NCBI GenBank assembly: GCA_944324805.1
Contig: CALUXS010000003.1
Span: 1-64,000 of the forward strand
DNA: 64,000 bases
From: an uncultured Acholeplasmatales bacterium
GTDB taxonomy: Bacteria; Bacillota_I; Bacilli_A; Acholeplasmatales; Anaeroplasmataceae
Reading direction: 5' to 3'
The first letter of the stretch is position 1. The number at the start of each line of letters is the position of its first letter. Position numbers and translations under genes: made by a program. Positions 1 to 64,000 of the stretch are shown one piece after another. The notes under the pieces were generated by a model. It saw nothing but the letters and a program-made list of their open reading frames with translations. It was not told where the DNA came from and did no database searches.

Positions 1-128
1 ATTATAAACTTGCCTTTGTCGTAATAAATTCCATTATAATTAACTACCGTATTAGCAAATTTAAAGAGATCCATTATGTATTTACCAAATACATTTAATT
101 GTTCTTTGGTGGTATTATTTTTTAACAT
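1..128 (-). CDS. Hypothetical protein, partial (3' end outside window)
   Basis: An open frame starts at ATG (126-128 on the minus strand) and runs off the left edge after about 42 codons. The N-terminus begins MLKNNTTKEQLNVFGKY. It overlaps the last 14 bp of the upstream 103-residue gene, and an AGGTGG ribosome binding site lies 6-7 bases before the ATG, so the two are probably translationally coupled in one operon of the integrated element. I recognise no family. What is visible is a short amphipathic helix-like stretch followed by a Tyr-rich segment, which says nothing firm about function. Confidence 0.5.
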   Translation of the reverse strand, partial: MLKNNTTKEQLNVFGKYIMDLFKFANTVVNYNGIYYDKGKFI

Positions 129-426
129 ATTTTACCACCTCTTTCTCCTTTTTCTTTTTGTTTTTATAGTATTCCTCAAAAATACCATCAACTTTTTCTG
201 TGTCAACTTCAATGGTCATAATCTCACCATCTTTGTATGGTTCTTCATCTTCTGAAGATCTAACTGCATTACTGATAGAATCTAATAATGGTAAAGTACA
301 CAAAAAGTCCTGACACTCCTGATTACCATTTCTTGTAATTTTGTCAGAACACAAAAGCTTTAAATCGGAGACGTCAACAAAAATCCGACTACCAATTTTT
401 ACCGAATTAACAAAAGACATACGCAT
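115..426 (-). CDS. Hypothetical acidic/basic small protein of the integrated element
   Basis: This 103-residue protein has no family I recognise. Its first 50 residues look folded (Cys26, Cys38 and Cys43; hydrophobic strands). The middle is acidic (SSEDEEPYKDGE) and the C-terminus is strongly basic (KNKKKKEKEVVKYVKK). There is no signal peptide or membrane segment. The start ATG has an AAAGGAAG ribosome binding site about 5 bases upstream. It forms an operon with the overlapping partial gene to its left. A long hairpin lies in the leader just upstream (449-490). The setting next to Xre and integrase suggests an element maintenance or transfer gene, but that is only inference. Confidence 0.55.
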   Translation of the reverse strand: MRMSFVNSVKIGSRIFVDVSDLKLLCSDKITRNGNQECQDFLCTLPLLDSISNAVRSSEDEEPYKDGEIMTIEVDTEKVDGIFEEYYKNKKKKEKEVVKYVKK

Positions 427-448
427 GTACTTCCTTTCTTAAGAAGTT

Positions 449-490
449 GGAAGGGGCAAAGATTGTTAGTAATGGAGAAAAGCCCCTTCC
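449..490. repeat. 9-bp inverted repeat, GGAAGGGGC / GCCCCTTCC
   Basis: Perfect arms at 449-457 and 482-490 are separated by 24 bases. The GC-rich arms stand out strongly in this AT-rich region. In minus-strand transcripts it would form a leader hairpin about 20 bases before the start of the 103-residue gene. It could be an attenuator, a protein-binding site or an element processing site. No T-run follows it, so it is not a plain terminator. Confidence 0.6.
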
Positions 491-536
491 ATGGGATTAA
501 AATTGTACTAAAAAAACAACAAAGCTTAATAAAGTA

Positions 537-562
537 TGATATAATAGAAAATGGTCAGACAA
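537..562 (+). promoter_or_regulatory. Extended -10 promoter and operator upstream of xre
   Basis: An extended -10 box, TGATATAAT, lies at 537-545, with no good -35. Directly downstream, near the expected transcription start, is TGGTCAGACAA (552-562), an 11-bp imperfect palindrome. It matches the perfect version TTGTCTGACAA at 918-928 when read on the other strand. The position would suit negative autoregulation of the Xre repressor. This is a prediction from sequence pattern only. Confidence 0.45.
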
Positions 563-690
563 TTATATATTTTTTTATTAAGCATTTTTATATGCTGTTT
601 TTTTGTTAATTAAATGTTGAGTAAAACTCACCACATTTGTATTTTAACTTTGTGTTGCGTTTTTGTCAACATAAAAGAGAGGGATATTTT

Positions 691-882
691 TTGAATATTA
701 AAGAAAATCTACAAAATTTAATGAATAAGAATAAAATTAATAGTAATCAACTAGCTATAAAACTCGAAATAGATCGTTCAAACGTGAGTAGATGGCTAAG
801 CGGAAAACAAAAACCATCTTTAGAACAGTTAGAACAGTTGACAAAAATTTTCAATTGTTCATATGATGACTTACTCAAATAA
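691..882 (+). CDS. Small Xre-family helix-turn-helix repressor
   Basis: This 63-residue protein is essentially one HTH_3/Cro-C1 domain. The helices run through residues 2-60, and the recognition region reads SNQLAIKLEIDRSNVSRWLSG, shortened here to its core NVSRWLSG. I chose TTG at 691 because an AGAGAGGGA ribosome binding site sits 6-8 bases upstream; an in-frame ATG at 637 has no such site and would add 18 unconserved residues. It lies between two copies of a palindromic operator and just before the integrase. A lysis/lysogeny-like or transfer control of the integrated element is therefore likely. It has no dimerisation or protease domain, so it is not LexA/CI-like. Confidence 0.8.
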   Translation: MNIKENLQNLMNKNKINSNQLAIKLEIDRSNVSRWLSGKQKPSLEQLEQLTKIFNCSYDDLLK

Positions 883-917
883 ATATTTTTCAAAAGAAAA
901 TAACTAAATTTTACATA

Positions 918-928
918 TTGTCTGACAA
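918..928. promoter_or_regulatory. Predicted Xre operator TTGTCTGACAA
   Basis: This perfect 5-1-5 palindrome (TTGTC-T-GACAA) lies between xre and the integrase gene, about 28 bp upstream of a TATAAT box (957-962). A one-mismatch copy lies in the xre promoter at 552-562. Two matching sites flanking the small repressor gene suggest that one regulator controls both xre and the integrase. Confidence 0.45.
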
Positions 929-989
929 AGTCAATATAACTGTACATATGTGTTTGTATAATTTTATTATTTAAAAAGGAGATTTAATA

Positions 990-1937
990 ATGAAAAATAT
1001 ACTGAACACACAAATTTCAATAGATGATATTATAGCTCTTATATCATCTAAAAACTCAATAGTCAAAAAGATGGATCTTCATTCTTTAGTCGGTCTTTAT
1101 TTAAAGATGCGTGAATTTGACATCCGTGTTGAAACAAAAAACTGTTATAAGCTCCATCTTGACTACTTGTTAGATTTTTTTGACACAATAGGTGTAAAAA
1201 ATTCTAGCGATATAAATCAAAATACAATTAATCAATTTGTAGCTTATTCAACTTCTAAAGGCAATAAAGCAATCACTATAAATAAAAGATTGGCAATACT
1301 ACATACCATGCTTAAGTATTGTGCAGAACGAGAAATAATTTCAATGCCAGCCTATAAGTTTGTAAAGCTTAAAGAACAACCATCTGAAATAAAAACTATT
1401 ACTCTCGCAGATGCAAAAGCTATTTACGACTACTTGCCATTAATGAATGAGCGTAATAGATTAATTTTCCTTTTATTTTTTCAAACAGGAATTAGGAGAA
1501 ACGAATTAATCAATATCAAAGTCAATAATATTGATTTTGAAAAAATGCGAATTCTATTAGAAACAACAAAAAATGGTAAAAATAGATATTGCTATTTTGA
1601 TGAGGAAACAAAGATTTTAATAAATGACGTTATAAATAAAAATAAATGTAGAACTAATCCTTATCTTTTTGCATTGGGTAATGGTCATATAGATAAGATT
1701 AGAATCAATACCATCTTTTTTGAAGTTAAGAAAAAACTCGGTATAAAATCCTTAAGTCCACATAAGATACGTCATTTTTATGCAACACAACTTTTAAAAA
1801 ATGGAGCTGACATCAATACAGTTAGAAAACTCTTAGGACACTCTAAGCTTGAAACAACGCAAAGATATCTAGATTATACTGACGAATTTATCCAGGAAAA
1901 TAATTATAAATTTAATCCAATGTCTAATTTAAAATGA
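990..1937 (+). CDS. Tyrosine recombinase/integrase
   Basis: This 315-residue protein has the two-domain layout of phage-type integrases: an N-terminal SAM-like core-binding domain (about 30-115) and a C-terminal catalytic domain (about 135-300). The active-site set is complete: Arg169 (TGIRR), Lys194, His258-x-x-Arg261 (SPHKIRHF), His284 (LLGHS) and nucleophile Tyr293 (QRYLDY). AAAAAGGAGA precedes the ATG. It would catalyse site-specific integration and excision by strand exchange through a 3'-phosphotyrosine. Its place beside the 3' end of tRNA-Glu(CUC) makes it the likely integrase of the element to its left rather than a XerC/XerD for chromosome dimers. No excisionase gene is seen between xre and this gene. 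Confidence 0.9.
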   Translation: MKNILNTQISIDDIIALISSKNSIVKKMDLHSLVGLYLKMREFDIRVETKNCYKLHLDYLLDFFDTIGVKNSSDINQNTINQFVAYSTSKGNKAITINKRLAILHTMLKYCAEREIISMPAYKFVKLKEQPSEIKTITLADAKAIYDYLPLMNERNRLIFLLFFQTGIRRNELINIKVNNIDFEKMRILLETTKNGKNRYCYFDEETKILINDVINKNKCRTNPYLFALGNGHIDKIRINTIFFEVKKKLGIKSLSPHKIRHFYATQLLKNGADINTVRKLLGHSKLETTQRYLDYTDEFIQENNYKFNPMSNLK

Positions 1938-2000
1938 ACATTACAAATCGGTAGATTTTACCAGTTTCGAAAGAGATCCTTTTTTGTTTAAAAAACAAAA

Positions 2001-2050
2001 AAAGACGCTAAACTCAAATTCATAAAAATTCAAGTATAGCGTCATTTTTC
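2001..2050. terminator. Bidirectional terminator between integrase and tRNA-Glu
   Basis: The stem GACGCTA / TAGCGTC (2004-2010, 2037-2043) has a 26-base loop. A T-run follows on the plus strand and a run of A residues precedes it (T-run on the minus strand). It could end both the integrase transcript and the tRNA transcript. Confidence 0.5.
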
Positions 2051-2096
2051 TTTATTTTAAGTCTTTTCTAGCCCAGAAAAAACACAAAATCAAAAC

Positions 2097-2172
2097 TGGT
2101 ACTCCCAACCGGTTTCGAACCGGTAATCTTCTCCTTGAGAGGGAGACGTGTTAGCCATTCCACCATGGGAGC
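2097..2172 (-). tRNA. tRNA-Glu (anticodon CUC)
   Basis: It folds as a 76-nt cloverleaf with encoded CCA. The acceptor is GCTCCCA/TGGGAGT, with a 3-bp D stem, anticodon stem TCTCC/GGAGA and loop CTCTCAA (anticodon CTC), and T arm ACCGG-TTCGAAA-CCGGT. It reads GAG codons. It faces gltX, whose product would charge it, and its 3' end faces the integrase, so it is the probable attachment site. Confidence 0.92.
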
Positions 2173-2182
2173 ATGCTTTTAA

Positions 2183-2211
2183 ATTATATAATATTTCTAA
2201 AAATAATGCAA
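2183..2211 (-). promoter_or_regulatory. Promoter of tRNA-Glu(CUC)
   Basis: On the minus strand, -35 TTGCAT (2206-2211) and -10 TATAAT (2183-2188) are separated by 17 bases and lie just upstream of the tRNA 5' end. Confidence 0.7.
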
Positions 2212-2214
2212 TAG

Positions 2215-2250
2215 AAAAAATAAAAGAAAGCGAAAAATCGCTTTCTTTTA
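2215..2250 (-). terminator. Terminator of gltX
   Basis: A 12-bp stem, AAAAGAAAGCGA / TCGCTTTCTTTT, with an AAAA loop abuts the gltX stop codon and is followed on the minus strand by a T-rich tract. Confidence 0.8.
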
Positions 2251-3924
2251 TTAGTTTTCTTTTAGATTTTTAATAGCAACATTTATTCTTCTTCTTACTT
2301 CTTCAACACCTAATATACTTAAAACATAGTAAAGGTTAGGAGCATTTTTTCTTCCTGAAACAGCAACACGAATAAATTCAGATGCCTCTGCAACGCTACC
2401 TTTAAATAATTCTGGATTCTTTTTATAATCCTTCATATTTGCTGCATAATTATGTCTTGTTGCTAATTCCTTAATTGTATTGAACCATTCTGTTTCATCT
2501 AAGTCTAAATTAATATTATCTGCATAGTCATTTAGTATATCAATAATATCTTCTTTAGGCTTATTATCATTCCATTCAAATTTTGTTTCTGATAATTTGT
2601 CATAATTATCATTATAGAAGAAAGAAATTATTGGATAAATATCTGAATATTTTGCGTAATCTTTACGAGGCTTTGGTTTATCACGCTCAATATTTATAAT
2701 TTTTGTAAAGAATTCTTCATCTTTTACAATTCTATCATAAAAATCCTTATCGTAGACTAGCGCCCATTCCTTTACTTCAGCTACTACATCCTTTGCTTTT
2801 TTAATAGCTAAACGTTCCTTAGCAATATTTGCAACCTTATCTAAATCAAATAATGCTCCATCTAAACTCATCTTATCAAATGTTAAAACAAAGTCTTCAT
2901 AACTCTTATCCATATTAGCAGCACGCCATGCTTCATAATTTGAATTTGCCAAAGTCAATAAGTATTCAATGATTGCATATTTTGGATATCCTTGTTCTAA
3001 GAAAAAGGCTACTGCTGCTTCTGGGTCCTTACGTTTAGATAATTTTCTACGATTACCATTTTCAACTTTCATTATAACTGGTAAGTGAGCATACTTTGGA
3101 TGTTCCCATCCCATTGTGGCAAATAATTCAAGATGAATAGGTAAAGAAGATAACCATTCCTCACCACGTGTGATATGAGTAGAATGCATGAAATGATCAT
3201 CAACTAAGTGAGCGAAATGATAAGTTGGAAGTCCATCTCCCTTTAGAATAACTATATCTTGATCATTTTCAGTTAACTCAAGATCACCTTTTATTTCATC
3301 ATGAACCTTAACCTTATTTTCATGGTTGCCCATTGATTTAAAACGTATAATATATGATTCTCCAGCTTTAATTTTGTTGATTTGTTCTTCTAAAGTTAAG
3401 AAACGGCATTTTGCAAATTTTCCATAATATCCTGGAATAAGTTTTTCTTTTTCTTGGCTTTCTCTTAATTTAGATAAGTCATCAGGAGTACAAAAACAAG
3501 GATAAGCTCTACCTATTTTTATAAGATGTTTTATGACAGTTTTATATATAGTTGCTCTATCACTTTGCTTATAAGGGCCATAATTTCCTATCTCTTTTGA
3601 ATTACTTAAATATCCTTCATCAGGAATTATATCAAAGTTAGCTAATTGATTAACTAAGTCTTCTCCTGAACCCTCAATTTCACGCTTTGTATCAGTATCT
3701 TCTAATCTAATATAAAATACGCCATTTGATTGTTTTGCTAGGTGATAAGATACTAGTGAAGTAAACAAACTTCCTGTATGCAAAAAACCTGTTGGAGAAG
3801 GAGCAAAACGTGTTACCATTGCACCATTTTCTAGATTACGCTTAGGATAACGTTTTTCTAAATCTTCAACCGTATCTTTAATTTCAGGAAATATTAATTC
3901 TGCTAAATCATTTAAAGTGTACAT
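2251..3924 (-). CDS. gltX: Glutamate--tRNA ligase
   Basis: This class I aminoacyl-tRNA synthetase attaches glutamate to tRNA-Glu. The HIGH-type motif is at residues 49-52 (GFLHTGS, preceded by APSPTG) and the KMSKS-type motif at 293-297 (KLSKR). At 557 residues it is longer than the usual 480-490. About 35 extra N-terminal residues (LAELIFPEIKDTVEDL) match the longer GltX type known from clostridia and relatives, so the start is believable. It follows map after 11 bases and is probably co-transcribed with it. Three tRNA-Glu genes lie within 5 kb, a fitting neighbourhood. Whether it also charges tRNA-Gln, as in bacteria that use GatCAB, cannot be judged here. Confidence 0.96.
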   Translation of the reverse strand: MYTLNDLAELIFPEIKDTVEDLEKRYPKRNLENGAMVTRFAPSPTGFLHTGSLFTSLVSYHLAKQSNGVFYIRLEDTDTKREIEGSGEDLVNQLANFDIIPDEGYLSNSKEIGNYGPYKQSDRATIYKTVIKHLIKIGRAYPCFCTPDDLSKLRESQEKEKLIPGYYGKFAKCRFLTLEEQINKIKAGESYIIRFKSMGNHENKVKVHDEIKGDLELTENDQDIVILKGDGLPTYHFAHLVDDHFMHSTHITRGEEWLSSLPIHLELFATMGWEHPKYAHLPVIMKVENGNRRKLSKRKDPEAAVAFFLEQGYPKYAIIEYLLTLANSNYEAWRAANMDKSYEDFVLTFDKMSLDGALFDLDKVANIAKERLAIKKAKDVVAEVKEWALVYDKDFYDRIVKDEEFFTKIINIERDKPKPRKDYAKYSDIYPIISFFYNDNYDKLSETKFEWNDNKPKEDIIDILNDYADNINLDLDETEWFNTIKELATRHNYAANMKDYKKNPELFKGSVAEASEFIRVAVSGRKNAPNLYYVLSILGVEEVRRRINVAIKNLKEN

Positions 3925-3935
3925 TTTTCTAACCT

Positions 3936-4742
3936 CTACTTTGCTAATATTTCAAAACCATCTTCAGTAATTAGGACTGTATGTTCAACTTGAGCAGACC
4001 ATCCACCATCCATAGTATATATTGTCCAGTTGTTTTCTGCATCTAAAAAAACTTTTCTAGTTCCCTCATTTATCATTGGTTCAATCGTGAATATCATACC
4101 AGGAAACATAACTAATCCAGTCCCACGTTTACCAAAATGCGGTATATAAGGGTCTTCGTGGAAACCAACTCCTACTCCGTGACCACCAATTTCATGTACG
4201 ACACTAAAACCATTCAATCTCGCATGATGCTCTATTGCATAACCAATATCACCTAAACGACAATATGGTTTTAAAACTTTCAGTGCTTCTGCAAGACACT
4301 CTTCAGTAACCTTAACTAATTTATTTGCTCTATCATCAGTAATGCCTATCTTAAACATTCTTGATGCATCTGCATAGTAACCATTATAAATAGTTGTTAC
4401 ATCTACATTTATGATATCACCATTTTTTAAAACAACTTTTTCAGATGGTATACCATGGCAAACCTGATCATTTATCGAAGTACAACAGCTTTTAGGAAAA
4501 CCCTCATATCCTAATGGTGCTGGTATCCCGCCTAAAGATATAGTAGCCTCATGTACTAAATTATCAATTTCTAAGGTTGTCATACCGCCATGAATTTTTT
4601 CAGCAACTATATCTAGAATTTTATTATTAATAATGCCTGCTTGTCTAATACCTTCTATTTGTTCTTTTGTTTTAATCATTTCACGAGTAGGAACAGGGGC
4701 ACCTATCTTCTTATATTTTAAAACCATCTCATCATAATTCAT
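3936..4742 (-). CDS. map: Methionine aminopeptidase, type I
   Basis: It removes the initiator methionine from nascent proteins in the cytoplasm. All five metal ligands of the M24A family are visible: Asp114 and Asp125 (INVDVTT and YYADASR), His188 (GGHGVGVGFHEDP), Glu221 (FTIEPM) and Glu253 (QVEHT). The substrate-side His96 (CHGIP) is also present. At 268 residues it carries about 15-20 extra N-terminal residues compared with the minimal enzyme. It is followed closely by gltX, and a terminator separates it from the upstream ackA. No zinc-finger extension is present. Confidence 0.95.
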   Translation of the reverse strand: MNYDEMVLKYKKIGAPVPTREMIKTKEQIEGIRQAGIINNKILDIVAEKIHGGMTTLEIDNLVHEATISLGGIPAPLGYEGFPKSCCTSINDQVCHGIPSEKVVLKNGDIINVDVTTIYNGYYADASRMFKIGITDDRANKLVKVTEECLAEALKVLKPYCRLGDIGYAIEHHARLNGFSVVHEIGGHGVGVGFHEDPYIPHFGKRGTGLVMFPGMIFTIEPMINEGTRKVFLDAENNWTIYTMDGGWSAQVEHTVLITEDGFEILAK

Positions 4743-4759
4743 AAAATCACCCTTCGAAA

Positions 4760-4787
4760 GAAAATAGTGTGACTAAATCACACTATC
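4760..4787 (-). terminator. Terminator of ackA
   Basis: A 9-bp perfect stem, ATAGTGTGA / TCACACTAT (4764-4772, 4778-4786), with a 5-base loop is followed on the minus strand by TTTTCTTT. It separates ackA from map. Confidence 0.85.
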
Positions 4788-4802
4788 CTTTATTTCTATA
4801 AA

Positions 4803-5993
4803 TTAAGCTAATTTAGCAACTCTAACAACGTCACGAGCAATCATAACTTCTTCATTTGTAGGAACGATGAATGCTCTAATTTTTGAATCTGGAGTAGTAA
4901 TTTCTTGTTCAACTGCACGAATGTTATTCTTTTCTTCATCTAATTTAACACCTAAAACACCTAAACGATTTAAGATATTTTTTCTTAAATGAATTAAATT
5001 TTCACCCATACCAGCTGTAAAGCATATTGCATCACATCCGCCCATGTAAACATAATAAGAAGCAATATAATCAACAATACGCTTTGCTTGAACATCAAAT
5101 GTTAATTTGCAACGATGATCTCCTGCTTCCATACCTGCAGTTACATCACGAGCATCATTAGAACGACCAGACATACCCAAATATCCTGATTTTTTATTTA
5201 AGATAGTAACAACTTCACCAGCAGTTTTATTTTCTTTTTGGCAAATATAAGAAACAACAGTTGGATCTAAATTACCAGATCTTGTTCCCATTGGAATACC
5301 TTCAAGTGGTGTTAAACCCATTGATGTATCTTTACACTTTCCACCTTCAACAGCACAAATAGATGCACCATTTCCTAGATGGCAAACAATAATTTTTGTA
5401 TCTTTTAATGGCTTATTAATTAATTCTGCACAACGTTGTGATACATATTGATGACTAGTACCATGAGCACCATATTTACGAATTCCATATTTTTCATACC
5501 ATTCATATGGAGTAGCATACATATATGCTTCTTCAGGCATAGTTTGATGGAAAACTGTATCAAAGACAACAACTTGTGGAACTTCAGGTAGAGCTTTTTG
5601 GAAAGCTTTAATACCAACGATGTGAGCAGGATTATGAAGTGGAGCTAAATCTGCTAATTCAGCAATTTTATCAACAACAACATCATCTACTAAGCAAGAA
5701 TCCTTAAAGTATTCTCCACCTTGAACTACACGGTGACCAACACCAGAAATTTCATTTAAATTCTTAAGAATTCCTTTTTCAATTAATGATTTTAGTAATA
5801 ATTCTACACCAACAGCATGGTCCTTTAAAACTGGATTTGTTTCTTCTTTTTTACCATCATATTTGATTGTAAAAATTCCCTTTTCCAATCCAATTCTCTC
5901 CATTACACCAGAAGCGATAACTGTTTCACTTGGCATCTCTAACAATTGAAACTTTATTGAAGAGCTACCTGCATTAACTGCCATAATTTTCAT
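4803..5993 (-). CDS. ackA: Acetate kinase
   Basis: It interconverts acetyl phosphate plus ADP with acetate plus ATP, giving substrate-level ATP from fermentation. The 396-residue length is standard. Visible signatures are the N-terminal phosphate loop VNAGSSSIKF, GHRVVQGG with the active-site Arg, the LGNGAS loop, MGLTPLEGIPMGTRSGNLDP, and CFTAGMGEN near the C-terminus. AAGGGA lies 8 bases before the ATG. It follows the YtxK-like gene by 11 bases, the same gene pair as in Bacillus. No phosphotransacetylase gene is in the window. Confidence 0.97.
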   Translation of the reverse strand: MKIMAVNAGSSSIKFQLLEMPSETVIASGVMERIGLEKGIFTIKYDGKKEETNPVLKDHAVGVELLLKSLIEKGILKNLNEISGVGHRVVQGGEYFKDSCLVDDVVVDKIAELADLAPLHNPAHIVGIKAFQKALPEVPQVVVFDTVFHQTMPEEAYMYATPYEWYEKYGIRKYGAHGTSHQYVSQRCAELINKPLKDTKIIVCHLGNGASICAVEGGKCKDTSMGLTPLEGIPMGTRSGNLDPTVVSYICQKENKTAGEVVTILNKKSGYLGMSGRSNDARDVTAGMEAGDHRCKLTFDVQAKRIVDYIASYYVYMGGCDAICFTAGMGENLIHLRKNILNRLGVLGVKLDEEKNNIRAVEQEITTPDSKIRAFIVPTNEEVMIARDVVRVAKLA

Positions 5994-6004
5994 TTTTTTG
6001 TCCC

Positions 6005-6952
6005 TTACTTTCTTCTCATAATATTTGTATTAAACCATGATTCCAAGCTCATAAGTTCCTTGTTAAATGCCTTAACATCTGTAAAGCTTGGTAGTTTAAC
6101 CATAAAACATTTCTTTTCTTCCCATATCTTCTTTTGAATAACAATAATACTTTTTGGATTGTTAACAAAAAAGTTATCTGGAAGTTCAACAATACCTATA
6201 ATCGTTGAGTCAGCTGTCAAATTTTTCTTGAATAATCCTTCTTTATCATAATCAAAAAAATCATTTCCGACCACTCCGATTAAAAAACCTTCATCATTCA
6301 GCATTGTAAGGTAATGTAAAACTGCCTTATAAGGAAAATAATCTTTTTTATCCTCAAAAAGATTTGGCATATCAAAAACAACAAAATCCATTCCTCTTAG
6401 ATTTAAATTTAGTGTGTCTTGCAAATAAATATCAATCGGTTGATTCATTAAGTCAGCGATTACCTTAGCCATTTTTGTCATCCATTCATTATGATCGCAA
6501 CCATATAAATTGCATTCTATAGAAAGATGATTACAAATAGTATATAGTAAATTACCTGTACCTAAAAGTGGATCTACTATATTGATTGTTTTTTTATCCT
6601 GATTTAAACGTGATACTAAATAAGCAATGAATATACCTATAGTATCAGGAGTAGCAAGGCCATTTTCTAAGCGCATCTCTTTTATGCCCTTTAAAACTTG
6701 AGCTTGCATAGCCTTTCTTATCTCTTCAACATCAAAATCAACATTAGCTAGAGGCTCATAAATTTTTTCTAATTTTTTTACTTGTTCAGGTTCTAAATCA
6801 TTTAAAACCTCTCCTGCTAAAATATTTTTTGCAGTTAAAAGAATCAGATCAAAATAATTAGCCTTTAATATTTCATATAGATAACTACATGATTCATCAA
6901 ACACATCAAAAAAGACCTCTAAATTTTCCTTAGTCTTATTGTCTTCTGCCAT
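6005..6952 (-). CDS. ytxK: YtxK-like class I SAM-dependent methyltransferase-fold protein
   Basis: The 315-residue protein has a helical N-terminus (1-95) and a Rossmann methyltransferase fold like N6-adenine DNA methylases. SAM motif I is DPLLGTGNLL (127-136), and the acidic ribose-binding motif is near GCDHN (151-155). The catalytic (D/N)PPY/F motif is replaced by DMPN (194-197), so classical adenine methylation is doubtful. The gene sits directly upstream of ackA, as ytxK does in Bacillus. The substrate is not established; the family assignment rests on fold motifs and synteny. Confidence 0.75.
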   Translation of the reverse strand: MAEDNKTKENLEVFFDVFDESCSYLYEILKANYFDLILLTAKNILAGEVLNDLEPEQVKKLEKIYEPLANVDFDVEEIRKAMQAQVLKGIKEMRLENGLATPDTIGIFIAYLVSRLNQDKKTINIVDPLLGTGNLLYTICNHLSIECNLYGCDHNEWMTKMAKVIADLMNQPIDIYLQDTLNLNLRGMDFVVFDMPNLFEDKKDYFPYKAVLHYLTMLNDEGFLIGVVGNDFFDYDKEGLFKKNLTADSTIIGIVELPDNFFVNNPKSIIVIQKKIWEEKKCFMVKLPSFTDVKAFNKELMSLESWFNTNIMRRK

Positions 6953-7069
6953 CTACATCACCTATAGAATTATATCAAAAAAAGCTATTAAAGTAAACCT
7001 TAAACTTTATCTATAAATTATATAAGTTGACCACAGTTTTTTCAATTTTAAAAAAAATGAAAAAAATTG

Positions 7070-7097
7070 TTGACATGAATAAAAAAAAGTGTATAAT
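7070..7097 (+). promoter_or_regulatory. Promoter of first tRNA-Glu(UUC)
   Basis: Consensus -35 TTGACA (7070-7075) and consensus -10 TATAAT (7092-7097) are 16 bases apart, about 29 bases before the mature tRNA 5' end. Confidence 0.9.
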
Positions 7098-7125
7098 ATT
7101 AACTGCATCGCATTTGATTGCAGAT

Positions 7126-7201
7126 GGCCCGTTGGTGAAATGGTTAACACACATGCCTTTCACGCATGCATTTATGGGTTCGAACCCCGTACGGGTCACC
7201 A
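7126..7201 (+). tRNA. tRNA-Glu (anticodon UUC), copy 1
   Basis: A 76-nt cloverleaf with encoded CCA: acceptor GGCCCGT/ACGGGTC, anticodon stem CATGC/GCATG with loop CTTTCAC (anticodon TTC), and T loop TTCGAAC. It reads GAA/GAG. It has its own promoter and terminator and is one of two identical tandem units. Confidence 0.95.
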
Positions 7202-7212
7202 TCTTAATTATT

Positions 7213-7238
7213 ACAGTCTCTATGAGGCTGTTTTTTTT
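7213..7238 (+). terminator. Terminator of tRNA-Glu copy 1
   Basis: Stem ACAGTCTC / GAGGCTGT with a 3-base loop (one G-T pair), followed by eight T residues. Confidence 0.88.
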
Positions 7239-7266
7239 ATCTTCTTAAAAAAAAATAATTTTTTTA

Positions 7267-7295
7267 TTGACAATGGATATAAAAACCTGTATAAT
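7267..7295 (+). promoter_or_regulatory. Promoter of second tRNA-Glu(UUC)
   Basis: TTGACA (7267-7272) and TATAAT (7290-7295) are 17 bases apart. The upstream DNA differs from that of copy 1, so each copy keeps an independent strong promoter. Confidence 0.9.
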
Positions 7296-7313
7296 GTGCG
7301 AGGTGTTATAAAT

Positions 7314-7389
7314 GGCCCGTTGGTGAAATGGTTAACACACATGCCTTTCACGCATGCATTTATGGGTTCGAACCCCGTACGGGTCACCA
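7314..7389 (+). tRNA. tRNA-Glu (anticodon UUC), copy 2
   Basis: Identical to the copy at 7126-7201, 188 bp downstream. The identity extends through the terminator, so this is a tandem duplication of the tRNA-terminator unit. Confidence 0.95.
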
Positions 7390-7401
7390 TCTTAAATTAT
7401 T

Positions 7402-7427
7402 ACAGTCTCTATGAGGCTGTTTTTTTT
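7402..7427 (+). terminator. Terminator of tRNA-Glu copy 2
   Basis: The same hairpin as after copy 1 (ACAGTCTC / GAGGCTGT) with a T-run. Confidence 0.88.
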
Positions 7428-7440
7428 ATCTTCTTAAGAA

Positions 7441-7466
7441 AAAAACACATCTTTAAGGATGTGTTT
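7441..7466 (-). terminator. Terminator of the DUF368 gene
   Basis: Stem ACACATC / GATGTGT with flanking A/T runs, abutting the stop codon at 7467. On the minus strand it is followed by seven T residues. Confidence 0.82.
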
Positions 7467-8363
7467 TTATTTACTATCAATTTTTAACTTTAAAGTATAT
7501 CTATACCCAAAATAGACACCAATAGTTCCAACTACAAAAAGAACAATTCCTACTATTAAATGAATGTAAGAATATTCATTCCATTCATTATAAACTTGCA
7601 TCATCTCTGGGTTATAAAACATAGAGGCTATACTACTAATGCATAATCCAATAATAAAATAATAGAAACCAACTTTATATTTTTCTAGTAAAAAGTTTAT
7701 TCCTTTAGCTATAACAACAACCCCTACTACAGCACCTAAAGCAAAGCAGACATATAATACTAATATCATAGGATTAGCTTTCCAAATTTGTATGTCAATT
7801 GATTCTAATAAGACATTATATAAACCAAATGACATTAATAAGGCTGTAGCACTAAGTCCTGGTATTAATTGCGTTAATGCAATTAAAAAGCCTATACCTA
7901 ATGCTAGTAAATACATATACCAAGGTATATTTTCTAGTATGTTTCCAGGATTATAGTTTACATTAATTGCAATTGCACTTATAGATATTGGTATAACTAA
8001 TCCTAGCAGTATATTTATAATATATTTCTTTTTAAAGACAGATGATTTAATCTCATCTGTTATTGAAGGCATTCCACCAAGCATCATACCTGCAAATAAT
8101 GCCACAACCGCAAAAGTAGATATACCTAATAAAAATCTTACACTAAATAAACCTAATAAAAAACCTATTACTGCCCCAATAACAATCGGGATTAAAAACA
8201 AAATGCTCTTTTTGCAAAAAATTTTTCCAAGGGCAGCCATCAATTTGTCATACATTTTAAACAAAATTGTTATTTGGGCTCCACTAAAACCAGGAATAAT
8301 AATTGCTAGGCCAATAAAAAAGCCAAGGAATGATGATTTTAACCAACTATTTTCTTCTTTCAC
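7467..8363 (-). CDS. popT: DUF368 membrane protein, PopT-type undecaprenyl phosphate translocase
   Basis: This 298-residue protein has about eight membrane segments. It carries the DUF368 hallmark at the N-terminus (GLAIIIPGFSGAQITILF) and a related internal copy (LTQLIPGLSATALLMSFG), which suggests an inverted repeat of half-domains. DUF368 proteins have been shown to help recycle the lipid carrier undecaprenyl phosphate across the membrane in cell-envelope synthesis. The role here follows from that family knowledge; the symbol is by family only. It ends 14 bases before the gene to its left in transcription order, so it is co-transcribed with the CBM20-like gene upstream. Confidence 0.82.
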   Translation of the reverse strand: MKEENSWLKSSFLGFFIGLAIIIPGFSGAQITILFKMYDKLMAALGKIFCKKSILFLIPIVIGAVIGFLLGLFSVRFLLGISTFAVVALFAGMMLGGMPSITDEIKSSVFKKKYIINILLGLVIPISISAIAINVNYNPGNILENIPWYMYLLALGIGFLIALTQLIPGLSATALLMSFGLYNVLLESIDIQIWKANPMILVLYVCFALGAVVGVVVIAKGINFLLEKYKVGFYYFIIGLCISSIASMFYNPEMMQVYNEWNEYSYIHLIVGIVLFVVGTIGVYFGYRYTLKLKIDSK

Positions 8364-8377
8364 AATTCATTTCCTTT

Positions 8378-9304
8378 CTAATCTCTAGATCTAAAATTGT
8401 ATATTAAGTCTTCAATTACAATTCCATCATATAAATCATATGTGTGATTACGAATTTCTTCTTTCCACATACCTTTTTCAACATATAAAAAATCTTTTTC
8501 TTCTAAAATTTTAAATTCTAAGTGTTCTTTTGGTAACATTACATCAATTTCAAAATAATTATCTGACTTTTTTTCTAATTTTAAAGATTTTTTAGGATTC
8601 CATTTACCAAGTTTCTCTAGATTACCTGTTAAATATAGATTTTCAATCTTTAAATTTGGATTCATTATTTTAGCATAAATCTTAACATTTACTAATTCTT
8701 CCTCAACATTTACAAGTAACTTTTCTTGACGTTTAATTGCTCTATCTAATTTTGACTTACGTCTTACCTCTTTTGCAAGGCCTTCTTTCACTAATACCTC
8801 AATTGGTCTATTTAGATATTCATAAGTAAATTCTTTTTCATCAAAATCATATGGAGAGTCTTCAAGATTGTTTTTTTCATACAAATCATTTAGAAGACTA
8901 AAAGCATATTTGAAAGTTCTTCCACCCTTAATTTTTAATAGCAAAGGAACATCCTCGTAAGTTTTTTTATTTGAAACATCCTCAAGTTTATATTTTGCTT
9001 CTTTATAATCTTCAGGATTTAATGCTAAATATAAAGATAAAACATTACCTCTAACATTTATTTTGGCCATTTGTTGACGTTTAAAATTAAATGACATATA
9101 ATTCCAACTAACGCGTTTTCTAACTCCTACGTGACTCATTAAATTAATTAACAATTCAGCATAGTAGCCTTTTATTTGTTCACTAGCCTTTGTCATTCTT
9201 GCAGTGAATGATTTATTATATGTAATAACAACAGCTGTATTATTTTTTTCATCTGCCTCTGTAATTTTTAATTCTTCAACAACATTATTTAGGTATTTAT
9301 CCAT
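8378..9304 (-). CDS. Conserved domain of unknown function fused to a CBM20-like module
   Basis: The 308-residue protein has two parts. Residues 25-145 form a domain seen in proteins of low-GC Gram-positives (KSFTARM, RVSWNYMSF, KINVRGNVLSLYLALNP, TYEDVP), whose role I do not know. After a basic linker (178-195), residues 207-290 resemble a starch-binding CBM20: LYLTGNLEKLGKWNPKK, a strand reading YFEIDVMLP, then Trp280 and Asn286 in the MWKEEIRNH stretch. There is no signal peptide, so it should be cytoplasmic. A glycogen- or phospho-glucan-related role is possible but unproven. It is followed after 13 bases by the DUF368 gene. A 16-bp palindrome lies in its upstream region. Confidence 0.7.
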   Translation of the reverse strand: MDKYLNNVVEELKITEADEKNNTAVVITYNKSFTARMTKASEQIKGYYAELLINLMSHVGVRKRVSWNYMSFNFKRQQMAKINVRGNVLSLYLALNPEDYKEAKYKLEDVSNKKTYEDVPLLLKIKGGRTFKYAFSLLNDLYEKNNLEDSPYDFDEKEFTYEYLNRPIEVLVKEGLAKEVRRKSKLDRAIKRQEKLLVNVEEELVNVKIYAKIMNPNLKIENLYLTGNLEKLGKWNPKKSLKLEKKSDNYFEIDVMLPKEHLEFKILEEKDFLYVEKGMWKEEIRNHTYDLYDGIVIEDLIYNFRSRD

Positions 9305-9336
9305 AAATAAAACCTCCCTTTATGTCGTATTTTAGC

Positions 9337-9352
9337 ACTTTTATATAAAAGT
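9337..9352. promoter_or_regulatory. Perfect 16-bp palindrome in the upstream region
   Basis: ACTTTTATATAAAAGT is fully self-complementary. It lies just upstream of a minus-strand TAAAAT (9329-9334), that is, in the -10/-35 spacer region before the CBM20-like gene. It could be an operator; in such AT-rich DNA chance is also possible. Confidence 0.3.
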
Positions 9353-9361
9353 ATAAAGTCT

Positions 9362-10015
9362 TTATTGATTTTTTAAAAAAGAAATTACCTCTTTTAGATT
9401 ATTAAGCGTAATAGTTGCTTTTTTTCTTGCTTCAGGAATATCAATATCATCTGGAATCCAAACAACTTTCATATTAGCAGCATTAGCAGCTAATACACCT
9501 GCTAAACTATCTTCTAAGACTAAAACCTCATTAGCTGCAAGAGATATTTTTTTTGCAGCTAATAAAAAAATATCAGGATTAGGTTTAGTTTTATTTATGT
9601 CATCTCCTCCTACAATATCAAAAAAGTATTTTTTTACTCCAGCTTTTTCTAAATATTTATTTACAATTTCTTTTTTCGTAGATGAAGCCACAATTAATTT
9701 ATATTTGTTTTCATTAAGAAATTCTAGTAATTCAAGTAAACCTTTTTTAATAGGAATTTCATTATTTTCTAACCATTCTTGCATTATATAAGTTTTTTGC
9801 TTTTTTATATCTTCATAGTTTATTGTAGCATCTGGATAATATTTTTCTTCATACAATTTTTTGGCATCCATACTACTTCTACCTCTAATCTGATAAATAA
9901 AATCAGGATAGAATTTCATGTTGTTCTTTATTATTAAATCTTTCCATATTAACAAAGATAATCTTTCAGTATCAAACATAAGACCATCCATATCAAAAAT
10001 AATTCCCTTAATCAT
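9362..10015 (-). CDS. HAD-superfamily hydrolase, beta-phosphoglucomutase/phosphatase-like
   Basis: This 217-residue protein has the HAD subfamily IA layout. Motif I is DMDG (Asp8, Asp10), followed by a helical cap (15-80). Motif II is VASS (Ser about 115), motif III Lys in NKTKPNPD, and motif IV LEDSLAG. It would dephosphorylate or isomerise a small phosphorylated sugar; the exact substrate cannot be read from the motifs. Its start overlaps the end of the neighbouring Cof-type HAD gene by 8 bp, so both are made from one transcript. Two phosphatases of different cap type in one operon suggest a sugar-phosphate clean-up role. Confidence 0.85.
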   Translation of the reverse strand: MIKGIIFDMDGLMFDTERLSLLIWKDLIIKNNMKFYPDFIYQIRGRSSMDAKKLYEEKYYPDATINYEDIKKQKTYIMQEWLENNEIPIKKGLLELLEFLNENKYKLIVASSTKKEIVNKYLEKAGVKKYFFDIVGGDDINKTKPNPDIFLLAAKKISLAANEVLVLEDSLAGVLAANAANMKVVWIPDDIDIPEARKKATITLNNLKEVISFLKNQ

Positions 10016-10811
10016 AACAATTTACCTCTAGAACTTCTTTTATAATTTTTATTACACCTTCTTCATCATTAGAAGGAGCAATAAAATTAGCTGCTTCTTT
10101 AATTTCAGGAATTGCATTTGCCATTGCATAGCTATATTTTGCTTCCCTAAGCATCTCTAAATCATTCAAATAATCACCAAATGCCATTGTCTCTTCTTTC
10201 GTAATTTGATACATTTGCTGAATCATTTTTACAGCACTACCTTTACTAATATCTGCATTACTAATGTCTACCCAATTAAAACTACTATGTACAGCACTAA
10301 GTTCAGGCTTTAAATTTTTTAGTAATGGCAAAATATTTTGCTTAGCATCATATAAGTCATATATAGCAATTTTACATATAATATCTCTTATTTCTTCTAC
10401 GCTATTTACTATTGTTAAATTTTTGCAATATTGATTCGCATTTTTTGTGAATTCTTCATCTCTATTAAATGCGTATGCTCCTTTTAAACCACAACACACC
10501 ATAAAAGACGTTTTAGATTTTTCTATTATTTTTTTTATTTCCTTTATATCTTCTAATTGCATTGGATTATTATATATACATTTATCGTGATGGAATACAA
10601 TTGTTCCATTATCAGATATAAATATTAAGTCATCATATATATCTAAAAATTGATTTTTTAATGTAACATATTGTCTGCCACTTGCGATACCAACTAATAT
10701 TTTTCTTCTTACCAATTCCCTAACTATTTTTCTAAAGTCCTTAGGCTCTTCTTTTTTAGAATTTAGAAGTGTTCCGTCCATATCGCACAAAATTAATTTA
10801 ATTTTTTCCAC
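10008..10811 (-). CDS. Cof-type HAD-IIB family phosphatase
   Basis: The 267-residue protein carries motif I CDMDGTLLNS (nucleophile Asp10, acid/base Asp12), motif II near GIASGRQ, a large C2-type cap in the middle, and motif IV GDYLNDLEML close to the C-terminus. Family members hydrolyse sugar phosphates, flavin precursors or PLP; no residue visible here fixes the substrate. It is the first gene of a two-gene operon with the IA-type HAD gene (8-bp overlap). No membrane segment or signal is present. Confidence 0.88.
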   Translation of the reverse strand: MEKIKLILCDMDGTLLNSKKEEPKDFRKIVRELVRRKILVGIASGRQYVTLKNQFLDIYDDLIFISDNGTIVFHHDKCIYNNPMQLEDIKEIKKIIEKSKTSFMVCCGLKGAYAFNRDEEFTKNANQYCKNLTIVNSVEEIRDIICKIAIYDLYDAKQNILPLLKNLKPELSAVHSSFNWVDISNADISKGSAVKMIQQMYQITKEETMAFGDYLNDLEMLREAKYSYAMANAIPEIKEAANFIAPSNDEEGVIKIIKEVLEVNCYD

Positions 10812-10862
10812 AAAATCACCAACCTAACATGAATATAATACCATTTTTTTATTTTCTTGCAA

Positions 10863-10891
10863 GAAAAAAGGAGTTATTACAAAATAACTCC
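10863..10891 (-). terminator. Terminator of the chromate transporter pair
   Basis: Stem GGAGTTATT / AATAACTCC (10870-10878, 10883-10891) contains the stop codon of the second subunit. Six T residues follow on the minus strand. Confidence 0.82.
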
Positions 10892-11446
10892 ATATGTAAA
10901 TATTCCTATTACAGCCGCTAAAATTATAAAAACAATTGGATTTAGCTTATGTTTGAATATTTTTCCATATAAAAACTTAATCGATAATAGAATAAAAAAT
11001 AATATTATCGATATATAGTTTATGGAAATATTTTCATTAACTGTAATAAATTCCTTATAAATTAAATCTATCGCAACACTAAAAATTAGACCAACAACAA
11101 CTGCTCTTAAACCAGACATGACACCAATTACGTATTTATTTGTAATGAATCTCTTATAAAATTGAAATACTATAATTATTATAATGAATGAAGGTGTAAC
11201 TACACCTAATGTAGCAACAATTGCTCCTAAAACACCAGCTTGGCTGTTACCAATAAATGTTGAAATATTTATTGCAAATGATCCTGGTGTAGATTCACTT
11301 ACTGCCAAAAAATTTAGAAGCATTTCTTCTGATATCCAGCCTTTTGCTATGGCTTCATCCTTAATCATAGGAATCATTGCATACCCACCACCAAAAGTTA
11401 AAATACCAATTTTAAAGAATGTATAAAACAACTCAAATAGAATCAT
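10877..11446 (-). CDS. Chromate transporter family protein, short-chain subunit 2
   Basis: The 189-residue membrane protein is a single CHR domain with about six predicted membrane segments. It has the family signature near the N-terminus (FKIGILTFGGGYAMIPM) and SESTPGSFAINISTF. Short-chain CHR proteins work as pairs that correspond to the two halves of full-length ChrA. The partner is the overlapping upstream gene (14 bp overlap). The family exports chromate or imports/exports related oxyanions such as sulfate; the true substrate here is unknown. A divergent LysR gene probably controls the pair. Confidence 0.86.
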   Translation of the reverse strand: MILFELFYTFFKIGILTFGGGYAMIPMIKDEAIAKGWISEEMLLNFLAVSESTPGSFAINISTFIGNSQAGVLGAIVATLGVVTPSFIIIIIVFQFYKRFITNKYVIGVMSGLRAVVVGLIFSVAIDLIYKEFITVNENISINYISIILFFILLSIKFLYGKIFKHKLNPIVFIILAAVIGIFTYGVIL

Positions 11447-12005
11447 CTTTATTTTCCCCCTTACCTATCTTTTCTCTTACTAAGGCAATAATCATTCCAA
11501 TCAAACCGCCACCTAAAATTATAAAGGCAGGTTCTATAGATGTAAAAAAGAGAGTTAAAAGCAAGGCAATAATCCCTAATATATAAAACCAAACTGTTCT
11601 ATCAGCCTTTTTGAACATTTTTATTGCAGCCTCCAATATTAATATTGCAACTGCTATTCTTATTCCATTAAATGCATAACCTACATACTCAAAAGCTAAA
11701 AACTTTTCTAAAAAAAGAGAAATAACTAAAATTATAATAAATGAAGGAAATACAACTGAAAGAGTCGCAACTAAAGCACCAAAAAAACCACCAACCTTAT
11801 ATCCAACGAAAGTAGCACAGTTTATAGCTAATGGTCCTGGGGTAGATTCACTAACGGCCAATATATCTGTCATTTCCTCATCAGTAATCATTTTCTTTTT
11901 TTCAACAACATCTCTTTCAATTAATGGCAACATTGCATAACCGCCACCAAATGTAAAAAGCCCCAATTTAAAAAAACTAATAAATAAGCTTAAGTATCTA
12001 TTCAT
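11433..12005 (-). CDS. Chromate transporter family protein, short-chain subunit 1
   Basis: This 190-residue protein is the first of two CHR half-transporters. The signature FKLGLFTFGGGYAMLPL is at residues 12-28, and SESTPGPLAINCATFVGY follows. About six hydrophobic segments are visible. The Pro in STPGP and the GGG motif are shared with active ChrA proteins. It overlaps the second subunit by 14 bp, so stoichiometric synthesis is likely. A LysR gene starts about 105 bp away in the other direction, which is the usual arrangement for a regulator and its target. Confidence 0.87.
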   Translation of the reverse strand: MNRYLSLFISFFKLGLFTFGGGYAMLPLIERDVVEKKKMITDEEMTDILAVSESTPGPLAINCATFVGYKVGGFFGALVATLSVVFPSFIIILVISLFLEKFLAFEYVGYAFNGIRIAVAILILEAAIKMFKKADRTVWFYILGIIALLLTLFFTSIEPAFIILGGGLIGMIIALVREKIGKGENKDDSI

Positions 12006-12045
12006 AAAAACACTCCTCTTTTTTTATGCATTGTTATTATATCAC

Positions 12046-12074
12046 TTGAATATTCATAATAAAAATAATATAAT
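12046..12074 (+). promoter_or_regulatory. Promoter of the LysR-type gene
   Basis: -35 TTGAAT (12046-12051) and -10 TATAAT (12069-12074) are 17 bases apart. A minus-strand TATAAT (12036-12041) overlaps this region and may serve the chromate transporter pair, so the regulator could act on both. Confidence 0.65.
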
Positions 12075-12110
12075 CTTATAAAGTTAATATTTTTTTATTA
12101 TGAGGTTAAT

Positions 12111-12953
12111 ATGGATATAAGACATTTAAAAATATTTATCACCGTAGTTGAGGAGAATAATATTACTAAGGCAGCGAACAAATTGTTAATGGCTCAACCT
12201 GCTATTAGTTTAGCAATAAAACAAATGGAAGAATATTATAATGTACAATTATTCATTAGGTTTAAACAAAGAATTTATTTGACAAACACGGGACGCATAT
12301 TTTATCAAAAGGCTCTAAAGATAATTGATGATTTTAATAATTTAAAAATAAATTTAAAGACCGAAGATAATATTAAAATTGGTTCTTCTATTTCAATAGG
12401 ATCTAGCTTACTTCCTAATATATTACCTAAGAATAAATTTAAATTATTTATTAGGACTACAAGCGACATAATTGAAATGATAGAAAATGATATCTTAGAA
12501 TTTGGAATCATTGAGGGATATTGTTATAATCAAAATATAGCAGTTAATAAATTTTTCACGGATAAATTAGTTTTAGTTGCCAAACCAGGATATTGTTCAA
12601 AAAAAATAATTAATCTTGAAGAAACTAATCACTTTAATTTTTTACTTCGTGATAAAGGTAGTGGAACACGTGATTACTTTGATAGCATACTAAAGACTAA
12701 AGATTATGAGATAAAACCCTTAATTGATTCATTGAGTTATGAAGCTTTGATAAATTATGCGAAACTTGGCTTTGGTATTGCCGTTATTCCGTATTCACTC
12801 GCAATACAATCAATAAATAATTTAGAACTAGAAGAAATTAAAATTAAGGGCATTACTTTTGAAAGAGAAATTTCTTACATATATAAAAAAGGAAAAATCC
12901 TTAGTCAAAATATAAATGAATTAATTGAAATATTAAAAGGAGTTAGGCCATAA
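12111..12953 (+). CDS. LysR-family transcriptional regulator
   Basis: The 280-residue protein has the LysR winged HTH in residues 1-60 (ITKAANKLLMAQPAISLAIK) and a periplasmic-binding-protein-like effector domain from about 85 (IKIGSSISIGSSLLPNILP; FGIIEGYCYNQNIA; GFGIAVIPYSLA). It is divergent from the chromate-type transporter pair and is the natural candidate for its regulator. The effector domain resembles CysL/CbbR-like members in outline, but the ligand is not predictable. A bidirectional terminator follows directly. Confidence 0.9.
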   Translation: MDIRHLKIFITVVEENNITKAANKLLMAQPAISLAIKQMEEYYNVQLFIRFKQRIYLTNTGRIFYQKALKIIDDFNNLKINLKTEDNIKIGSSISIGSSLLPNILPKNKFKLFIRTTSDIIEMIENDILEFGIIEGYCYNQNIAVNKFFTDKLVLVAKPGYCSKKIINLEETNHFNFLLRDKGSGTRDYFDSILKTKDYEIKPLIDSLSYEALINYAKLGFGIAVIPYSLAIQSINNLELEEIKIKGITFEREISYIYKKGKILSQNINELIEILKGVRP

Positions 12954-12973
12954 ATAAGGCTTAACTCCTTTTA
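12935..12973. terminator. Bidirectional terminator between lysR and nudix genes
   Basis: A 15-bp stem (12935-12949 with 12958-12972; one G-T pair) with an 8-base loop has A residues on the left and T residues on the right. Both convergent stop codons lie inside it. Confidence 0.88.
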
Positions 12974-13350
12974 TTTAAATTATACTTTTCTATAATCCTA
13001 TCAAAATCTTGAGAATAATCTTCTTTTGAGATGTCTTCTAATTTACTCCAAAAAACTTCACCTTCAAAGGATGATTTAATTTCCCCCTTAAAATTAGAAC
13101 TTTTATATAAGAAAGCAATCTCTCTTTTATTAGGTGAAATCCATTCTATATAATCTACAAATTCTAAACTAAGAATATCTAATCCTGTTTCTTCTTTCAC
13201 TTCTCTAACTACAGAATCTTCTATACTCTCATTCTCTTCTACGTGACCGCCAGGAAACGTAATACCTGGCCATGTTTCTCTTTTTCTATTCAAAAAAAGT
13301 ATCTGGTTGTCACTATAAATCATGCACATATTTGTTATTTCTATAATCAT
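12961..13350 (-). CDS. NUDIX hydrolase, MutT-like
   Basis: This 129-residue protein is a single Nudix domain with an intact box from Gly35 to Leu57 (G-x5-E-x7-REVKEETGL). The box binds Mg2+ and cleaves a nucleoside diphosphate linked to another group. Short size and fold fit 8-oxo-dGTP or related (d)NTP hydrolysis, but substrate choice cannot be read from the box. Its start overlaps the end of the upstream predicted propeller gene by 4 bp (ATGA-type junction), so the two are translationally coupled. Confidence 0.87.
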   Translation of the reverse strand: MIIEITNMCMIYSDNQILFLNRKRETWPGITFPGGHVEENESIEDSVVREVKEETGLDILSLEFVDYIEWISPNKREIAFLYKSSNFKGEIKSSFEGEVFWSKLEDISKEDYSQDFDRIIEKYNLNKRS

Positions 13351-14330
13351 ATTTTTAAACCAACTATCTTATTCGCAAAAAAGAACTTTCCAAAGATATA
13401 TTTATTACTTGCAGATTCATATAAAGTTATAAATTGTTCACCATCATAATCTAGTCCTTCTGCCATAGAAGGTGCTTTAATAGTTTTAGTTAAATATCTA
13501 TCATCTAAAAAATAAATATTTTCTGAATCAAACGTAGTAGGAATATCATAAACATAGAAATATGATGAAGGTAAACCATATGATGTTGATAAGACAATCT
13601 TATCATCAGAAATAGCAAAGCCTTGAACCTTATCTCTAACCGCATAATGGGCAATTGGATCAGTAGTATTTTTAGCATTCAAAATGTCTTTTACATAGTA
13701 TTTATCAACATATGCATAATATTTTTCAGTACCATTATTTACACTAGTTTCATGATAAGTAAAATAATTTTTATTATCGTTAAATTCACCAACATATAAA
13801 AATTCTTCTTTATCATCGATAAAGATATAGCTTGCTGCCACATCAACATAAACTGTTTTTATTACCTTTACATCATCACTTGAAGGGTTATATACATCTG
13901 TAGCCCTTTTATCTCTTGTAGCAAAAATATCATCCAAATTTAAAATATAAATTTGACTAGAATCTGATATAAATACATTATTACCTGCACATGCAATACC
14001 ACCAAAATGACCATTTGCATAATCATAATCGTTTAATTTAACCTCTACATAGAATGTTTCATTATTTGAAATTACGTATATGCGGCTAGGTCTATTACCT
14101 GTCATATAGCCGCTTGTTAAATAATAATCTTTATTTTCATAGGATATCTTAGATACTCCTTGTGGTATATATCCATCTCCTAGACCTTCATTAATTGCTA
14201 AATCTGTTTTTATTGCAAAATAGTCTTTATATATAGAATATTTAAATACGTTCAATCCTAGAACAACAGCAATTAATAAAATTGCAATTGATAAAAGTAC
14301 AATTAAAAAAATCTTAAAAAACTTCTTCAT
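13347..14330 (-). CDS. Hypothetical membrane-anchored protein, predicted beta-propeller
   Basis: The 327-residue protein has an N-terminal signal-anchor (residues 5-27: LIVLLSIAILLIAVVLGL) with Lys residues before it and no lipobox. It therefore faces outward, held by one membrane helix. The outer part repeats blade-like units: DGYIPQGVSKISYENKDYYL, HFGGIACAGNNVFISDSSQIYILNL, and FLYVGEFNDN. These patterns resemble six- or seven-bladed propellers. I do not recognise a named family. It lies between an esterase and a NUDIX gene (17-base and -4-base spacing) in one operon. Confidence 0.6.
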   Translation of the reverse strand: MKKFFKIFLIVLLSIAILLIAVVLGLNVFKYSIYKDYFAIKTDLAINEGLGDGYIPQGVSKISYENKDYYLTSGYMTGNRPSRIYVISNNETFYVEVKLNDYDYANGHFGGIACAGNNVFISDSSQIYILNLDDIFATRDKRATDVYNPSSDDVKVIKTVYVDVAASYIFIDDKEEFLYVGEFNDNKNYFTYHETSVNNGTEKYYAYVDKYYVKDILNAKNTTDPIAHYAVRDKVQGFAISDDKIVLSTSYGLPSSYFYVYDIPTTFDSENIYFLDDRYLTKTIKAPSMAEGLDYDGEQFITLYESASNKYIFGKFFFANKIVGLKI

Positions 14331-14347
14331 TATAATACCTCAATATA

Positions 14348-15085
14348 CTACAAAAAATTTTTGATATAATAGTTCAAATAAATCTTCCAACTTGACCAGT
14401 CGTGTGGATAATCTTTTGTCCAATAATAGCATGAAATAGGAATACCATTTTTATTAAAGGCCTTTTCAAGTTCATATGTATCATGTAATGCCTCTGACTC
14501 ATAAGCACCATTTGATACAACAAGCAAAATATTTCTTTTTTTATATAGATTTAAATACTCATTATTTTTTAATAAATTCAAAGAATCTATAGGAGAATTT
14601 AAAAATGCCAATTCATCATAATAATCATTGAAAAAGAATGTAATCTTGTAAATGCCACTCATTGCAAAAACGCCACCAAATAATTGTGGTTTTCTTAAAA
14701 ACATATTCATTGCTTGAAAAGCTCCAAATGACATTCCAAATGCAATTGGTAAAGAACTAAATTTGTATAAATTATTGACACTTGGATAAAGTTCATTAAT
14801 TACATATTCAAAATATGATTCTTGTCGCTCTAATCTTTTACGCTTATCCCAATTATTAAAATTACTTAGAGATTCATAATCTATGTTATCAACAGCAACT
14901 ACAAACAATTTACCCGAATCAATTAAATAACTGAGTGTAGCTATAACTCCTTCATCTTCAGCCTCAAAAAAACGTTTATATTGAGTTGGAAAATAAAAGA
15001 ATGGAACTCCCCTACTACCATAAACCTTATATTCCATTTCTCGATTTAAAGAATAACTATACCATTTAAAGTACTTTACATCCAC
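14348..15085 (-). CDS. Esterase-family alpha/beta hydrolase
   Basis: The protein (about 245 residues) has the esterase D/enterochelin-esterase-like fold. The nucleophile elbow is GMSFGAFQAMN, with Ser in the G-x-S-x-G-like GMSFG, and a catalytic His is likely in the C-terminal DYPHDWSSW. I chose GTG at 15085, since AAGGA lies 9 bases upstream; an ATG three codons earlier would sit only one base from that site. There is no signal peptide. Many relatives act on short acyl esters or have lost activity; the substrate is not known. A strong promoter lies at 15121-15149, and the propeller and NUDIX genes follow. Confidence 0.78.
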   Translation of the reverse strand: MDVKYFKWYSYSLNREMEYKVYGSRGVPFFYFPTQYKRFFEAEDEGVIATLSYLIDSGKLFVVAVDNIDYESLSNFNNWDKRKRLERQESYFEYVINELYPSVNNLYKFSSLPIAFGMSFGAFQAMNMFLRKPQLFGGVFAMSGIYKITFFFNDYYDELAFLNSPIDSLNLLKNNEYLNLYKKRNILLVVSNGAYESEALHDTYELEKAFNKNGIPISCYYWTKDYPHDWSSWKIYLNYYIKNFL

Positions 15086-15120
15086 AAAAATCATTCCTTG
15101 TTTAAAATTATCTTTTAGAT

Positions 15121-15149
15121 ATTATATAATTTTTTACTTATCTTGACAA
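15121..15149 (-). promoter_or_regulatory. Promoter of the esterase-propeller-NUDIX operon
   Basis: Minus-strand -35 TTGTCA (15144-15149) and -10 TATAAT (15121-15126) are 17 bases apart. Confidence 0.75.
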
Positions 15150-15180
15150 CAAAAATAATTTTTATTTTATTTTCAAAATA

Positions 15181-15204
15181 AAAAAGCACCTATTGGTGCT
15201 TTTA
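15181..15204 (-). terminator. Terminator of the reductase operon
   Basis: A 9-bp stem, AAAAGCACC / GGTGCTTTT, with a TATT loop just after the stop of the Fe-S reductase. T residues follow on the minus strand. Confidence 0.85.
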
Positions 15205-15210
15205 AAAACC

Positions 15211-16371
15211 TTAATATGCAACAGGAACATCAATTTCCATATCTGATTTAGGATAAGTAACGCAAGGGTGAATATAATTAAACTTCTTGTCTGCTCCTCT
15301 TCTTCCGTCGCGATTTGCAGCAATTACATAATCACCTTTAATTAATTTACTATGGCAAAATCCACATCCACCAGCTCTACATTTACTAGGTGCATTTAGA
15401 CCTGCTCTTTCCATAGCAACTAAAAGAGTTTCATTTTCGTAACAAGGTATGTTATAAACTAAATCATTCATTCTAACTGTTAAATTAAATGTCTTTGGGT
15501 CTTTGATATCTAAATTTGGACAGCTAGATGCATCCTTATGAATTGCTTTATTTGGCAAATTATATTTAGCAAGCTCACTATAAATAAAATTATATAATTG
15601 AACCGGACCACACAAGAAGAATGTTGAAGACTTAATATCAACATATTTTTCTAATAAAGCTGCACTTACAAAACCATATTCATATCCTTCTACCTTTTCA
15701 TCAGAAAGTACATAAACAACCTTAACTCCTTTTTGTGCAATTTCATCAAGCTCTTCCTTATAAGCAATTTTATCTTTTGTTCTACAGCCATAGAATAAAG
15801 TCATATTATAATCTTCTGTTCCCTCTAATAAGGATTTTGCCATTGAAATAAATGGTGTAATACCACAACCACCTGCAACGCAAACAATATTTTTACTATC
15901 ACGAAGCGTTTCGTAATGGAATTCGCCAGAAGGTTCAGTCATTATAAATAAATCTCCAACTTTAGCTTTATCATGCATATATGTTGAAAAATATCCTGCC
16001 TTATCAATTCCTAGACATAGTCTATTTCTCAAAGCATCTTTTGGAGATGATGCAATTGAATAAGCACGTGTTACTAAAGATTCATCAATTTTAGTTTGCA
16101 ATGCTACATATGATCCTGCTCTAAAAAATGGGAAAGAATCTCCATCTACTCTTTTAAAAGTAAATTCTTTCATTGTTTCAGTTAATTTACGTACTCCTAC
16201 AAGTTCAACTTGCATATATCCAGGATGTAAACGTTTAGCTAACTCATTTGTTCTATATGTTTCAGGAAGAGGAGTATTAGCACCATTTGCTAGAGCTTCT
16301 CTTCTAAGTGGAATCATCTTCTTAAAACGAAGCATATCTAAAAAGCCAAATATTTGTCTTCTAAATTTCAT
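15211..16371 (-). CDS. Ferredoxin-NADP reductase-like flavoprotein with C-terminal 2Fe-2S domain
   Basis: The 386-residue protein has three redox parts. The FAD domain has RAYS at 102-105, the NAD(P) domain has AGGCGITPF at 166-174, and the C-terminal plant-type 2Fe-2S ferredoxin domain has Cys331, Cys336, Cys339 and Cys370. This FAD/NAD/2Fe-2S order matches electron-transfer components of oxygenase and reductase systems. It should pass electrons from NAD(P)H to a partner, most simply the CrtI-like flavoprotein two bases upstream. About 45 N-terminal residues precede the FAD domain (basic, KFRRQIFGFLDMLRFKKM) and may bind the partner or the membrane. Confidence 0.86.
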   Translation of the reverse strand: MKFRRQIFGFLDMLRFKKMIPLRREALANGANTPLPETYRTNELAKRLHPGYMQVELVGVRKLTETMKEFTFKRVDGDSFPFFRAGSYVALQTKIDESLVTRAYSIASSPKDALRNRLCLGIDKAGYFSTYMHDKAKVGDLFIMTEPSGEFHYETLRDSKNIVCVAGGCGITPFISMAKSLLEGTEDYNMTLFYGCRTKDKIAYKEELDEIAQKGVKVVYVLSDEKVEGYEYGFVSAALLEKYVDIKSSTFFLCGPVQLYNFIYSELAKYNLPNKAIHKDASSCPNLDIKDPKTFNLTVRMNDLVYNIPCYENETLLVAMERAGLNAPSKCRAGGCGFCHSKLIKGDYVIAANRDGRRGADKKFNYIHPCVTYPKSDMEIDVPVAY

Positions 16372-16373
16372 AA

Positions 16374-17921
16374 TTACTTTGCCTCCTTTTTCAATTCACC
16401 AGCGGTTTGACGCCCAGAAATATCACCTGACACGTAAGCACTTGAATAGCCAGAAGAACGCATTGCATATCCACCTGCGAATCGTAGTCCTTTAAATATA
16501 TAATCTTCTTTCATCATCATCATACGAGGCATTAATGAGTCCCAATCTCCTGTTTCATACCCATATATTACACCTTGTGGATGACCACAGTAGCGAGCAT
16601 AAGTTGTAGGAGAAGCTACAGCAATTTCCTCTATAGAATCCTTAATTTTACAACCTGTTTCACGTTCAAATACTTCTATCATATCCAATGCTATTTTATC
16701 CTTCATTTTGAAGTATTCCTCTTCTATCACATTTCCCCATGCATCTGACATAAACATAGTTGTAAAATACATCATACATGTTCCCTTTGGTGAACAGTCT
16801 GGATAAGCATTATTTAAGCATACTGTCGCTTGAACATGATTAGTATCAATGTTTTTCATCAATTCATATTGCTTGACACTATCAGCAGTATCATAAATAA
16901 AATAATTATGGCTCTTAATTCCTAATTCTTCAGCAGACTTATTTAATCCTAAAAATAGTGTAAATCCTCTTCCCGCAAATTTTCTAGAATTTGCTCTTCT
17001 AACCATTTGTTCAGTAACTGACTTTTTATCTAATAACCTACCATAAACAATATGTGGAGAACAGTTGGCTATAACATGATTAGTTTTTACAATAATTTCA
17101 TTATTTATTTCAACTGATTCAATTTCATTGTTTGAATTTGTATGAATAGCAGTAGCTTCACTATTATACCAAACATCGCCACCTAGTTCCCTAATTCTTT
17201 CTTCAAGAGCAAGACTTATCTCATGACTACGCATCTTTGGCATCCAAGCATCTTTAGTAATATATCTTATAACCATTGAACCATAATGCAAGAAACTCAT
17301 TCTATCTAAATCAATACCAAGATAACACCAATAAGCACTCAATATATCTTTTGCTTTTTGTGGCATTTTTAAAGTATCTAATACTTCATTTACTGAATAA
17401 GAACCTGCTTTAACAAAATTTGGGAAAGTTTTGCGCATGTAGTTTGAATCTGTATTTCCATTTACAGAGTTTGAATATGTTTGTGCTGCTCTAACCTCTT
17501 CGCATAATTCAAAAAATTCAGTAATTGACTTTTTTGATTCAGGGCAAACCTCAACCATTTTATCAATAAATGCTTGCTTACCAAATGGCATTGTAACATC
17601 ATACTTTTTATCAGTTGTAATTAGATGATATGCCTCAGGTATTCTAATCCAATCAATTTTGTCTTCTACTCCTAAGTCTCTAAATAATGTTCGAATGTCA
17701 CCTGGATCTTCTTTAGAACCAAAATCATTTAATTCATGTAGTGAAGCTTCAAACTCAAAACGTCCACGCTTGAAACTAGTAGCAAAACCACCAGGCAAAT
17801 TGTGTTTTTCAACTAATAAGCAAGAAAATCCAGCTTGTAAAACACGAATCGCTGCTACTAAGCCACCATTACCTGCACCTATTACAACTACATCATAATT
17901 TTTATTTGCTTCTCTTTTCAT
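16374..17921 (-). CDS. CrtI/phytoene-desaturase-like FAD-dependent oxidoreductase
   Basis: The protein (about 515 residues) begins with an ADP-binding Rossmann motif (VVVIGAGNGGLVAA) and the CrtI/amine-oxidase-like continuation LVEKHNLPGGFATSFKRG. The C-terminus has the second FAD contact GLRFAGGYA. I chose ATG at 17921 because GAAAGG lies 8 bases upstream; an ATG eight codons earlier would overlap the tetR stop. Relatives desaturate, saturate or isomerise polyenes and retinoid-like lipids. No carotenoid synthesis genes are near, so phytoene is doubtful. It pairs with the 2Fe-2S reductase, and both follow a TetR gene; a reductive modification of an unsaturated substrate is an inference. Confidence 0.8.
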   Translation of the reverse strand: MKREANKNYDVVVIGAGNGGLVAAIRVLQAGFSCLLVEKHNLPGGFATSFKRGRFEFEASLHELNDFGSKEDPGDIRTLFRDLGVEDKIDWIRIPEAYHLITTDKKYDVTMPFGKQAFIDKMVEVCPESKKSITEFFELCEEVRAAQTYSNSVNGNTDSNYMRKTFPNFVKAGSYSVNEVLDTLKMPQKAKDILSAYWCYLGIDLDRMSFLHYGSMVIRYITKDAWMPKMRSHEISLALEERIRELGGDVWYNSEATAIHTNSNNEIESVEINNEIIVKTNHVIANCSPHIVYGRLLDKKSVTEQMVRRANSRKFAGRGFTLFLGLNKSAEELGIKSHNYFIYDTADSVKQYELMKNIDTNHVQATVCLNNAYPDCSPKGTCMMYFTTMFMSDAWGNVIEEEYFKMKDKIALDMIEVFERETGCKIKDSIEEIAVASPTTYARYCGHPQGVIYGYETGDWDSLMPRMMMMKEDYIFKGLRFAGGYAMRSSGYSSAYVSGDISGRQTAGELKKEAK

Positions 17922-17934
17922 ATTTTTTCCTTTC

Positions 17935-18546
17935 TCACTTTTCAAGTGTTATAAAGTGTAATTTTTGTCGCCAACTATTAAATTCTATTTCATTAGTTAT
18001 ATGTTTATAATATCTTAATAAAATATAAAACATTTCATCTAATTCTTTTTCTAGATCTAAGCTTGAAAATTTTTTATATCCAGATGCTATCATTACTCCA
18101 AGTGAATAACAATAATTAGTCATTTTTTCATGAAAATTTCTTGCTTCATCCTTTGATAACTCTAGATACTTTTCTAATAGCGAAATAGTCTTATTATAGT
18201 TAATATCTTCAATCTCTATTTCTGAATCTTTTCTCTTTCGTAAATATAAAAACTTAAATAACTCTGGTTCAGAACTAGCAAATTCTAAAAAGGATAAGCC
18301 AAATCTTTTATATGCATTATCGCTAATGGCCTTATTAGTTATTTCCTCAAAACGTTTTCGTGAATAATCTAATAATCTCTTTTTCAAAGATACCATACCA
18401 TCAAAATGAAAATAGATTGGCTGAGTAGAAATATTAAGCTTTTTAGCAATATTTCTAACCGATAGCATCTCTAAACCATCCTGACGAATCACATCTATCG
18501 CTGCCTCTAAAATATCTTTCTCACATACTTTTCTAGTTGCTGGCAT
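17935..18546 (-). CDS. TetR-family transcriptional regulator
   Basis: The 203-residue protein has a TetR HTH in residues 8-55 (LEAAIDVIRQDGLEMLSVRN, then KLNISTQPIYFHF) and an all-helical ligand domain. It is the first gene of the operon, 13 bases before the CrtI-like gene. A 6-2-6 inverted repeat 20 bases upstream of its start (18566-18579) is a good candidate operator. That makes it a likely repressor of itself and the redox pair, released by their substrate or product. Confidence 0.88.
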   Translation of the reverse strand: MPATRKVCEKDILEAAIDVIRQDGLEMLSVRNIAKKLNISTQPIYFHFDGMVSLKKRLLDYSRKRFEEITNKAISDNAYKRFGLSFLEFASSEPELFKFLYLRKRKDSEIEIEDINYNKTISLLEKYLELSKDEARNFHEKMTNYCYSLGVMIASGYKKFSSLDLEKELDEMFYILLRYYKHITNEIEFNSWRQKLHFITLEK

Positions 18547-18565
18547 TTTATCACCCTATTCAAAT

Positions 18566-18579
18566 ATAACACTTGTTAT
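18566..18579. promoter_or_regulatory. Candidate TetR operator ATAACA-CT-TGTTAT
   Basis: Perfect 6-bp arms around a 2-base centre lie 20 bases upstream of the tetR start codon. Size and position suit a TetR dimer site, but this has not been shown. Confidence 0.5.
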
Positions 18580-18622
18580 TATTCAATATTATTTTACTCT
18601 TTTATTCTTTACAATGCAAGTT

Positions 18623-19792
18623 TTATTTTAACAAGACTTTTGAGATTATTAATAAGCCCTTATCTTTAACACTATAATCATCATAATTGGAGATTACGTT
18701 ATATTTTTCACCATAATTTCTTACTAAGTTAATTAAAATTGATAAACTATTTGCCTCATCAAATTCAACAATTTGTTTTCCTTCCCATTTAATTTTCTTA
18801 GTCATTAATCTATCATATAAAAATAAATATCCTTCTAATAAATGTAAATCTATTTTTCTATAATACCATTTTTCTAAATTATAAATGTCATATCCTTCTA
18901 AACAAGCAAGATCTATGAAATCACAAATTCCTTTGAAAGCCATAATAGAATAACTTTTTGATTTTGTTCTTAATAATTCTAATGGCATACTTCCATCTTC
19001 TTTTAATTGCCTTTCAATTCTATTACTAATAAAACCATAGCATAATACTCTAATTTCATCATTATTTTCTGCAATTCTTTCTAAAACTAAGCATAACAAA
19101 TCATAATATATGCCGTGATTATTTTGCCCATCCTTTTCTTCAAGAGCAATTGGACTATATTTTATCCATTTTAAAAATTCCATACACCAAAATTTTATGT
19201 CTTGATAAAAATCCTCTTCAATATAAGACATTTTATATAAACTATAAAACAAATTTAACGCATATGTGAAATTAGCAAAATCAATTATACCAATTCCCCT
19301 TCCATCGTTTACTCCTTTTATTAATTGTGCATGATTCATATTTGGATTCATTTTTGTTTTTGAATCTATAAAAAACACTTTCAAGCGTTCTTTAGCCTTC
19401 TCATAATAAATCTTATTATCGCTAATAAAATATTCTAATAAATGCTGATAAACAACAAATGCTGTAGATTTCAACTTATTTTTATCGTAAAAATCATTTT
19501 CAGGCGTGCTCTTTCCATCATAATTGATGTACGGAAGTCCATCTTTGGTATTTGGATTAGGCCAATAGTAAGCAGCTAAAGATACATAATCATTTTTAGA
19601 ATAAGATAAACATAATTCCTCACTCTTATCTGTAACTGTATAATTAGGTATCTCATCTAAATATTTAAAGAATGTTAAATATTCATCAATTTCCTTTTTT
19701 GTAATCTTTTCTTTTAATTCTGATAATAAATCTTTATTCCACATAATATAGTGGTGAATTGTTGTAAATGGTATCGCTTTTACTTCTTTCAT
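18623..19792 (-). CDS. Alginate-lyase-superfamily (PL5-like) protein, no signal peptide
   Basis: The 389-residue protein matches the Alginate_lyase family (alpha/alpha toroid) by several conserved blocks. AYYWPNPNTKDGLPYINYDG is at 74-93 and NNHGIYYD at 224-231, where Asn/His in NNH correspond to active-site residues of PL5. EDGSMPLELLRTKSKSYS is at 265-282, with the conserved Arg and Tyr. Known members are usually exported and degrade uronate polymers. This one lacks a signal sequence, so it should be cytoplasmic and may act on imported oligosaccharides, or not be a lyase at all. It is a single-gene unit, tail-to-head with zupT and separated from it by a terminator. Confidence 0.72.
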   Translation of the reverse strand: MKEVKAIPFTTIHHYIMWNKDLLSELKEKITKKEIDEYLTFFKYLDEIPNYTVTDKSEELCLSYSKNDYVSLAAYYWPNPNTKDGLPYINYDGKSTPENDFYDKNKLKSTAFVVYQHLLEYFISDNKIYYEKAKERLKVFFIDSKTKMNPNMNHAQLIKGVNDGRGIGIIDFANFTYALNLFYSLYKMSYIEEDFYQDIKFWCMEFLKWIKYSPIALEEKDGQNNHGIYYDLLCLVLERIAENNDEIRVLCYGFISNRIERQLKEDGSMPLELLRTKSKSYSIMAFKGICDFIDLACLEGYDIYNLEKWYYRKIDLHLLEGYLFLYDRLMTKKIKWEGKQIVEFDEANSLSILINLVRNYGEKYNVISNYDDYSVKDKGLLIISKVLLK

Positions 19793-19852
19793 ATTAAATC
19801 TCCTTTTATTTAAATAATAGCATATTTAAAAAAATATTTAGGAATTTTTTGC

Positions 19853-19882
19853 ACAAAAAAGGTTTAGCCACATTGCTAAACC
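19853..19882 (-). terminator. Terminator of zupT
   Basis: Stem GGTTTAGC / GCTAAACC (19861-19868, 19875-19882). Six T residues follow on the minus strand. Confidence 0.85.
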
Positions 19883-19888
19883 AATTTA

Positions 19889-20710
19889 TTATATAAACAA
19901 AAGTAAACTAACAGCCATAAATGCCATACCACCAATTAAACCGTATAATGACAAATGATGTTCACCATATTCTCTTGCTGCTGGTAGTAATTCATCAAAA
20001 GATATGAACACCATAATTCCTGCAACTGCAGCGAAAATAATTCCATATAGTATACTATTCATAAAAGGTAATAAGATGAACCATCCAACTACGGCTCCTA
20101 AAGGTTCTGCAAGTCCTGATAAAGATGAATATACAAAGGCCTTTTTCTTAGATTTTGTTGCCTGGTAAATAGGGGCAGAAACAGCAATTCCTTCAGGAAT
20201 ATTATGAATTGCTATTGCAAATACAATTGGTAATGCAACCTTAGGTTCTTGAATTGCCGAAACGAATGTTGCAAGACCTTCTGGAAAATTATGAATTGCA
20301 AGAGCTATAGCAGTTAATAGTCCTACCCTTAATAGTTTTCTTTTGCTGTGATATTCTCTTTTTTCTTCCTCATGTGAAAATTCATGAGGATTTTTATCTT
20401 GAGGAACTAGTCTATCAATTATTCCAATTATAAGCATTCCACCAAAAAATGCTAGAACCGTAAAAATACTGCTCCATTTTAAATCAATTTCCTGTTGTAA
20501 ATAATTAGTTGCCTCAGGCAATATTTCCATAAATGAAACATATATCATTACTCCTGCCGAAAAGCCTAAACAAATAGCCAAAAATTTCTTGTTAGTATCC
20601 TTAGTAACAAAGGCAATTAAGCCTCCGATTCCTGTAGATAATCCTGCTAATAGAGTTAGTCCAAGAGCAATAAAATAATTAGGTTCAAAACTATATATTA
20701 AGCAAGGCAT
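19889..20710 (-). CDS. zupT: ZIP-family zinc/divalent metal transporter
   Basis: The 273-residue protein has eight predicted membrane segments and both metal-site motifs of the ZIP family: HNFPEG (140-145) in TM4 and HNIPEG (169-174) in TM5. A His/Glu-rich cytoplasmic loop lies between TM3 and TM4 (HEFSHEEEKREYHSKRK). ZupT imports Zn2+ and other divalent metals without ATP. It ends with a clear terminator. No Zur-like operator was recognised. The symbol follows the close match to bacterial ZupT-type proteins. Confidence 0.9.
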   Translation of the reverse strand: MPCLIYSFEPNYFIALGLTLLAGLSTGIGGLIAFVTKDTNKKFLAICLGFSAGVMIYVSFMEILPEATNYLQQEIDLKWSSIFTVLAFFGGMLIIGIIDRLVPQDKNPHEFSHEEEKREYHSKRKLLRVGLLTAIALAIHNFPEGLATFVSAIQEPKVALPIVFAIAIHNIPEGIAVSAPIYQATKSKKKAFVYSSLSGLAEPLGAVVGWFILLPFMNSILYGIIFAAVAGIMVFISFDELLPAAREYGEHHLSLYGLIGGMAFMAVSLLLFI

Positions 20711-20732
20711 ATTCTTCTCCTTTAACTCTAAA

Positions 20733-20761
20733 AATAAAAAAAGCTTGAAATATCAAGCAAT
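20733..20761 (-). terminator. Terminator of tRNA-Leu
   Basis: Stem GCTTGA / TCAAGC (20744-20749, 20754-20759), followed on the minus strand by seven T residues. Confidence 0.8.
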
Positions 20762-20772
20762 TCTTCAAAATA

Positions 20773-20856
20773 TGGTGCGGATAACAGGACTCGAACCTGC
20801 ACGCCGGGGGCACTAGGTTCTAAGCCTAGCGCGTCTACCAATTTCGCCATATCCGC
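20773..20856 (-). tRNA. tRNA-Leu (anticodon UAG)
   Basis: An 84-nt class II tRNA with encoded CCA: acceptor GCGGATA/TATCCGC, anticodon stem CTAGG/CCTAG with loop CTTAGAA (anticodon TAG), a long variable arm (TGCCCCCGGCGT region) and T loop TTCGAGT. It reads CUN leucine codons. Confidence 0.94.
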
Positions 20857-20867
20857 ATGCAAGAAAG

Positions 20868-20896
20868 ATTATATAATAATCCTCCTTGAAAGTCAA
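20868..20896 (-). promoter_or_regulatory. Promoter of tRNA-Leu, overlapping the dnaE stop codon
   Basis: -35 TTGACT (20891-20896) and -10 TATAAT (20868-20873) are 17 bases apart. The -35 box includes the dnaE stop codon. Confidence 0.8.
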
Positions 20897-23868
20897 TCAA
20901 TTTTTTCGATAATCTCAACAAAATTTATAATTGCTTCTAATTCAAAACCTTCTTCTTGCGTTGGTGTAAGACCAAAAATATATGTATTATTTTCAGATAA
21001 TATTTTTCCTACTTCTTCAAAAAGAGTTTGAAACATAACAAAGTTAATTGAAGCAGTATCATCATATAAAACTCCCTTTAAAATTTGCTTTTGTGATTTA
21101 GTTTTAATAGTTTTCAAGTTTCTTATTCTTGCAATAACTCTAAAACTTCCACCTTTATTGAGTGCTGCAATTGGAGTTGTTCTTCTTAATTTACGCATTG
21201 ATGATATTTTTTTAGTTGGATCATATTTTAAGTAAAATCCTAAACATTTAAATTCTTGTTCAGCAAGATACTTCTCATCATATTCATTAGTTTCTTCTAT
21301 TACATCTTTTAGATATTTATCAATTAATGAGATTGTCAATGTTTTACTTTCTATTAAAGCTTTTTTTGTTTTACCAAAAACATCTAGTGCTGAACTGAAT
21401 ACTAATGATTCCATTGCTTTTACATTAATGAATGGACATCTTTTTTTAAACTCTTCAAAATTATTAAATTTGCCATTTTTTCTTTCATTTAAGATTTGAT
21501 AAGAGAGCTGATTACCTATTCCATTTATAGCAGTTAAAGGTAAATATATTTTATTACCAATTACAACAAATTTATCAGTTGATATATTTATATTTGGAGA
21601 GGAAATAATCAAATTATAGTTTCTAGCATAATTTAAATAATTTAATGTTACAGTCGGACTTCCTATAACATTATTTAAAATATTAGCAATGAAATTTCCT
21701 GGATAGTAAGTCTTAAGATAAGCCATCTGATAAGCAACTAATGCATAAGCAACACTATGTGACTTATTGAAACCATAATTTGCAAATTTTACTATATAAT
21801 CATATATTTTAGTTGCAACATCTTCAGCATAACCATTCCTTTTTGAATAGTATACAAAACGTTCTCGTTCAGATTCTAAACCTTCTAAGTTTTTCTTTGA
21901 GACAGCACGTCTTAAAAGATCTGCTTGTCCATACGAATAGGAAGCAAACTTTCTCGCAATTTGCATAATTTGCTCTTGATATACTATAAAGCCATATGTA
22001 TCCTTTAAAATAGGTTCTAAATCTCTATGTAAATATGTAAAAGGTTTACCATGCTTTCTTAATATATATTCATCAATTATTTCCATAGGACCTGGTCTAT
22101 ATAGGGCTAAAGTGGCTACTAAATCATCAAAACTAGTTGGAGAAAGTTTCATTAAGACTTTTCTTATTCCATCAGATTCTAACTGAAATATACCTAAAGT
22201 ATCTGCTTTTTTTAAAAGATTTAATACTTTGCAATCATTTAAATTTATATTTCTTAGCCAACGTGAATCTTTCCCTATTTCCTTTAGAATATTATCTATT
22301 ATAGTAAGATTTCTAATGCCTAAAAAATCCATTTTTAAAAGACCTATATCTGTTAAATCTTCAGCATCTATTTGAGATTGATATATATCATTAGGCCCTA
22401 ATTGTAGAGGTATTATATCTAATAAATCTATATCAGAAATAATAATTCCTGCCGCATGAGTTGAAGTATTTCTTGGCAATCCTTCTAATCTTTTCATTAT
22501 ATATATAAAATCATATAAATCTGGACGATACGTAAAATTCGCTAATAAAGTATCATAGTCAGTCGTTTTAGCAATTAATTTACCAATTTCTTCTAATCTT
22601 TTTCCTTCAATTTTCAAAACTCTTCCTAAATCTCTTAACGAACTTTTAGCAGAAAATGTTCCAAAAGTACTAATACTAGAAACATGAGTATCCCCATAGA
22701 ATTTTTTTACATAACTTATTACTAAATCACGTTTATTATCTGGAAAGTCAGTATCTATATCTGGCATTGTGACACGTTCTGGATTTAAAAAACGTTCAAA
22801 AATTAAACCATATTCGAGAGGGTCTACTTCAGTAATACCTAATGAATAGGCAACTAATGATCCTGCAGCACTTCCTCTTCCTGGACCAACTAAGATATCG
22901 TTCTTTTTTGCATATCTAATAAAATCCCAAACAATTAAAAAATAATCAGAAAATTGCATCTTATTTATTACATTTAATTCATTTTCCAATCTTTCATAAT
23001 AAACCTTTCGATTAGGGTTTATATGCGATAAAAGTCTACGCTCAAGTCCTTTTCTTGCTAAATTATTAAGATATGATACTGCATTTGTTCCTTCTGGTAA
23101 TGGAAATCTTGGCATCCTAACCTTTTGTTCTAATAAATTATAATTTATTTTTCCAACAAGTTCTTGGGTATTTTCTAGATATAAATCTAAGGCTTCATCA
23201 TCTATCTCATTATCTTCTAAAAATGCATAGTCGCCATCTACATTTATTTCTTCTTTCCCTTGAATCTTTTTTAAAGCTATATAAACCTTTTCATCGTCTT
23301 TTGTCAAATAAAGTTGCTGATGAACATAAATACTTTTTATATCTAATTCTCTCGCTAACGTTGCTGCAGCTAAATTTTCCTCTTTAAATTTATTCTTTTG
23401 AAAGGTAATTCCTAAATAAAAATTTTCGAACTGATTTTTATATTCTTCTAAAGCATATTTAGCCTCAACCGGACAATTAGCTACTATACTTCTAATAACT
23501 ATAGAATCATTTGCTACTAAAACTATGAAGTTACCATCTTGATATTTTATAATATCTTTTATAGTTATTTCACCTATTGCCTTTATGCTAGCAAGATGTA
23601 ATAGATTTTGATATCCTTTATATGAATATGGATATAAAAGAATAGTATCTACTTCTATGTCACGATTTATTTTTATTTCTAGACCAATTACTGGTTTAAT
23701 GCTATTTTTTTTACATAAACGATAAAATTTTAGATGACCTGCTAAATTTCCATCTGTAATTGATAAAAAATCATAGCCTTTTTGCTTGGCTAGGGAAACA
23801 TATTCATCTAAATGAACCGCATTTTCTAGAATATTAAATTCTGTTTGACCATACAAAAAGCCCTTCAT
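20893..23868 (-). CDS. dnaE: DNA polymerase III subunit alpha, DnaE type
   Basis: The 991-residue polymerase has an N-terminal PHP domain (1-200), a palm with the metal-binding MPDIDTDFPD (Asp370 and Asp372), GPGRGSAAGS (328-337), YGFIVYQEQIMQIAR, a helix-hairpin-helix region and a C-terminal OB fold (GGSFRVIARIRNLK). It is shorter than E. coli DnaE (1160) and matches the Gram-positive second polymerase that extends primers before PolC takes over. The PHP metal site looks lost: the usual H-x-H-S motif reads LYGQTEFNILENA. The -35 box of tRNA-Leu overlaps its TGA stop. polC is not in the window. Confidence 0.95.
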   Translation of the reverse strand: MKGFLYGQTEFNILENAVHLDEYVSLAKQKGYDFLSITDGNLAGHLKFYRLCKKNSIKPVIGLEIKINRDIEVDTILLYPYSYKGYQNLLHLASIKAIGEITIKDIIKYQDGNFIVLVANDSIVIRSIVANCPVEAKYALEEYKNQFENFYLGITFQKNKFKEENLAAATLARELDIKSIYVHQQLYLTKDDEKVYIALKKIQGKEEINVDGDYAFLEDNEIDDEALDLYLENTQELVGKINYNLLEQKVRMPRFPLPEGTNAVSYLNNLARKGLERRLLSHINPNRKVYYERLENELNVINKMQFSDYFLIVWDFIRYAKKNDILVGPGRGSAAGSLVAYSLGITEVDPLEYGLIFERFLNPERVTMPDIDTDFPDNKRDLVISYVKKFYGDTHVSSISTFGTFSAKSSLRDLGRVLKIEGKRLEEIGKLIAKTTDYDTLLANFTYRPDLYDFIYIMKRLEGLPRNTSTHAAGIIISDIDLLDIIPLQLGPNDIYQSQIDAEDLTDIGLLKMDFLGIRNLTIIDNILKEIGKDSRWLRNINLNDCKVLNLLKKADTLGIFQLESDGIRKVLMKLSPTSFDDLVATLALYRPGPMEIIDEYILRKHGKPFTYLHRDLEPILKDTYGFIVYQEQIMQIARKFASYSYGQADLLRRAVSKKNLEGLESERERFVYYSKRNGYAEDVATKIYDYIVKFANYGFNKSHSVAYALVAYQMAYLKTYYPGNFIANILNNVIGSPTVTLNYLNYARNYNLIISSPNINISTDKFVVIGNKIYLPLTAINGIGNQLSYQILNERKNGKFNNFEEFKKRCPFINVKAMESLVFSSALDVFGKTKKALIESKTLTISLIDKYLKDVIEETNEYDEKYLAEQEFKCLGFYLKYDPTKKISSMRKLRRTTPIAALNKGGSFRVIARIRNLKTIKTKSQKQILKGVLYDDTASINFVMFQTLFEEVGKILSENNTYIFGLTPTQEEGFELEAIINFVEIIEKID

Positions 23869-23913
23869 TTTGTCATCTCCTTGTAAGGTATTTTAACACA
23901 ACTAAAGGAAAAA

Positions 23914-25359
23914 TTATATAGTTATTTTACTTTCTTTACGCTTTTTCAAATAAAGATATAAACAATAAATCACTGCAGCAATTACCACAATTACTAATAT
24001 TAAAATGTTATTTATAGTCAAAGTAAAACTATCTTCTTTAGATTCTTTTACTTCAACCTTTAAAATTGCATTAGTGTATAACCCTGATGAATTATGACAG
24101 CTTACATTAAGATAATAAATACCAGCCTTTTGATTATCATAATTACTTTTATCTATTATTAGAGTATCCTTAACGAAAGGGTCTGATGGATCAATAACTT
24201 CAATATATTTAGTAAAATCTAGTGCTTCTCCAATTAGTATTACTACATCATTTGTGTTAATGATAGGCTTTGTAGAAGATATCACATTTACAATCAGTGA
24301 TTTAGTTACACTATTTCCATCTATATCTGTAAGATAATAAAATATTTCATAGTTACCAACTTCATTTCGAAGATTACTAATATCAATTATTACATTTTCT
24401 AACATATCTTCTCCATTATCAGTTGCTGTTTTAATATATCTTTTAAATTCATAATTTGAAAAATCTAGCAAATATTCAAGTTCAATTTGACTAACTGATA
24501 GTTCTAGTATCGGTGCTATAGTATCTACTACTTTTATATTTAAATATATAAATCCCTCATTATTCTCTTTATCATAAAAAGAAAACTTAACCCTAGGATA
24601 TTCACCAATAACATCAATTTTAAGATTTTTATCTATAATTAAACTATTGAAAACATCTCCATCAACGGCATCAAAAGCACTTAGATAATCTCTCCAATTA
24701 ATCTTTTTACCTTTTTCAATTATTATTGTATTTGTTTCTTCTATTAGGTTTACTACAGGGCCTTCATTATCTATAACGTTTATTTCTATTTCTGCAGTAT
24801 CTTGATTACCTGCTTTATCAACCACATAAATTTTTGCTTTATATTGACCTATTTTATTCAAATTAATTTCATTTAAATCAATGCTAACTTTATAATCATT
24901 AAGATTATCTTTAATATTGAATTGATTACCTTCTTCTATTTTAATTTCTTTTGAATTAATTGGAATCTTTATTTCTTTTTGTAATAAATTTATTTGTGGC
25001 GGAACATCATCATAAACTCTAAATGTTACTAATTGTTTATAGTTATTGCATGTTCCAGGTTTATATTTACTTTCACTAGCTTTATACCAAACCATATACT
25101 CACCAGTTTTATTTGTATCAACATCTTTTAAATAATAGAGCCAATCTCCATTACAATTATAAGTAATACTTGCATCTATGAGACTTTTTCCATCTTTATA
25201 CAATGTAGCTTTTGGTAAATTAGTATATTCATATATACTAGAATTAATTGGAACATTTATATATGTATTTTCCCATTTATAATACCATGTACTAGCTTCA
25301 ACAACTTTTGCAACTATTAGTGCTAATAAAATAAATATAAATAAAATCATTTTCTTCAT
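23914..25359 (-). CDS. Surface protein with Ig-like repeats and C-terminal membrane anchor
   Basis: The 481-residue protein has a signal peptide (1-22, MKKMILFIFILLALIVAKVV), a Cys-containing N-terminal domain (25-110), and about four repeated beta-sandwich units from residue 115. Each unit carries the pattern K-x-G-x-Y-x-x-x-V/I-x-D-x-x-G-N, as in HYR/DUF5011-type bacterial Ig-like domains (GQYKAKIYVVDKAGNQDTAE; GNYEIFYYLTDIDGNS). A single membrane helix (about 451-471) and a basic tail follow. There is no LPXTG signal, so it is anchored by the helix. Adhesion or envelope structure is the usual role of such repeats, but no ligand can be named. Confidence 0.75.
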   Translation of the reverse strand: MKKMILFIFILLALIVAKVVEASTWYYKWENTYINVPINSSIYEYTNLPKATLYKDGKSLIDASITYNCNGDWLYYLKDVDTNKTGEYMVWYKASESKYKPGTCNNYKQLVTFRVYDDVPPQINLLQKEIKIPINSKEIKIEEGNQFNIKDNLNDYKVSIDLNEINLNKIGQYKAKIYVVDKAGNQDTAEIEINVIDNEGPVVNLIEETNTIIIEKGKKINWRDYLSAFDAVDGDVFNSLIIDKNLKIDVIGEYPRVKFSFYDKENNEGFIYLNIKVVDTIAPILELSVSQIELEYLLDFSNYEFKRYIKTATDNGEDMLENVIIDISNLRNEVGNYEIFYYLTDIDGNSVTKSLIVNVISSTKPIINTNDVVILIGEALDFTKYIEVIDPSDPFVKDTLIIDKSNYDNQKAGIYYLNVSCHNSSGLYTNAILKVEVKESKEDSFTLTINNILILVIVVIAAVIYCLYLYLKKRKESKITI

Positions 25360-25489
25360 TTTCTCACCTATAATATATATATACGTTTAAAATAAAAAAA
25401 TAAAAATTTTCCTTTTAAAAACTAGAAAAAACTAAAAAAATATGATTTAATATTAGCGGGTTTAAAACCTAGGTTAGGAGATTTGTAAA

Positions 25490-26173
25490 ATGAAAAAAAT
25501 TTATACTGGTAAAACAAAAGATGTTTTCGAATTAGAAAATGGCAATGTTTTATTAAAATTTAAGGATGATTGTACAGGTAAAGATGGCAAATTTGATCCA
25601 GGTGAAAATGCTGTTGGATTGACAATCGAGGGTATTGGTAGAGAAAACTTAAAAACATCTATTTATTATTTTAATCTATTAAAAAATGCAGGCATTAAAA
25701 CTCATTTTGTATCTGCAAATATTGAGGATGCTACTATGGAAGTTTTACCTGCTAAAGTATTTGGTCATGGCTTAGAAGTTATTTGTCGTTTAGTGGCAAC
25801 AGGTAGCTTTGTTCGTCGCTATGGAAAATATATTGCTGATGGTACTGATTTGCCTGGAGGATATGTAGAAACTACTTTTAAAGATGATGCTTTAGGAGAT
25901 CCTCTAGTAACAAAAGATGGTCTTGTAGTTCTTAATATTATGACACCAGAAATGTACGATAGTATGAAAGCTCAAACTTTAGAAATTACAAAAATCGTTG
26001 CTGCCGATCTTGCAAAAAAGGGTATGAAACTTTATGATATTAAATTTGAGTTTGGATACGCTAAAAACGGTGAAGTAATATTGATTGATGAAATAGCAAG
26101 CGGAAATATGCGTGTTTATAAAGATGGAAAATTGTTAGACCCTATGGATTTAACTAAACTTATCTTAGCTTAA
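25490..26173 (+). CDS. purC: Phosphoribosylaminoimidazole-succinocarboxamide synthase
   Basis: This enzyme of de novo purine synthesis joins CAIR and aspartate with ATP to give SAICAR. The 227-residue length is typical for the bacterial enzyme. Visible blocks are the N-terminal [12 protein letters not shown], the [14 protein letters not shown] stretch (SAICAR synthetase signature), and the C-terminal [16 protein letters not shown]. An AGGAGA ribosome binding site precedes the ATG. It stands alone: no other pur gene is in 64 kb, so the rest of the pathway, if present, is elsewhere. The short leader holds GGTTTAAAACC, a possible small operator. Confidence 0.95.
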
Positions 26174-26181
26174 TAGATTGT

Positions 26182-26215
26182 AAAAAGGTCAAGGAATTAA
26201 TCCTTGACCTTTCTT
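26182..26215. terminator. Bidirectional terminator between purC and xre-TPR gene
   Basis: A 12-bp stem, AAAGGTCAAGGA / TCCTTGACCTTT (26184-26195, 26201-26212), with a 5-base loop between convergent genes. Confidence 0.88.
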
Positions 26216-27395
26216 ATATTTGATTAACTAAATGTCTAATTTGACTAGTTTCCTTATACATATCAAAAAAACGTTTGTATTTATTAGGACGATGTATAGA
26301 ATTTGCTATTTCATCTAGATAATATATGGCTTGATAGTACATATTTTTGCAAATTGAATTTGAAAATGCCACCTCAATTAAAAAATCATATGCTTTTTCT
26401 AAATCAACTTTTTTATAATATTGATATATGAAAAAATATTTTTCATCACTTGGTAAATCAGAATTATTTATATATTCATAGGCTTCATCAATTTTATTTT
26501 CTAACATATAGAAAATTTTAGCAGTTTGATTTAAATCTTCAAATTCTATTTCATTCATCTTTTTATTTTTTGTCATAACATAATAAATATAGTCTAAACT
26601 ATCACTATCAGAAATCACTAATACTTTATTTCTAACGAATTCATATAACTCAAATTGTTCTTCAATTAAATAATAATATGCCATTTCATAGTGAATCTTT
26701 TCGATATCTAAAGTATTACCATATATAATTAGCTCCTTTTGATACTCAAAATAGTATCTACCTGTGTTAATGCTGTGAGCTTTAGCTGCACATTCAAATA
26801 AGTACTTTCTTTGAATTGGTTTAATGTATGGAACACTTATATTATAAATTATTCCCAATTTCAAATATTCAGCTGCCTCAACATAATTATGAAGTTTATA
26901 TAAATACACGCCATAAAACGTTGCTAATATCATCAAATCCATGCCAGCCAATGCCGATGTTAATTTAACTAATTTCTTAATAGATACTTCTGCAGCAGCA
27001 ATATTATTAATACTACAATTATAAATTAATCTTATTAACTCAATTCTATGATTATCTAACCCTTCAAGTTTTTCAATCAATTCTTTATCATTTTGCATTT
27101 GTTCAAAATAAAATCTTTTTACTGATGCCAATAAAAGTTTTTTTGAACTAAGTAAATATTTCATTTTTTCTTCTGAAATATTTACCTTTTCACATATATC
27201 CTTAAGATATTTTTTACTTGGTCTAATTTGATTACGCTCAATTTTACACAAGTAAGACACCGAACAGTTTTTGTCCGCAATTGATGATAAAGTTTGAGAC
27301 CTTGCAAGTCTTTGACGCTTAATTTCTGCGCCTAATGCTTGGTATACATCCTCATCATCTAACAATCTTCTTCTAATTTCATTTTTAATTTCCAT
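26214..27395 (-). CDS. Xre-type regulator with helical-repeat C-terminus, RRNPP-like
   Basis: The 393-residue protein has an N-terminal HTH (about 20-75: LGAEIKRQRLARSQTLSSIA, then SVSYLCKIERNQIRPS) and a long all-helical remainder with TPR-like spacing of Tyr, Leu and Ala (YGVYLYKLHNYVEAAEYLKL; FIYQYYKKVDLEKAYDFLIE). That layout is the one of RRNPP peptide-pheromone regulators (Rgg, PlcR, NprR, AimR), but it also occurs in stress regulators. No small pheromone gene was found next to it, so peptide control is only a possibility. A GGAGG site lies 7-8 bases before the start. The nearest gene in the same direction is the ATPase upstream. Confidence 0.75.
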   Translation of the reverse strand: MEIKNEIRRRLLDDEDVYQALGAEIKRQRLARSQTLSSIADKNCSVSYLCKIERNQIRPSKKYLKDICEKVNISEEKMKYLLSSKKLLLASVKRFYFEQMQNDKELIEKLEGLDNHRIELIRLIYNCSINNIAAAEVSIKKLVKLTSALAGMDLMILATFYGVYLYKLHNYVEAAEYLKLGIIYNISVPYIKPIQRKYLFECAAKAHSINTGRYYFEYQKELIIYGNTLDIEKIHYEMAYYYLIEEQFELYEFVRNKVLVISDSDSLDYIYYVMTKNKKMNEIEFEDLNQTAKIFYMLENKIDEAYEYINNSDLPSDEKYFFIYQYYKKVDLEKAYDFLIEVAFSNSICKNMYYQAIYYLDEIANSIHRPNKYKRFFDMYKETSQIRHLVNQI

Positions 27396-27509
27396 AATAA
27401 ATCCTCCTATTTTTTGTGTACAATTTTTTTATTATACAATTATTTTGACTATTAAAATAGCCTTCATGTATATATATATCAATTTAGGAGTATTTTTTAG
27501 AAATTTTTT

Positions 27510-28292
27510 TTATTTTTTTAATAAATGATGAAGAAATACTTCTTTATTGTTTAAAAAGTTCTTTAAAAATTTAACCGTTTCAATCTCATCATAATTAACT
27601 TCATTACAACCAGTTGAGTCTATTTTAAATATTTTTGCTCCTGGAATGGCCATTAAAATAGGAGAGTGAGTGGATATAATAAATTGGGTACCATTGTTAG
27701 CATAATCACAAATTAATTTAACTAAAGCTAACTGATTAATGTATGAAAGTGCCACCTCTGCTTCATCTAATAAAAACAATTTATTTTCTTTTAAGCGTGA
27801 TTCAAAAAAAGATAGAAAAGCTTCACCATGACTCATACTTCCTAAATCCTTAGGAAACATGTTCTTTATTTCTGCAAGTTGTCTCATATGTGGCATTTTA
27901 GCAAAAGACTTTGCTGCCACTTGATTTTCACCATAACTTTCTTCAATAATTTTAATACTATTGAGTGATTCTTCTTTCACAGATTTCAAATATCTTAAAT
28001 ATGTAATAAAATCTTCTCCTTTAAAGAAAAATCCTGATGGCTTCTTATAATATTTAAATTTAATTGCATCAATTACATTATTAGAAAATGAAGCATTTTT
28101 ACCATCATCAATTTTCAATAATGATAATCCGCTTGCAATCATCTCTAAAAACGTAGTTTTACCACTACCATTTTCACCAACGATTATTGTTATATTGTCA
28201 AATAAAACACTATTAATATTTTTTATTGATTCTATACAAAATGGATATTCATTACTTGTTGTCTTTTCTATATTTATTTCTTTAAGTATCAT
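27510..28292 (-). CDS. AAA/ABC-type ATPase of the SMC-like fold
   Basis: The protein (about 260 residues) has Walker A GENGSGKTT (41-49), an ABC signature SMSHGEAF (154-161), Walker B LFLLDEAE (174-181) and an H-loop in ISTHSP. There are no membrane segments and no transporter partner, so it belongs with the soluble chromosome- or defence-associated AAA proteins (AAA_21-like). I chose the second ATG (28292), which has GAGG 8 bases upstream; the first ATG is only 2 bases from it. It follows copA after a hairpin. Its target is unknown; a nuclease partner would be expected for an OLD-like defence protein, but none is adjacent. Confidence 0.75.
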   Translation of the reverse strand: MILKEINIEKTTSNEYPFCIESIKNINSVLFDNITIIVGENGSGKTTFLEMIASGLSLLKIDDGKNASFSNNVIDAIKFKYYKKPSGFFFKGEDFITYLRYLKSVKEESLNSIKIIEESYGENQVAAKSFAKMPHMRQLAEIKNMFPKDLGSMSHGEAFLSFFESRLKENKLFLLDEAEVALSYINQLALVKLICDYANNGTQFIISTHSPILMAIPGAKIFKIDSTGCNEVNYDEIETVKFLKNFLNNKEVFLHHLLKK

Positions 28293-28311
28293 TTTCATAC
28301 CTCAAATAGTA

Positions 28312-28341
28312 AAGGTCTTTAGATTAGTTTCTAAAGACCTT
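28312..28341 (-). terminator. Hairpin after copA
   Basis: A 12-bp perfect stem, AAGGTCTTTAGA / TCTAAAGACCTT. The T-tract after it is weak on the minus strand (TTTACTATTT), so termination may be partial and allow some read-through into the ATPase gene. Confidence 0.6.
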
Positions 28342-28351
28342 ATTTGTTTTT

Positions 28352-28552
28352 TTACTTTAATCTTGCTTTATAACCTGCCTCAGTAACTGCCTCAATAAGC
28401 GCATTAGAATCTACTGCGTCACCTTTTACCTGAGCTAATTTTTTCTTTAAATTGACCTCTACCTCAGTTACACCTGAAACTTTTTTTAAAGCTTCTGTAA
28501 CATGCATAACACAATGTTTGCACATCATTCCTTCAACAATTAATTCAATCAT
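28352..28552 (-). CDS. copZ: Possible separate CopZ copper chaperone from internal start in copA
   Basis: The last 66 residues of the copA frame form a complete HMA domain: IELIVEGMMCKHC, two helices and four strands, and GYKARLK at the end. ATG at 28552 is preceded by AAGGAGG with an 8-base spacer, much better than chance for an internal codon of a membrane protein gene. Free CopZ carries Cu(I) to CopA in the cytoplasm. The simplest history is a copA-copZ pair whose intervening stop was lost. Whether the free protein is made is a prediction. Confidence 0.5.
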   Translation of the reverse strand: MIELIVEGMMCKHCVMHVTEALKKVSGVTEVEVNLKKKLAQVKGDAVDSNALIEAVTEAGYKARLK

Positions 28553-30820
28553 TTCACTTTCCTCCTTATTATTCTTTTTTATTTTGAAAAGATTTATTGT
28601 TAAAGCATTTAAAACGACAAATACACTAGAGAAACTCATTGCTAATGATCCAATCATAGGATTTAATTTTATACCATAAGAGTAATAAAATATTCCTGAA
28701 GCAAGAATTATTCCTATACAATTATAGAAAAATGCCCAAAATAAATTTCCTTTAATTGTAAATAAAACTCTTTTACTCAGACTAACTACATTAGCGACAT
28801 CAAGTAAATCAGAGCGTAGTAAAACAATATCTGCAGATTCCATTGCAATATCAGCACCACCGCCAATAGCTATACCTAAATCTGCAGTTGTTAATGCCAA
28901 TGCATCGTTTACACCATCACCAACCATAGCCACTACGCCATGTTTATTTGTATCCTTAAGTTCTTGAATGATTCTCATTTTATCTTGAGGTAAAACATCG
29001 GAATAGACATCATCTATTCCCACCTCGCTAGCAATGCTAATAGCTGTCTTTCTATTATCTCCTGTAAGCATAATTACTTTTATACCCATTTTCTTTAATG
29101 AATTAACTGCAAATTTTGAATTTTCTTTAATCGGATCTCTTAAAGCAATAATACCTAAAATGTTTTTTTCATCCATAAAAATTAGTGGTGTTTTACCTGT
29201 TTTTGCTAACTCTTCTATTACATTCTTTATTTTCTCAGTATCAATATTTAATTTATTTGCTAGTTTTAAGTTACCTGCAAAATATTTAATGCCATTTATA
29301 CTTCCACTAATTCCATATCCTTCTATACTCTCATAATCATTGGTTTTTAGAAGTTTTATATTTTTATTTCTAACATATTCAATTATAGCTTTTGCTAATG
29401 GGTGCTCAGACATGTTTTCTAAAGCATAGGCAATTTCTAACAATTTATTTTCATCATTTGTAATTACATCTACTACTACCGGTTCTCCTCTTGTAATGGT
29501 ACCCGTTTTATCTAATACAACTGTCTTAACACTATGTGCTTTTTCAAGTATTTCTGCATTCTTTATTAATAATCCATTTTCTGCTCCCTTGCCAGTGCCA
29601 ACCATAATAGCTACAGGAGTCGCTAATCCTAAAGCACAAGGACAAGCAATTACTAACACCGAAATTGCAAAATTGAATGCCAATTCGAAATTAGAGCTAA
29701 TAAATAAAAAACTAACTAAAACAATCAAAGAAATAAGAATAATAGTTGGAACAAAATAAAACGCAACTTTATCTACCAAACGCGAAATTGGAGCTTTTGA
29801 ATTAGCAGCTTCTTCTACTAGACTAATAATTGTTTCAATAGAAGAATCCTTTCCTACTTTTGTTGCCTTTAATTTTAAATATCCTGTATTTAAAATTGTA
29901 GAAGCGAAAACATTATCACCAGAATTTTTTTCTTTTGGCATTGATTCCCCTGTTAAATTTGCTTCGTTAACAGCACCATATCCGTCTATTACTACCCCAT
30001 CTACAGGAATAATTTCACCTTTTTTTACTATTATTATTTCGCCAGGTTTTACAAATTCTATTTCCCTTTTTATTTCCTTACCATCTTCGTAGACAGTAGC
30101 AAGCTTAGGAGCTAATTGGATCATTTTTTCTAAAGCTTTAGTTGTTTTTCCTTTTGATAATCCTTCTAAATACTTTCCAAGACTAACTAAGGTTAAAATC
30201 ATAGCTGCAGACTCAAAGTATAAATTGTGCATATAATTATTTACAATATCGAGATTATTATTTCCCAATCCATATCCTATCATATAAATTGCGAAAATTC
30301 CATAAACTAAAGATGCAATACTTCCAATTGCAATTAAACTATCCATATTAGGACTTTTAAAAAGCTTCTTTATACCACTTATATAATAATTTCTATAAAT
30401 GTATATAATTGGTAGTGTCAATAAAAATTGGGTAAAAGCAAACGATAATGCATTTTCAGGACCACTTAAAAAAGATGGAAGGGGAAGTCCAACCATATGT
30501 CCCATAGAAACATACATTAAGACTATCAAAAGGATAAATGAGATTATTAAATCTCTCAGTTTATTGTTATTTTTATCAATGCTTACTAATTTTTCTTCGC
30601 CTAAATAAGCCTTATAACCTGCCTTTTGAACAGCATTTTCTATTTCATTTATAGATATAGTATTGTCATCAAAATTAACAACCATTGAATTTGATAGTAA
30701 ATTTACGTTTACTTCCTTTATACCATCTAATTTTTCAACTGCATTTTGCACATGGGCCTGACATGAAGCACAAGTCATGCCTTCAACCATAAATTTCTTT
30801 TCTGTCAAAATATCACCCAC
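28352..30820 (-). CDS. copA: Copper-translocating P1B-type ATPase with an extra C-terminal CopZ-like domain
   Basis: The 822-residue protein exports Cu(I). It has an N-terminal HMA domain (Cys17, Cys20 in GMTCASC), eight membrane segments, the CPC ion site (393-395, IACPCALGLA), and the phosphorylated Asp437 in DKTGT. It also has the GDGVND hinge and, unusually, a second HMA domain at the C-terminus (757-822, Cys767 and Cys770 in GMMCKHC). A linker (KIKKNNKEESE) joins the last membrane helix to this domain. That linker encodes a full Shine-Dalgarno sequence and the next codon is ATG, so the tail can also be made as a separate CopZ. No CsoR or CopY gene is adjacent. Confidence 0.93.
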   Translation of the reverse strand: MGDILTEKKFMVEGMTCASCQAHVQNAVEKLDGIKEVNVNLLSNSMVVNFDDNTISINEIENAVQKAGYKAYLGEEKLVSIDKNNNKLRDLIISFILLIVLMYVSMGHMVGLPLPSFLSGPENALSFAFTQFLLTLPIIYIYRNYYISGIKKLFKSPNMDSLIAIGSIASLVYGIFAIYMIGYGLGNNNLDIVNNYMHNLYFESAAMILTLVSLGKYLEGLSKGKTTKALEKMIQLAPKLATVYEDGKEIKREIEFVKPGEIIIVKKGEIIPVDGVVIDGYGAVNEANLTGESMPKEKNSGDNVFASTILNTGYLKLKATKVGKDSSIETIISLVEEAANSKAPISRLVDKVAFYFVPTIILISLIVLVSFLFISSNFELAFNFAISVLVIACPCALGLATPVAIMVGTGKGAENGLLIKNAEILEKAHSVKTVVLDKTGTITRGEPVVVDVITNDENKLLEIAYALENMSEHPLAKAIIEYVRNKNIKLLKTNDYESIEGYGISGSINGIKYFAGNLKLANKLNIDTEKIKNVIEELAKTGKTPLIFMDEKNILGIIALRDPIKENSKFAVNSLKKMGIKVIMLTGDNRKTAISIASEVGIDDVYSDVLPQDKMRIIQELKDTNKHGVVAMVGDGVNDALALTTADLGIAIGGGADIAMESADIVLLRSDLLDVANVVSLSKRVLFTIKGNLFWAFFYNCIGIILASGIFYYSYGIKLNPMIGSLAMSFSSVFVVLNALTINLFKIKKNNKEESEMIELIVEGMMCKHCVMHVTEALKKVSGVTEVEVNLKKKLAQVKGDAVDSNALIEAVTEAGYKARLK
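28550..28567 (-). promoter_or_regulatory. Internal Shine-Dalgarno and start codon within copA
   Basis: AAGGAGG (28561-28567) plus 8 bases and then ATG (28550-28552), in frame with copA, at the border between the ATPase and the C-terminal HMA domain. Confidence 0.6.
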
Positions 30821-30930
30821 TTTATTTGATTATATAATGCATATTGTTTTATGTAAAGCGTTTTGCTTTTAGTTAAATTTATAATTTTTATTATTTTTAA
30901 TTATTTATTTTTAGATAATAAAAAAGGTGA

Positions 30931-31404
30931 TTACTCACCTTTTAAAATCTCTATTAGCTTATTCAAAATAAAATCTACTGACTTTGTTCTCACTAAATTT
31001 CTTCCTATTTCACCAAAAAGCTTTGTAAAAGAATATTCTTTATTTAAATAATAAATACCGAAACAAACCATCCCAACTGGCTTTTTATCAGTTCCACCAC
31101 TTGGACCAGCAATACCAGAAATTCCAACACCAATTTCACATTTTGCTAAATTAGCAACTCCTCTTGCCATTTCTAAAGCAACTTCTTCTGATACAACGCC
31201 AAAATTTGTGATAGTCTGCTCATTAACTCCAACTAGCTTTACTTTTGCATCATTTGCATAAGTAATAACACTCATATCAATAACTTTTGAGGCATTAGCG
31301 ACATTAATAATTGTTGCTGCAGCCAAACCTCCAGTGCATGACTCGGCAAAGCTTATATGCATTTTTTTCTTTATTAATAAATTTACAAGCTCATCTTCAT
31401 ACAT
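30931..31404 (-). CDS. pncC: Nicotinamide-nucleotide amidohydrolase (CinA C-terminal domain)
   Basis: The 157-residue protein is the stand-alone CinA C-terminal domain, which turns nicotinamide mononucleotide into nicotinate mononucleotide for NAD recycling. Signature stretches are SFAESCTGGLAAATI (catalytic Ser), GVVSEEVALEMA, GISGIAGPSGGTDKKPVG and VRTKSVDFILNKL. I chose ATG at 31404, which has AGAGG ten bases upstream; an in-frame TTG three codons earlier touches that site. It overlaps the 3' end of the MATE gene by 8 bp and is the last gene of a plsX-rnc-dnaD-nth-MATE-pncC run. The N-terminal CinA nucleotide domain is absent. Confidence 0.88.
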   Translation of the reverse strand: MYEDELVNLLIKKKMHISFAESCTGGLAAATIINVANASKVIDMSVITYANDAKVKLVGVNEQTITNFGVVSEEVALEMARGVANLAKCEIGVGISGIAGPSGGTDKKPVGMVCFGIYYLNKEYSFTKLFGEIGRNLVRTKSVDFILNKLIEILKGE

Positions 31405-32680
31405 TAAAATCAAACCTCTTTTTTAAATACATTTTCACTATAAAAATTGTACTAATTATTAATAAAATTACTTGAATCACTAGATATGAACTGAAAATGC
31501 CATTCATTTTCCAAATGAGAGCCATTCCTATTAAAAAAATAGGAGTTAAAACTAAAGGTTCTAACATAGTAATTAGGTTTGCTCCTTTTATATTATTTGA
31601 AGAATATAGAAAACAACTATTTATTCTAGTAATTATTAAAAGGAAGAAACTAATAAAATAAAAATAAAAACCTAAATTATAATAATATAGACCCTGTGAA
31701 CTCAAATTATATAAAATTGGAATTTGTTCCTTTAACAACAAAAATAAAAAATTGATTAAACTAGAAAATATAAAGCCTAAAACCAATGTTTTATAATATA
31801 AAGATTTCAAATTTTCATAATCTTTTTTACCATAATAATAACTAACTAATGGTTGAACACCATCACCACTACCAGAGGCAGAAGACTGAATAATATAGAG
31901 TAAATAAGAAAATAAAGTATACGCGGCTATTGCACTTTCACCACCATATATTAAACAAACTGTATTATTTAAAATAATGATAACCGAATATGCATAATTT
32001 AAGGCAAAAGGAGCCAATGAACCTTTAAAAATCGACTTATACAAAATATTTTTCCATACTAATCTTGGTTTTAAAACAATATAACTTGCTACTGCAATAA
32101 ATGCCTGAGAAATAATAGAGCCAATGGCAGCTCCTAATAAATCAAATTCAAAAACGAATATCAATAAATAATCTAAAATGAAATTTATTATTGTAGCAGA
32201 AATTGATATTATCATAGCTTTTTTTGTTTTGCCAATATTCTTAATTAGAGGAATTAAACCACCTGCATAAACCTGAAATAATGAACCTAAAGCCATTACA
32301 ATCAAATATCTATACCCATAAAATAATAAATCTTCTCTAGCACCAAAAAGCATCAAAATTGGTTTAGCAAATATGCTTATTACAATTGTAAATATTATCC
32401 CTGAAAGTCCTAAAATAAAAATGGTTGAATCAAATGCTCTTTTAGCTGCTAATTTATCATTTTTACCCTCATGTATAGACATTTGAATTCCACCACTAAT
32501 TCCTATTGCTAAGCCAATAGTTTGGATGAAGGCGGTTATCGGCCATGCTATATTTATTGCAGATAATCCAATATCCCCCATTTTGCTTCCTATAAAAGCA
32601 CCATCAACTAAAACATATAAGCCTAAAAATAAAGAAGCAATTAAGGAAGGTAAAATGTATGAAAGCATCCCTTTTTTCAT
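31397..32680 (-). CDS. MATE-family efflux transporter
   Basis: The 427-residue protein has twelve predicted membrane segments and two MatE half-domains, with the family opening YVLVDGAFIGSKMGDIGLSA and the inner-half FALNYAYSVIIILNN. MATE pumps export drugs or metabolites using Na+ or H+ gradients; no substrate can be read here. A GGGAGG site precedes the ATG. It overlaps nth by 4 bp upstream and pncC by 8 bp downstream, so it is part of that operon although it is not functionally linked to DNA repair. Confidence 0.9.
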   Translation of the reverse strand: MKKGMLSYILPSLIASLFLGLYVLVDGAFIGSKMGDIGLSAINIAWPITAFIQTIGLAIGISGGIQMSIHEGKNDKLAAKRAFDSTIFILGLSGIIFTIVISIFAKPILMLFGAREDLLFYGYRYLIVMALGSLFQVYAGGLIPLIKNIGKTKKAMIISISATIINFILDYLLIFVFEFDLLGAAIGSIISQAFIAVASYIVLKPRLVWKNILYKSIFKGSLAPFALNYAYSVIIILNNTVCLIYGGESAIAAYTLFSYLLYIIQSSASGSGDGVQPLVSYYYGKKDYENLKSLYYKTLVLGFIFSSLINFLFLLLKEQIPILYNLSSQGLYYYNLGFYFYFISFFLLIITRINSCFLYSSNNIKGANLITMLEPLVLTPIFLIGMALIWKMNGIFSSYLVIQVILLIISTIFIVKMYLKKRFDFNV

Positions 32681-33312
32681 TTTTTACCTCCCTTAAATAC
32701 GCAGTAGTTTATTAACGGACATTCTTTACAGTTTGGATTTTGAGCTTTACAGTAAGTTCTACCAAATAATATCAATAAATGATGCGCTGCAATCCAATCT
32801 TCTTTTTTTATATATTTTTTCAAAGAAGCTTCAGCTTCTAATAAATTTGCCTCTTCTTTTCTAAAACCAAGTCTATAACTAACTCTATATACGTGAGTAT
32901 CAACAGCGATGGCAGGAACTTTAAATCCAACTGCCAAAACAACATTAGCAGTTTTACGTCCTACTCCAGGAAGCTCCTGTAATAAATTAAAATCATTAGG
33001 AACATTGCCATTATATTTTTCTACTAATACAGTTGACATCTTTATTAAATTAATTGCTTTATTATTTGCTAATCCAATACTTTTTATTATAGCTTTAACA
33101 TCATCTAATTTTGCATCCTTCAAAGCATATGCATCAGGATATTTTTCAAATAAGTAAGGAGTTACCATATTAACTCTTGCATCTGTAGTTTGGGCTGATA
33201 ACATAACTGCACAAAGTAATTCAAAAACATTTTTATGATTTAAAAAGCACTCATGAACAGGAAATATTTGTTTCAATGAATCAACTATTAGATTTGCTTT
33301 AATTTTATTCAT
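32677..33312 (-). CDS. nth: Endonuclease III
   Basis: The 211-residue DNA glycosylase/AP-lyase removes oxidised pyrimidines. The helix-hairpin-helix LPGVGRKTANVVL carries catalytic Lys120, and Asp138 is in VDTHVYRV. The 4Fe-4S cluster ligands are Cys188, Cys195, Cys198 and Cys204 (C-x6-C-x2-C-x5-C), almost the E. coli numbering. It overlaps dnaD by 4 bp, the same dnaD-nth pair as in Bacillus. Confidence 0.96.
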   Translation of the reverse strand: MNKIKANLIVDSLKQIFPVHECFLNHKNVFELLCAVMLSAQTTDARVNMVTPYLFEKYPDAYALKDAKLDDVKAIIKSIGLANNKAINLIKMSTVLVEKYNGNVPNDFNLLQELPGVGRKTANVVLAVGFKVPAIAVDTHVYRVSYRLGFRKEEANLLEAEASLKKYIKKEDWIAAHHLLILFGRTYCKAQNPNCKECPLINYCVFKGGKK

Positions 33313-33914
33313 CTTTTTAAACCAATCTTTTTCATAAAGTTTTGTAATGATTCATCTAAAACAACTGGTTGTTCATTCTTTTCTATGAACTTTTGTATAT
33401 TACGAATTGTAACATCATATTTACTTTTTTCAATTCTATTAACTGTATCAACTATATCTTGATATGTATGATGTTCTTCAGTAACAAGCATAATTAATGC
33501 ATCATAATCAGAAGCAGTTAATAGTCTGTTCATTTTCTTCTCAACGTATTTAATTATTTTATTTATTTCGTCTTCTTCTACCTTATCTTGATTTGAGTAC
33601 ATCTGCTCTACTTTTGTAAAAAATGGTTCTATACTGAATTTTTCTACTCCAACACCATTTTCATTTTTTATGAATGCTTTGTAAAACGAATGCTCTAGTA
33701 GATTTGACAAGGCAGTAGCTATTTCATTTCTATGTAATAAACAATTTTCTTCTATTTTAGCAATTGAAATTGAATTTATTCCAGCACGATATTCTTCTAA
33801 TAAAAATAATAACACAATTATTTCATTAGGTGTTAACTCAAGACGCGTTGCATTTTTAAGCAAGAAATCTTTATAGTTAAAATATCCTTCTAAATATAAC
33901 TCTAATAACATCAT
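33309..33914 (-). CDS. dnaD: DnaD-like primosomal protein
   Basis: The 201-residue protein has a winged-helix N-terminal part (1-90: LTPNEIIVLLFLLEEYRAGI) and a C-terminal DnaB_2/DnaD helical domain (about 120-175: EINKIIKYVEKKMNRLLTAS, then YQDIVDTVNR). It helps load the replicative helicase at origins in Gram-positive bacteria. The C-terminal YxxxIxxxW-like motif is only loosely visible. Position directly before nth, with 4-bp overlap, matches Bacillus dnaD-nth and supports the call, as similarity by eye is modest. Confidence 0.8.
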   Translation of the reverse strand: MMLLELYLEGYFNYKDFLLKNATRLELTPNEIIVLLFLLEEYRAGINSISIAKIEENCLLHRNEIATALSNLLEHSFYKAFIKNENGVGVEKFSIEPFFTKVEQMYSNQDKVEEDEINKIIKYVEKKMNRLLTASDYDALIMLVTEEHHTYQDIVDTVNRIEKSKYDVTIRNIQKFIEKNEQPVVLDESLQNFMKKIGLKR

Positions 33915-33919
33915 TTCAC

Positions 33920-34585
33920 CTATTTTGCTCTTTTAAGCAAGGCTTCTTTTGCAGCCATTTGCTCAGCCTCTTTTTTAGTTTTTCCTATTCCATGACCATA
34001 TAATAAGTCATCAATATAAACAACTGCTTCAAAAACACGATCATGAGTAGGTCCTGTCTCGTTTATAATCTCATAGCGAATATTACGTTTTTCTGATTGT
34101 ATTTCTTCTTGGAATATCGATTTATAATCCTTAATTGCCACTACTTCATCTAAATATGGAATAACAATTCTACTAAATACTCTATAAGTTTCAGAAAAAC
34201 CATATGTTAAATAAATTGCTCCTAACATAGCTTCAAAAGCATCAGCAATAATGGCTTTATTTGCTCTACCGCCACTTTTTTCTTCTCCTTTACCTAATAA
34301 AAGATAAGAGCTTAAATTTATTTTATTGGCATAGATATCTAAAGCCTCTTCTCTTACTGCTTGAGCTCTTTTTATAGTTAAAACACCTTCATCATCCTTT
34401 AGGTTATGATATAAATATGTACTCATACATAACTCTAATACTGCATCTCCTAAGTATTCTAATCGCTCATTACTTTTTGAATGATGTTCATTAGCATATG
34501 ATGAGTGGGTAAAAGCTTCAACTAATAAGTCTTGATTCAAAGGTTTATCTAAACCCAAGTCCTTTAATAAATTAGTTAAATCCAT
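33920..34585 (-). CDS. rnc: Ribonuclease III
   Basis: It cleaves double-stranded RNA, including rRNA precursors. The protein (221 residues from ATG 34585) has the RNase III signature NERLEYLGDAVLEL with the catalytic acidic residues, a second acidic site in DAFEAMLGAIYL, and a C-terminal dsRNA-binding domain (about 155-221, ending GIGKTKKEAEQMAAKEALLK). AAGGAAGG lies 8 bases before this ATG; a GTG three codons earlier is less likely. It overlaps the end of plsX by 14 bp. Confidence 0.95.
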   Translation of the reverse strand: MDLTNLLKDLGLDKPLNQDLLVEAFTHSSYANEHHSKSNERLEYLGDAVLELCMSTYLYHNLKDDEGVLTIKRAQAVREEALDIYANKINLSSYLLLGKGEEKSGGRANKAIIADAFEAMLGAIYLTYGFSETYRVFSRIVIPYLDEVVAIKDYKSIFQEEIQSEKRNIRYEIINETGPTHDRVFEAVVYIDDLLYGHGIGKTKKEAEQMAAKEALLKRAK

Positions 34586-35588
34586 CACTTTCACCTTCCT
34601 TAGGAAGAGCTTTTAAAACATGGCCAATTACATCAGTCTCTACCATATGTCTAGCTTGACGAATCGCATTGTAAAATGCAAAACTATTACTATTTCCATG
34701 TGCTTTTATTACAGGTACACCAATACCTAAGACCATTGCACCACCAATTTCTGAAGAATCCATACGTTTTGCAAAACGTTTTAAATTCTTTCTCATAAAT
34801 AAGTAACCAATTTTTCCACCTAAAGAACTCTTAATTTCTTCTTTAAGCATTTTACTCATTGTTTTAGCAGTACCTTCCATTGTTTTCATACAAACATTAC
34901 CTGTAAAACCATCATTAATAATAATTTCTGTTGGTGAATTTAAAACCTCATTAGCTTCAACATTACCATAAAAATTAATATTTTTATTAGCCTCAAGAGC
35001 ATAATAAGTATCTTTATCTACAGGACGACCTTTTCCTGGTTCACTACCAATATTTAATAAACCAACCTTAGGATTCTTATATCCTAGCACCTCTTTAGCA
35101 ACAACTGTTGCAAAATTAGCTAAAAGACAAATATGTTCAGGACGTAATTCAACATTAGCACCAACATCTAGTAATAGACGTGGATTTCCATCTAAATTAG
35201 GGATAATTGGACATAAAGCAATTCTTTCTACTTGAGGAAGACGACGTATTAACAAATGTGCTCCAACTACAACACATTGAGTTGGTCCTGCTGTAACTAC
35301 AGCATCAACCTCTTTATTTTTTGCTGCAGTCATTGCAACACATAGTGATGCCTTATCTCTCAATCTTCTAATTGCCTTTACAGGATCTTTTTCGCCCATA
35401 CTTAAAACTTCTTCTGTATTTACAACTGAAATTCTTTCTTTGTTAGTTAGCATTTCATTTATTTTCTTTTCATCGCCATAAAGTACAATCTCAATATCAT
35501 TAAATTTTTTTACTGCTTCCATTGCACCGCTTACAGTCGAGTTTAAACCAAAATCTCCACCCATAGCATCTACTGCAATTTTTATCAT
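34572..35588 (-). CDS. plsX: Phosphate acyltransferase PlsX
   Basis: It makes acyl phosphate from acyl-ACP for phospholipid synthesis. The protein (338 residues from ATG 35588) opens with IKIAVDAMGGDFG and has VVTAGPTQCVVVGAHLLIRR, LLDVGANVELRPEHI, GSEPGKGRP and IINDGFTGNVCMKTMEG, all typical PlsX blocks. TAGGTG is 6 bases upstream; the GTG within that site is an unlikely start. In Bacillus plsX is followed by fabD, fabG and acpP; here rnc follows directly with overlap, so the fatty-acid genes are missing from this spot. Confidence 0.94.
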   Translation of the reverse strand: MIKIAVDAMGGDFGLNSTVSGAMEAVKKFNDIEIVLYGDEKKINEMLTNKERISVVNTEEVLSMGEKDPVKAIRRLRDKASLCVAMTAAKNKEVDAVVTAGPTQCVVVGAHLLIRRLPQVERIALCPIIPNLDGNPRLLLDVGANVELRPEHICLLANFATVVAKEVLGYKNPKVGLLNIGSEPGKGRPVDKDTYYALEANKNINFYGNVEANEVLNSPTEIIINDGFTGNVCMKTMEGTAKTMSKMLKEEIKSSLGGKIGYLFMRKNLKRFAKRMDSSEIGGAMVLGIGVPVIKAHGNSNSFAFYNAIRQARHMVETDVIGHVLKALPKEGESDGFN

Positions 35589-35647
35589 AAAAATCACCTA
35601 GCCTTTTTTTAACTTATGCTTTATTAATTTTACCATTTTTAGAGCAA

Positions 35648-35673
35648 AATAAAAAGAGCAAAATGCTCTTTTT
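35648..35673 (-). terminator. Terminator of the HPr-like gene
   Basis: A 10-bp stem, AAAAAGAGCA / TGCTCTTTTT, with a 3-base loop (35651-35673). Confidence 0.85.
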
Positions 35674-35686
35674 ACCTTTTTAATAA

Positions 35687-35938
35687 TTATTTTTGTATAA
35701 CTTCTGTTACAGCTTTTATAGCATTAGATGCATCTTTACCCTCAGCACTAATCGTTATGTTATCACCATAACAAACAGCTGAGCTCATTAGTCCTAATAT
35801 TGATTTTAAATCATAAGTTTTATCATTAGTATTTAGTTGCATATCTGCAGAATATTTTGAAGCTATTTGAACTATTTTAGCACATAAAGACGCATGTAAT
35901 CCTAGTTTATTTTTAATTTCAATTTTTTTTGTTTCCAT
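35687..35938 (-). CDS. HPr-family protein with His15 and Ser46 but no Arg17
   Basis: The 83-residue protein has the HPr fold and length. His15 lies in KLGLHASL, and Ser46 is in the regulatory site LKSILGLMSS. The normal active-site loop is HARPA; here positions 17-19 read Ser-Leu-Cys, so Arg17 and Pro18 are missing. Arg17 is needed for efficient phosphate transfer from enzyme I in standard PTS, so this is probably a regulatory or altered HPr rather than the main sugar-PTS carrier. No ptsI or HPr kinase gene is in the window. It has its own promoter and terminator and sits between recG and plsX. Confidence 0.85.
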   Translation of the reverse strand: METKKIEIKNKLGLHASLCAKIVQIASKYSADMQLNTNDKTYDLKSILGLMSSAVCYGDNITISAEGKDASNAIKAVTEVIQK

Positions 35939-35958
35939 TTTTCATCCCTCCGCATAAT

Positions 35959-35987
35959 AATATATTACAAATTCAATTATCATGCAA
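35959..35987 (-). promoter_or_regulatory. Promoter of the HPr-like gene
   Basis: Minus-strand -35 TTGCAT (35982-35987) and -10 TATATT (35959-35964) are 17 bases apart. Confidence 0.6.
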
Positions 35988-35999
35988 TAAAAGTTGATT

Positions 36000-36034
36000 A
36001 TGAAAACTTTTTCAATAAAATGAAAACTTTTTCA
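36000..36034 (-). terminator. Tandem short hairpins after recG
   Basis: The 15-mer ATGAAAACTTTTTCA occurs twice (36000-36014, 36020-36034), directly after the recG stop. Each copy is a near-palindrome (TGAAAA / TTTTCA). Together they may end the recG transcript. Confidence 0.5.
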
Positions 36035-38011
36035 TTAGTTTGTTTCATTTTCTTTATTTTCAAGTTGCTTAAGAACTACGCCAAAATATTCATCTAAATT
36101 ATTATTAGAATAATTTGATGCCAACCTATATGCATCTTCTTTTGCATATTCTGATACCTTTAGTTCATAATCTAAATCATCGTTAAATAAACTAATATGT
36201 CCACTTTGAAGTTTTCCTAAATAGTCACCAGGTCCTCTAAGTTTAAAATCTTCATTAGCTAAGATAAAGCCATCATTAGTTTTTTCTAGTATTTCTAACC
36301 TTTTATTATCTTTTATATTGCTAACTAAGAAGAAATACGCATCTAAGTTACCTCTTCCTATTCTTCCTCTAAGCTGATGACAACTAGATAATCCAAACCT
36401 TTCAGCATTAAGTAAAACCAATACCGAAGCATTAGGGATATCTATTCCTACTTCAACAATTGTAGTAGAAACTAATACGTCAAATTCATGGCATTGAAAC
36501 TTGTTCATAATATCTTCTTTTTCTTTATTAGATACTTTGCCATGTAAAAATTCAAAACGTGCATTAATTCTTTTGGTGAAAAAATCTTTAGCTGAGTTGA
36601 TATCCCATAAATTCAAATCATCTCCTTCAGAAATCAAAGGAACTACAATAAATACTTGTTCATTAAGTTTAATTCTATTTTCTATAAAATTACAAAGACC
36701 ATCTAATTTTGTTTCATCTATTACTTTCGTAATTGTCTCTTTACGATTTTTAGGCATTGTATGAATTGATGTAATATCTAAATCACCAAAAATCGTTAAA
36801 CCAAGCGTTCTAGGGATAGGTGTTGCAGTAAAGTATAGCGCATCTGTATTAGGATATTCTTTTAAAAGCTTAGAACGTTGTTCAACCCCAAACCTTTGTT
36901 GCTCATCTATTATTACTAAGCCTAAATTTAAAAATTTAACGTTTTTTTGAATAAGTGAATGTGTTCCAATTACTAAGTCAATTTCTCCTTTTTCCATAGA
37001 AGCTAAAATACGTTTTTTTTCATTTCCATTTAAACTTGATGTTAAAAGTTCAATTTGTAATGTTGTAAATAAATTTTTAGCCTTGCTATAATGTTGCTGA
37101 GCTAATATTTCTGTAGGAGCAATAAAGGCTACTTGATATCCAGATAATATTGTTGCATATGCAGCAATAAATGCCACTATTGTTTTTCCACATCCTACAT
37201 CTCCTTGTATTAGCCTATTTATTCTTTTTGTAAGCTTTAATTCTTCTAAAATTTCTCTAATTGCTTTATCCTGATCAATTGTCAAAGTAAAGGGCAATTT
37301 CTTTATAAAGTCTTCTACCTTGTTAGTTTCAAAAATCCGTGGTATTTTTTGATTCTCTTTTTGTTTTTCTTTTAAAAGAGCTAGAGCAAGATAATACCAA
37401 AAAAATTTTTCGTATGTTTTTCTCCTTCGTATATTTTTTAAATCAGTTAAATTTAAAGGAAAATGGGCCTTCATTAAAAAGTCCGCATAGGTCAAAAAAG
37501 AGTACTTTTTAACAATATCTAACGGTAATCTTTCCCTAGGTGGCATAATGTTTTCAAAAGCATTGTAAACAATTTTTGAATAAGTAGTATCAGGAATTTC
37601 TTTAAGATTATATTTAGTTTCAATTTTATTTGAAAAATCATTCAAAAAAACTTTTTTAACTAAAAAATATTCATAATTTTTATTATAAGCTCCATAAATG
37701 ATTACATTCATGTTTTTTTTAAGTTGAATTTGTAAAAAATCCTGTCCAAAACTAATAAATTTTATTTTTATATTATTCAGGTAACCATAAAAAACTTGCA
37801 TTGACATATGAGGTTTTATTTTTTTATTTAATACTTGTGAACATATACTAATTTTAATAGTGGCCTCAGATGCCAAAAAATCATCAGTTATTTCATAATT
37901 AATATACCTTTTAGGAATATTCAAAACAACATCTTTTAAGGTATGAATATTATTTTTTTCTAACTTTACGAGTGTTACTTTTCCTACCCCTTTTAAATCT
38001 TTCAAATCCAT
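36035..38011 (-). CDS. recG: ATP-dependent DNA helicase RecG
   Basis: The 658-residue superfamily 2 helicase remodels stalled forks and Holliday junctions. It has an N-terminal wedge/OB domain, Walker A GDVGCGKTIVA, motif II DEQQRFG (DExx variant usual for RecG), motif III ATPIPRTL, and the helicase C motifs QLRGRIGRG and ALVLLNAERFG-like stretch. Length is near the usual 680-690. It follows fakA after a terminator, as in Bacillus yloV-sdaA-recG order. A good AAGGTGGTG site precedes the ATG. Confidence 0.95.
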   Translation of the reverse strand: MDLKDLKGVGKVTLVKLEKNNIHTLKDVVLNIPKRYINYEITDDFLASEATIKISICSQVLNKKIKPHMSMQVFYGYLNNIKIKFISFGQDFLQIQLKKNMNVIIYGAYNKNYEYFLVKKVFLNDFSNKIETKYNLKEIPDTTYSKIVYNAFENIMPPRERLPLDIVKKYSFLTYADFLMKAHFPLNLTDLKNIRRRKTYEKFFWYYLALALLKEKQKENQKIPRIFETNKVEDFIKKLPFTLTIDQDKAIREILEELKLTKRINRLIQGDVGCGKTIVAFIAAYATILSGYQVAFIAPTEILAQQHYSKAKNLFTTLQIELLTSSLNGNEKKRILASMEKGEIDLVIGTHSLIQKNVKFLNLGLVIIDEQQRFGVEQRSKLLKEYPNTDALYFTATPIPRTLGLTIFGDLDITSIHTMPKNRKETITKVIDETKLDGLCNFIENRIKLNEQVFIVVPLISEGDDLNLWDINSAKDFFTKRINARFEFLHGKVSNKEKEDIMNKFQCHEFDVLVSTTIVEVGIDIPNASVLVLLNAERFGLSSCHQLRGRIGRGNLDAYFFLVSNIKDNKRLEILEKTNDGFILANEDFKLRGPGDYLGKLQSGHISLFNDDLDYELKVSEYAKEDAYRLASNYSNNNLDEYFGVVLKQLENKENETN

Positions 38012-38030
38012 TTAATCACCACCTTTTGAC

Positions 38031-38054
38031 AAAAAAAGGGTGTCCTAGACACCC
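38031..38054 (-). terminator. Terminator of fakA
   Basis: Stem GGGTGTC / GACACCC with a CTA loop, followed on the minus strand by seven T residues. Confidence 0.87.
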
Positions 38055-38062
38055 ACATTTTT

Positions 38063-39682
38063 TTATTCAACTGCGATAATATATGAATAAATATCTTGTT
38101 TACCATCAATTAATTCAACATCAATTCCAGGTAAAATTTCTTCACACACTGCAGATAAACTATCTATTTCATCCTTTTCAACGCCTTGACCATAGAAAAT
38201 AGTTACAATCTCACTATCTTCTACAAGGATGTTCTTCAACAACTCTTTAGTTGCGTCTAAGCGATCTTTTGTTGATACAACAATCTCACCATTAGCAATA
38301 CCCATATAATCGCCATTGGCAATTTTAACGCCCTTAATTTCAGTATCTCTAATTGAATATGTAACCTCTCCTGATTGAACATGCGCAACAGCACTAGTCA
38401 TTTCAGAAATATTAGTATCCATATCAGCATTTTGATCATAAACCATTAATGATGCATAACCTTGAGCAATTGTCTTAGCCTTTAAAACCTGAACATTAAC
38501 ATTTTCACATAAAGGTATTGCTTGTTCAGCCGCCATTACAACATTACCATTATTAGGAATAATGATTACATTTTCAGCATTAACTTCTTCAACTGCTTTA
38601 ACAAATTGTTTAGTAGAAGGATTCATTGTTTGACCACCTTCAATAACATAATCAACGCCTAAATCCTTAAATGTATTAGTTATTCCATCACCAAAACAAA
38701 CAGATATTAGAGCAAAATGTTTCTTAGGCTTAACCTCTTCTTTTACATCTTTAACTCCATTTTTTAACTCTGTATGTTGTTTATATAAGTTTTCAATTTT
38801 TACAGCTTCAAAAACGCCTAATTTTTGAGAAATTTCTAGGACACGTCCTGGATTATTAGTATGAACATGAACTTTTACTAAATCACCATTTTGTGAATAT
38901 AACAAATCATTCCCTAAAATTGAAAGTGGTGCCTTTATATCACTACTTTGATAACTATCAGGTTTATTCAATTTCAAAACAAATTCTACACAATAAGTAA
39001 ATTCTAATTCATTAGTCTTGATTTGTGGCTTAGCTTTTTGTTCATCAGCTTCTAAAATTTTTCCTTCAAGAGCAAGAATCATACCCTCAACGATCTTAAC
39101 GAAACCTGCACCACCACTATCAACAACTCCTGCTTCTTTTAAAACAGGTAAAAGATTTGGAGTATTGTCTAAAGATTTTTTTGCTTCATCTAAATAATAA
39201 TATACTAATTCATTAATATTTTTAAATTTACCTTTAACCAATTCAGTATTTTCTGCCGCCTCACGAACAACAGTTAAAATTGTTCCCTCAACAGGCTCCA
39301 TAACAGCCTTGTAAGCAACTTTATAACCTGAAATTAATACTTGTAAAAAACCTGCTATATCTAAAGAATCTTTATTTAAATCCTTAATTCCAACATATAG
39401 TCCACGGAAAAACTGAGAAAGAATAACACCAGAATTTCCACGCGCTCCCATTAAACATCCTCTAGATAATGATTTAGCAACCTCAACAATTGAGTTAGAG
39501 CGACAATTGTTCATTTCGCGAACACCACTCATAACTGTCATTTGCATATTAGTTCCTGTATCTCCATCTGGAACTGGGAAAACGTTTAATTCATCTACCT
39601 CTTGATGATGATTTTTTAAATTAATGGCTCCATTCATTACCATTTTTTTAAACAATGGTACATCTATATTTAAAATTGCCAT
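38063..39682 (-). CDS. fakA: Fatty acid kinase subunit A (DAK2 domain, YloV-like)
   Basis: The 539-residue protein has a DhaL/DAK2 kinase domain (about 20-200) with the Mg-ATP motif FPVPDGDTGTN and SGGAGF, then a middle domain and a C-terminal DegV-like domain. FakA phosphorylates fatty acids bound to a FakB partner, so that they can enter phospholipids through the PlsX/PlsY route. plsX lies 2.5 kb away. FakB (DegV family) genes are not seen here. The companion asp23/yloU gene usually found before yloV is missing. It is divergent from rpmB. Confidence 0.9.
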   Translation of the reverse strand: MAILNIDVPLFKKMVMNGAINLKNHHQEVDELNVFPVPDGDTGTNMQMTVMSGVREMNNCRSNSIVEVAKSLSRGCLMGARGNSGVILSQFFRGLYVGIKDLNKDSLDIAGFLQVLISGYKVAYKAVMEPVEGTILTVVREAAENTELVKGKFKNINELVYYYLDEAKKSLDNTPNLLPVLKEAGVVDSGGAGFVKIVEGMILALEGKILEADEQKAKPQIKTNELEFTYCVEFVLKLNKPDSYQSSDIKAPLSILGNDLLYSQNGDLVKVHVHTNNPGRVLEISQKLGVFEAVKIENLYKQHTELKNGVKDVKEEVKPKKHFALISVCFGDGITNTFKDLGVDYVIEGGQTMNPSTKQFVKAVEEVNAENVIIIPNNGNVVMAAEQAIPLCENVNVQVLKAKTIAQGYASLMVYDQNADMDTNISEMTSAVAHVQSGEVTYSIRDTEIKGVKIANGDYMGIANGEIVVSTKDRLDATKELLKNILVEDSEIVTIFYGQGVEKDEIDSLSAVCEEILPGIDVELIDGKQDIYSYIIAVE

Positions 39683-39868
39683 AGGTATCCTCCATAACTT
39701 TTCTATTATATTTATATATAAAGATTTTATCTAAAATTCAAAGTAAAATATATGATATAACTCAAATAGTATATTAACACCCCTATCTCCTACTATATCT
39801 AATTATATCATAAAAAAATAAAATGTAAAATATCAATTACATTTTTCACTTGTCAATTATATCCTATA

Positions 39869-39884
39869 TTGACATAATAGTCAA
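39869..39884. promoter_or_regulatory. Palindrome TTGAC-ATAATA-GTCAA
   Basis: Perfect 5-bp arms with a 6-base centre. The left arm reads as a -35 box (TTGACA). It may be a regulatory site for one of the divergent genes; it does not match an operator I know. Confidence 0.3.
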
Positions 39885-39952
39885 CAAAATCTTTTTTTTA
39901 GCTAAAATTGACGCATTTTTAAGGCCTTTTATAATATCTTAGAAATTTTTAC

Positions 39953-39981
39953 TTGCATTTTTGCTTTTGATACATTATAAT
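39953..39981 (+). promoter_or_regulatory. Promoter of rpmB
   Basis: -35-like TTGCAT (39953-39958) and consensus -10 TATAAT (39976-39981), 17 bases apart, about 40 bases before the ATG. Confidence 0.6.
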
Positions 39982-40019
39982 AATAAAGTCCATATTATGC
40001 ATAGTAAGGAGGGACACAG

Positions 40020-40208
40020 ATGGCTAAATGTTATTTTACAGGTAAGACTACAGTTACAGGAAACCGTAGAAGTCATGCTTTAAATGCTACTCGTCGTACT
40101 TGGAAAGCTAACTTACAAACAGTTCGTATTAAAGACGAAAATGGTAATGTAATCAAAGTTAAAGTTTCTGCTAGAGCATTAAAAAAAGGCAATATCGAAA
40201 GAGCTTAA
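40020..40208 (+). CDS. rpmB: 50S ribosomal protein L28
   Basis: This 62-residue basic protein of the large subunit starts [20 protein letters not shown] and has the family sequence [13 protein letters not shown]. It has only one Cys, so it is the non-zinc type. AAGGAGGGA lies about 7 bases before the ATG. It is transcribed alone and ends with a strong terminator. A position divergent from fakA matches the rpmB-yloU-yloV area of Bacillus. Confidence 0.96.
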
Positions 40209-40241
40209 TTAACTTTAAAAGCAAATTAAACGTTTAATTAT

Positions 40242-40268
40242 AAAAAAAGCACTAATAGTGCTTTTTTT
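40242..40268. terminator. Terminator of rpmB (bidirectional)
   Basis: A 12-bp stem, AAAAAAAGCACT / AGTGCTTTTTTT, with an AAT loop. Confidence 0.9.
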
Positions 40269-40276
40269 ATTTTTTA

Positions 40277-40310
40277 AGAAAATAAAGAGGAGGAAATTAT
40301 TCCTCCTCTT
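40277..40310 (-). terminator. Terminator of the CNNM/HlyC gene
   Basis: An 11-bp stem, AAGAGGAGGAA / TTCCTCCTCTT (40285-40295, 40300-40310), spans the gene's own stop codon and is followed on the minus strand by a T-rich tract. Confidence 0.8.
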
Positions 40311-41679
40311 CTTCTATTTGAGCCTCAATTTCTTCTTCAGTTGCATCTGTAATCTCAATTTTAATTTTTTCGATTCTACGATCATCAACTTCAAAAATTG
40401 TAAATGTCAATTTCTTTGCATAATCTACATAAGTTTCTTCTTCTTCATCAAACTTTGTATATCTACTAACATATGACATTGAAATTCCAACCTTAGGTAA
40501 TTCTTCACAATGCTCAAACATCCAACTATATAATTTGCTAGGAGCATCTTCAGGAGCTGAACCAACTCCTAAACGCTCGAACAAATCCTCAACATACATA
40601 TCAGCATCAACGATATAGCTACCATCTTCTTGCTTCTCAAACATTAAATCATTTAAGCCAGCTTCATCATGCTCATCGTATATTTCACCAACAAGCTCTT
40701 CAAGGGCATCTTCCATCGTTACTAATCCAACAGTGTCGCCAAACTCACCAGATACGATTGCCAAATGTGTTTTTTCTTGCTGTAGATATTCAATTAACGC
40801 ATCAACTTTCATAGCTGCTGAAACATATTTAGCAGGTCTAATCAACTTACGCCAATTTACTGCTTTATTATCAGCGTATGATTTAAAGAAATCACGTTCA
40901 AATAAGATACCAACGATATGATCTTTATCATCTTTATATACTGGTATACGTGAAAAATTATTTTTTTGCAAAATATCTTTAACTTCACTTAAAGAACTAG
41001 CATAATCAATACCAACCATCTCTATACGTGGAACCATTATATCGCCGACATTTCGATCGTTTAAATCAAGAACTTTTTTAATAAGTCCAACTTCTTTTTC
41101 TTCTATTTTTCCATCTTCTTCCATAGAAGCAAGAGCAATTTCTAACTCATCTTCATTCATTACATCATCAACCTTTTTTCTAGTAAAGGCTCTTTGTAAT
41201 AATTGGAAAAATAAAACTACTGGAAGTAAAATACAAGATATAATATAAACTGGCCAAGCAACCTTAAGCGCTACAGCTTCCGAATTTTGCTTAGCAATTG
41301 TTTTTGGCATAATTTCACCAAAAATCAATAACGTTACAGTTATTACGGCAGTCGCAACTAATTCAACGTACTTTGCATTTAAAATTAATTTTCCAAAGAA
41401 ACCTACGGAAATAGTTGAAATAGCAGTATTAACAATATTATTGCCAACCAATAGAGTTGTTAAAGTACGATCAAAATTTTCTGTTAAGCGAATAGCTTTT
41501 TTAGCACCAGCTTTTCTATCTTCAACCGCAAGTTTTAATTTAACAATTGATGATGATGAAAACGCAGTTTCACTCATCGAAAAGAAAGCTGATAAAGCTA
41601 CTAAAATAATCATTGCCACAAATACAGGCACGTCAAAACTAACATTTGTCAAAATCATATACGACCTTTGTATGTCCAA
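40297..41679 (-). CDS. CNNM/HlyC-CorC family transporter with CBS pair
   Basis: The protein (453 or 460 residues) has an N-terminal DUF21 membrane domain with four segments (AFFSMSETAFSSSS; LLVGNNIVNTAIST; FGEIMPKTIAKQ). A CBS pair (about 200-320: VPRIEMVGIDY; IVGILFERDFF) and a C-terminal CorC_HlyC domain (after 350: GVSMSYVSRYTKF region) follow. CNNM proteins handle Mg2+ (often Na+/Mg2+ exchange), with the CBS pair sensing nucleotides. Two starts are possible: TTG 41679 with AGGAG nine bases upstream, or ATG 41658 with AAAGG six bases upstream. An acidic C-terminal tail (EEEIEAQIEEEEE) is notable. Confidence 0.9.
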   Translation of the reverse strand: MDIQRSYMILTNVSFDVPVFVAMIILVALSAFFSMSETAFSSSSIVKLKLAVEDRKAGAKKAIRLTENFDRTLTTLLVGNNIVNTAISTISVGFFGKLILNAKYVELVATAVITVTLLIFGEIMPKTIAKQNSEAVALKVAWPVYIISCILLPVVLFFQLLQRAFTRKKVDDVMNEDELEIALASMEEDGKIEEKEVGLIKKVLDLNDRNVGDIMVPRIEMVGIDYASSLSEVKDILQKNNFSRIPVYKDDKDHIVGILFERDFFKSYADNKAVNWRKLIRPAKYVSAAMKVDALIEYLQQEKTHLAIVSGEFGDTVGLVTMEDALEELVGEIYDEHDEAGLNDLMFEKQEDGSYIVDADMYVEDLFERLGVGSAPEDAPSKLYSWMFEHCEELPKVGISMSYVSRYTKFDEEEETYVDYAKKLTFTIFEVDDRRIEKIKIEITDATEEEIEAQIEEEEE

Positions 41680-41698
41680 TTTCCTACACTCCTATTTA

Positions 41699-42256
41699 TT
41701 AAGCTCTACTTGCATATTTACCAGTATCAGTTGAAACAATAATTGTTTCTCCTTCTTCAATAAACATAGGAACCTTTACTAGTAAACCAGTTTCGCAAAT
41801 TGCATCTTTTAAAGCGTTTGTTTTAGTATCGCCTCTAACAGCAGGATCGCATTTTGTAATTTTTAACGCAACCTTATCTGCTAAATTAACACCTAAAACT
41901 TCACCTTCACAATAAACAATCTCAACAGACATGCCTTCAACTAAGAATTTCATTTGATATTCTAATGAAGCCTTATCTAATTCTACTTGTTCATATGTAT
42001 CATTATCCATAAATACTAAAGCTGTACCTGAATCATATAAATATTGCATTTTTACCTTATCGATTGTTGCTCTTTCTACCTTTTCAGCAGCATTAAAAGT
42101 ATAATCAATAACAGTACCAGTACGTAAATCTCTAAGCTTTGTTCTAACAAAAGCTCCTCCTTTACCTGGTTTAACATGCATAAATTCTAAAATTGTATAA
42201 ATATGGCCATCGTATTTAATAGACATTCCATTTTTAAAATCATTACTTGAAACCAT
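41699..42256 (-). CDS. efp: Elongation factor P
   Basis: The 185-residue factor relieves ribosome stalling at proline runs. It shows the three beta-barrel domains of EF-P: KOW-like N-terminal (SNDFKNGMSIKYDGHIYTIL), the tip loop HVKPGKGGAF with Lys32, and a C-terminal OB domain ending GKYASRA. Lys32 is the site that other bacteria modify; no EpmA/EpmB or YmfI-like modifying enzyme is in the window. It follows aroQ by about 45 bases and precedes the CNNM gene. Confidence 0.96.
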   Translation of the reverse strand: MVSSNDFKNGMSIKYDGHIYTILEFMHVKPGKGGAFVRTKLRDLRTGTVIDYTFNAAEKVERATIDKVKMQYLYDSGTALVFMDNDTYEQVELDKASLEYQMKFLVEGMSVEIVYCEGEVLGVNLADKVALKITKCDPAVRGDTKTNALKDAICETGLLVKVPMFIEEGETIIVSTDTGKYASRA

Positions 42257-42301
42257 AAAATCCTCCTTTTTTTCAAATATTCTTTACTATTATAACAAAA
42301 T

Positions 42302-42721
42302 TCAATTATTTAGTAAATAGTCTAAGGCTTTGTAGTAACTATTTTCTTTTTCACCAATAAAACTTTTTGTTGCAAGAGAATTTATAAAGTTTACCTTTCT
42401 AAAACTTTCTCTTTCTAAAACATTTGATAGATGAACCTCAATTATTTTTCCTTTAAACATTTCCAATGCATCATGTATAGCTAATGATGTATGTGTATAA
42501 GCACCAGCATTAATGATTATTGCATCAAAATTTAGTGAACGTTGTATCTTAGTTACTATTTTTCCTTCCTCATTATTTGTATAAAAAACTAATTTAGCCT
42601 TATTTTTAGCTCTCTTTTTTAATTCTTTATTAATATCATTTAATGTTAACTTCCCATAATGATTAGGATCTCTTTTTCCAAGCATATTTAAATTTGGACC
42701 ATTAATAATTAATATTTTCAT
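42302..42721 (-). CDS. aroQ: 3-dehydroquinate dehydratase, type II
   Basis: The 139-residue protein dehydrates 3-dehydroquinate in the shikimate pathway. It has the opening ILIINGPNLNMLGKRDPNHY with catalytic Tyr22 and Arg16, IINAGAYTHTSLAI, and HLSNVLERESFRK. It overlaps aroK by 20 bp. Only these two aro genes lie here; the rest of the pathway must be elsewhere or absent. Confidence 0.94.
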   Translation of the reverse strand: MKILIINGPNLNMLGKRDPNHYGKLTLNDINKELKKRAKNKAKLVFYTNNEEGKIVTKIQRSLNFDAIIINAGAYTHTSLAIHDALEMFKGKIIEVHLSNVLERESFRKVNFINSLATKSFIGEKENSYYKALDYLLNN

Positions 42722-43187
42722 TAGAAATCCTCCGCATTATAATTTTTATAGCATCATCAATATTATGATTTATTACTTTAAAAGATGAAAATTTTTCATA
42801 TTTGTTTTTTCTTTCATTCCAAAGCTTTTCTAGGGAATTTGTCTTTAAAAGAGGTCTATTACTATCTTTACATCTTTCACTTAATCTATTTATATCAGCA
42901 TATAAATAGATTCTAATTCCATTCATAAGACCTAAATTATTTTTATTTTTTATTATTCCACCACCAGTACTTACTACTACATTATTTCTTTTAATGCTAG
43001 CAAGAGTTTTAGTTTCACAATCTCTAAAAAAGGCTTCTCCCTTTTCAAAAATTTCAGGTATCGTAGAATGGTATTTTTCTTCTATCAATAAATCAAGGTC
43101 TATAAAATCATACCTTAGCTTTGAAGCTAATATCTTACCTATTGTTGACTTACCAACTCCAGGCATTCCTATTAAATATATTTTCAT
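42702..43187 (-). CDS. aroK: Shikimate kinase
   Basis: The 161-residue kinase makes shikimate 3-phosphate. It has the P-loop GMPGVGKST (7-15), the substrate Asp in FIDLDLLIEE, and STGGGIIKN with the shikimate-binding Gly-Gly. A lid follows near CKDSNRPLLK (Arg). It overlaps miaA by 4 bp and aroQ by 20 bp, forming the tail of the rny-mutSL-miaA operon-like run. Confidence 0.92.
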   Translation of the reverse strand: MKIYLIGMPGVGKSTIGKILASKLRYDFIDLDLLIEEKYHSTIPEIFEKGEAFFRDCETKTLASIKRNNVVVSTGGGIIKNKNNLGLMNGIRIYLYADINRLSERCKDSNRPLLKTNSLEKLWNERKNKYEKFSSFKVINHNIDDAIKIIMRRISNENINY

Positions 43188-44068
43188 TTTGTTAAAAATT
43201 CCTCAATATCATTAATAATTAGATTAGCCGTTTTAGAAAAATCATCTAGATTCACTTGATAAAAATGAGCATCTGTTTGATTTTTAAACCATGTCTTTTG
43301 TCTTTTTGCTAAATGTCTAGTATTTTTCTTTATCTCTTCAATACAACTTTCCCTACTTACTTCTCCTCTAAAAAATGGTAGCCATTCCTGATAACCTATC
43401 GCTCGTGGGAAAATATTATCATTAGCTAAACTTCTAACCTCTTCTTCTAATCCCATTTCTATCATTGAATCTACTCTTTTATTTATCCTATCATATAAGG
43501 TTTCTCGCTCAATGTCTAAATAAACTATATATGCATCATAGTACTTTTCCTTATGCTTTACATAATTACTTAGATTACTACCATTAATGCTTGCCTCTAA
43601 TGCGCGTAGTACCCTTTTTCTATTATTTGGATGTATCTCTAAAGCTTTCTTGCAATCTTTTTCTAATAATAGTTTATATAATTCATCATTAGTAAAAGAT
43701 TCATATGACAAAGCAAAATTTTCAGTTCTTTTTGGACTTTCAAATTCATAGTTATTTATTACACCTTGAACATATAATCCAGTACCGCCACAAAGAATAG
43801 ATAATTCATTTTCATCAATTATTTCTCTTGCCATTTTTTGACATGTAGCTACATCGAATTGTTCATTTGGTTCCATAATATCAATTAAATAATGTCTAGC
43901 CTCTTTTTGCTCTATATCTGTCGGTTTTGCACTTCCAATATCAAGCCTCTTATAGACAGCAACACTATCGCAACTAATAATAGGAGCATTAAAGTGCTTG
44001 GCAAGAATTATTGATAGTTTGGTTTTGCCTGAGGCTGTAGGGCCAACAACACAAATTACTTTTTTCAT
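43184..44068 (-). CDS. miaA: tRNA dimethylallyltransferase
   Basis: The 294-residue enzyme adds dimethylallyl to A37 of tRNAs that read UNN codons. It has the P-loop VVGPTASGKTKLSI, the DSVAVYKRLDIGSAKP stretch, and GGTGLYVQGVI. Its product is the substrate of MiaB, encoded 6 kb upstream in the same direction. It overlaps mutL and aroK by 4 bp each. Confidence 0.95.
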   Translation of the reverse strand: MKKVICVVGPTASGKTKLSIILAKHFNAPIISCDSVAVYKRLDIGSAKPTDIEQKEARHYLIDIMEPNEQFDVATCQKMAREIIDENELSILCGGTGLYVQGVINNYEFESPKRTENFALSYESFTNDELYKLLLEKDCKKALEIHPNNRKRVLRALEASINGSNLSNYVKHKEKYYDAYIVYLDIERETLYDRINKRVDSMIEMGLEEEVRSLANDNIFPRAIGYQEWLPFFRGEVSRESCIEEIKKNTRHLAKRQKTWFKNQTDAHFYQVNLDDFSKTANLIINDIEEFLTK

Positions 44069-45852
44069 TTGCTTTGAATCCTTTCGAACATCTTTTTTAA
44101 TTCATTTTGGGTAAATTTTATAATTGTCGGTCTTCCGTGTGGACAGTGATATGGATTTTGACACTTATTCAAATCCTTAATCAATGCTAAAGCTTCTTCC
44201 TTGCCAATATAATCATTAGCTCTAATTGAAGATTTACAACTAATTTGTTTAGCAATTTTATCCCTAAATGGTAAAATAGAAACATTTTTAGTTCTTATCA
44301 TATCTGATAATAATTCCCTTACTACATCTTCTATTTCTTTATTTTGAGCCCACAATGGCACCTCTCTAATTGCATAACTTGTTTGATCTAATTGCTCAAT
44401 AGAGAATCCAAGTTTACTAAATTCTTCTTTATGTTCTTCAATAAAAAGCATTTCATCTTTTGTAAAGTCTATTGTAATTGGTATTAATAAACTTGTAGTA
44501 GGTTGATTTAAATCACCAAGCAATTCAGCATATTTTTCATATCTTATTCGTTCAGCTGCTGCATGTTGGTCAACTAAATACATACCTGTTTCATTTTCAA
44601 AAATAATATATGTTTTAAATATTATGCCAACATAAAATAATTCTGGTAATTTATTATATGTTGGTTGTTCATTTAAAATAATATTTTCGATTTTGTCTTC
44701 TTTTTCAGGCTCACTATCAAATAATGAATAAGAAATATTTGTTTCTTTAAATGTATTTGTATTAATTTCATCCTGAAATAATTTAGAATTATCAAATCTA
44801 AATTCATCATTTTTATTAGAAGTGAATGTTTTTTCTTCTATTGAAATAGACTTTTGAGGAATTTGACGTGTTTTTTCTAAACTTGAACGTAAAATTTTAC
44901 GTAAGGTCTCTACTACATCTAATTCATCAGCTATTCTTATTTCTGCCTTCTTAGGATGAACATTCACATCTATCAAAAGGGGATCAATTGTTAAATATAA
45001 TACTAAAATCGGATATTTATTAATTGGTAAAAATTGATCAAAGGCCTTAACAACCATTTCATTTAATGCATTATTTCTAACATAGCGTCCATTAACAATA
45101 TAAGTTAAATGTAATTTATTACTTCTATATATTTCTGGTTTAACATAGTAAAATGTTCCTTCATATCCAGACTCTTCAAAACTAACTTTACATAATTTCC
45201 GTGCTGCCTCTAATCCATATATTTCACCAATTAAAGATGTCATATCTCCATTACCATTAGTATTAAAAATCAATTTTTCATCACTATATAATTTAAAACT
45301 AATACCAGGGTTGGTTAAAGCTAACTTATCAACTAAATATGTAATACTAGCTAGTTCCTTTTCTGGTGATTTTAAATATTTTAATCTAACAGGGGTATTA
45401 TAAAATAAATCACTAACTAAAACTGTTGTACCTATATTATGGCTTACAGGCTCTTGAAGAATTTTTCTTCCAAATTTGTAGGCAATTTGATAACCATTAG
45501 AACCAGTAGTACTAGAGGATATAGTCATTTTACTCACAGCAGCTATTGATGGTATTGCTTCACCTCTAAAGCCAAGAGTTTTAACCCTTACTAAATCGTA
45601 TTCATTCTTAATTTTTGAGGTTGCATGTGATTTAAAGCATAATTCTAAATCCTCACGTTCCATTCCAAAACCATCATCAATTACCTTTATTTCTTTTATT
45701 CCACCTTCAACAACACTAATGGTAATTGTTTTAGCCCCTGCATCAATAGAGTTTTCTACCAATTCTTTTAAAACATTGCTAGGACGTTCTACAACCTCAC
45801 CTGCAGCTATCATATTAGCTAAAGAGGTAGACATTTCTATTATTTTAGCCAT
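44065..45852 (-). CDS. mutL: DNA mismatch repair protein MutL
   Basis: The 595-residue protein has a GHKL ATPase domain (VVERPSNVLKELVENSIDAG; DDGFGM; TLGFRGEAIPSI), a linker, and a C-terminal endonuclease domain with DQHAAAERIRYEKY and a zinc site CPHGRP. These two motifs mean that it nicks DNA itself, as in species without MutH. It follows mutS by 10 bases and overlaps miaA by 4. Confidence 0.95.
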   Translation of the reverse strand: MAKIIEMSTSLANMIAAGEVVERPSNVLKELVENSIDAGAKTITISVVEGGIKEIKVIDDGFGMEREDLELCFKSHATSKIKNEYDLVRVKTLGFRGEAIPSIAAVSKMTISSSTTGSNGYQIAYKFGRKILQEPVSHNIGTTVLVSDLFYNTPVRLKYLKSPEKELASITYLVDKLALTNPGISFKLYSDEKLIFNTNGNGDMTSLIGEIYGLEAARKLCKVSFEESGYEGTFYYVKPEIYRSNKLHLTYIVNGRYVRNNALNEMVVKAFDQFLPINKYPILVLYLTIDPLLIDVNVHPKKAEIRIADELDVVETLRKILRSSLEKTRQIPQKSISIEEKTFTSNKNDEFRFDNSKLFQDEINTNTFKETNISYSLFDSEPEKEDKIENIILNEQPTYNKLPELFYVGIIFKTYIIFENETGMYLVDQHAAAERIRYEKYAELLGDLNQPTTSLLIPITIDFTKDEMLFIEEHKEEFSKLGFSIEQLDQTSYAIREVPLWAQNKEIEDVVRELLSDMIRTKNVSILPFRDKIAKQISCKSSIRANDYIGKEEALALIKDLNKCQNPYHCPHGRPTIIKFTQNELKKMFERIQSK

Positions 45853-45862
45853 TTATATCCTC

Positions 45863-48409
45863 CTAACATTTTTCCTTTAATTCATACAATAAAGTTAAGG
45901 CTTCCTTTGGCGATAACTCATCTACATCAAGTTCTCTTAATATCTTAATAGCTTCCGGTTCGCTTACATTTTTTTTCTTTTCATTTTCTTCATATAAGTC
46001 AAAATCAAATAAATTAGGCATAACCTTCTCTTGGTTATTATTTTTTTCGAGATTTTCTAAAATTTCTTTGCTACGAGCTATTAGTGATTTAGGCATTCCT
46101 GCAAGTGATGCAACATTTATACCATAGCTTTTATCGGTAGGGCCATCCTTAACCTTATGTAGGAATGCTACACCATCATTATTTTCTATTGCCTCAACAT
46201 GCACATTTTTTAATCGTTTCAACTTTCCCTCAAGTGCTGTAAGTTCATGATAATGCGTAGAAAATAAAGTTATTGCTCCGACCTTTTGATGAACGTATTC
46301 TAAAATTGCTTCTGCTATAGCCATACCATCATAAGTTGCAGTTCCTCTTCCAATTTCGTCAAATAGAATCAATGAATTTTTCGTTGCATTACTAATTGCA
46401 TAATTTGCCTCACTCATTTCTACCATAAATGTAGATTGTCCGCTTGATAAATCATCGCTTGCTCCTATTCTAGTAAATATTTGATCAAATAGTTTTAATT
46501 CGCAAATTCTTGCCGGAACAAATGACCCCATTTGGGCTAAAATAATTATTGTAGCAAACATACGCATATAAGTAGATTTACCACTCATATTTGGTCCTGT
46601 TATTAAAATCATATTGTACTCATTAATGTAAACATCATTTGCCACATATTTTTCTTTTAAAATAGATTCTAAAACCGGATGTCTACCATCAATAATTTTA
46701 ATTTCCTCATCATTAAAAGTAGGCATAGTAAATTTATTTTCTAGGGCAACATTAGCAAGACTAACATAACAATCAATTTCTGAAATAATATTTGCCAAAG
46801 CTTGAAGAGAAGGAATAAATTTAAATACATAATCTCTTATTTGCATAAAAAGTTCATATTCTAGAGCTTCAATTTTATCCTTTGCACCCAATAAGATATC
46901 TTCATACTTCTTTAATTCAGGCGATATATAGCGTTCTGCGTTTGCAAGAGTTTGTCTTCTAACATAGCCTTCAATATCACCTAGGTTAAATGATTGTCCT
47001 TTACTAATTTCAATATAATAACCAAAAACCTTATTATAACCAACCTTAAGGTTCTTAACACCTAGACGTTCTTTTTCTTTAGTTTCGTAATCTAAAAGCC
47101 ATTTTTTAGAATTACTGCTTAAATCCTTTAATTCATCTAATTCCTTGTTATAGCCATATTTAATCATTCCACCTTCCTTTAGAACAAATGGAGGATTATC
47201 TTCTAATGATTCAGACAATAATTTATATATGTTGTCGTGAGTATCTATACCATTAGCTAAGGATGTAAATAATTGATTATTAAATGACAGCAAAATTGAT
47301 TTTATATTTGGAATATTTCCTAAAGTATGACGTAATTGAACTAAATCTTTAGCGTTAGCATTACCACATGATATTCTTCCTATAATTCTCTCTAAGTCAT
47401 AGACCTCTTTTAAACAGTTCTTGATATCTTCTCTTTTTAAGTAATCAGAAGCAAAACCAGCAATATAATTTTGGCGCTCTTTAATCTTATTCAAATCAAC
47501 TAATGGACGATCTAACCATTTTCTAAGCATTCTTGACCCCATAGCTGTTGATGTATGGTCAATAAATGATAGTAGTGAACCATTTTTTTGATTGAAACGT
47601 AATGTTTCTGTTAACTCTAAATTACGTTTAGTAAAATAATCTAGACGTAAATAATCCTTATCAGTATAAAACTCGAAAGGCTTAAAATGGTGTAATTCTG
47701 TTTTTTGAGTTCTAATTGCATAATTTAATAATAATCCAATTGGTTTGTGATAATTTTTATCAATATTATCGGTTATAGATGTTAAGTAATCAGGTATTTT
47801 TGTATTTTCCTCAAAGCTAATTAAAAAACTATTATCTTTCAAGGAATTAATTAATGTATCGGGAAAATCAGGTGTTAAAACTATTTCTTTTACTGCTAAA
47901 TTTTTTAAATCTTGGGTAACCTTATCAAAGGAATTAGTTATTGTAACATATCCATCTCCTGTTGATATATCAGCATAACTTAGTAAAAAAGTTTTCCTTA
48001 AAGTAACTAAACTTGCTAAATAATTATTGGTCTTGGCATTTAAAAAGCTATCTACAATTGTACCAGGGGTTAAAATTTTTACCACATCACGCTTAACAAT
48101 TCCTTTAGCAAGGCTAGGATCTTCTACTTGCTCAACTATTACAACCTTATATCCTGCCTCTAGCAATTTTTCAGCATAGCTTGCGTATGCATGAAATGGA
48201 ACGCCACACATAGGTACTCTTTCTTTTACACCAGCATCTTTACCGGTTAAAGCAATTTCTAAAACTCGAGATGCTAAAATAGCATCATCAAAAAACATTT
48301 CATAAAAATCTCCTAATCTAAAAAAGACTATAGCGTCAGTATAGTCTTTTTTAATATCCAAATATTGTTGAATCATAGGAGTATAAGCTTCCTTATTTAA
48401 AATCTCCAT
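45863..48409 (-). CDS. mutS: DNA mismatch repair protein MutS
   Basis: The protein of about 848 residues recognises mismatches. The mismatch-binding domain begins near TPMIQQYLDIKKDYTDAI, with FFRLGDFYEMFFDDA (Phe and Glu of the F-x-E motif type). The ATPase has Walker A GPNMSGKST and Walker B LILFDEIGRGTATYDG, and a helix-turn-helix dimer motif is near FSTHYHEL. AAAGGA lies 11 bases before ATG 48409 and 5 before an in-frame TTG two codons earlier, so the start is uncertain by two codons. The unknown membrane protein gene upstream is 12-18 bases away. Confidence 0.95.
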   Translation of the reverse strand: MEILNKEAYTPMIQQYLDIKKDYTDAIVFFRLGDFYEMFFDDAILASRVLEIALTGKDAGVKERVPMCGVPFHAYASYAEKLLEAGYKVVIVEQVEDPSLAKGIVKRDVVKILTPGTIVDSFLNAKTNNYLASLVTLRKTFLLSYADISTGDGYVTITNSFDKVTQDLKNLAVKEIVLTPDFPDTLINSLKDNSFLISFEENTKIPDYLTSITDNIDKNYHKPIGLLLNYAIRTQKTELHHFKPFEFYTDKDYLRLDYFTKRNLELTETLRFNQKNGSLLSFIDHTSTAMGSRMLRKWLDRPLVDLNKIKERQNYIAGFASDYLKREDIKNCLKEVYDLERIIGRISCGNANAKDLVQLRHTLGNIPNIKSILLSFNNQLFTSLANGIDTHDNIYKLLSESLEDNPPFVLKEGGMIKYGYNKELDELKDLSSNSKKWLLDYETKEKERLGVKNLKVGYNKVFGYYIEISKGQSFNLGDIEGYVRRQTLANAERYISPELKKYEDILLGAKDKIEALEYELFMQIRDYVFKFIPSLQALANIISEIDCYVSLANVALENKFTMPTFNDEEIKIIDGRHPVLESILKEKYVANDVYINEYNMILITGPNMSGKSTYMRMFATIIILAQMGSFVPARICELKLFDQIFTRIGASDDLSSGQSTFMVEMSEANYAISNATKNSLILFDEIGRGTATYDGMAIAEAILEYVHQKVGAITLFSTHYHELTALEGKLKRLKNVHVEAIENNDGVAFLHKVKDGPTDKSYGINVASLAGMPKSLIARSKEILENLEKNNNQEKVMPNLFDFDLYEENEKKKNVSEPEAIKILRELDVDELSPKEALTLLYELKEKC

Positions 48410-48427
48410 TAACAATCATTCCTTTAA

Positions 48428-50275
48428 CTACTTATTAATTAAATTCTTAATGTATTCTACAGCTTTAGCGAATAGTGGATTATATAAACCATATTCCTCT
48501 AAAACACTTTTTACATTTGCAGCTTTATCATATGCAAATAATCCAACAAAAACGGCCCAAGCAAGAACTAACAATAATGCAATTAATAATATGAATTTAA
48601 TAATTCCAAATATTATTGAATTTCTACGATTTCTTTTTTGTTCAGATGCTTGACGACGTAATAAATCATACTCACGTAAACGCATTTGTTCATCGAAGTA
48701 ATCCTTGTTAACGCCTTCAACCTTTCCTGTTCTAATCGCTTTTTTCATTAACTTTTCATTTTTCTTCTTTTCTTTAATAGCTTGTCTATCTTCTTTATAC
48801 TTACGTAGCATTTCTTCTTTTTGAAGTTTCTTTTGTTCCTTAACAAAGGCTTTATTTTCTTTCTTAGCAGCCTTCTTTTCTTGCTTTTGAATTAATTTAA
48901 CCTCAGCTAAAGTAGGATTTGAAGCACTTGCTTGATTAGTATTTTCATATTGTGGTTCAATAAACTTTTTGTCAGCAACATCAATTTTAGCCGCTAATTC
49001 ACTATCATAAAATGGATTTAACTGATTAGTGAAATTATCATATGGATAGATATGTTCAACTTTTTCTAAAGATGATTCTTCAGTATTACATTCTTCTTTG
49101 TTATTATAAACATTAACTATTGGCTGAAGTGGTTTTACTACTAATTCCTTTTCAGTTTTTGCCTTTATATAAGCCTCATTCATATTTTCGGCTATTTTAT
49201 TTGTAGCTTCACTGACTTTATCAGCAACAAGCGAAGTCAATTCACTAACTGCACTATTAAATGACTCCTTTATTGCTTTAGTAATTAGATCTATATCAAC
49301 AGTTGAAGTAACCGGACTTTCAACTTTTGTAATTACCTCTTCTTTAGCAGGTTCTACTACCTCGTTTGTAATTACCTCATTAGAAACTATAGGTTCTACC
49401 TTTATTTCCTCATTCATAACATAGCTTAAATCAAATTCAAAACCATCATTAAGCTCTAAATCAAGAGGTAAATAAGCAACAGAAGGTAAGTTAGCCTTTT
49501 CTATTTCACTTAGCAAATAAGCTATTAAATCTTCCTTCTTTAAATCAATAGAAACCTTTATATTATTATCCTTAGCTAAACGTTGAAGTCCCATGATTGG
49601 AAGGCTAGCGACTTTTTCATTCATTGCTTCATCTAATTTTCTTTGCTTTTTAAGTTCTTTTAAAATGATAGCCTGCATTTCTTCTTTTTTCAAACGCTTT
49701 GGAATAGAAAATCCGTATTTAGCTCCCATATCTCGTATATCGTTGGCTGTTGCGCTTTTTGGCAAATTATCAAGCAAATCATTAGTTGTAAGACCATCAA
49801 ATTGTCTTCCATAATCACTAAAGGCAGCAAAGATATTATCTTGATAATGAGAAAAATCATCTTGGCCATTAGGTAGTTCTAGCATTTTTTTAATGATAGC
49901 ATCTGTCAATCCTAATTTTTCACAATTTCTAAATAAAATCTCAAATAAAAATGCCTTATAATTATAAAAATCATTTGTTTCATCACACACTAACTTATAT
50001 AAAGATTGTAATTGAAATTCAGAAAATTTTGGATAGGTTCTTAGACGATAAAGCATTTCATCTGATAAATGCATTTCTTTAGCTTTTACAATATATGGAT
50101 TAATCACCTTTCGAAGAGAAACCATATTAATAATTCTAGGTACTTTTATTTCATTTTCTAATAATAAGTTTTTTAAAGCTGTTGCGTCCTTTGCTGCTAA
50201 CTTTAAAAAAACATCTGAAGCTTTCATATTTTCGTTATTTATTATTAATAAATCGTTATCATTTTTGTACTCCAT
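48428..50275 (-). CDS. Unknown membrane-anchored protein with SAP/Rho_N-like motifs and coiled coil
   Basis: I recognise no named family for this 615-residue protein. It has a helical N-terminal half (1-170) and two tandem motifs like SAP or Rho N-terminal helices: about 173-210 (SATANDIRDMGAKYGFSIPK) and 226-259 (GLQRLAKDNNIKVSIDLKKE). A variable acidic linker follows, then a very basic coiled coil (about 470-540, rich in KEQKKLQKEE) and one membrane helix near the end (about 555-582). A short tail comes after it. I chose ATG 50275 because AAGGAGGG is 8-9 bases upstream; the longer frame from 50338 starts with an unsupported segment. It lies between ricA and mutS, where Bacillus has cotE-type genes. 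Confidence 0.7.
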   Translation of the reverse strand: MEYKNDNDLLIINNENMKASDVFLKLAAKDATALKNLLLENEIKVPRIINMVSLRKVINPYIVKAKEMHLSDEMLYRLRTYPKFSEFQLQSLYKLVCDETNDFYNYKAFLFEILFRNCEKLGLTDAIIKKMLELPNGQDDFSHYQDNIFAAFSDYGRQFDGLTTNDLLDNLPKSATANDIRDMGAKYGFSIPKRLKKEEMQAIILKELKKQRKLDEAMNEKVASLPIMGLQRLAKDNNIKVSIDLKKEDLIAYLLSEIEKANLPSVAYLPLDLELNDGFEFDLSYVMNEEIKVEPIVSNEVITNEVVEPAKEEVITKVESPVTSTVDIDLITKAIKESFNSAVSELTSLVADKVSEATNKIAENMNEAYIKAKTEKELVVKPLQPIVNVYNNKEECNTEESSLEKVEHIYPYDNFTNQLNPFYDSELAAKIDVADKKFIEPQYENTNQASASNPTLAEVKLIQKQEKKAAKKENKAFVKEQKKLQKEEMLRKYKEDRQAIKEKKKNEKLMKKAIRTGKVEGVNKDYFDEQMRLREYDLLRRQASEQKRNRRNSIIFGIIKFILLIALLLVLAWAVFVGLFAYDKAANVKSVLEEYGLYNPLFAKAVEYIKNLINK

Positions 50276-50338
50276 ACTAATAACCCTCCTTATTTTATCT
50301 CTTATAAATATAATAAAGCAAAATAGCAAAATAAACAA

Positions 50339-50366
50339 GAAAAATCGTTAAAAATAACGATTTTTT
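50339..50366 (-). terminator. Terminator of ricA
   Basis: Stem AAAATCGTTA / TAACGATTTT (50341-50350, 50355-50364) with a 4-base loop, followed on the minus strand by a T-run. Confidence 0.85.
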
Positions 50367-50688
50367 ATATATTAAAACTATTAAAAATTTCTTTTTCAAT
50401 CGTATCTTTAACGATATTTAAAGTATTCCTGAAAAGTTCTAGCAACTCAAAATACTCTTCAACAAATGGAATATCTATAATGCTATTTTCCATTTTTTTG
50501 TATTCATTTTCAAGTTCTTTTAAAAGCTGAAAATTCGAATCAATCTTTGCTCTTGTAATCTTTTTTTGCAGGGCCAAAAATGCATCTAATTTTTCTTTTA
50601 AGTTTGCATTATTATTAAAATAACAATGTAATTCTTTTAATCTTTTAAATTCAGGTGTGTTAGCAAAGAACTCTTTTAGATTATTCAC
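50365..50688 (-). CDS. ricA: YlbF/YmcA-family regulator RicA
   Basis: The 107-residue all-helical protein matches the YlbF/YmcA family by size, helical pattern (EFKRLKELHCYFNNNANLKE; YKKMENSIIDIPFVEEYFEL) and by following miaB, as ymcA follows ymcB in Bacillus. There RicA works with YlbF and YaaT in a complex that guides RNase Y to its targets; rny is encoded 2.3 kb upstream. The overlap with miaB is 8 bp. The 2Fe/4Fe-type Cys residues of Bacillus RicA are not conserved here; only one Cys is present. Confidence 0.8.
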   Translation of the reverse strand: MNNLKEFFANTPEFKRLKELHCYFNNNANLKEKLDAFLALQKKITRAKIDSNFQLLKELENEYKKMENSIIDIPFVEEYFELLELFRNTLNIVKDTIEKEIFNSFNI

Positions 50689-52117
50689 TAACTAATTCTC
50701 CCATTTGGAACCAAGTTTTTGCTTCAGTAATTCTTACCTTAACAATTTTACCAACTAATGACATATCACTTGATTTAAAATGAACAAGCTTTAGATTTTC
50801 TGAGTAACCGCATAAGTTCTCTTTATTATTTTTACTAACACCATCTACTAAAACTAAAACCACTTTGTCTAAGAAACGTTCATTACCTTTCTTATAATAG
50901 TAATCAACACGTTCATTTAAACGTTCTAAACGTTCCTTCTTCACTTCTTCACTTACATTATCTTCCATTTTGGCAGCTGGTGTACCTTCACGCTTAGAAT
51001 AAATAAAAGTAAATGCACCTTCAAATTGAACTTTTTCTACCAAATCAAGTGTATGTTGGAATTGCTCTTCTGTTTCATTAGGAAATCCAACTATAATATC
51101 TGTCGTAATAGAAATATTTGGAATTAATTCTTTTAAACGTTTAATTTTTTCTAAATACTCTTCTACAGTATATTTTCTATTCATTTTTCTTAATATTTCA
51201 TTATCGCCAGATTGCACAGGAAGATGAAGTTGAGGCATTACACTTTTACAATTTGCCATTGCTTGAATTGTTTTTTCATCTAGGTCTCTTGGATGACTTG
51301 TAGTATATCTGATTCTTTCAATACCAGTTTTATCTAAGTCAACTAACAAATCACCAAATGTGTAGTCAGGGCCAAAATCTTTGCCATAAGCATTTACATT
51401 TTGTCCAAGTAAAGTTACTTCTTTATACCCCTTTGCAACCAAATCTTTTACTTCATTTATAATATCTTCTTTATGACGACTTCTTTCTTTTCCTCTTGTA
51501 TAAGGAACTATACAATAAGTACAAAATTCATCACAACCATACATAATGTTAACCCAAGCCTTATGTGATGACTCACGATGCTTTGGTGTTCCTTCTAGAA
51601 TATAACCTTGTGATGAAATAACTTCAACAACCTTAGCTTTAGTTAAGTATGCTTGGTATATTAATTTTGGCAATTCACAAATATTATGAGTTCCAAAAAC
51701 TAAATCAACAAAAGGATATGATTCTAACAATTTATTTGTTGCATTCTCTTCTTGAGGCATACAGCCACAAATACCAATTAATAAATCTGGATTTTGACGC
51801 TTTACACCTTTTAGGTTACCAAGAACTCCCCAAATTCTATTTTCTGCATTCTCTCTTATTGCACAAGTATTTAATAAAACAACATCACTTGCATACGGTT
51901 CTATAGCTCTAGTGTATCCCATTTGCTCTAATATTCCACTTATAACCTCACTATCAGCTTCATTCCCTTGGCAACCATACGTAAATATATAATATGTTTT
52001 ATCTTTGCCTAAGTTGTTATATTTATTATCTAACTTATATGTAACATATCTTGTTTCTTCACCCTTACGGTTTCTTGCAGCTACAAGAGATGGCATTGAC
52101 AATTTAATTTTGCGCAT
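50681..52117 (-). CDS. miaB: tRNA-2-methylthio-N6-dimethylallyladenosine synthase
   Basis: The 478-residue radical-SAM enzyme adds a methylthio group to i6A37. It has the N-terminal UPF0004 domain (about 40-160) with three cluster Cys (TYGCQGN; LLNTCAIR; GICGCMPQ), the SAM motif CDEFCTYC with three Cys, and a C-terminal TRAM domain ending WFQMGELVSE. It acts after MiaA, encoded in the same run. ricA overlaps its end by 8 bp. Confidence 0.95.
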   Translation of the reverse strand: MRKIKLSMPSLVAARNRKGEETRYVTYKLDNKYNNLGKDKTYYIFTYGCQGNEADSEVISGILEQMGYTRAIEPYASDVVLLNTCAIRENAENRIWGVLGNLKGVKRQNPDLLIGICGCMPQEENATNKLLESYPFVDLVFGTHNICELPKLIYQAYLTKAKVVEVISSQGYILEGTPKHRESSHKAWVNIMYGCDEFCTYCIVPYTRGKERSRHKEDIINEVKDLVAKGYKEVTLLGQNVNAYGKDFGPDYTFGDLLVDLDKTGIERIRYTTSHPRDLDEKTIQAMANCKSVMPQLHLPVQSGDNEILRKMNRKYTVEEYLEKIKRLKELIPNISITTDIIVGFPNETEEQFQHTLDLVEKVQFEGAFTFIYSKREGTPAAKMEDNVSEEVKKERLERLNERVDYYYKKGNERFLDKVVLVLVDGVSKNNKENLCGYSENLKLVHFKSSDMSLVGKIVKVRITEAKTWFQMGELVSE

Positions 52118-52131
52118 TTTTGTTTCCTCTC

Positions 52132-52884
52132 TTAATATTCTTCATGAAATCTTGTTATTTTATTTAATGTTAAATCTAATATTGCACCATTTAAAACCAT
52201 TTTTCCATTTGCAGGCTTTGTAGGTTTGTAAACTCCTGTAATAAACCTCTCAATTATCGGTTCAATCTCATCACCTAATATTGAGTCATATGGTCCACAC
52301 ATACCTAAATCAGATATGTAAAGTGTTCCCTTATTCATTTTTCTTTCATCAGCAGTTTGAACATGAGTATGAGTCCCTACAATTGCAGAAACTCTACCAT
52401 CTAAATAATTTGCTAAAGCTATTTTTTCAGATGTAGCTTCAGCATGAACATCAATAATATAATAATCACTTTTGACACTTGAAATTATTCTATCAATTGT
52501 TCTAAATGGACAATCTGAACTTCCGTTCATAAATACTCTTCCTAAAACATTGATTAGTGTAATAGTCTTAGTATTATATTTTATTTGTAAAAATTCCTTT
52601 CCTGGAACATTATATAAATTGGCAGGTCTTGCGATATTGCTCTCATCTATAAAATCTACAATTTGGCTTTTAGCGAATGTATGATTTCCCATTGAAAGTC
52701 CTGAAATTCCTGCAGTCATCAAACGCTTATATAAATCTTTTGTTAGTCCTCTTCCTTTTGCAACATTTTCTGCATTTGCAAGAACTATATTAATATTATT
52801 TTCTTTTTTAATACGGCTAAGATTTTTCTCTATTACTGATAAAACATCTTCGCCAACTATGTCACCTAAATATAAAATTCGCAT
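52132..52884 (-). CDS. ymdB: YmdB-like metallophosphoesterase
   Basis: The 250-residue protein of the TIGR00282 family has ILYLGDIVGEDV (Asp), LANAENVAKGRG (Asn and Glu), SMGNHTF, the IIDVHAEATSEK stretch, and GTHTHVQTADE with metal-binding His residues. In Bacillus YmdB is a cyclic nucleotide phosphodiesterase that influences biofilm choice and RNase Y. It lies directly after rny, as there, and 14 bases before miaB. Confidence 0.93.
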   Translation of the reverse strand: MRILYLGDIVGEDVLSVIEKNLSRIKKENNINIVLANAENVAKGRGLTKDLYKRLMTAGISGLSMGNHTFAKSQIVDFIDESNIARPANLYNVPGKEFLQIKYNTKTITLINVLGRVFMNGSSDCPFRTIDRIISSVKSDYYIIDVHAEATSEKIALANYLDGRVSAIVGTHTHVQTADERKMNKGTLYISDLGMCGPYDSILGDEIEPIIERFITGVYKPTKPANGKMVLNGAILDLTLNKITRFHEEY

Positions 52885-52902
52885 CTTTTTACCTTTATAA
52901 AT

Positions 52903-52942
52903 AAAAATAAGCTAAACGTCCCTAAAAGAGACGTTTAAGCTT
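52903..52942 (-). terminator. Terminator of rny
   Basis: A long stem (52909-52920 with 52930-52942, one bulge) containing AAACGTC / GACGTTT, followed on the minus strand by ATTTTTATTT. It separates rny from ymdB and may be partial. Confidence 0.75.
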
Positions 52943-52956
52943 TTAATTTTTTGTTA

Positions 52957-54537
52957 TTATTTTGCTACATCTACAGCTCTAGTCTCTCTAATAACTGTAA
53001 CTTTAATAGTTCCTGGATAAGATAATTTGTTTTCGATTTCCTCTTTAATTTGACGAGCAACTGTAATCGTTGATAAATCGTCAACTTCTTCAGGATTAAC
53101 AATAACTCTAATTTCTCTACCAGCTTGAACTGCAAATGATGAAGCAACACCTTTAACACTATTAGAAATTTGTTCAAGATTTTCTAATCTCTTAGCATAA
53201 TTTTCTAATGAGTCACTACGTGCACCAGGTCTTGCAGAAGACAATGCATCCGCTGCAGCAACTAAAACAGCAATAATAGTCTTAGGTGCAACATCCTCGT
53301 GATGAGAAGCAATTGCATCTAGAACCTCTTTAGGCTCATGATATTTAGTAGCTAATTCTAGACCAATTTCAACGTGTGAACCTTCAACCTCATGGTCAAC
53401 AGCTTTACCAATATCATGTAATAAACCAGCACGACGAGCTATTATTTCGTTTTCGCCAATCTCACTAGCTAGCTTTCCAGCTAACATTGCAGTTTCAATA
53501 CTATGCTTTAAAACGTTTTGTCCATAGCTTGTACGATAATGAAGTCTTCCTAAAAGACGAACTAAATCTGGATGAATCTTACCAATTCCTGTTTTGAATA
53601 CGGCCTCTTCACCTTTTTCTCTTATGTTCATTTCAACTTCATTTCTACATCTTTCAACTACTTCTTCAATTCTAGCCGGATGAATTCTACCATCACTAAC
53701 TAAAATTTCAAGTGCTTTCTTTGCAACCTCACGTCTAACAGGATCAAAACCACTAAGAACAACTGCTTCAGGAGTATCATCAATAATTAAATCTACACCT
53801 GTTAATGATTCAATTGTTCTAATGTTTCTACCTTCTCTACCAATTATACGACCTTTCATTTCGTCAACTGGTAATGAAACTGTACTTACTGTGTTTTCAC
53901 TAGCTGTTTCGCTAGCATATTTTTGCATTGCTAAGGCTAATACATTTTTAGCTTTATTTTTTACCTCAAGTTTGGCTTTTTCTTCCTCATCTTTGATATA
54001 TTGAGCTATTTCTAAAGAAATCTTTTGATGAACATCATCCATAATAATCTTCTTAGCATCTTCTCTAGAAATGCCTGCAATTTCTTGTAGCTTATCTTCT
54101 TGTTGTTTTAAAATCTCTTCAATCTTTGCACTTTGTGATTCTAATTCATTTTTCTTTTCATCAAGGCGTGTTTCCTTTGTATTCAAAATTTCCTCACGTC
54201 TATCTAAATTAGAACTACGTCTATCTAATGAATCCTCACGAACATTTAACTTACTTTCTAAATCATTTACTGATTTACGACGCTCTCTAATATCTTGTTC
54301 AGCTTCCGCTTTTAACTTATTAACTTCTGCTTTACCTTCATTAACGGCATTTTTCTTTAAATTTTCTGCCTCTAATGTAGCGTCATTTACAATTTTCAAT
54401 GCTTCATTTTTAGTTTGTAAAAAAGATTTTTCGTGTATTTTAACACGGATAAAATATCCAACAACTGATCCGATTAATAAACCAAATACAGGAAGAAGTA
54501 TTATCCAAACAATGCCTATTTCTAATCCTAATAACAT
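52957..54537 (-). CDS. rny: Ribonuclease Y
   Basis: The protein of 526 residues is the membrane-bound endonuclease that starts mRNA decay. It has an N-terminal membrane helix ([20 protein letters not shown]), a long coiled coil (about 30-190), a KH domain (about 205-275: [17 protein letters not shown]) and an HD domain with [20 protein letters not shown] chose ATG 54537, which has GGAGG 8 bases upstream; the frame to 54594 would put unlikely residues before the helix. ymdB, miaB and ricA follow, so RNase Y and its adaptor are in one region. Confidence 0.95.
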
Positions 54538-54676
54538 CGTTTGTCCTCCTAAAATAATAAATGTTAAGTTCATAACATTAAGTTTATTATACAAGAATGA
54601 AAGATTTTAGTCAATATAATGGGCTTGAAAAAAAAGAAGCTATTTTGTATAATTATTTTTGAGGAGTTGTTATTCA

Positions 54677-55276
54677 ATGAGCAAAGAAAATAAAAAGCAT
54701 ATTCCAAGAAAAGTTGTCTTCATATTAGCTTTTCTTTCTATTTTTATAATTTGTATACCAATTTATTATGGAACCACCTATTTTGCAAATAAGGTAACCC
54801 CTTTTGCTTCAGAAATTGAAACTTTAGAAGCATCAGGAAATAAAGTAGAAAAAATGAATTATTCCAAATTTGATGCACTTGATTTAGAATTTGAATCAAC
54901 TAAATTTGATGTTTCAAAGGATTACAAGGCAAGTTTTAAAATTTATGTTAAAGGCGAACATGTTGAGGGAAATATAAAGGATGGAAAGATAACATATCAG
55001 GTTGCTCTTGCGGCAAATTGGATTAATTTTTATTCAAAATCAAGTGAAAACACAATTACTTATAAAAGTAATTCTACTGCGTCTAGTGTAACTACCGTTT
55101 ATGATTTAAAACCTTTAGTGACAAGAACTAATTATTTGATTCCTTTTCCTAAACCAACAACATACATTTTAATTTCATTCGATTCTGTTGATAATGGTAA
55201 AATCTCACATCATAGTTATTTACTTAAACTTAAATACGGCTCATACAAAATAATCGAAGGCGGACTTACCGCATAA
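54677..55276 (+). CDS. Unknown protein with one N-terminal membrane helix and outer domain
   Basis: The 199-residue protein has a basic N-terminus (SKENKKHIPRK), one membrane helix (about 14-34, FILAFLSIFIICIPIYYG) and an extracytoplasmic beta-rich part with no Cys. GAGGAG lies 10 bases before ATG 54677, which is why I prefer it over the in-frame start six codons earlier. It is the only plus-strand gene among recA, rny and their neighbours and is divergent from rny. I recognise no family. It is transcribed towards recA and ends in a shared terminator. Confidence 0.65.
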   Translation: MSKENKKHIPRKVVFILAFLSIFIICIPIYYGTTYFANKVTPFASEIETLEASGNKVEKMNYSKFDALDLEFESTKFDVSKDYKASFKIYVKGEHVEGNIKDGKITYQVALAANWINFYSKSSENTITYKSNSTASSVTTVYDLKPLVTRTNYLIPFPKPTTYILISFDSVDNGKISHHSYLLKLKYGSYKIIEGGLTA

Positions 55277-55293
55277 ATAATTTAGGCAAAAAT

Positions 55294-55341
55294 AAAATCC
55301 ATAGGCTTTGCGACTAATCGTATAAGCCTATGGATTTTTTT
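55294..55341. terminator. Bidirectional terminator, unknown gene and recA
   Basis: A 15-bp perfect stem (55294-55308 with 55324-55338; core ATCCATAGGCTT) with a 15-base loop between convergent genes. Confidence 0.9.
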
Positions 55342-56326
55342 ATGCTTTTAAACGTTCATAAATTTTACTTTCAATTTCCTTAGTAACTTCTTCATTTTCA
55401 GCAAGGAATTTTTTTACAGCTTCTTTGCCTTGACCAATCTTATTACCATTATAACTAAACCATGAACCAGCTTTATTAATGATATCATATTCGACACCAA
55501 GATCAATTATTTCTCCAATATGAGAAACGCCTTGTCCGTAAATAATATCAACTTCTGCTGTTTTAAAAGGTGGAGCAACCTTATTCTTAACAACCTTTAC
55601 AACCGTTCTATTACCAATTACGTTTGTTCCATCCTTAATTTGCTCGCCTCTTCTAATATCTAGACGTACAGATGCGTAAAACTTTAGCGCTCTACCACCA
55701 GTAGTTGTTTCAGGATTTCCGAACATTACACCAACTTTTTCTCTAATTTGATTAATAAAAATAGCAACGCAATTAGTTTTAGCAATAATACCAGATAATT
55801 TCCTCATTGCTTGGGACATTAAACGTGCATGTAAACCAACATGTGAATCCCCCATATCACCATTTAATTCAGCCTCAGGTACTAAAGCAGCAACACTATC
55901 AATAACAATTATATCAACACTACCACTTTTAATTAAAGCTTCAGCAATTTCTAATGCTTGCTCACCACTACTAGGTTGTGATAGTAATAAATTGTCAACA
56001 TCAACTCCTAATGCTTTTGCGTATACTGGATCTAATGCATGTTCAGCGTCTATAAATGCAGCATATCCACCTGCTTTTTGTGTACTAGCAATTGCATGTA
56101 AAGCAAAAGTTGTTTTACCAGATGATTCAGGACCAAATATTTCAATTATTCTTCCTTTTGGATATCCCCATACCCCTAAAGCTTTATCTAAATTTATAGA
56201 ACCAGTTGGAATAACTTCAATATTTTCCTTAGCCTTGTCTCCAAGACGCATAATTGAACCTTTTCCAAAATCCTTTTCTATTTGTTTAAGAGCTTGTTCA
56301 AGGGCTTGTTCTTTATTATCAGCCAT
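55340..56326 (-). CDS. recA: Recombinase RecA
   Basis: The 328-residue protein forms filaments on single-stranded DNA for recombination and SOS induction. It has Walker [10 protein letters not shown] (65-73), Walker [17 protein letters not shown], the L2 loop ([19 protein letters not shown]) and a short C-terminal tail. It is about 20 residues shorter than E. coli RecA, mainly at the acidic tail. It follows pgsA; a cinA between them, as in Bacillus, is absent, but its C-terminal domain occurs alone at 30931-31404. No LexA box is obvious upstream. Confidence 0.97.
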
Positions 56327-56374
56327 TAATATACCTCCTGTTCCTAATTATATATAGACATTTTTTTGTTTTTT

Positions 56375-56941
56375 TTAAATAGATTCTAAAATTGTTGATT
56401 TATTCTTCCAAAAATATTCAATTCCAGAAATAATAGTTAATATACATGCTATATAAATTAATACTTGACCTGTAGCATATACTCCTTCATGAATTCCACC
56501 GAAGAACATAACAATTAAAGCAACCATTGTAGTAGCAGTTTTATATTTTCCTAATTTACTAGCAGCTATAACAACATTACGTTCAACAACCACCATTCTA
56601 ATACCAGAAACCATAAACTCTCGTATTAAGATAATAACAAAAATAAATATTGGTAAAACCCCATCTGCTAAGAAAATACTCATAGCTGTAAAGACTAACA
56701 TTTTATCAGCTAAAGGATCTGCAAATTTTCCAAATGTAGTAACTAAATTATTTTTTCTAGCAATATGTCCATCTAAAAAATCTGTGAATGATGCCATTGC
56801 AAAAATGATTGCTTCTAGTAAATATAAAAGACTTACATCAAAGAATACTACTGTTTCCTTAAAGTAAGGAATATAGTAAAAAATTATCATTACCGGTATT
56901 AATAAAATACGTAGCATTGTAAGCTTATTAGGTAATGTCAT
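56375..56941 (-). CDS. pgsA: CDP-diacylglycerol--glycerol-3-phosphate 3-phosphatidyltransferase
   Basis: The 188-residue membrane enzyme makes phosphatidylglycerol phosphate. It has the CDP-alcohol phosphotransferase motif D-G-x2-A-R-x8-G-x3-D-x3-D: FLDGHIARK then GKFADPLADK, with all Asp residues in place. About five membrane segments are visible. It leads the pgsA-recA-rny order known from Bacillus. Confidence 0.94.
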   Translation of the reverse strand: MTLPNKLTMLRILLIPVMIIFYYIPYFKETVVFFDVSLLYLLEAIIFAMASFTDFLDGHIARKNNLVTTFGKFADPLADKMLVFTAMSIFLADGVLPIFIFVIILIREFMVSGIRMVVVERNVVIAASKLGKYKTATTMVALIVMFFGGIHEGVYATGQVLIYIACILTIISGIEYFWKNKSTILESI

Positions 56942-57102
56942 ATCATCAAACCTCTTTCCTAAAAAATCAATGATATTATATCACACAGTCTCTTTTTATT
57001 CTACAACAATTAAATAAAAAGAAATTTGGAATAGAATAAATATGAAAAAAATTTATTAAATCATATTTTCTAATAAAAAAGTGACAAATTTAAAATTAAA
57101 TA

Positions 57103-57131
57103 TTGCAACAAAAATATATTTTTGCTATAAT
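57103..57131 (+). promoter_or_regulatory. Promoter of rpsT
   Basis: -35 TTGCAA (57103-57108) and extended -10 TGCTATAAT (-10 at 57126-57131) with a 17-base spacer. Confidence 0.85.
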
Positions 57132-57162
57132 TAAAAGGCGTTGTATTGATGGAGGTGAAACC

Positions 57163-57426
57163 ATGGCAAATATTAAACAACAAATTAAAAGAGTAAAAAC
57201 AAATGAAAAGGCAAGATTAGCAAATGTATCTTTCAAATCTTCTTTAAAGACTGCTTTAAAAGATGTTAGAGTTGCTGTTCAAGAGAAAAATTTAGAAAAA
57301 GCTACAGCTGCTTTAGATTTAGCATATAAGAAATTAGATAAAGCTCTAGCAAAGAAAATCGTTCATAAGAACTATGTTGCTAGAAATAAGAGTGCTTTAG
57401 CTAGCTTAGTTAACACTATTAGATAA
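57163..57426 (+). CDS. rpsT: 30S ribosomal protein S20
   Basis: The 87-residue basic, all-helical protein binds 16S rRNA in the small subunit. It starts MANIKQQIKRVKTNEKARLA and has the usual repeated Ala/Lys helices (KLDKALAKKIVHKNYVARNK). GGAGGTG lies 6-7 bases before ATG 57163; a longer frame that begins at 57103 overlaps the promoter -35 box and is not real. It is a single-gene unit ending in a strong terminator and is convergent with holA. Confidence 0.96.
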   Translation: MANIKQQIKRVKTNEKARLANVSFKSSLKTALKDVRVAVQEKNLEKATAALDLAYKKLDKALAKKIVHKNYVARNKSALASLVNTIR

Positions 57427-57443
57427 TTAAATATAGCTAAAAT

Positions 57444-57470
57444 AAAAAAGACTTATTAGAAGTCTTTTTT
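57444..57470. terminator. Bidirectional terminator, rpsT and holA
   Basis: An 11-bp stem, AAAAAAGACTT / AAGTCTTTTTT, with an ATTAG loop between convergent genes. Confidence 0.9.
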
Positions 57471-57476
57471 ATTTTT

Positions 57477-58412
57477 TTATATCGATAATAAATAAGTTGA
57501 AAATGCTAGTTCACCATTAATACTTCCATTTTTAACTCCAAACTCAATCGCATTTAACTTTTCTAGATTATTTTTTAAAAGTGCTAATGAACATCTTTTT
57601 GCTTCATTTATTAAAAAATAAGCTCTACCTGGTTTAATTTTAAATGCATCTGCAATTTCAGTTTGTGACATTCCTGATTGATATAAAACTGTTACATTAT
57701 ACAATTCTTGAAACTTATTTATTAAAAGGCCTAACAAAAAGGTAATGTTAAAGTTTTGTGTTTTGAAATCATGATAAAGCTTAAATGCCATTTTACTATC
57801 TTGTCTCAATACGCTAGCAGTTAATTCAAAAACATTATTTTCTAATGGTGGTAAAAATAGTGTTTTAATATCTTCTATTTTTATTACCTTTTCATTTATT
57901 TTATAACATATCAAACTATCTAATAAATTACTTATTAATAAATTGTCATTTCCATATGTTAATAAATAATTAAGCGCATCTTCTTCAATTTCAAAATTTT
58001 CTTCTTTTAATTTATTGTTGATAAAATCTTCTATTGATAGATTTTCTTTTTTTAATTCAATATATGTTGTATACTTCTTTAGTTCTTGGAATCTTTTTGT
58101 TTCTTTATTTTCGTTAAATATTAGGGCTAAATAACTAAAACTAGCTGGATTTGTAATATATTTAAGTAAATGCATGTAAAAATCATCATTAACTTTACTT
58201 TCTATTAGGTATGCATCAGTTATAACAATGAGCCTTTGACCAAATAATAATGATGGTGTATTCAAAAGTGCTAAAATTGAAGGTATTCCATCATCTTCTA
58301 TACTATGATATTCAATTTCAATTTCTTCATTCAGACTTTCAACTAATTCCTGAATCTTTTTTTTCATTAAAAATGTGTCATTTACGACAATCATAAAAGT
58401 TCTTGCTTCCAA
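57477..58412 (-). CDS. holA: DNA polymerase III subunit delta
   Basis: The 311-residue clamp-loader wrench subunit opens the beta clamp. It has the delta N-terminal region (FMIVVNDTFLMKKKIQELVE; SLLFGQRLIVITDAYLIES), a middle helical domain, and a C-terminal collar domain (FELTASVLRQDSKMAFKLYH; LLGLLINKFQELYNV). As usual for delta, it lacks Walker motifs. holA lies next to rpsT and comEC, the same grouping as yqeN-rpsT-comEC in Bacillus. Confidence 0.92.
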   Translation of the reverse strand: MEARTFMIVVNDTFLMKKKIQELVESLNEEIEIEYHSIEDDGIPSILALLNTPSLLFGQRLIVITDAYLIESKVNDDFYMHLLKYITNPASFSYLALIFNENKETKRFQELKKYTTYIELKKENLSIEDFINNKLKEENFEIEEDALNYLLTYGNDNLLISNLLDSLICYKINEKVIKIEDIKTLFLPPLENNVFELTASVLRQDSKMAFKLYHDFKTQNFNITFLLGLLINKFQELYNVTVLYQSGMSQTEIADAFKIKPGRAYFLINEAKRCSLALLKNNLEKLNAIEFGVKNGSINGELAFSTYLLSI

Positions 58413-58462
58413 AATATCACCTTTTTCATTATATCACATAAAAATGAAAATAGAAACAAACT

Positions 58463-60538
58463 TTAGCTATGATAGCTACTTATAATCTTCTTATTTATTT
58501 TTATAGTACCAACTGTACTAGTTAGAAATACCTTTGCATTTTGTTTTAGTAAAAAAACAACTTCATTGTTTGGTAGATTATAATTATTTTTACCAACGGA
58601 AATAATTGCATAATCTGGCTTTGTTTTTTCTATTAATTGACTAGATGTTGATGTATTACTTCCGTGATGTCCAACCTTCAAAAAATCAACTTTTTTAATT
58701 AATTCGTATTGAAGTAATATTTTTTCCGTACTAATTGTTGCATCACCCATTAATAAAAAGTCATAATATGCATTTTTGATAAGTAATACCAAACTGTTGG
58801 CATTATCATCATTTAAATTTATTATAGGTGATAAGACTTGTATATAAAAGCTTCCTATTATAATATTTTTCCCTATACCTATCCTTTGAATATTTTTAAT
58901 TTCTAGATTTAGAGTCTCTTCATCAAATTTATTTATATAAATTACATCAACTTTTATTTCTTTACAAATCTTTTCTAAATCTCCTACATGATCTTTATCA
59001 CTATGGGTTATGAAAATTGCATTTAAGTGTCTAATTCCTCTTTTAACTAAATAATCGTATCCATTATAGCAATCAACTAAAAAATTATTTTTACCACTTT
59101 GAAAATATGTGCAATCTCCTTGACCTACAGAAACAAAACAAACCTCATCAAAAATAAATATATTTTTATTTATAAAAATGGTCATAAATAAAAACATAAA
59201 AATCCCAATCAAATTTCTTCTTTTTTTCCTAATTATAGCTATATATATTAACGTTAATATTAGATAATAAATTATTTTTAAGTACCAATCCATATAAGGA
59301 AAATATATTAGTCCTGTATTTCCAAAGTTATTTATTAGTGCAATAAAACTATTATATATTGGATTTATTAATATTCCTATTTTTGGTATTATCAACATCA
59401 AAAAACAACATGGTATCCAAAAATATAGAAAAAAATCTGCAAATAAGAAAGAAAAAAGTGCTATAACTGTATATGAATTGTTAAAATTAGTAACAAAAGG
59501 AAAAGTAATACTTAAAAATAAAATTCCTTGAATTATGTTACGAATTATTATATTTTTTGTGGTGCATAATCTAGGCATATAAAGAATAAGAAAACTTGCA
59601 AGTTGTCCTAAAATAAAACCAATATTATATATTTTAGTTGGATTTAGTATAACTAATAAGAAGCATAACGAATATATATCTAGCTTAGTAAATACTTTAA
59701 TATTTTCATTAATCTTAGATATAAATAAAAACAAAAATGCTCTCAATAATGAATTTGAAAAACCGCATATAAGACAATATGTAAAAACAAAAAATAAACT
59801 TATTTTTTCTGTAAAATAATACTTTTTTGTAATACTAAAGAATATCTTTTTTAATGCTGAATAAACTAATTGTACATGTAGTCCACTTAGTGCTAAAATA
59901 TGCAGTATATTTAGTCGTCCAAAATCTATTTTTTCATCAGATGTTAATATATTTTCACCAAAAATTAATGCTGAGAATAATTTAAAAATTTCTGCAGGTA
60001 GCTTTTCTTCATAATAATTTAGCAAATTAAATTTTATTTTAGCCGGCGTTAGAAAACTATTTATTTTTTTTATATACGTAGCTTCATATTTCCCATTGAC
60101 TCCTAGTCCAAGGTAATATTTTTCTTCTGAAAAATCTCCTTCATATCCCTCTTTATTATATTTTATAATTTTGCCTGTGAATTTAATATAATCTCCAGGA
60201 CTTAATGCTTCATCTGTTAGTATTTCATATTTATTAAAAATTGTTTTTATTGTATATTTATTTCTATTACAGTTAATAACAATTCCTGATTTTGTAATAT
60301 TTTCTTTTTGATTATAAAAAGAATACATTCTTATACCAAATAAAAAAACATAGCTAATCATTATTATTACAAGTAATTTAGTTAGCCTTATAACTCGAAA
60401 TATATATATCAAATATATTATAAGTGCAATAAAAATAACTGGATGAAAAAAAGAAACAGCTAGGATTATTAAGCAAATAACAATAAAATGCCAATAGCTA
60501 GATGATTGCTCTAACCATAATCTCAAGCATCTCATCAT
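58463..60538 (-). CDS. comEC: ComEC/Rec2 competence DNA channel
   Basis: The 691-residue membrane protein carries single-stranded DNA into the cell during natural transformation. It has N-terminal membrane helices and a DUF4131-like OB part (TKSGIVINCNRNKYTIKT). The Competence domain follows with LNILHILALSGLHVQLVYSA, then a metallo-beta-lactamase domain with THSDKDHVGD and a second metal site (LKVGHHGSNTSTSSQ). AGGT lies 6-7 bases before the ATG, which is inside the comEA gene (41-bp overlap). ComEB is not between comEA and comEC. Confidence 0.93.
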   Translation of the reverse strand: MMRCLRLWLEQSSSYWHFIVICLIILAVSFFHPVIFIALIIYLIYIFRVIRLTKLLVIIMISYVFLFGIRMYSFYNQKENITKSGIVINCNRNKYTIKTIFNKYEILTDEALSPGDYIKFTGKIIKYNKEGYEGDFSEEKYYLGLGVNGKYEATYIKKINSFLTPAKIKFNLLNYYEEKLPAEIFKLFSALIFGENILTSDEKIDFGRLNILHILALSGLHVQLVYSALKKIFFSITKKYYFTEKISLFFVFTYCLICGFSNSLLRAFLFLFISKINENIKVFTKLDIYSLCFLLVILNPTKIYNIGFILGQLASFLILYMPRLCTTKNIIIRNIIQGILFLSITFPFVTNFNNSYTVIALFSFLFADFFLYFWIPCCFLMLIIPKIGILINPIYNSFIALINNFGNTGLIYFPYMDWYLKIIYYLILTLIYIAIIRKKRRNLIGIFMFLFMTIFINKNIFIFDEVCFVSVGQGDCTYFQSGKNNFLVDCYNGYDYLVKRGIRHLNAIFITHSDKDHVGDLEKICKEIKVDVIYINKFDEETLNLEIKNIQRIGIGKNIIIGSFYIQVLSPIINLNDDNANSLVLLIKNAYYDFLLMGDATISTEKILLQYELIKKVDFLKVGHHGSNTSTSSQLIEKTKPDYAIISVGKNNYNLPNNEVVFLLKQNAKVFLTSTVGTIKINKKIISSYHS

Positions 60539-60962
60539 TAGATACCTCTGCTACTTTTTTAAAATCATTCCAGGAAGTAATTTTCTTAGTATTTAGATAA
60601 TCTATAATTTTTTTAGCTGTAGTAATTCCAATACCAGGCAAAGAATCTAATTCTTCTAAGCTTGCCTCATTTATTTTTATTGGATTATCAATTCTTTTTA
60701 AAACTTCTATTGTAAGATCTTTGGTCACGATATCATCCGAAAACCAATATACACTATTTACTTTTTCTCCTGCTAATTTAATAACTTCCTGTTTTTTAGT
60801 CCCATAGGGAACCTCATATATTCCAGGTCTATTTACCTCACCAACTATTTCTACCTTATAGTATGCTATTTCTTCTGTTTTATATATTTCTTGTTCATTT
60901 TGAGGTTTAACTAAAATTGAAATTATAATAAGAATTATGAAAACTATTACACCTTTTTTCAT
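60498..60962 (-). CDS. comEA: ComEA-type DNA-binding competence protein
   Basis: The protein (about 154 residues) has an N-terminal membrane helix (KKGVIVFIILIIISILVK), a SLBB-like middle region (YKVEIVGEVNRPGIYEVPYG) and a C-terminal helix-hairpin-helix pair (NEASLEELDSLPGIGITTAK). ComEA binds incoming double-stranded DNA outside the membrane and hands it to ComEC. I chose ATG 60962 because GGTG lies 6 bases upstream. It overlaps comEC by 41 bp, so both are translated together. Confidence 0.92.
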   Translation of the reverse strand: MKKGVIVFIILIIISILVKPQNEQEIYKTEEIAYYKVEIVGEVNRPGIYEVPYGTKKQEVIKLAGEKVNSVYWFSDDIVTKDLTIEVLKRIDNPIKINEASLEELDSLPGIGITTAKKIIDYLNTKKITSWNDFKKVAEVSNDEMLEIMVRAII

Positions 60963-60987
60963 TTTTATCACCATTATATATATAAAC

Positions 60988-61019
60988 AAAAAAAAGCAAA
61001 ATTCTAATTGAATTTTGCT
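60988..61019 (-). terminator. Terminator of the phosphoesterase gene
   Basis: A 10-bp stem, AGCAAAATTC / GAATTTTGCT (60995-61004, 61010-61019), and eight T residues on the minus strand. Confidence 0.88.
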
Positions 61020-61551
61020 AATACTTAAATAAAACTAGTCCATCTATATCCTTAACCTCTATACCAGAATCATCTAAAATGGCATAAGTTTTAGGATTAT
61101 TTTCTTTTGGTAATGTTATACTACCAACATTTATATATATATGCTTATTAGATTCTTTAAGACTAGGAATATGATAATGTCCATATAATACGATTGCGTT
61201 TTTTGGCAAGAAATCATCATTATCAAAAGATAAATGATGTCCATGGCATAAATAATAAGTTCTTCCCTTTATATCTAAAAAACACTCATCATTTATTTTA
61301 AAGTCAAGAACCATTTGATCTACCTCAGCATCACAATTACCCCTTACAGCTATAATTTGAGAACCAATTGGATTTAAAACTTTAATTACACCCTTTGGAT
61401 TATAACTAACTGGCAAATCATTTCTTGGGCCATGATATAGTATATCACCTAAACATATTATTCTATCACATTTTTCCTTTATAAAAAGTTCATTAATTAA
61501 ATTTGCAGAATCTAATGAACCATGTATATCTGATACAATTAAATATTTCAT
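61018..61551 (-). CDS. yfcE: YfcE/MJ0936-family metallophosphoesterase
   Basis: The 177-residue protein has the calcineurin-like metal ligands: SDIHGS (Asp8, His10), LGDILYHGP, RGNCDAE and LCHGHHLSF, then YGHYHIPS. The family splits phosphodiesters in vitro; the natural substrate is not settled. It overlaps the marR gene by 4 bp and ends in a strong terminator. Confidence 0.88.
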   Translation of the reverse strand: MKYLIVSDIHGSLDSANLINELFIKEKCDRIICLGDILYHGPRNDLPVSYNPKGVIKVLNPIGSQIIAVRGNCDAEVDQMVLDFKINDECFLDIKGRTYYLCHGHHLSFDNDDFLPKNAIVLYGHYHIPSLKESNKHIYINVGSITLPKENNPKTYAILDDSGIEVKDIDGLVLFKY

Positions 61552-61997
61552 TTGTCACCTTTATCCGCATTATAAGTTAAATTTGCTAGGATAACTAATG
61601 ATTCATATACTTTTTTAAACTCTTCATCAGTCAGAGCATCAAACATTGGCCAAGTAAATGCCCCTATGTCATCCATTAATTTTCCCATAATGCCTTTAGC
61701 CTTATCTGTCAAAAATATTCCAACAACTCTTTGGTCATCTTCATTTTTTTCTTTAGTTAAGTATCCATGTTCAACTAAACGATTAATAAGTGGTGAAACT
61801 GTATTGGTTGACTTACCTAAACGGCTACAAATGTCTGTAACCTTAGTTCCTTCATTATGAAATACATCTAAAATAATCGTTGATTGGATACTAGAGAGTT
61901 TATATGGTTCACATAGGCTATTTTTAGTTTTTTCAAAATAATATGATAACTTCTTTACCATATCTAAAACTTCGTTTCTTTCTTCTAAAGAAATCAT
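61548..61997 (-). CDS. MarR-family transcriptional regulator
   Basis: The 149-residue protein is a MarR winged HTH: recognition helix around VTDICSRLGKSTNTVSPLIN, then wing EKNEDDQRVVGIFLT with the conserved Asp-Gln-Arg. Family members repress genes for stress, efflux or catabolism and are released by small ligands. It is the first gene of a two-gene unit with the phosphoesterase. The start has GAGGTG about 7 bases upstream. Confidence 0.88.
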   Translation of the reverse strand: MISLEERNEVLDMVKKLSYYFEKTKNSLCEPYKLSSIQSTIILDVFHNEGTKVTDICSRLGKSTNTVSPLINRLVEHGYLTKEKNEDDQRVVGIFLTDKAKGIMGKLMDDIGAFTWPMFDALTDEEFKKVYESLVILANLTYNADKGDK

Positions 61998-62043
61998 TAA
62001 TATCCACCTCTTTTAATCATTTTATGATATATTTTTAAAAATG

Positions 62044-62634
62044 TCAACTTTTCTTAATACTTACACTCATTCCATCACCAATTTCAAAGAAATTTGTAGA
62101 AAAATTTTCATTACTTTTTAAATAGTCTTTAAAATTATTTAATTTTCTAATCATAGCTCTTAAATTGCGCGAACAATTATCTAAATTTGCATTTTTTTCT
62201 GCTAAACCATGAAAAGCCAAATTATCACATATCACAATTCCGTTTTTCTTTAAAAGTGGTATGTATAAATCAAAAAACTTTTGATATGATGCTTTAGCTG
62301 CATCTATAAATAACATATCAAACTCCATATTTTCAACTAATAAAAAGGCCTCTTTAGCATCTATAAAAAGAACTTTTATTTTATCTTCTAATCCTGCCTC
62401 TTTAATGTTCTTTAAAGCTTCTTGATACATTTTTTCATCACGTTCAATTGTTACAACATTAGCACCAGCTAAAGCCATATTAATTGCCGAGTAACCTATC
62501 GCTGTGCCTATTTCTAAAATAGTTTTAACTTGATACTTTTTAATATTCTCTAATAAAAAAGAAAGACCAGCGTCCATAATAATAGGGACGTGGTTTTCTT
62601 TTGCATATTGTTTTAAATTTTCAATCAAGCTCAT
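62044..62634 (-). CDS. SAM-dependent O-methyltransferase (TrmR/YrrM-like)
   Basis: The protein (196 residues) is a class I methyltransferase of the COMT-like type. Motif I is ILEIGTAIGYSA, the second acidic residue is in VTIERDEKM, and the metal-binding Asp is in DMLFIDAAKA with CDNLAF. Bacillus YrrM (TrmR) methylates the hydroxyl of ho5U34 in tRNA, and its gene sits in the same alaS/yrrL/yrzB area, so this role is likely. I chose ATG 62634, which starts one base after the stop of the DUF1292 gene; the longer frame is the out-of-frame copy of its Cys-rich tail. Confidence 0.85.
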   Translation of the reverse strand: MSLIENLKQYAKENHVPIIMDAGLSFLLENIKKYQVKTILEIGTAIGYSAINMALAGANVVTIERDEKMYQEALKNIKEAGLEDKIKVLFIDAKEAFLLVENMEFDMLFIDAAKASYQKFFDLYIPLLKKNGIVICDNLAFHGLAEKNANLDNCSRNLRAMIRKLNNFKDYLKSNENFSTNFFEIGDGMSVSIKKS

Positions 62635-62635
62635 A

Positions 62636-63004
62636 TTATTCGCCACATGAGCAGCCACATGATTCATCATGGCAATGACATTCTTCGTCATCATCACCTT
62701 CGCAACAGCTGCAATCATGATGACATGAATCACATCCACAGCCACAAGAATCTTCTTCATGCTTGCTTAAATATGATTCTAATACCTCTTGAAGCATTTC
62801 CCACTCGGCATCATCAGTAATTGGGCTTAAAGTACCACTATTACCATCATTTTCTGTAAATCTCATTGCAGTTATTTCATCAGTATCTTCAATTTGAAAT
62901 ACTACATAATTGTGCTTAAATTCTTCTGATTGATAAGTAAATAAAATCTTACATTTTAATTCTTTACCATTTGAATCAGTTACTGTCATAAACTCGTTTT
63001 CCAT
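62636..63004 (-). CDS. DUF1292 (YrzB-like) protein with Cys/His-rich C-terminal tail
   Basis: The first 80 residues match DUF1292 (LFTYQSEEFKHNYVVFQIED, then EWEMLQEVLESY). The family is small and of unknown role, and lies between ruvX and the O-methyltransferase in many Firmicutes. The last 34 residues are unusual: 12 Cys and 4 His (87-120) in Cys-Gly-Cys and Cys-His-Cys patterns mixed with Asp and Glu. Such a tail should bind metal ions. A GGAGA site precedes the ATG. The methyltransferase start is one base from its stop. Confidence 0.88.
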   Translation of the reverse strand: MENEFMTVTDSNGKELKCKILFTYQSEEFKHNYVVFQIEDTDEITAMRFTENDGNSGTLSPITDDAEWEMLQEVLESYLSKHEEDSCGCGCDSCHHDCSCCEGDDDEECHCHDESCGCSCGE

Positions 63005-63007
63005 TTT

Positions 63008-63424
63008 TTATCTCCTTTTATCTAAATAATTTTGTAATATTACAACTGCGGCCATTTCATCTTTTTTTTCTTTACGGGTTTTGCGTTTTAAATTTCCCAT
63101 TATCATAGCCTTATCTACAATTGAAGTAGTCAATCTTTCATCGACCAAGTGAACATTAATAGGGGCTTTTTTTTCGATTTTATCCTTGAAATTAAATGAA
63201 ATTTCAGCTCTTATTCCACAATCACCATTCATATGCTTAGGTAAACCTAAAACAATTTCTTTAACATTTTCCTTTTGACAAAGATTAACTATATAATCAA
63301 CTGCCATATCATACTTATCTTCTGGAAAGCGATAGGTTTCAAGTGCTCTAGCTAGCATTCCTAATTCATCTGAAATAGCTATTCCAAGTGTTTTACTTCC
63401 TAAATCTAAACCTATAATACGCAT
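63008..63424 (-). CDS. ruvX: Holliday junction resolvase-like RuvX (YqgF)
   Basis: The 138-residue RNase H-fold protein has IIGLDLGSKTLGIAISD (first catalytic Asp), EIVLGLPKHMNG (Glu) and the C-terminal VDERLTT plus DEMAAVVIL (last Asp). It matures 16S rRNA 5' ends and was first called a Holliday junction resolvase. alaS ends with a 1-bp overlap upstream, and the DUF1292 gene follows after 3 bases: the alaS-yrrK-yrzB order of Bacillus. Confidence 0.94.
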   Translation of the reverse strand: MRIIGLDLGSKTLGIAISDELGMLARALETYRFPEDKYDMAVDYIVNLCQKENVKEIVLGLPKHMNGDCGIRAEISFNFKDKIEKKAPINVHLVDERLTTSIVDKAMIMGNLKRKTRKEKKDEMAAVVILQNYLDKRR

Positions 63425-64000
63425 TATTTTAAGTATTCCTTTACTGCTTCAAGTGCTTGTTCTAATTTAGAAGCATCCTTACCACCAGCTTGAGCTAAAT
63501 CTGGCTTTCCACCACCGCCGCCACCAGTGATTGCAGTTGCCTTTTTAATGATATCAACCGCATTATAAGGCATTTTTGCAAAACATACAAATGTAATGCT
63601 CTCATTATTACTATAAGCTAAGAATACAACATCTAGGTTATAGTTATTTGCTAATGTTTTTGCAACTTCTTTTAATAGTGACTTATCAACATCATTAACT
63701 GTAACAACAAGCTTATTATTTACAATGTAACTTTCATATTTTGTTAAGTCTTTCATTGCATTAGATTTAGTTGCTTCATTAATTTCTTTCTCAAGATTAT
63801 GCAAATCAGCTTGAACATTTGCTAAACATTTTCTTAAGGCTAGTAAGAAACGATAGCCTTTTTCTTTTGGCTCAACAAATCTTACATTATTATTAACATT
63901 GATACCCTTATCTTTTGCATCATTAGCAAGCTTTTCAGCTTTCTTTTCAAGAGTATAAATATCTTGGAATGTATTTTCTAAAGTTTCATGTAATATTTTA
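63424..64000 (-). CDS. alaS: Alanine--tRNA ligase, C-terminal part (5' end outside window)
   Basis: The open frame continues past the right edge without a stop. The 191 residues seen are the end of AlaS: a helical coiled segment (KILHETLENTFQDIYTLEKK), then the DHHA1-type domain (RKCLANVQADLHNLEKEI) and the Gly-rich end GGGGGGKPDLAQAGGKD, which is almost invariant in AlaS. The C-terminal domain helps bind and edit tRNA-Ala. The aminoacylation and editing domains are beyond the window. Confidence 0.95.
   Translation of the reverse strand, partial: KILHETLENTFQDIYTLEKKAEKLANDAKDKGINVNNNVRFVEPKEKGYRFLLALRKCLANVQADLHNLEKEINEATKSNAMKDLTKYESYIVNNKLVVTVNDVDKSLLKEVAKTLANNYNLDVVFLAYSNNESITFVCFAKMPYNAVDIIKKATAITGGGGGGKPDLAQAGGKDASKLEQALEAVKEYLK

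Follow-up and report, generated by a model that had tools for sequence, protein, structure and literature searches.

The copA gene of an uncultured Acholeplasmatales bacterium, located in a stretch of 64,000 nucleotides (positions 1 to 64,000 of contig CALUXS010000003.1, hereafter the window), ends in a copper chaperone domain that has a putative ribosome binding site of its own, and the question is whether this single gene supplies both a copper pump and a free chaperone. The features discussed are collected in Table 1. The comparison with related genes makes it very probable that copA is a two-product gene, giving a CopA-CopZ fusion and, through internal initiation, free CopZ.

Table 1. Position of copA and of its predicted signals and domains in the window
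Feature	Coordinates	Strand	Basis or remark
copA, coding for a P1B-1 Cu(I) ATPase that has an HMA domain at its N-terminus and a CopZ domain at its C-terminus	28352..30808	minus	818 aa from TTG 30808
N-terminal HMA domain of copA	30611..30793	minus	PF00403, 68.9 bits
SD-like GGTGAT of the TTG copA start	30812..30817	minus	-9.4 kcal/mol
SigA-type promoter of copA, TTTACA-17-TATAAT	30829..30857	minus	11/12 consensus; consensus match only
Variable linker from last TM segment to HMA domain, holding the SD	28553..28585	minus	linker alignment and junction list
Internal Shine-Dalgarno (SD) sequence AAGGAGG	28561..28567	minus	SD and start in 157/170 fused relatives, three registers
Internal start codon ATG	28550..28552	minus	8 nt past the SD; ATG or GTG here in relatives
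Predicted internal ORF copZ	28352..28552	minus	66 aa, MIELIVEGMMCKHC...KARLK; NF047957 and PF00403
Perfect 12-bp hairpin directly after the copA stop	28312..28341	minus	likely terminator

The product of copA matches the Cu subfamily profile TIGR01511 with 546 bits (cut-off 397), and the CPC (TM6), DKTGT, GDGxND, YN and MSxxS motifs together with this profile place it among the P1B-1 Cu(I)-exporting ATPases. The first start codon of the open frame is GTG 30820, which has no SD (+2.6 kcal/mol); judged by SD energy and by the starts of the relatives, TTG 30808 is the more likely start. If the predicted promoter is used, the leader of the copA message would be very short, about 14 nt, with GGTGAT serving as the SD of the TTG start. 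The T-run of the hairpin is clear on the plus strand, where it is better than on the minus strand, and the hairpin could terminate transcription on both. Because the promoter lies just upstream and the hairpin just past the stop, copA is probably transcribed alone, its message ending with the gene. A search of the bacterium's own genome found no CsoR-family copper regulator.

A sequence-only reading had taken the last 66 codons of copA for a complete HMA domain, and the profiles bear this out: the tail scores 65.7 bits with PF00403 (cut-off 24.8) and passes the NCBI CopZ equivalog model NF047957 with 88.9 bits (cut-off 85). Both a CopZ/Atx1-type profile and an MxCxxC motif, here GMMCKHC, were found in the tail, and the closest solved relatives of the 66-residue product are copper-pump and CopZ/copper-chaperone HMA domains. 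The placing of AAGGAGG eight bases before an in-frame ATG proved exact, the SD occupying 28567-28561, the spacer AAAGTGAA 28560-28553 and the start codon 28552-28550, after which the frame runs through 66 codons to a TAA ending at 28352. The linker codons are AAT AAG GAG GAA AGT GAA ATG ATT GAA, and the SD and the in-frame start stand with proper spacing at the domain boundary.

In the proposed mechanism, ribosomes coming from the copA start would make the full copper pump with its tethered CopZ domain, while other ribosomes would bind AAGGAGG in the linker past the last membrane segment, start at ATG 28552 and produce a free 66-residue CopZ carrying Cu(I) to the pump. The existence of a free, soluble, single-domain CopZ is predicted from the SD and the start codon, initiation at the internal ATG and build-up of the small protein would be expected on the same grounds, and the binding and transfer of Cu(I) are attributed to the predicted protein from its family. 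The own genome (1.83 Mb, 96% complete) contains three HMA domains, two of them in copA and the third in a small DCANCA-type ORF adjoining a ZntA/CadA-type ATPase, and no other copZ or CopZ-type gene was found in it. In locus L003 a small DCANCA-type HMA ORF (1453-1707) has an ArsR-like regulator as its neighbour and precedes a ZntA/CadA-type ATPase; this arrangement recurs in many members of the family and resembles a separate zinc/cadmium chaperone-like gene.

Relatives were gathered by whole-genome searches in the genus, family, order, class and phylum, and a named genome collection was also scanned, which added Clostridia (sampled solely in this way), a Tissierellia and a Spirochaetia MAG. 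The final set comprised 261 Cu-type CopA genes, 170 of them with a C-terminal HMA domain, from the same class, Clostridia and one spirochaete MAG; the taxonomy of most relatives is given relative to the window, and the named loci are mostly MAGs. A fused gene was called start-bearing when it had an in-frame ATG or GTG preceded by an SD of at most -6 kcal/mol; a single anti-SD, that of a Bacillus-type 16S tail, served to compute the SD energies of every species. Genes were counted after filtering on HMA motifs, and this filter passed over at least three fused genes, which stand outside the counts: L065, with an internal start, and L118 and L312, without one. An internal ATG or GTG with a strong SD at the domain boundary was found in 157 of the 170 fused CopAs and was absent from 13, and this recurrence strongly supports the earlier proposal that one gene would yield both the fusion and, by internal initiation, free CopZ. 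In the genus a CopA was found in seven genomes, and in every one of them it is fused and has the SD. The element also occurs in cultured relatives, for example Ruminococcus albus (L205) and Hornefia butyriciproducens (L188).

The internal SD of the own gene has an energy of -11.1 kcal/mol. It is stronger than most synonymous versions of this gene, only 9.8% of which reach even -8 kcal/mol, but it is not significant alone at the 0.05 level, and significance was therefore sought among, and drawn from, the relatives. When the start nearest to 8 codons before the last HMA motif was taken by a fixed rule, regardless of the SD, and linker codons were redrawn from each gene's own usage as the null, the mean SD energy was -11.2 kcal/mol against -6.5 after synonymous recoding (z -24, all genes); for 39 representatives below 60% identity the values were -10.7 and -6.4 (z -9.8). 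For 3503 further in-frame ATGs within the same set of genes the mean was -2.0 kcal/mol. A smaller, earlier gene set gave the same outcome. By this comparison the internal SD is neither a product of chance nor a local quirk. Low RNA structure at the internal start was considered as additional support and discarded, as the difference (-2.8 versus -10.2 kcal/mol) was gone against shuffles of equal composition (z about 0).

The SD core occurs in all three codon registers, namely xxG-GA (AAG GAG G, encoding K-E-x, e.g. K-E-E) in 100 genes, GGA (AAA GGA GG, encoding K-G-x, e.g. K-G-G) in 41 and xGG-A (encoding K-R-x, e.g. K-R-K) in 6, so that the nucleotides are conserved while the amino acids of the linker change. 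The sequence-only reading had held that relatives keeping the linker amino acids and not the SD bases would speak against its proposal; what was seen is the opposite. The linkers of the fused relatives are otherwise highly variable in length and sequence. The distance from the end of the SD core to the start is mostly 6-11 nt, with a mode of 9, and an internal start residue other than Met is usually Val coded by GTG, GTG occurring in 9 cases. Taken together, the synonymous null and the three registers point to selection on the nucleotides beyond the encoded amino acids.

It could be supposed that K-E-E or K-G-G is favoured as a flexible, charged protein linker and that the SD is a by-product of its codons, since K and E are common in linkers and about 32% of the synonymous recodings also reach -8 kcal/mol. 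This is, however, highly improbable, because 92% of the start-bearing genes reach that energy at the homologous position (1.3% at other in-frame ATGs), the three registers encode different amino acids, AAG and GAG are locally enriched over the usage of the same genes (p 3e-4 and 3e-9), a start codon stands at the right distance, and the linkers of start-less genes are without an SD. Nor does the supply of free CopZ by proteolysis of the linker instead of initiation offer a satisfactory account; a long charged linker could indeed be cut, but cleavage leaves the conservation of the SD in three registers and of the start codon unexplained, and its probability can be regarded as negligible.

An SD-like site directly after the last membrane segment could also act on elongating ribosomes, slowing them to give the membrane part time to insert ahead of HMA domain synthesis, with no initiation taking place. 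Such pausing needs no ATG or GTG, yet the core mostly ends 6-11 nt before one; the SD and the start are lost together, and free copZ is often present where they are lost. Where a CopA ends in two or three HMA domains, moreover, the site shifts to the last of them, well away from the membrane: the best start lies ahead of the last domain in 10 of 14 such genes (e.g. L141, L196, L320 and L325). Pausing alone is thus very unlikely. Under internal initiation, a start before the last HMA domain means that here, too, the predicted free protein would consist of one HMA domain. Tandem C-terminal domains, two or three in number, were observed in L141, L325 and L326, and also in L196, L318-L323, L329 and L330.

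Set against the SD of the copA start, the internal SD is the stronger of the two in 83 genes and the weaker in 28; in the own gene it is combined with an ATG (-11.1 kcal/mol), versus a TTG at the copA start (-9.4 kcal/mol). Since the internal SD is the stronger one in most of these genes, more chaperone than pump would be expected, and the predicted free product may accordingly be a Cu(I) chaperone that outnumbers the pump.

The fused genes that have no internal start also have no strong SD, the best linker energy being -6.2 kcal/mol or weaker (12 genes, earlier set) versus a median of -11.1. In 9 of the 13 start-less genes a separate HMA ORF follows no more than 500 nt downstream, against 6 of the 157 start-bearing ones (Fisher 1e-8, a value that overstates the association because the genes are related). 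On the CopA tree there are about 9 independent pairs, of which on average 5.6 go in the expected direction, 0.1 in the opposite one and 3.4 are uninformative (median p 0.03). The window's own family has seven start-less members (L050, L051, L053, L056, L062, L063 and L064), each with a separate downstream HMA ORF. The tail motifs of these seven are altered to GMMCEKC, GMMCDKC, GMMCEMC or GMMCENC, as if the tethered domain had specialised. Other start-less lineages are without an adjoining copZ, namely L101/L287, L154, L200 and L118/L312, the last with an atypical DMMCNHC tail; hence free CopZ would not always be needed or kept. In L118 the 3' end of copA seems to be overlapped by a reading frame similar to a CsoR-type repressor.

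It had been suggested that the fusion is recent and arose by loss of a stop codon, and a comparison of the copA-copZ junctions in relatives had been proposed. This view of its age was not upheld: the CopAs found in six other genus members are all fused, and the fusion was found across the family and class and in Clostridia. As the arrangement spans divergent genera, families and classes, the fusion is, from its distribution, ancient and not recent. In unfused relatives copZ commonly follows copA directly, and in L078 and L079 the copA stop overlaps the copZ start (ATGA), with the SD inside the end of copA. These overlapping pairs illustrate how a fusion could plausibly have originated by loss or by-passing of the stop, and about 17 changes between the fused and unfused states were counted on the CopA tree. 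The same pairs lend some support to the view that the SD is unselected in the fused genes, since they carry it within copA. An unselected SD would decay, however, as happened in the 13 start-less genes, and the SD and start persist below 60% tail identity and in several classes, which renders this explanation improbable.

From these data it is likely that the Firmicutes CopA-CopZ fusions represent a two-product system of ancient origin and wide use, in which the ratio of free chaperone to pump with tethered chaperone would be set by internal initiation, and that this system is independent of the E. coli frameshift and has been repeatedly interconverted with a separate copZ. If this is true, many genes annotated merely as fused copper ATPases conceal a second gene, and genomes with such fusions would be wrongly scored as having no copper chaperone. 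Two unrelated translational tricks, frameshifting in E. coli and internal initiation here, would then converge on a pump and a free chaperone from one message. The set of natural gains and losses also allows one to ask why the tethered and the free chaperone are both kept. What is new, and widespread, is the combination, both the parts and the device being known already; in the open-access literature no paper on an internal start in copA or in copZ/copA-copZ fusions was found. The CopA of Archaeoglobus fulgidus is said to have a C-terminal metal-binding domain, reportedly the subject of work by Agarwal in 2010, which PMC7558416 lists among its references, and we know of no internal start described for it.

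The nearest functional parallel is the copA gene of E. coli, which gives the pump and a free HMA chaperone, CopA(Z), through a programmed -1 frameshift (Meydan 2017; Drees 2017; cited in PMC9548414 and PMC7558416). As far as those citing accounts describe it, the likeness is that a single copA serves for both the pump and a free HMA chaperone for copper, the latter predicted in the present case; the difference is that in E. coli the chaperone is the N-terminal HMA domain, released by a frameshift and an early stop, whereas the present chaperone domain is of CopZ type, lies at the C-terminus and is provided with an SD and a start of its own. When the own copA was scanned, no slippery heptamer of the E. 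coli kind was seen directly behind the first HMA domain, the only slippery heptamers being AAATTTA at codon 34, inside the HMA domain, and TTTTTTA at codon 111. The translational device itself is paralleled by Cas11, which is made from an internal in-frame start within cas8 in type I-B, I-C and I-D CRISPR systems (PMC13199841). There too the C-terminal domain of a large protein is also obtained as a free small protein by internal initiation, predicted in the case of copA, but the proteins are unrelated, and the product here is a predicted metallochaperone for the very pump to which it is fused. With the copA-copZ operons of Firmicutes, in which copZ is separate or overlapping, the gene shares the two functions, their order and an SD within or just after the end of copA; it differs in having no copA stop between them, so that the fusion and the predicted free protein would come from one frame.
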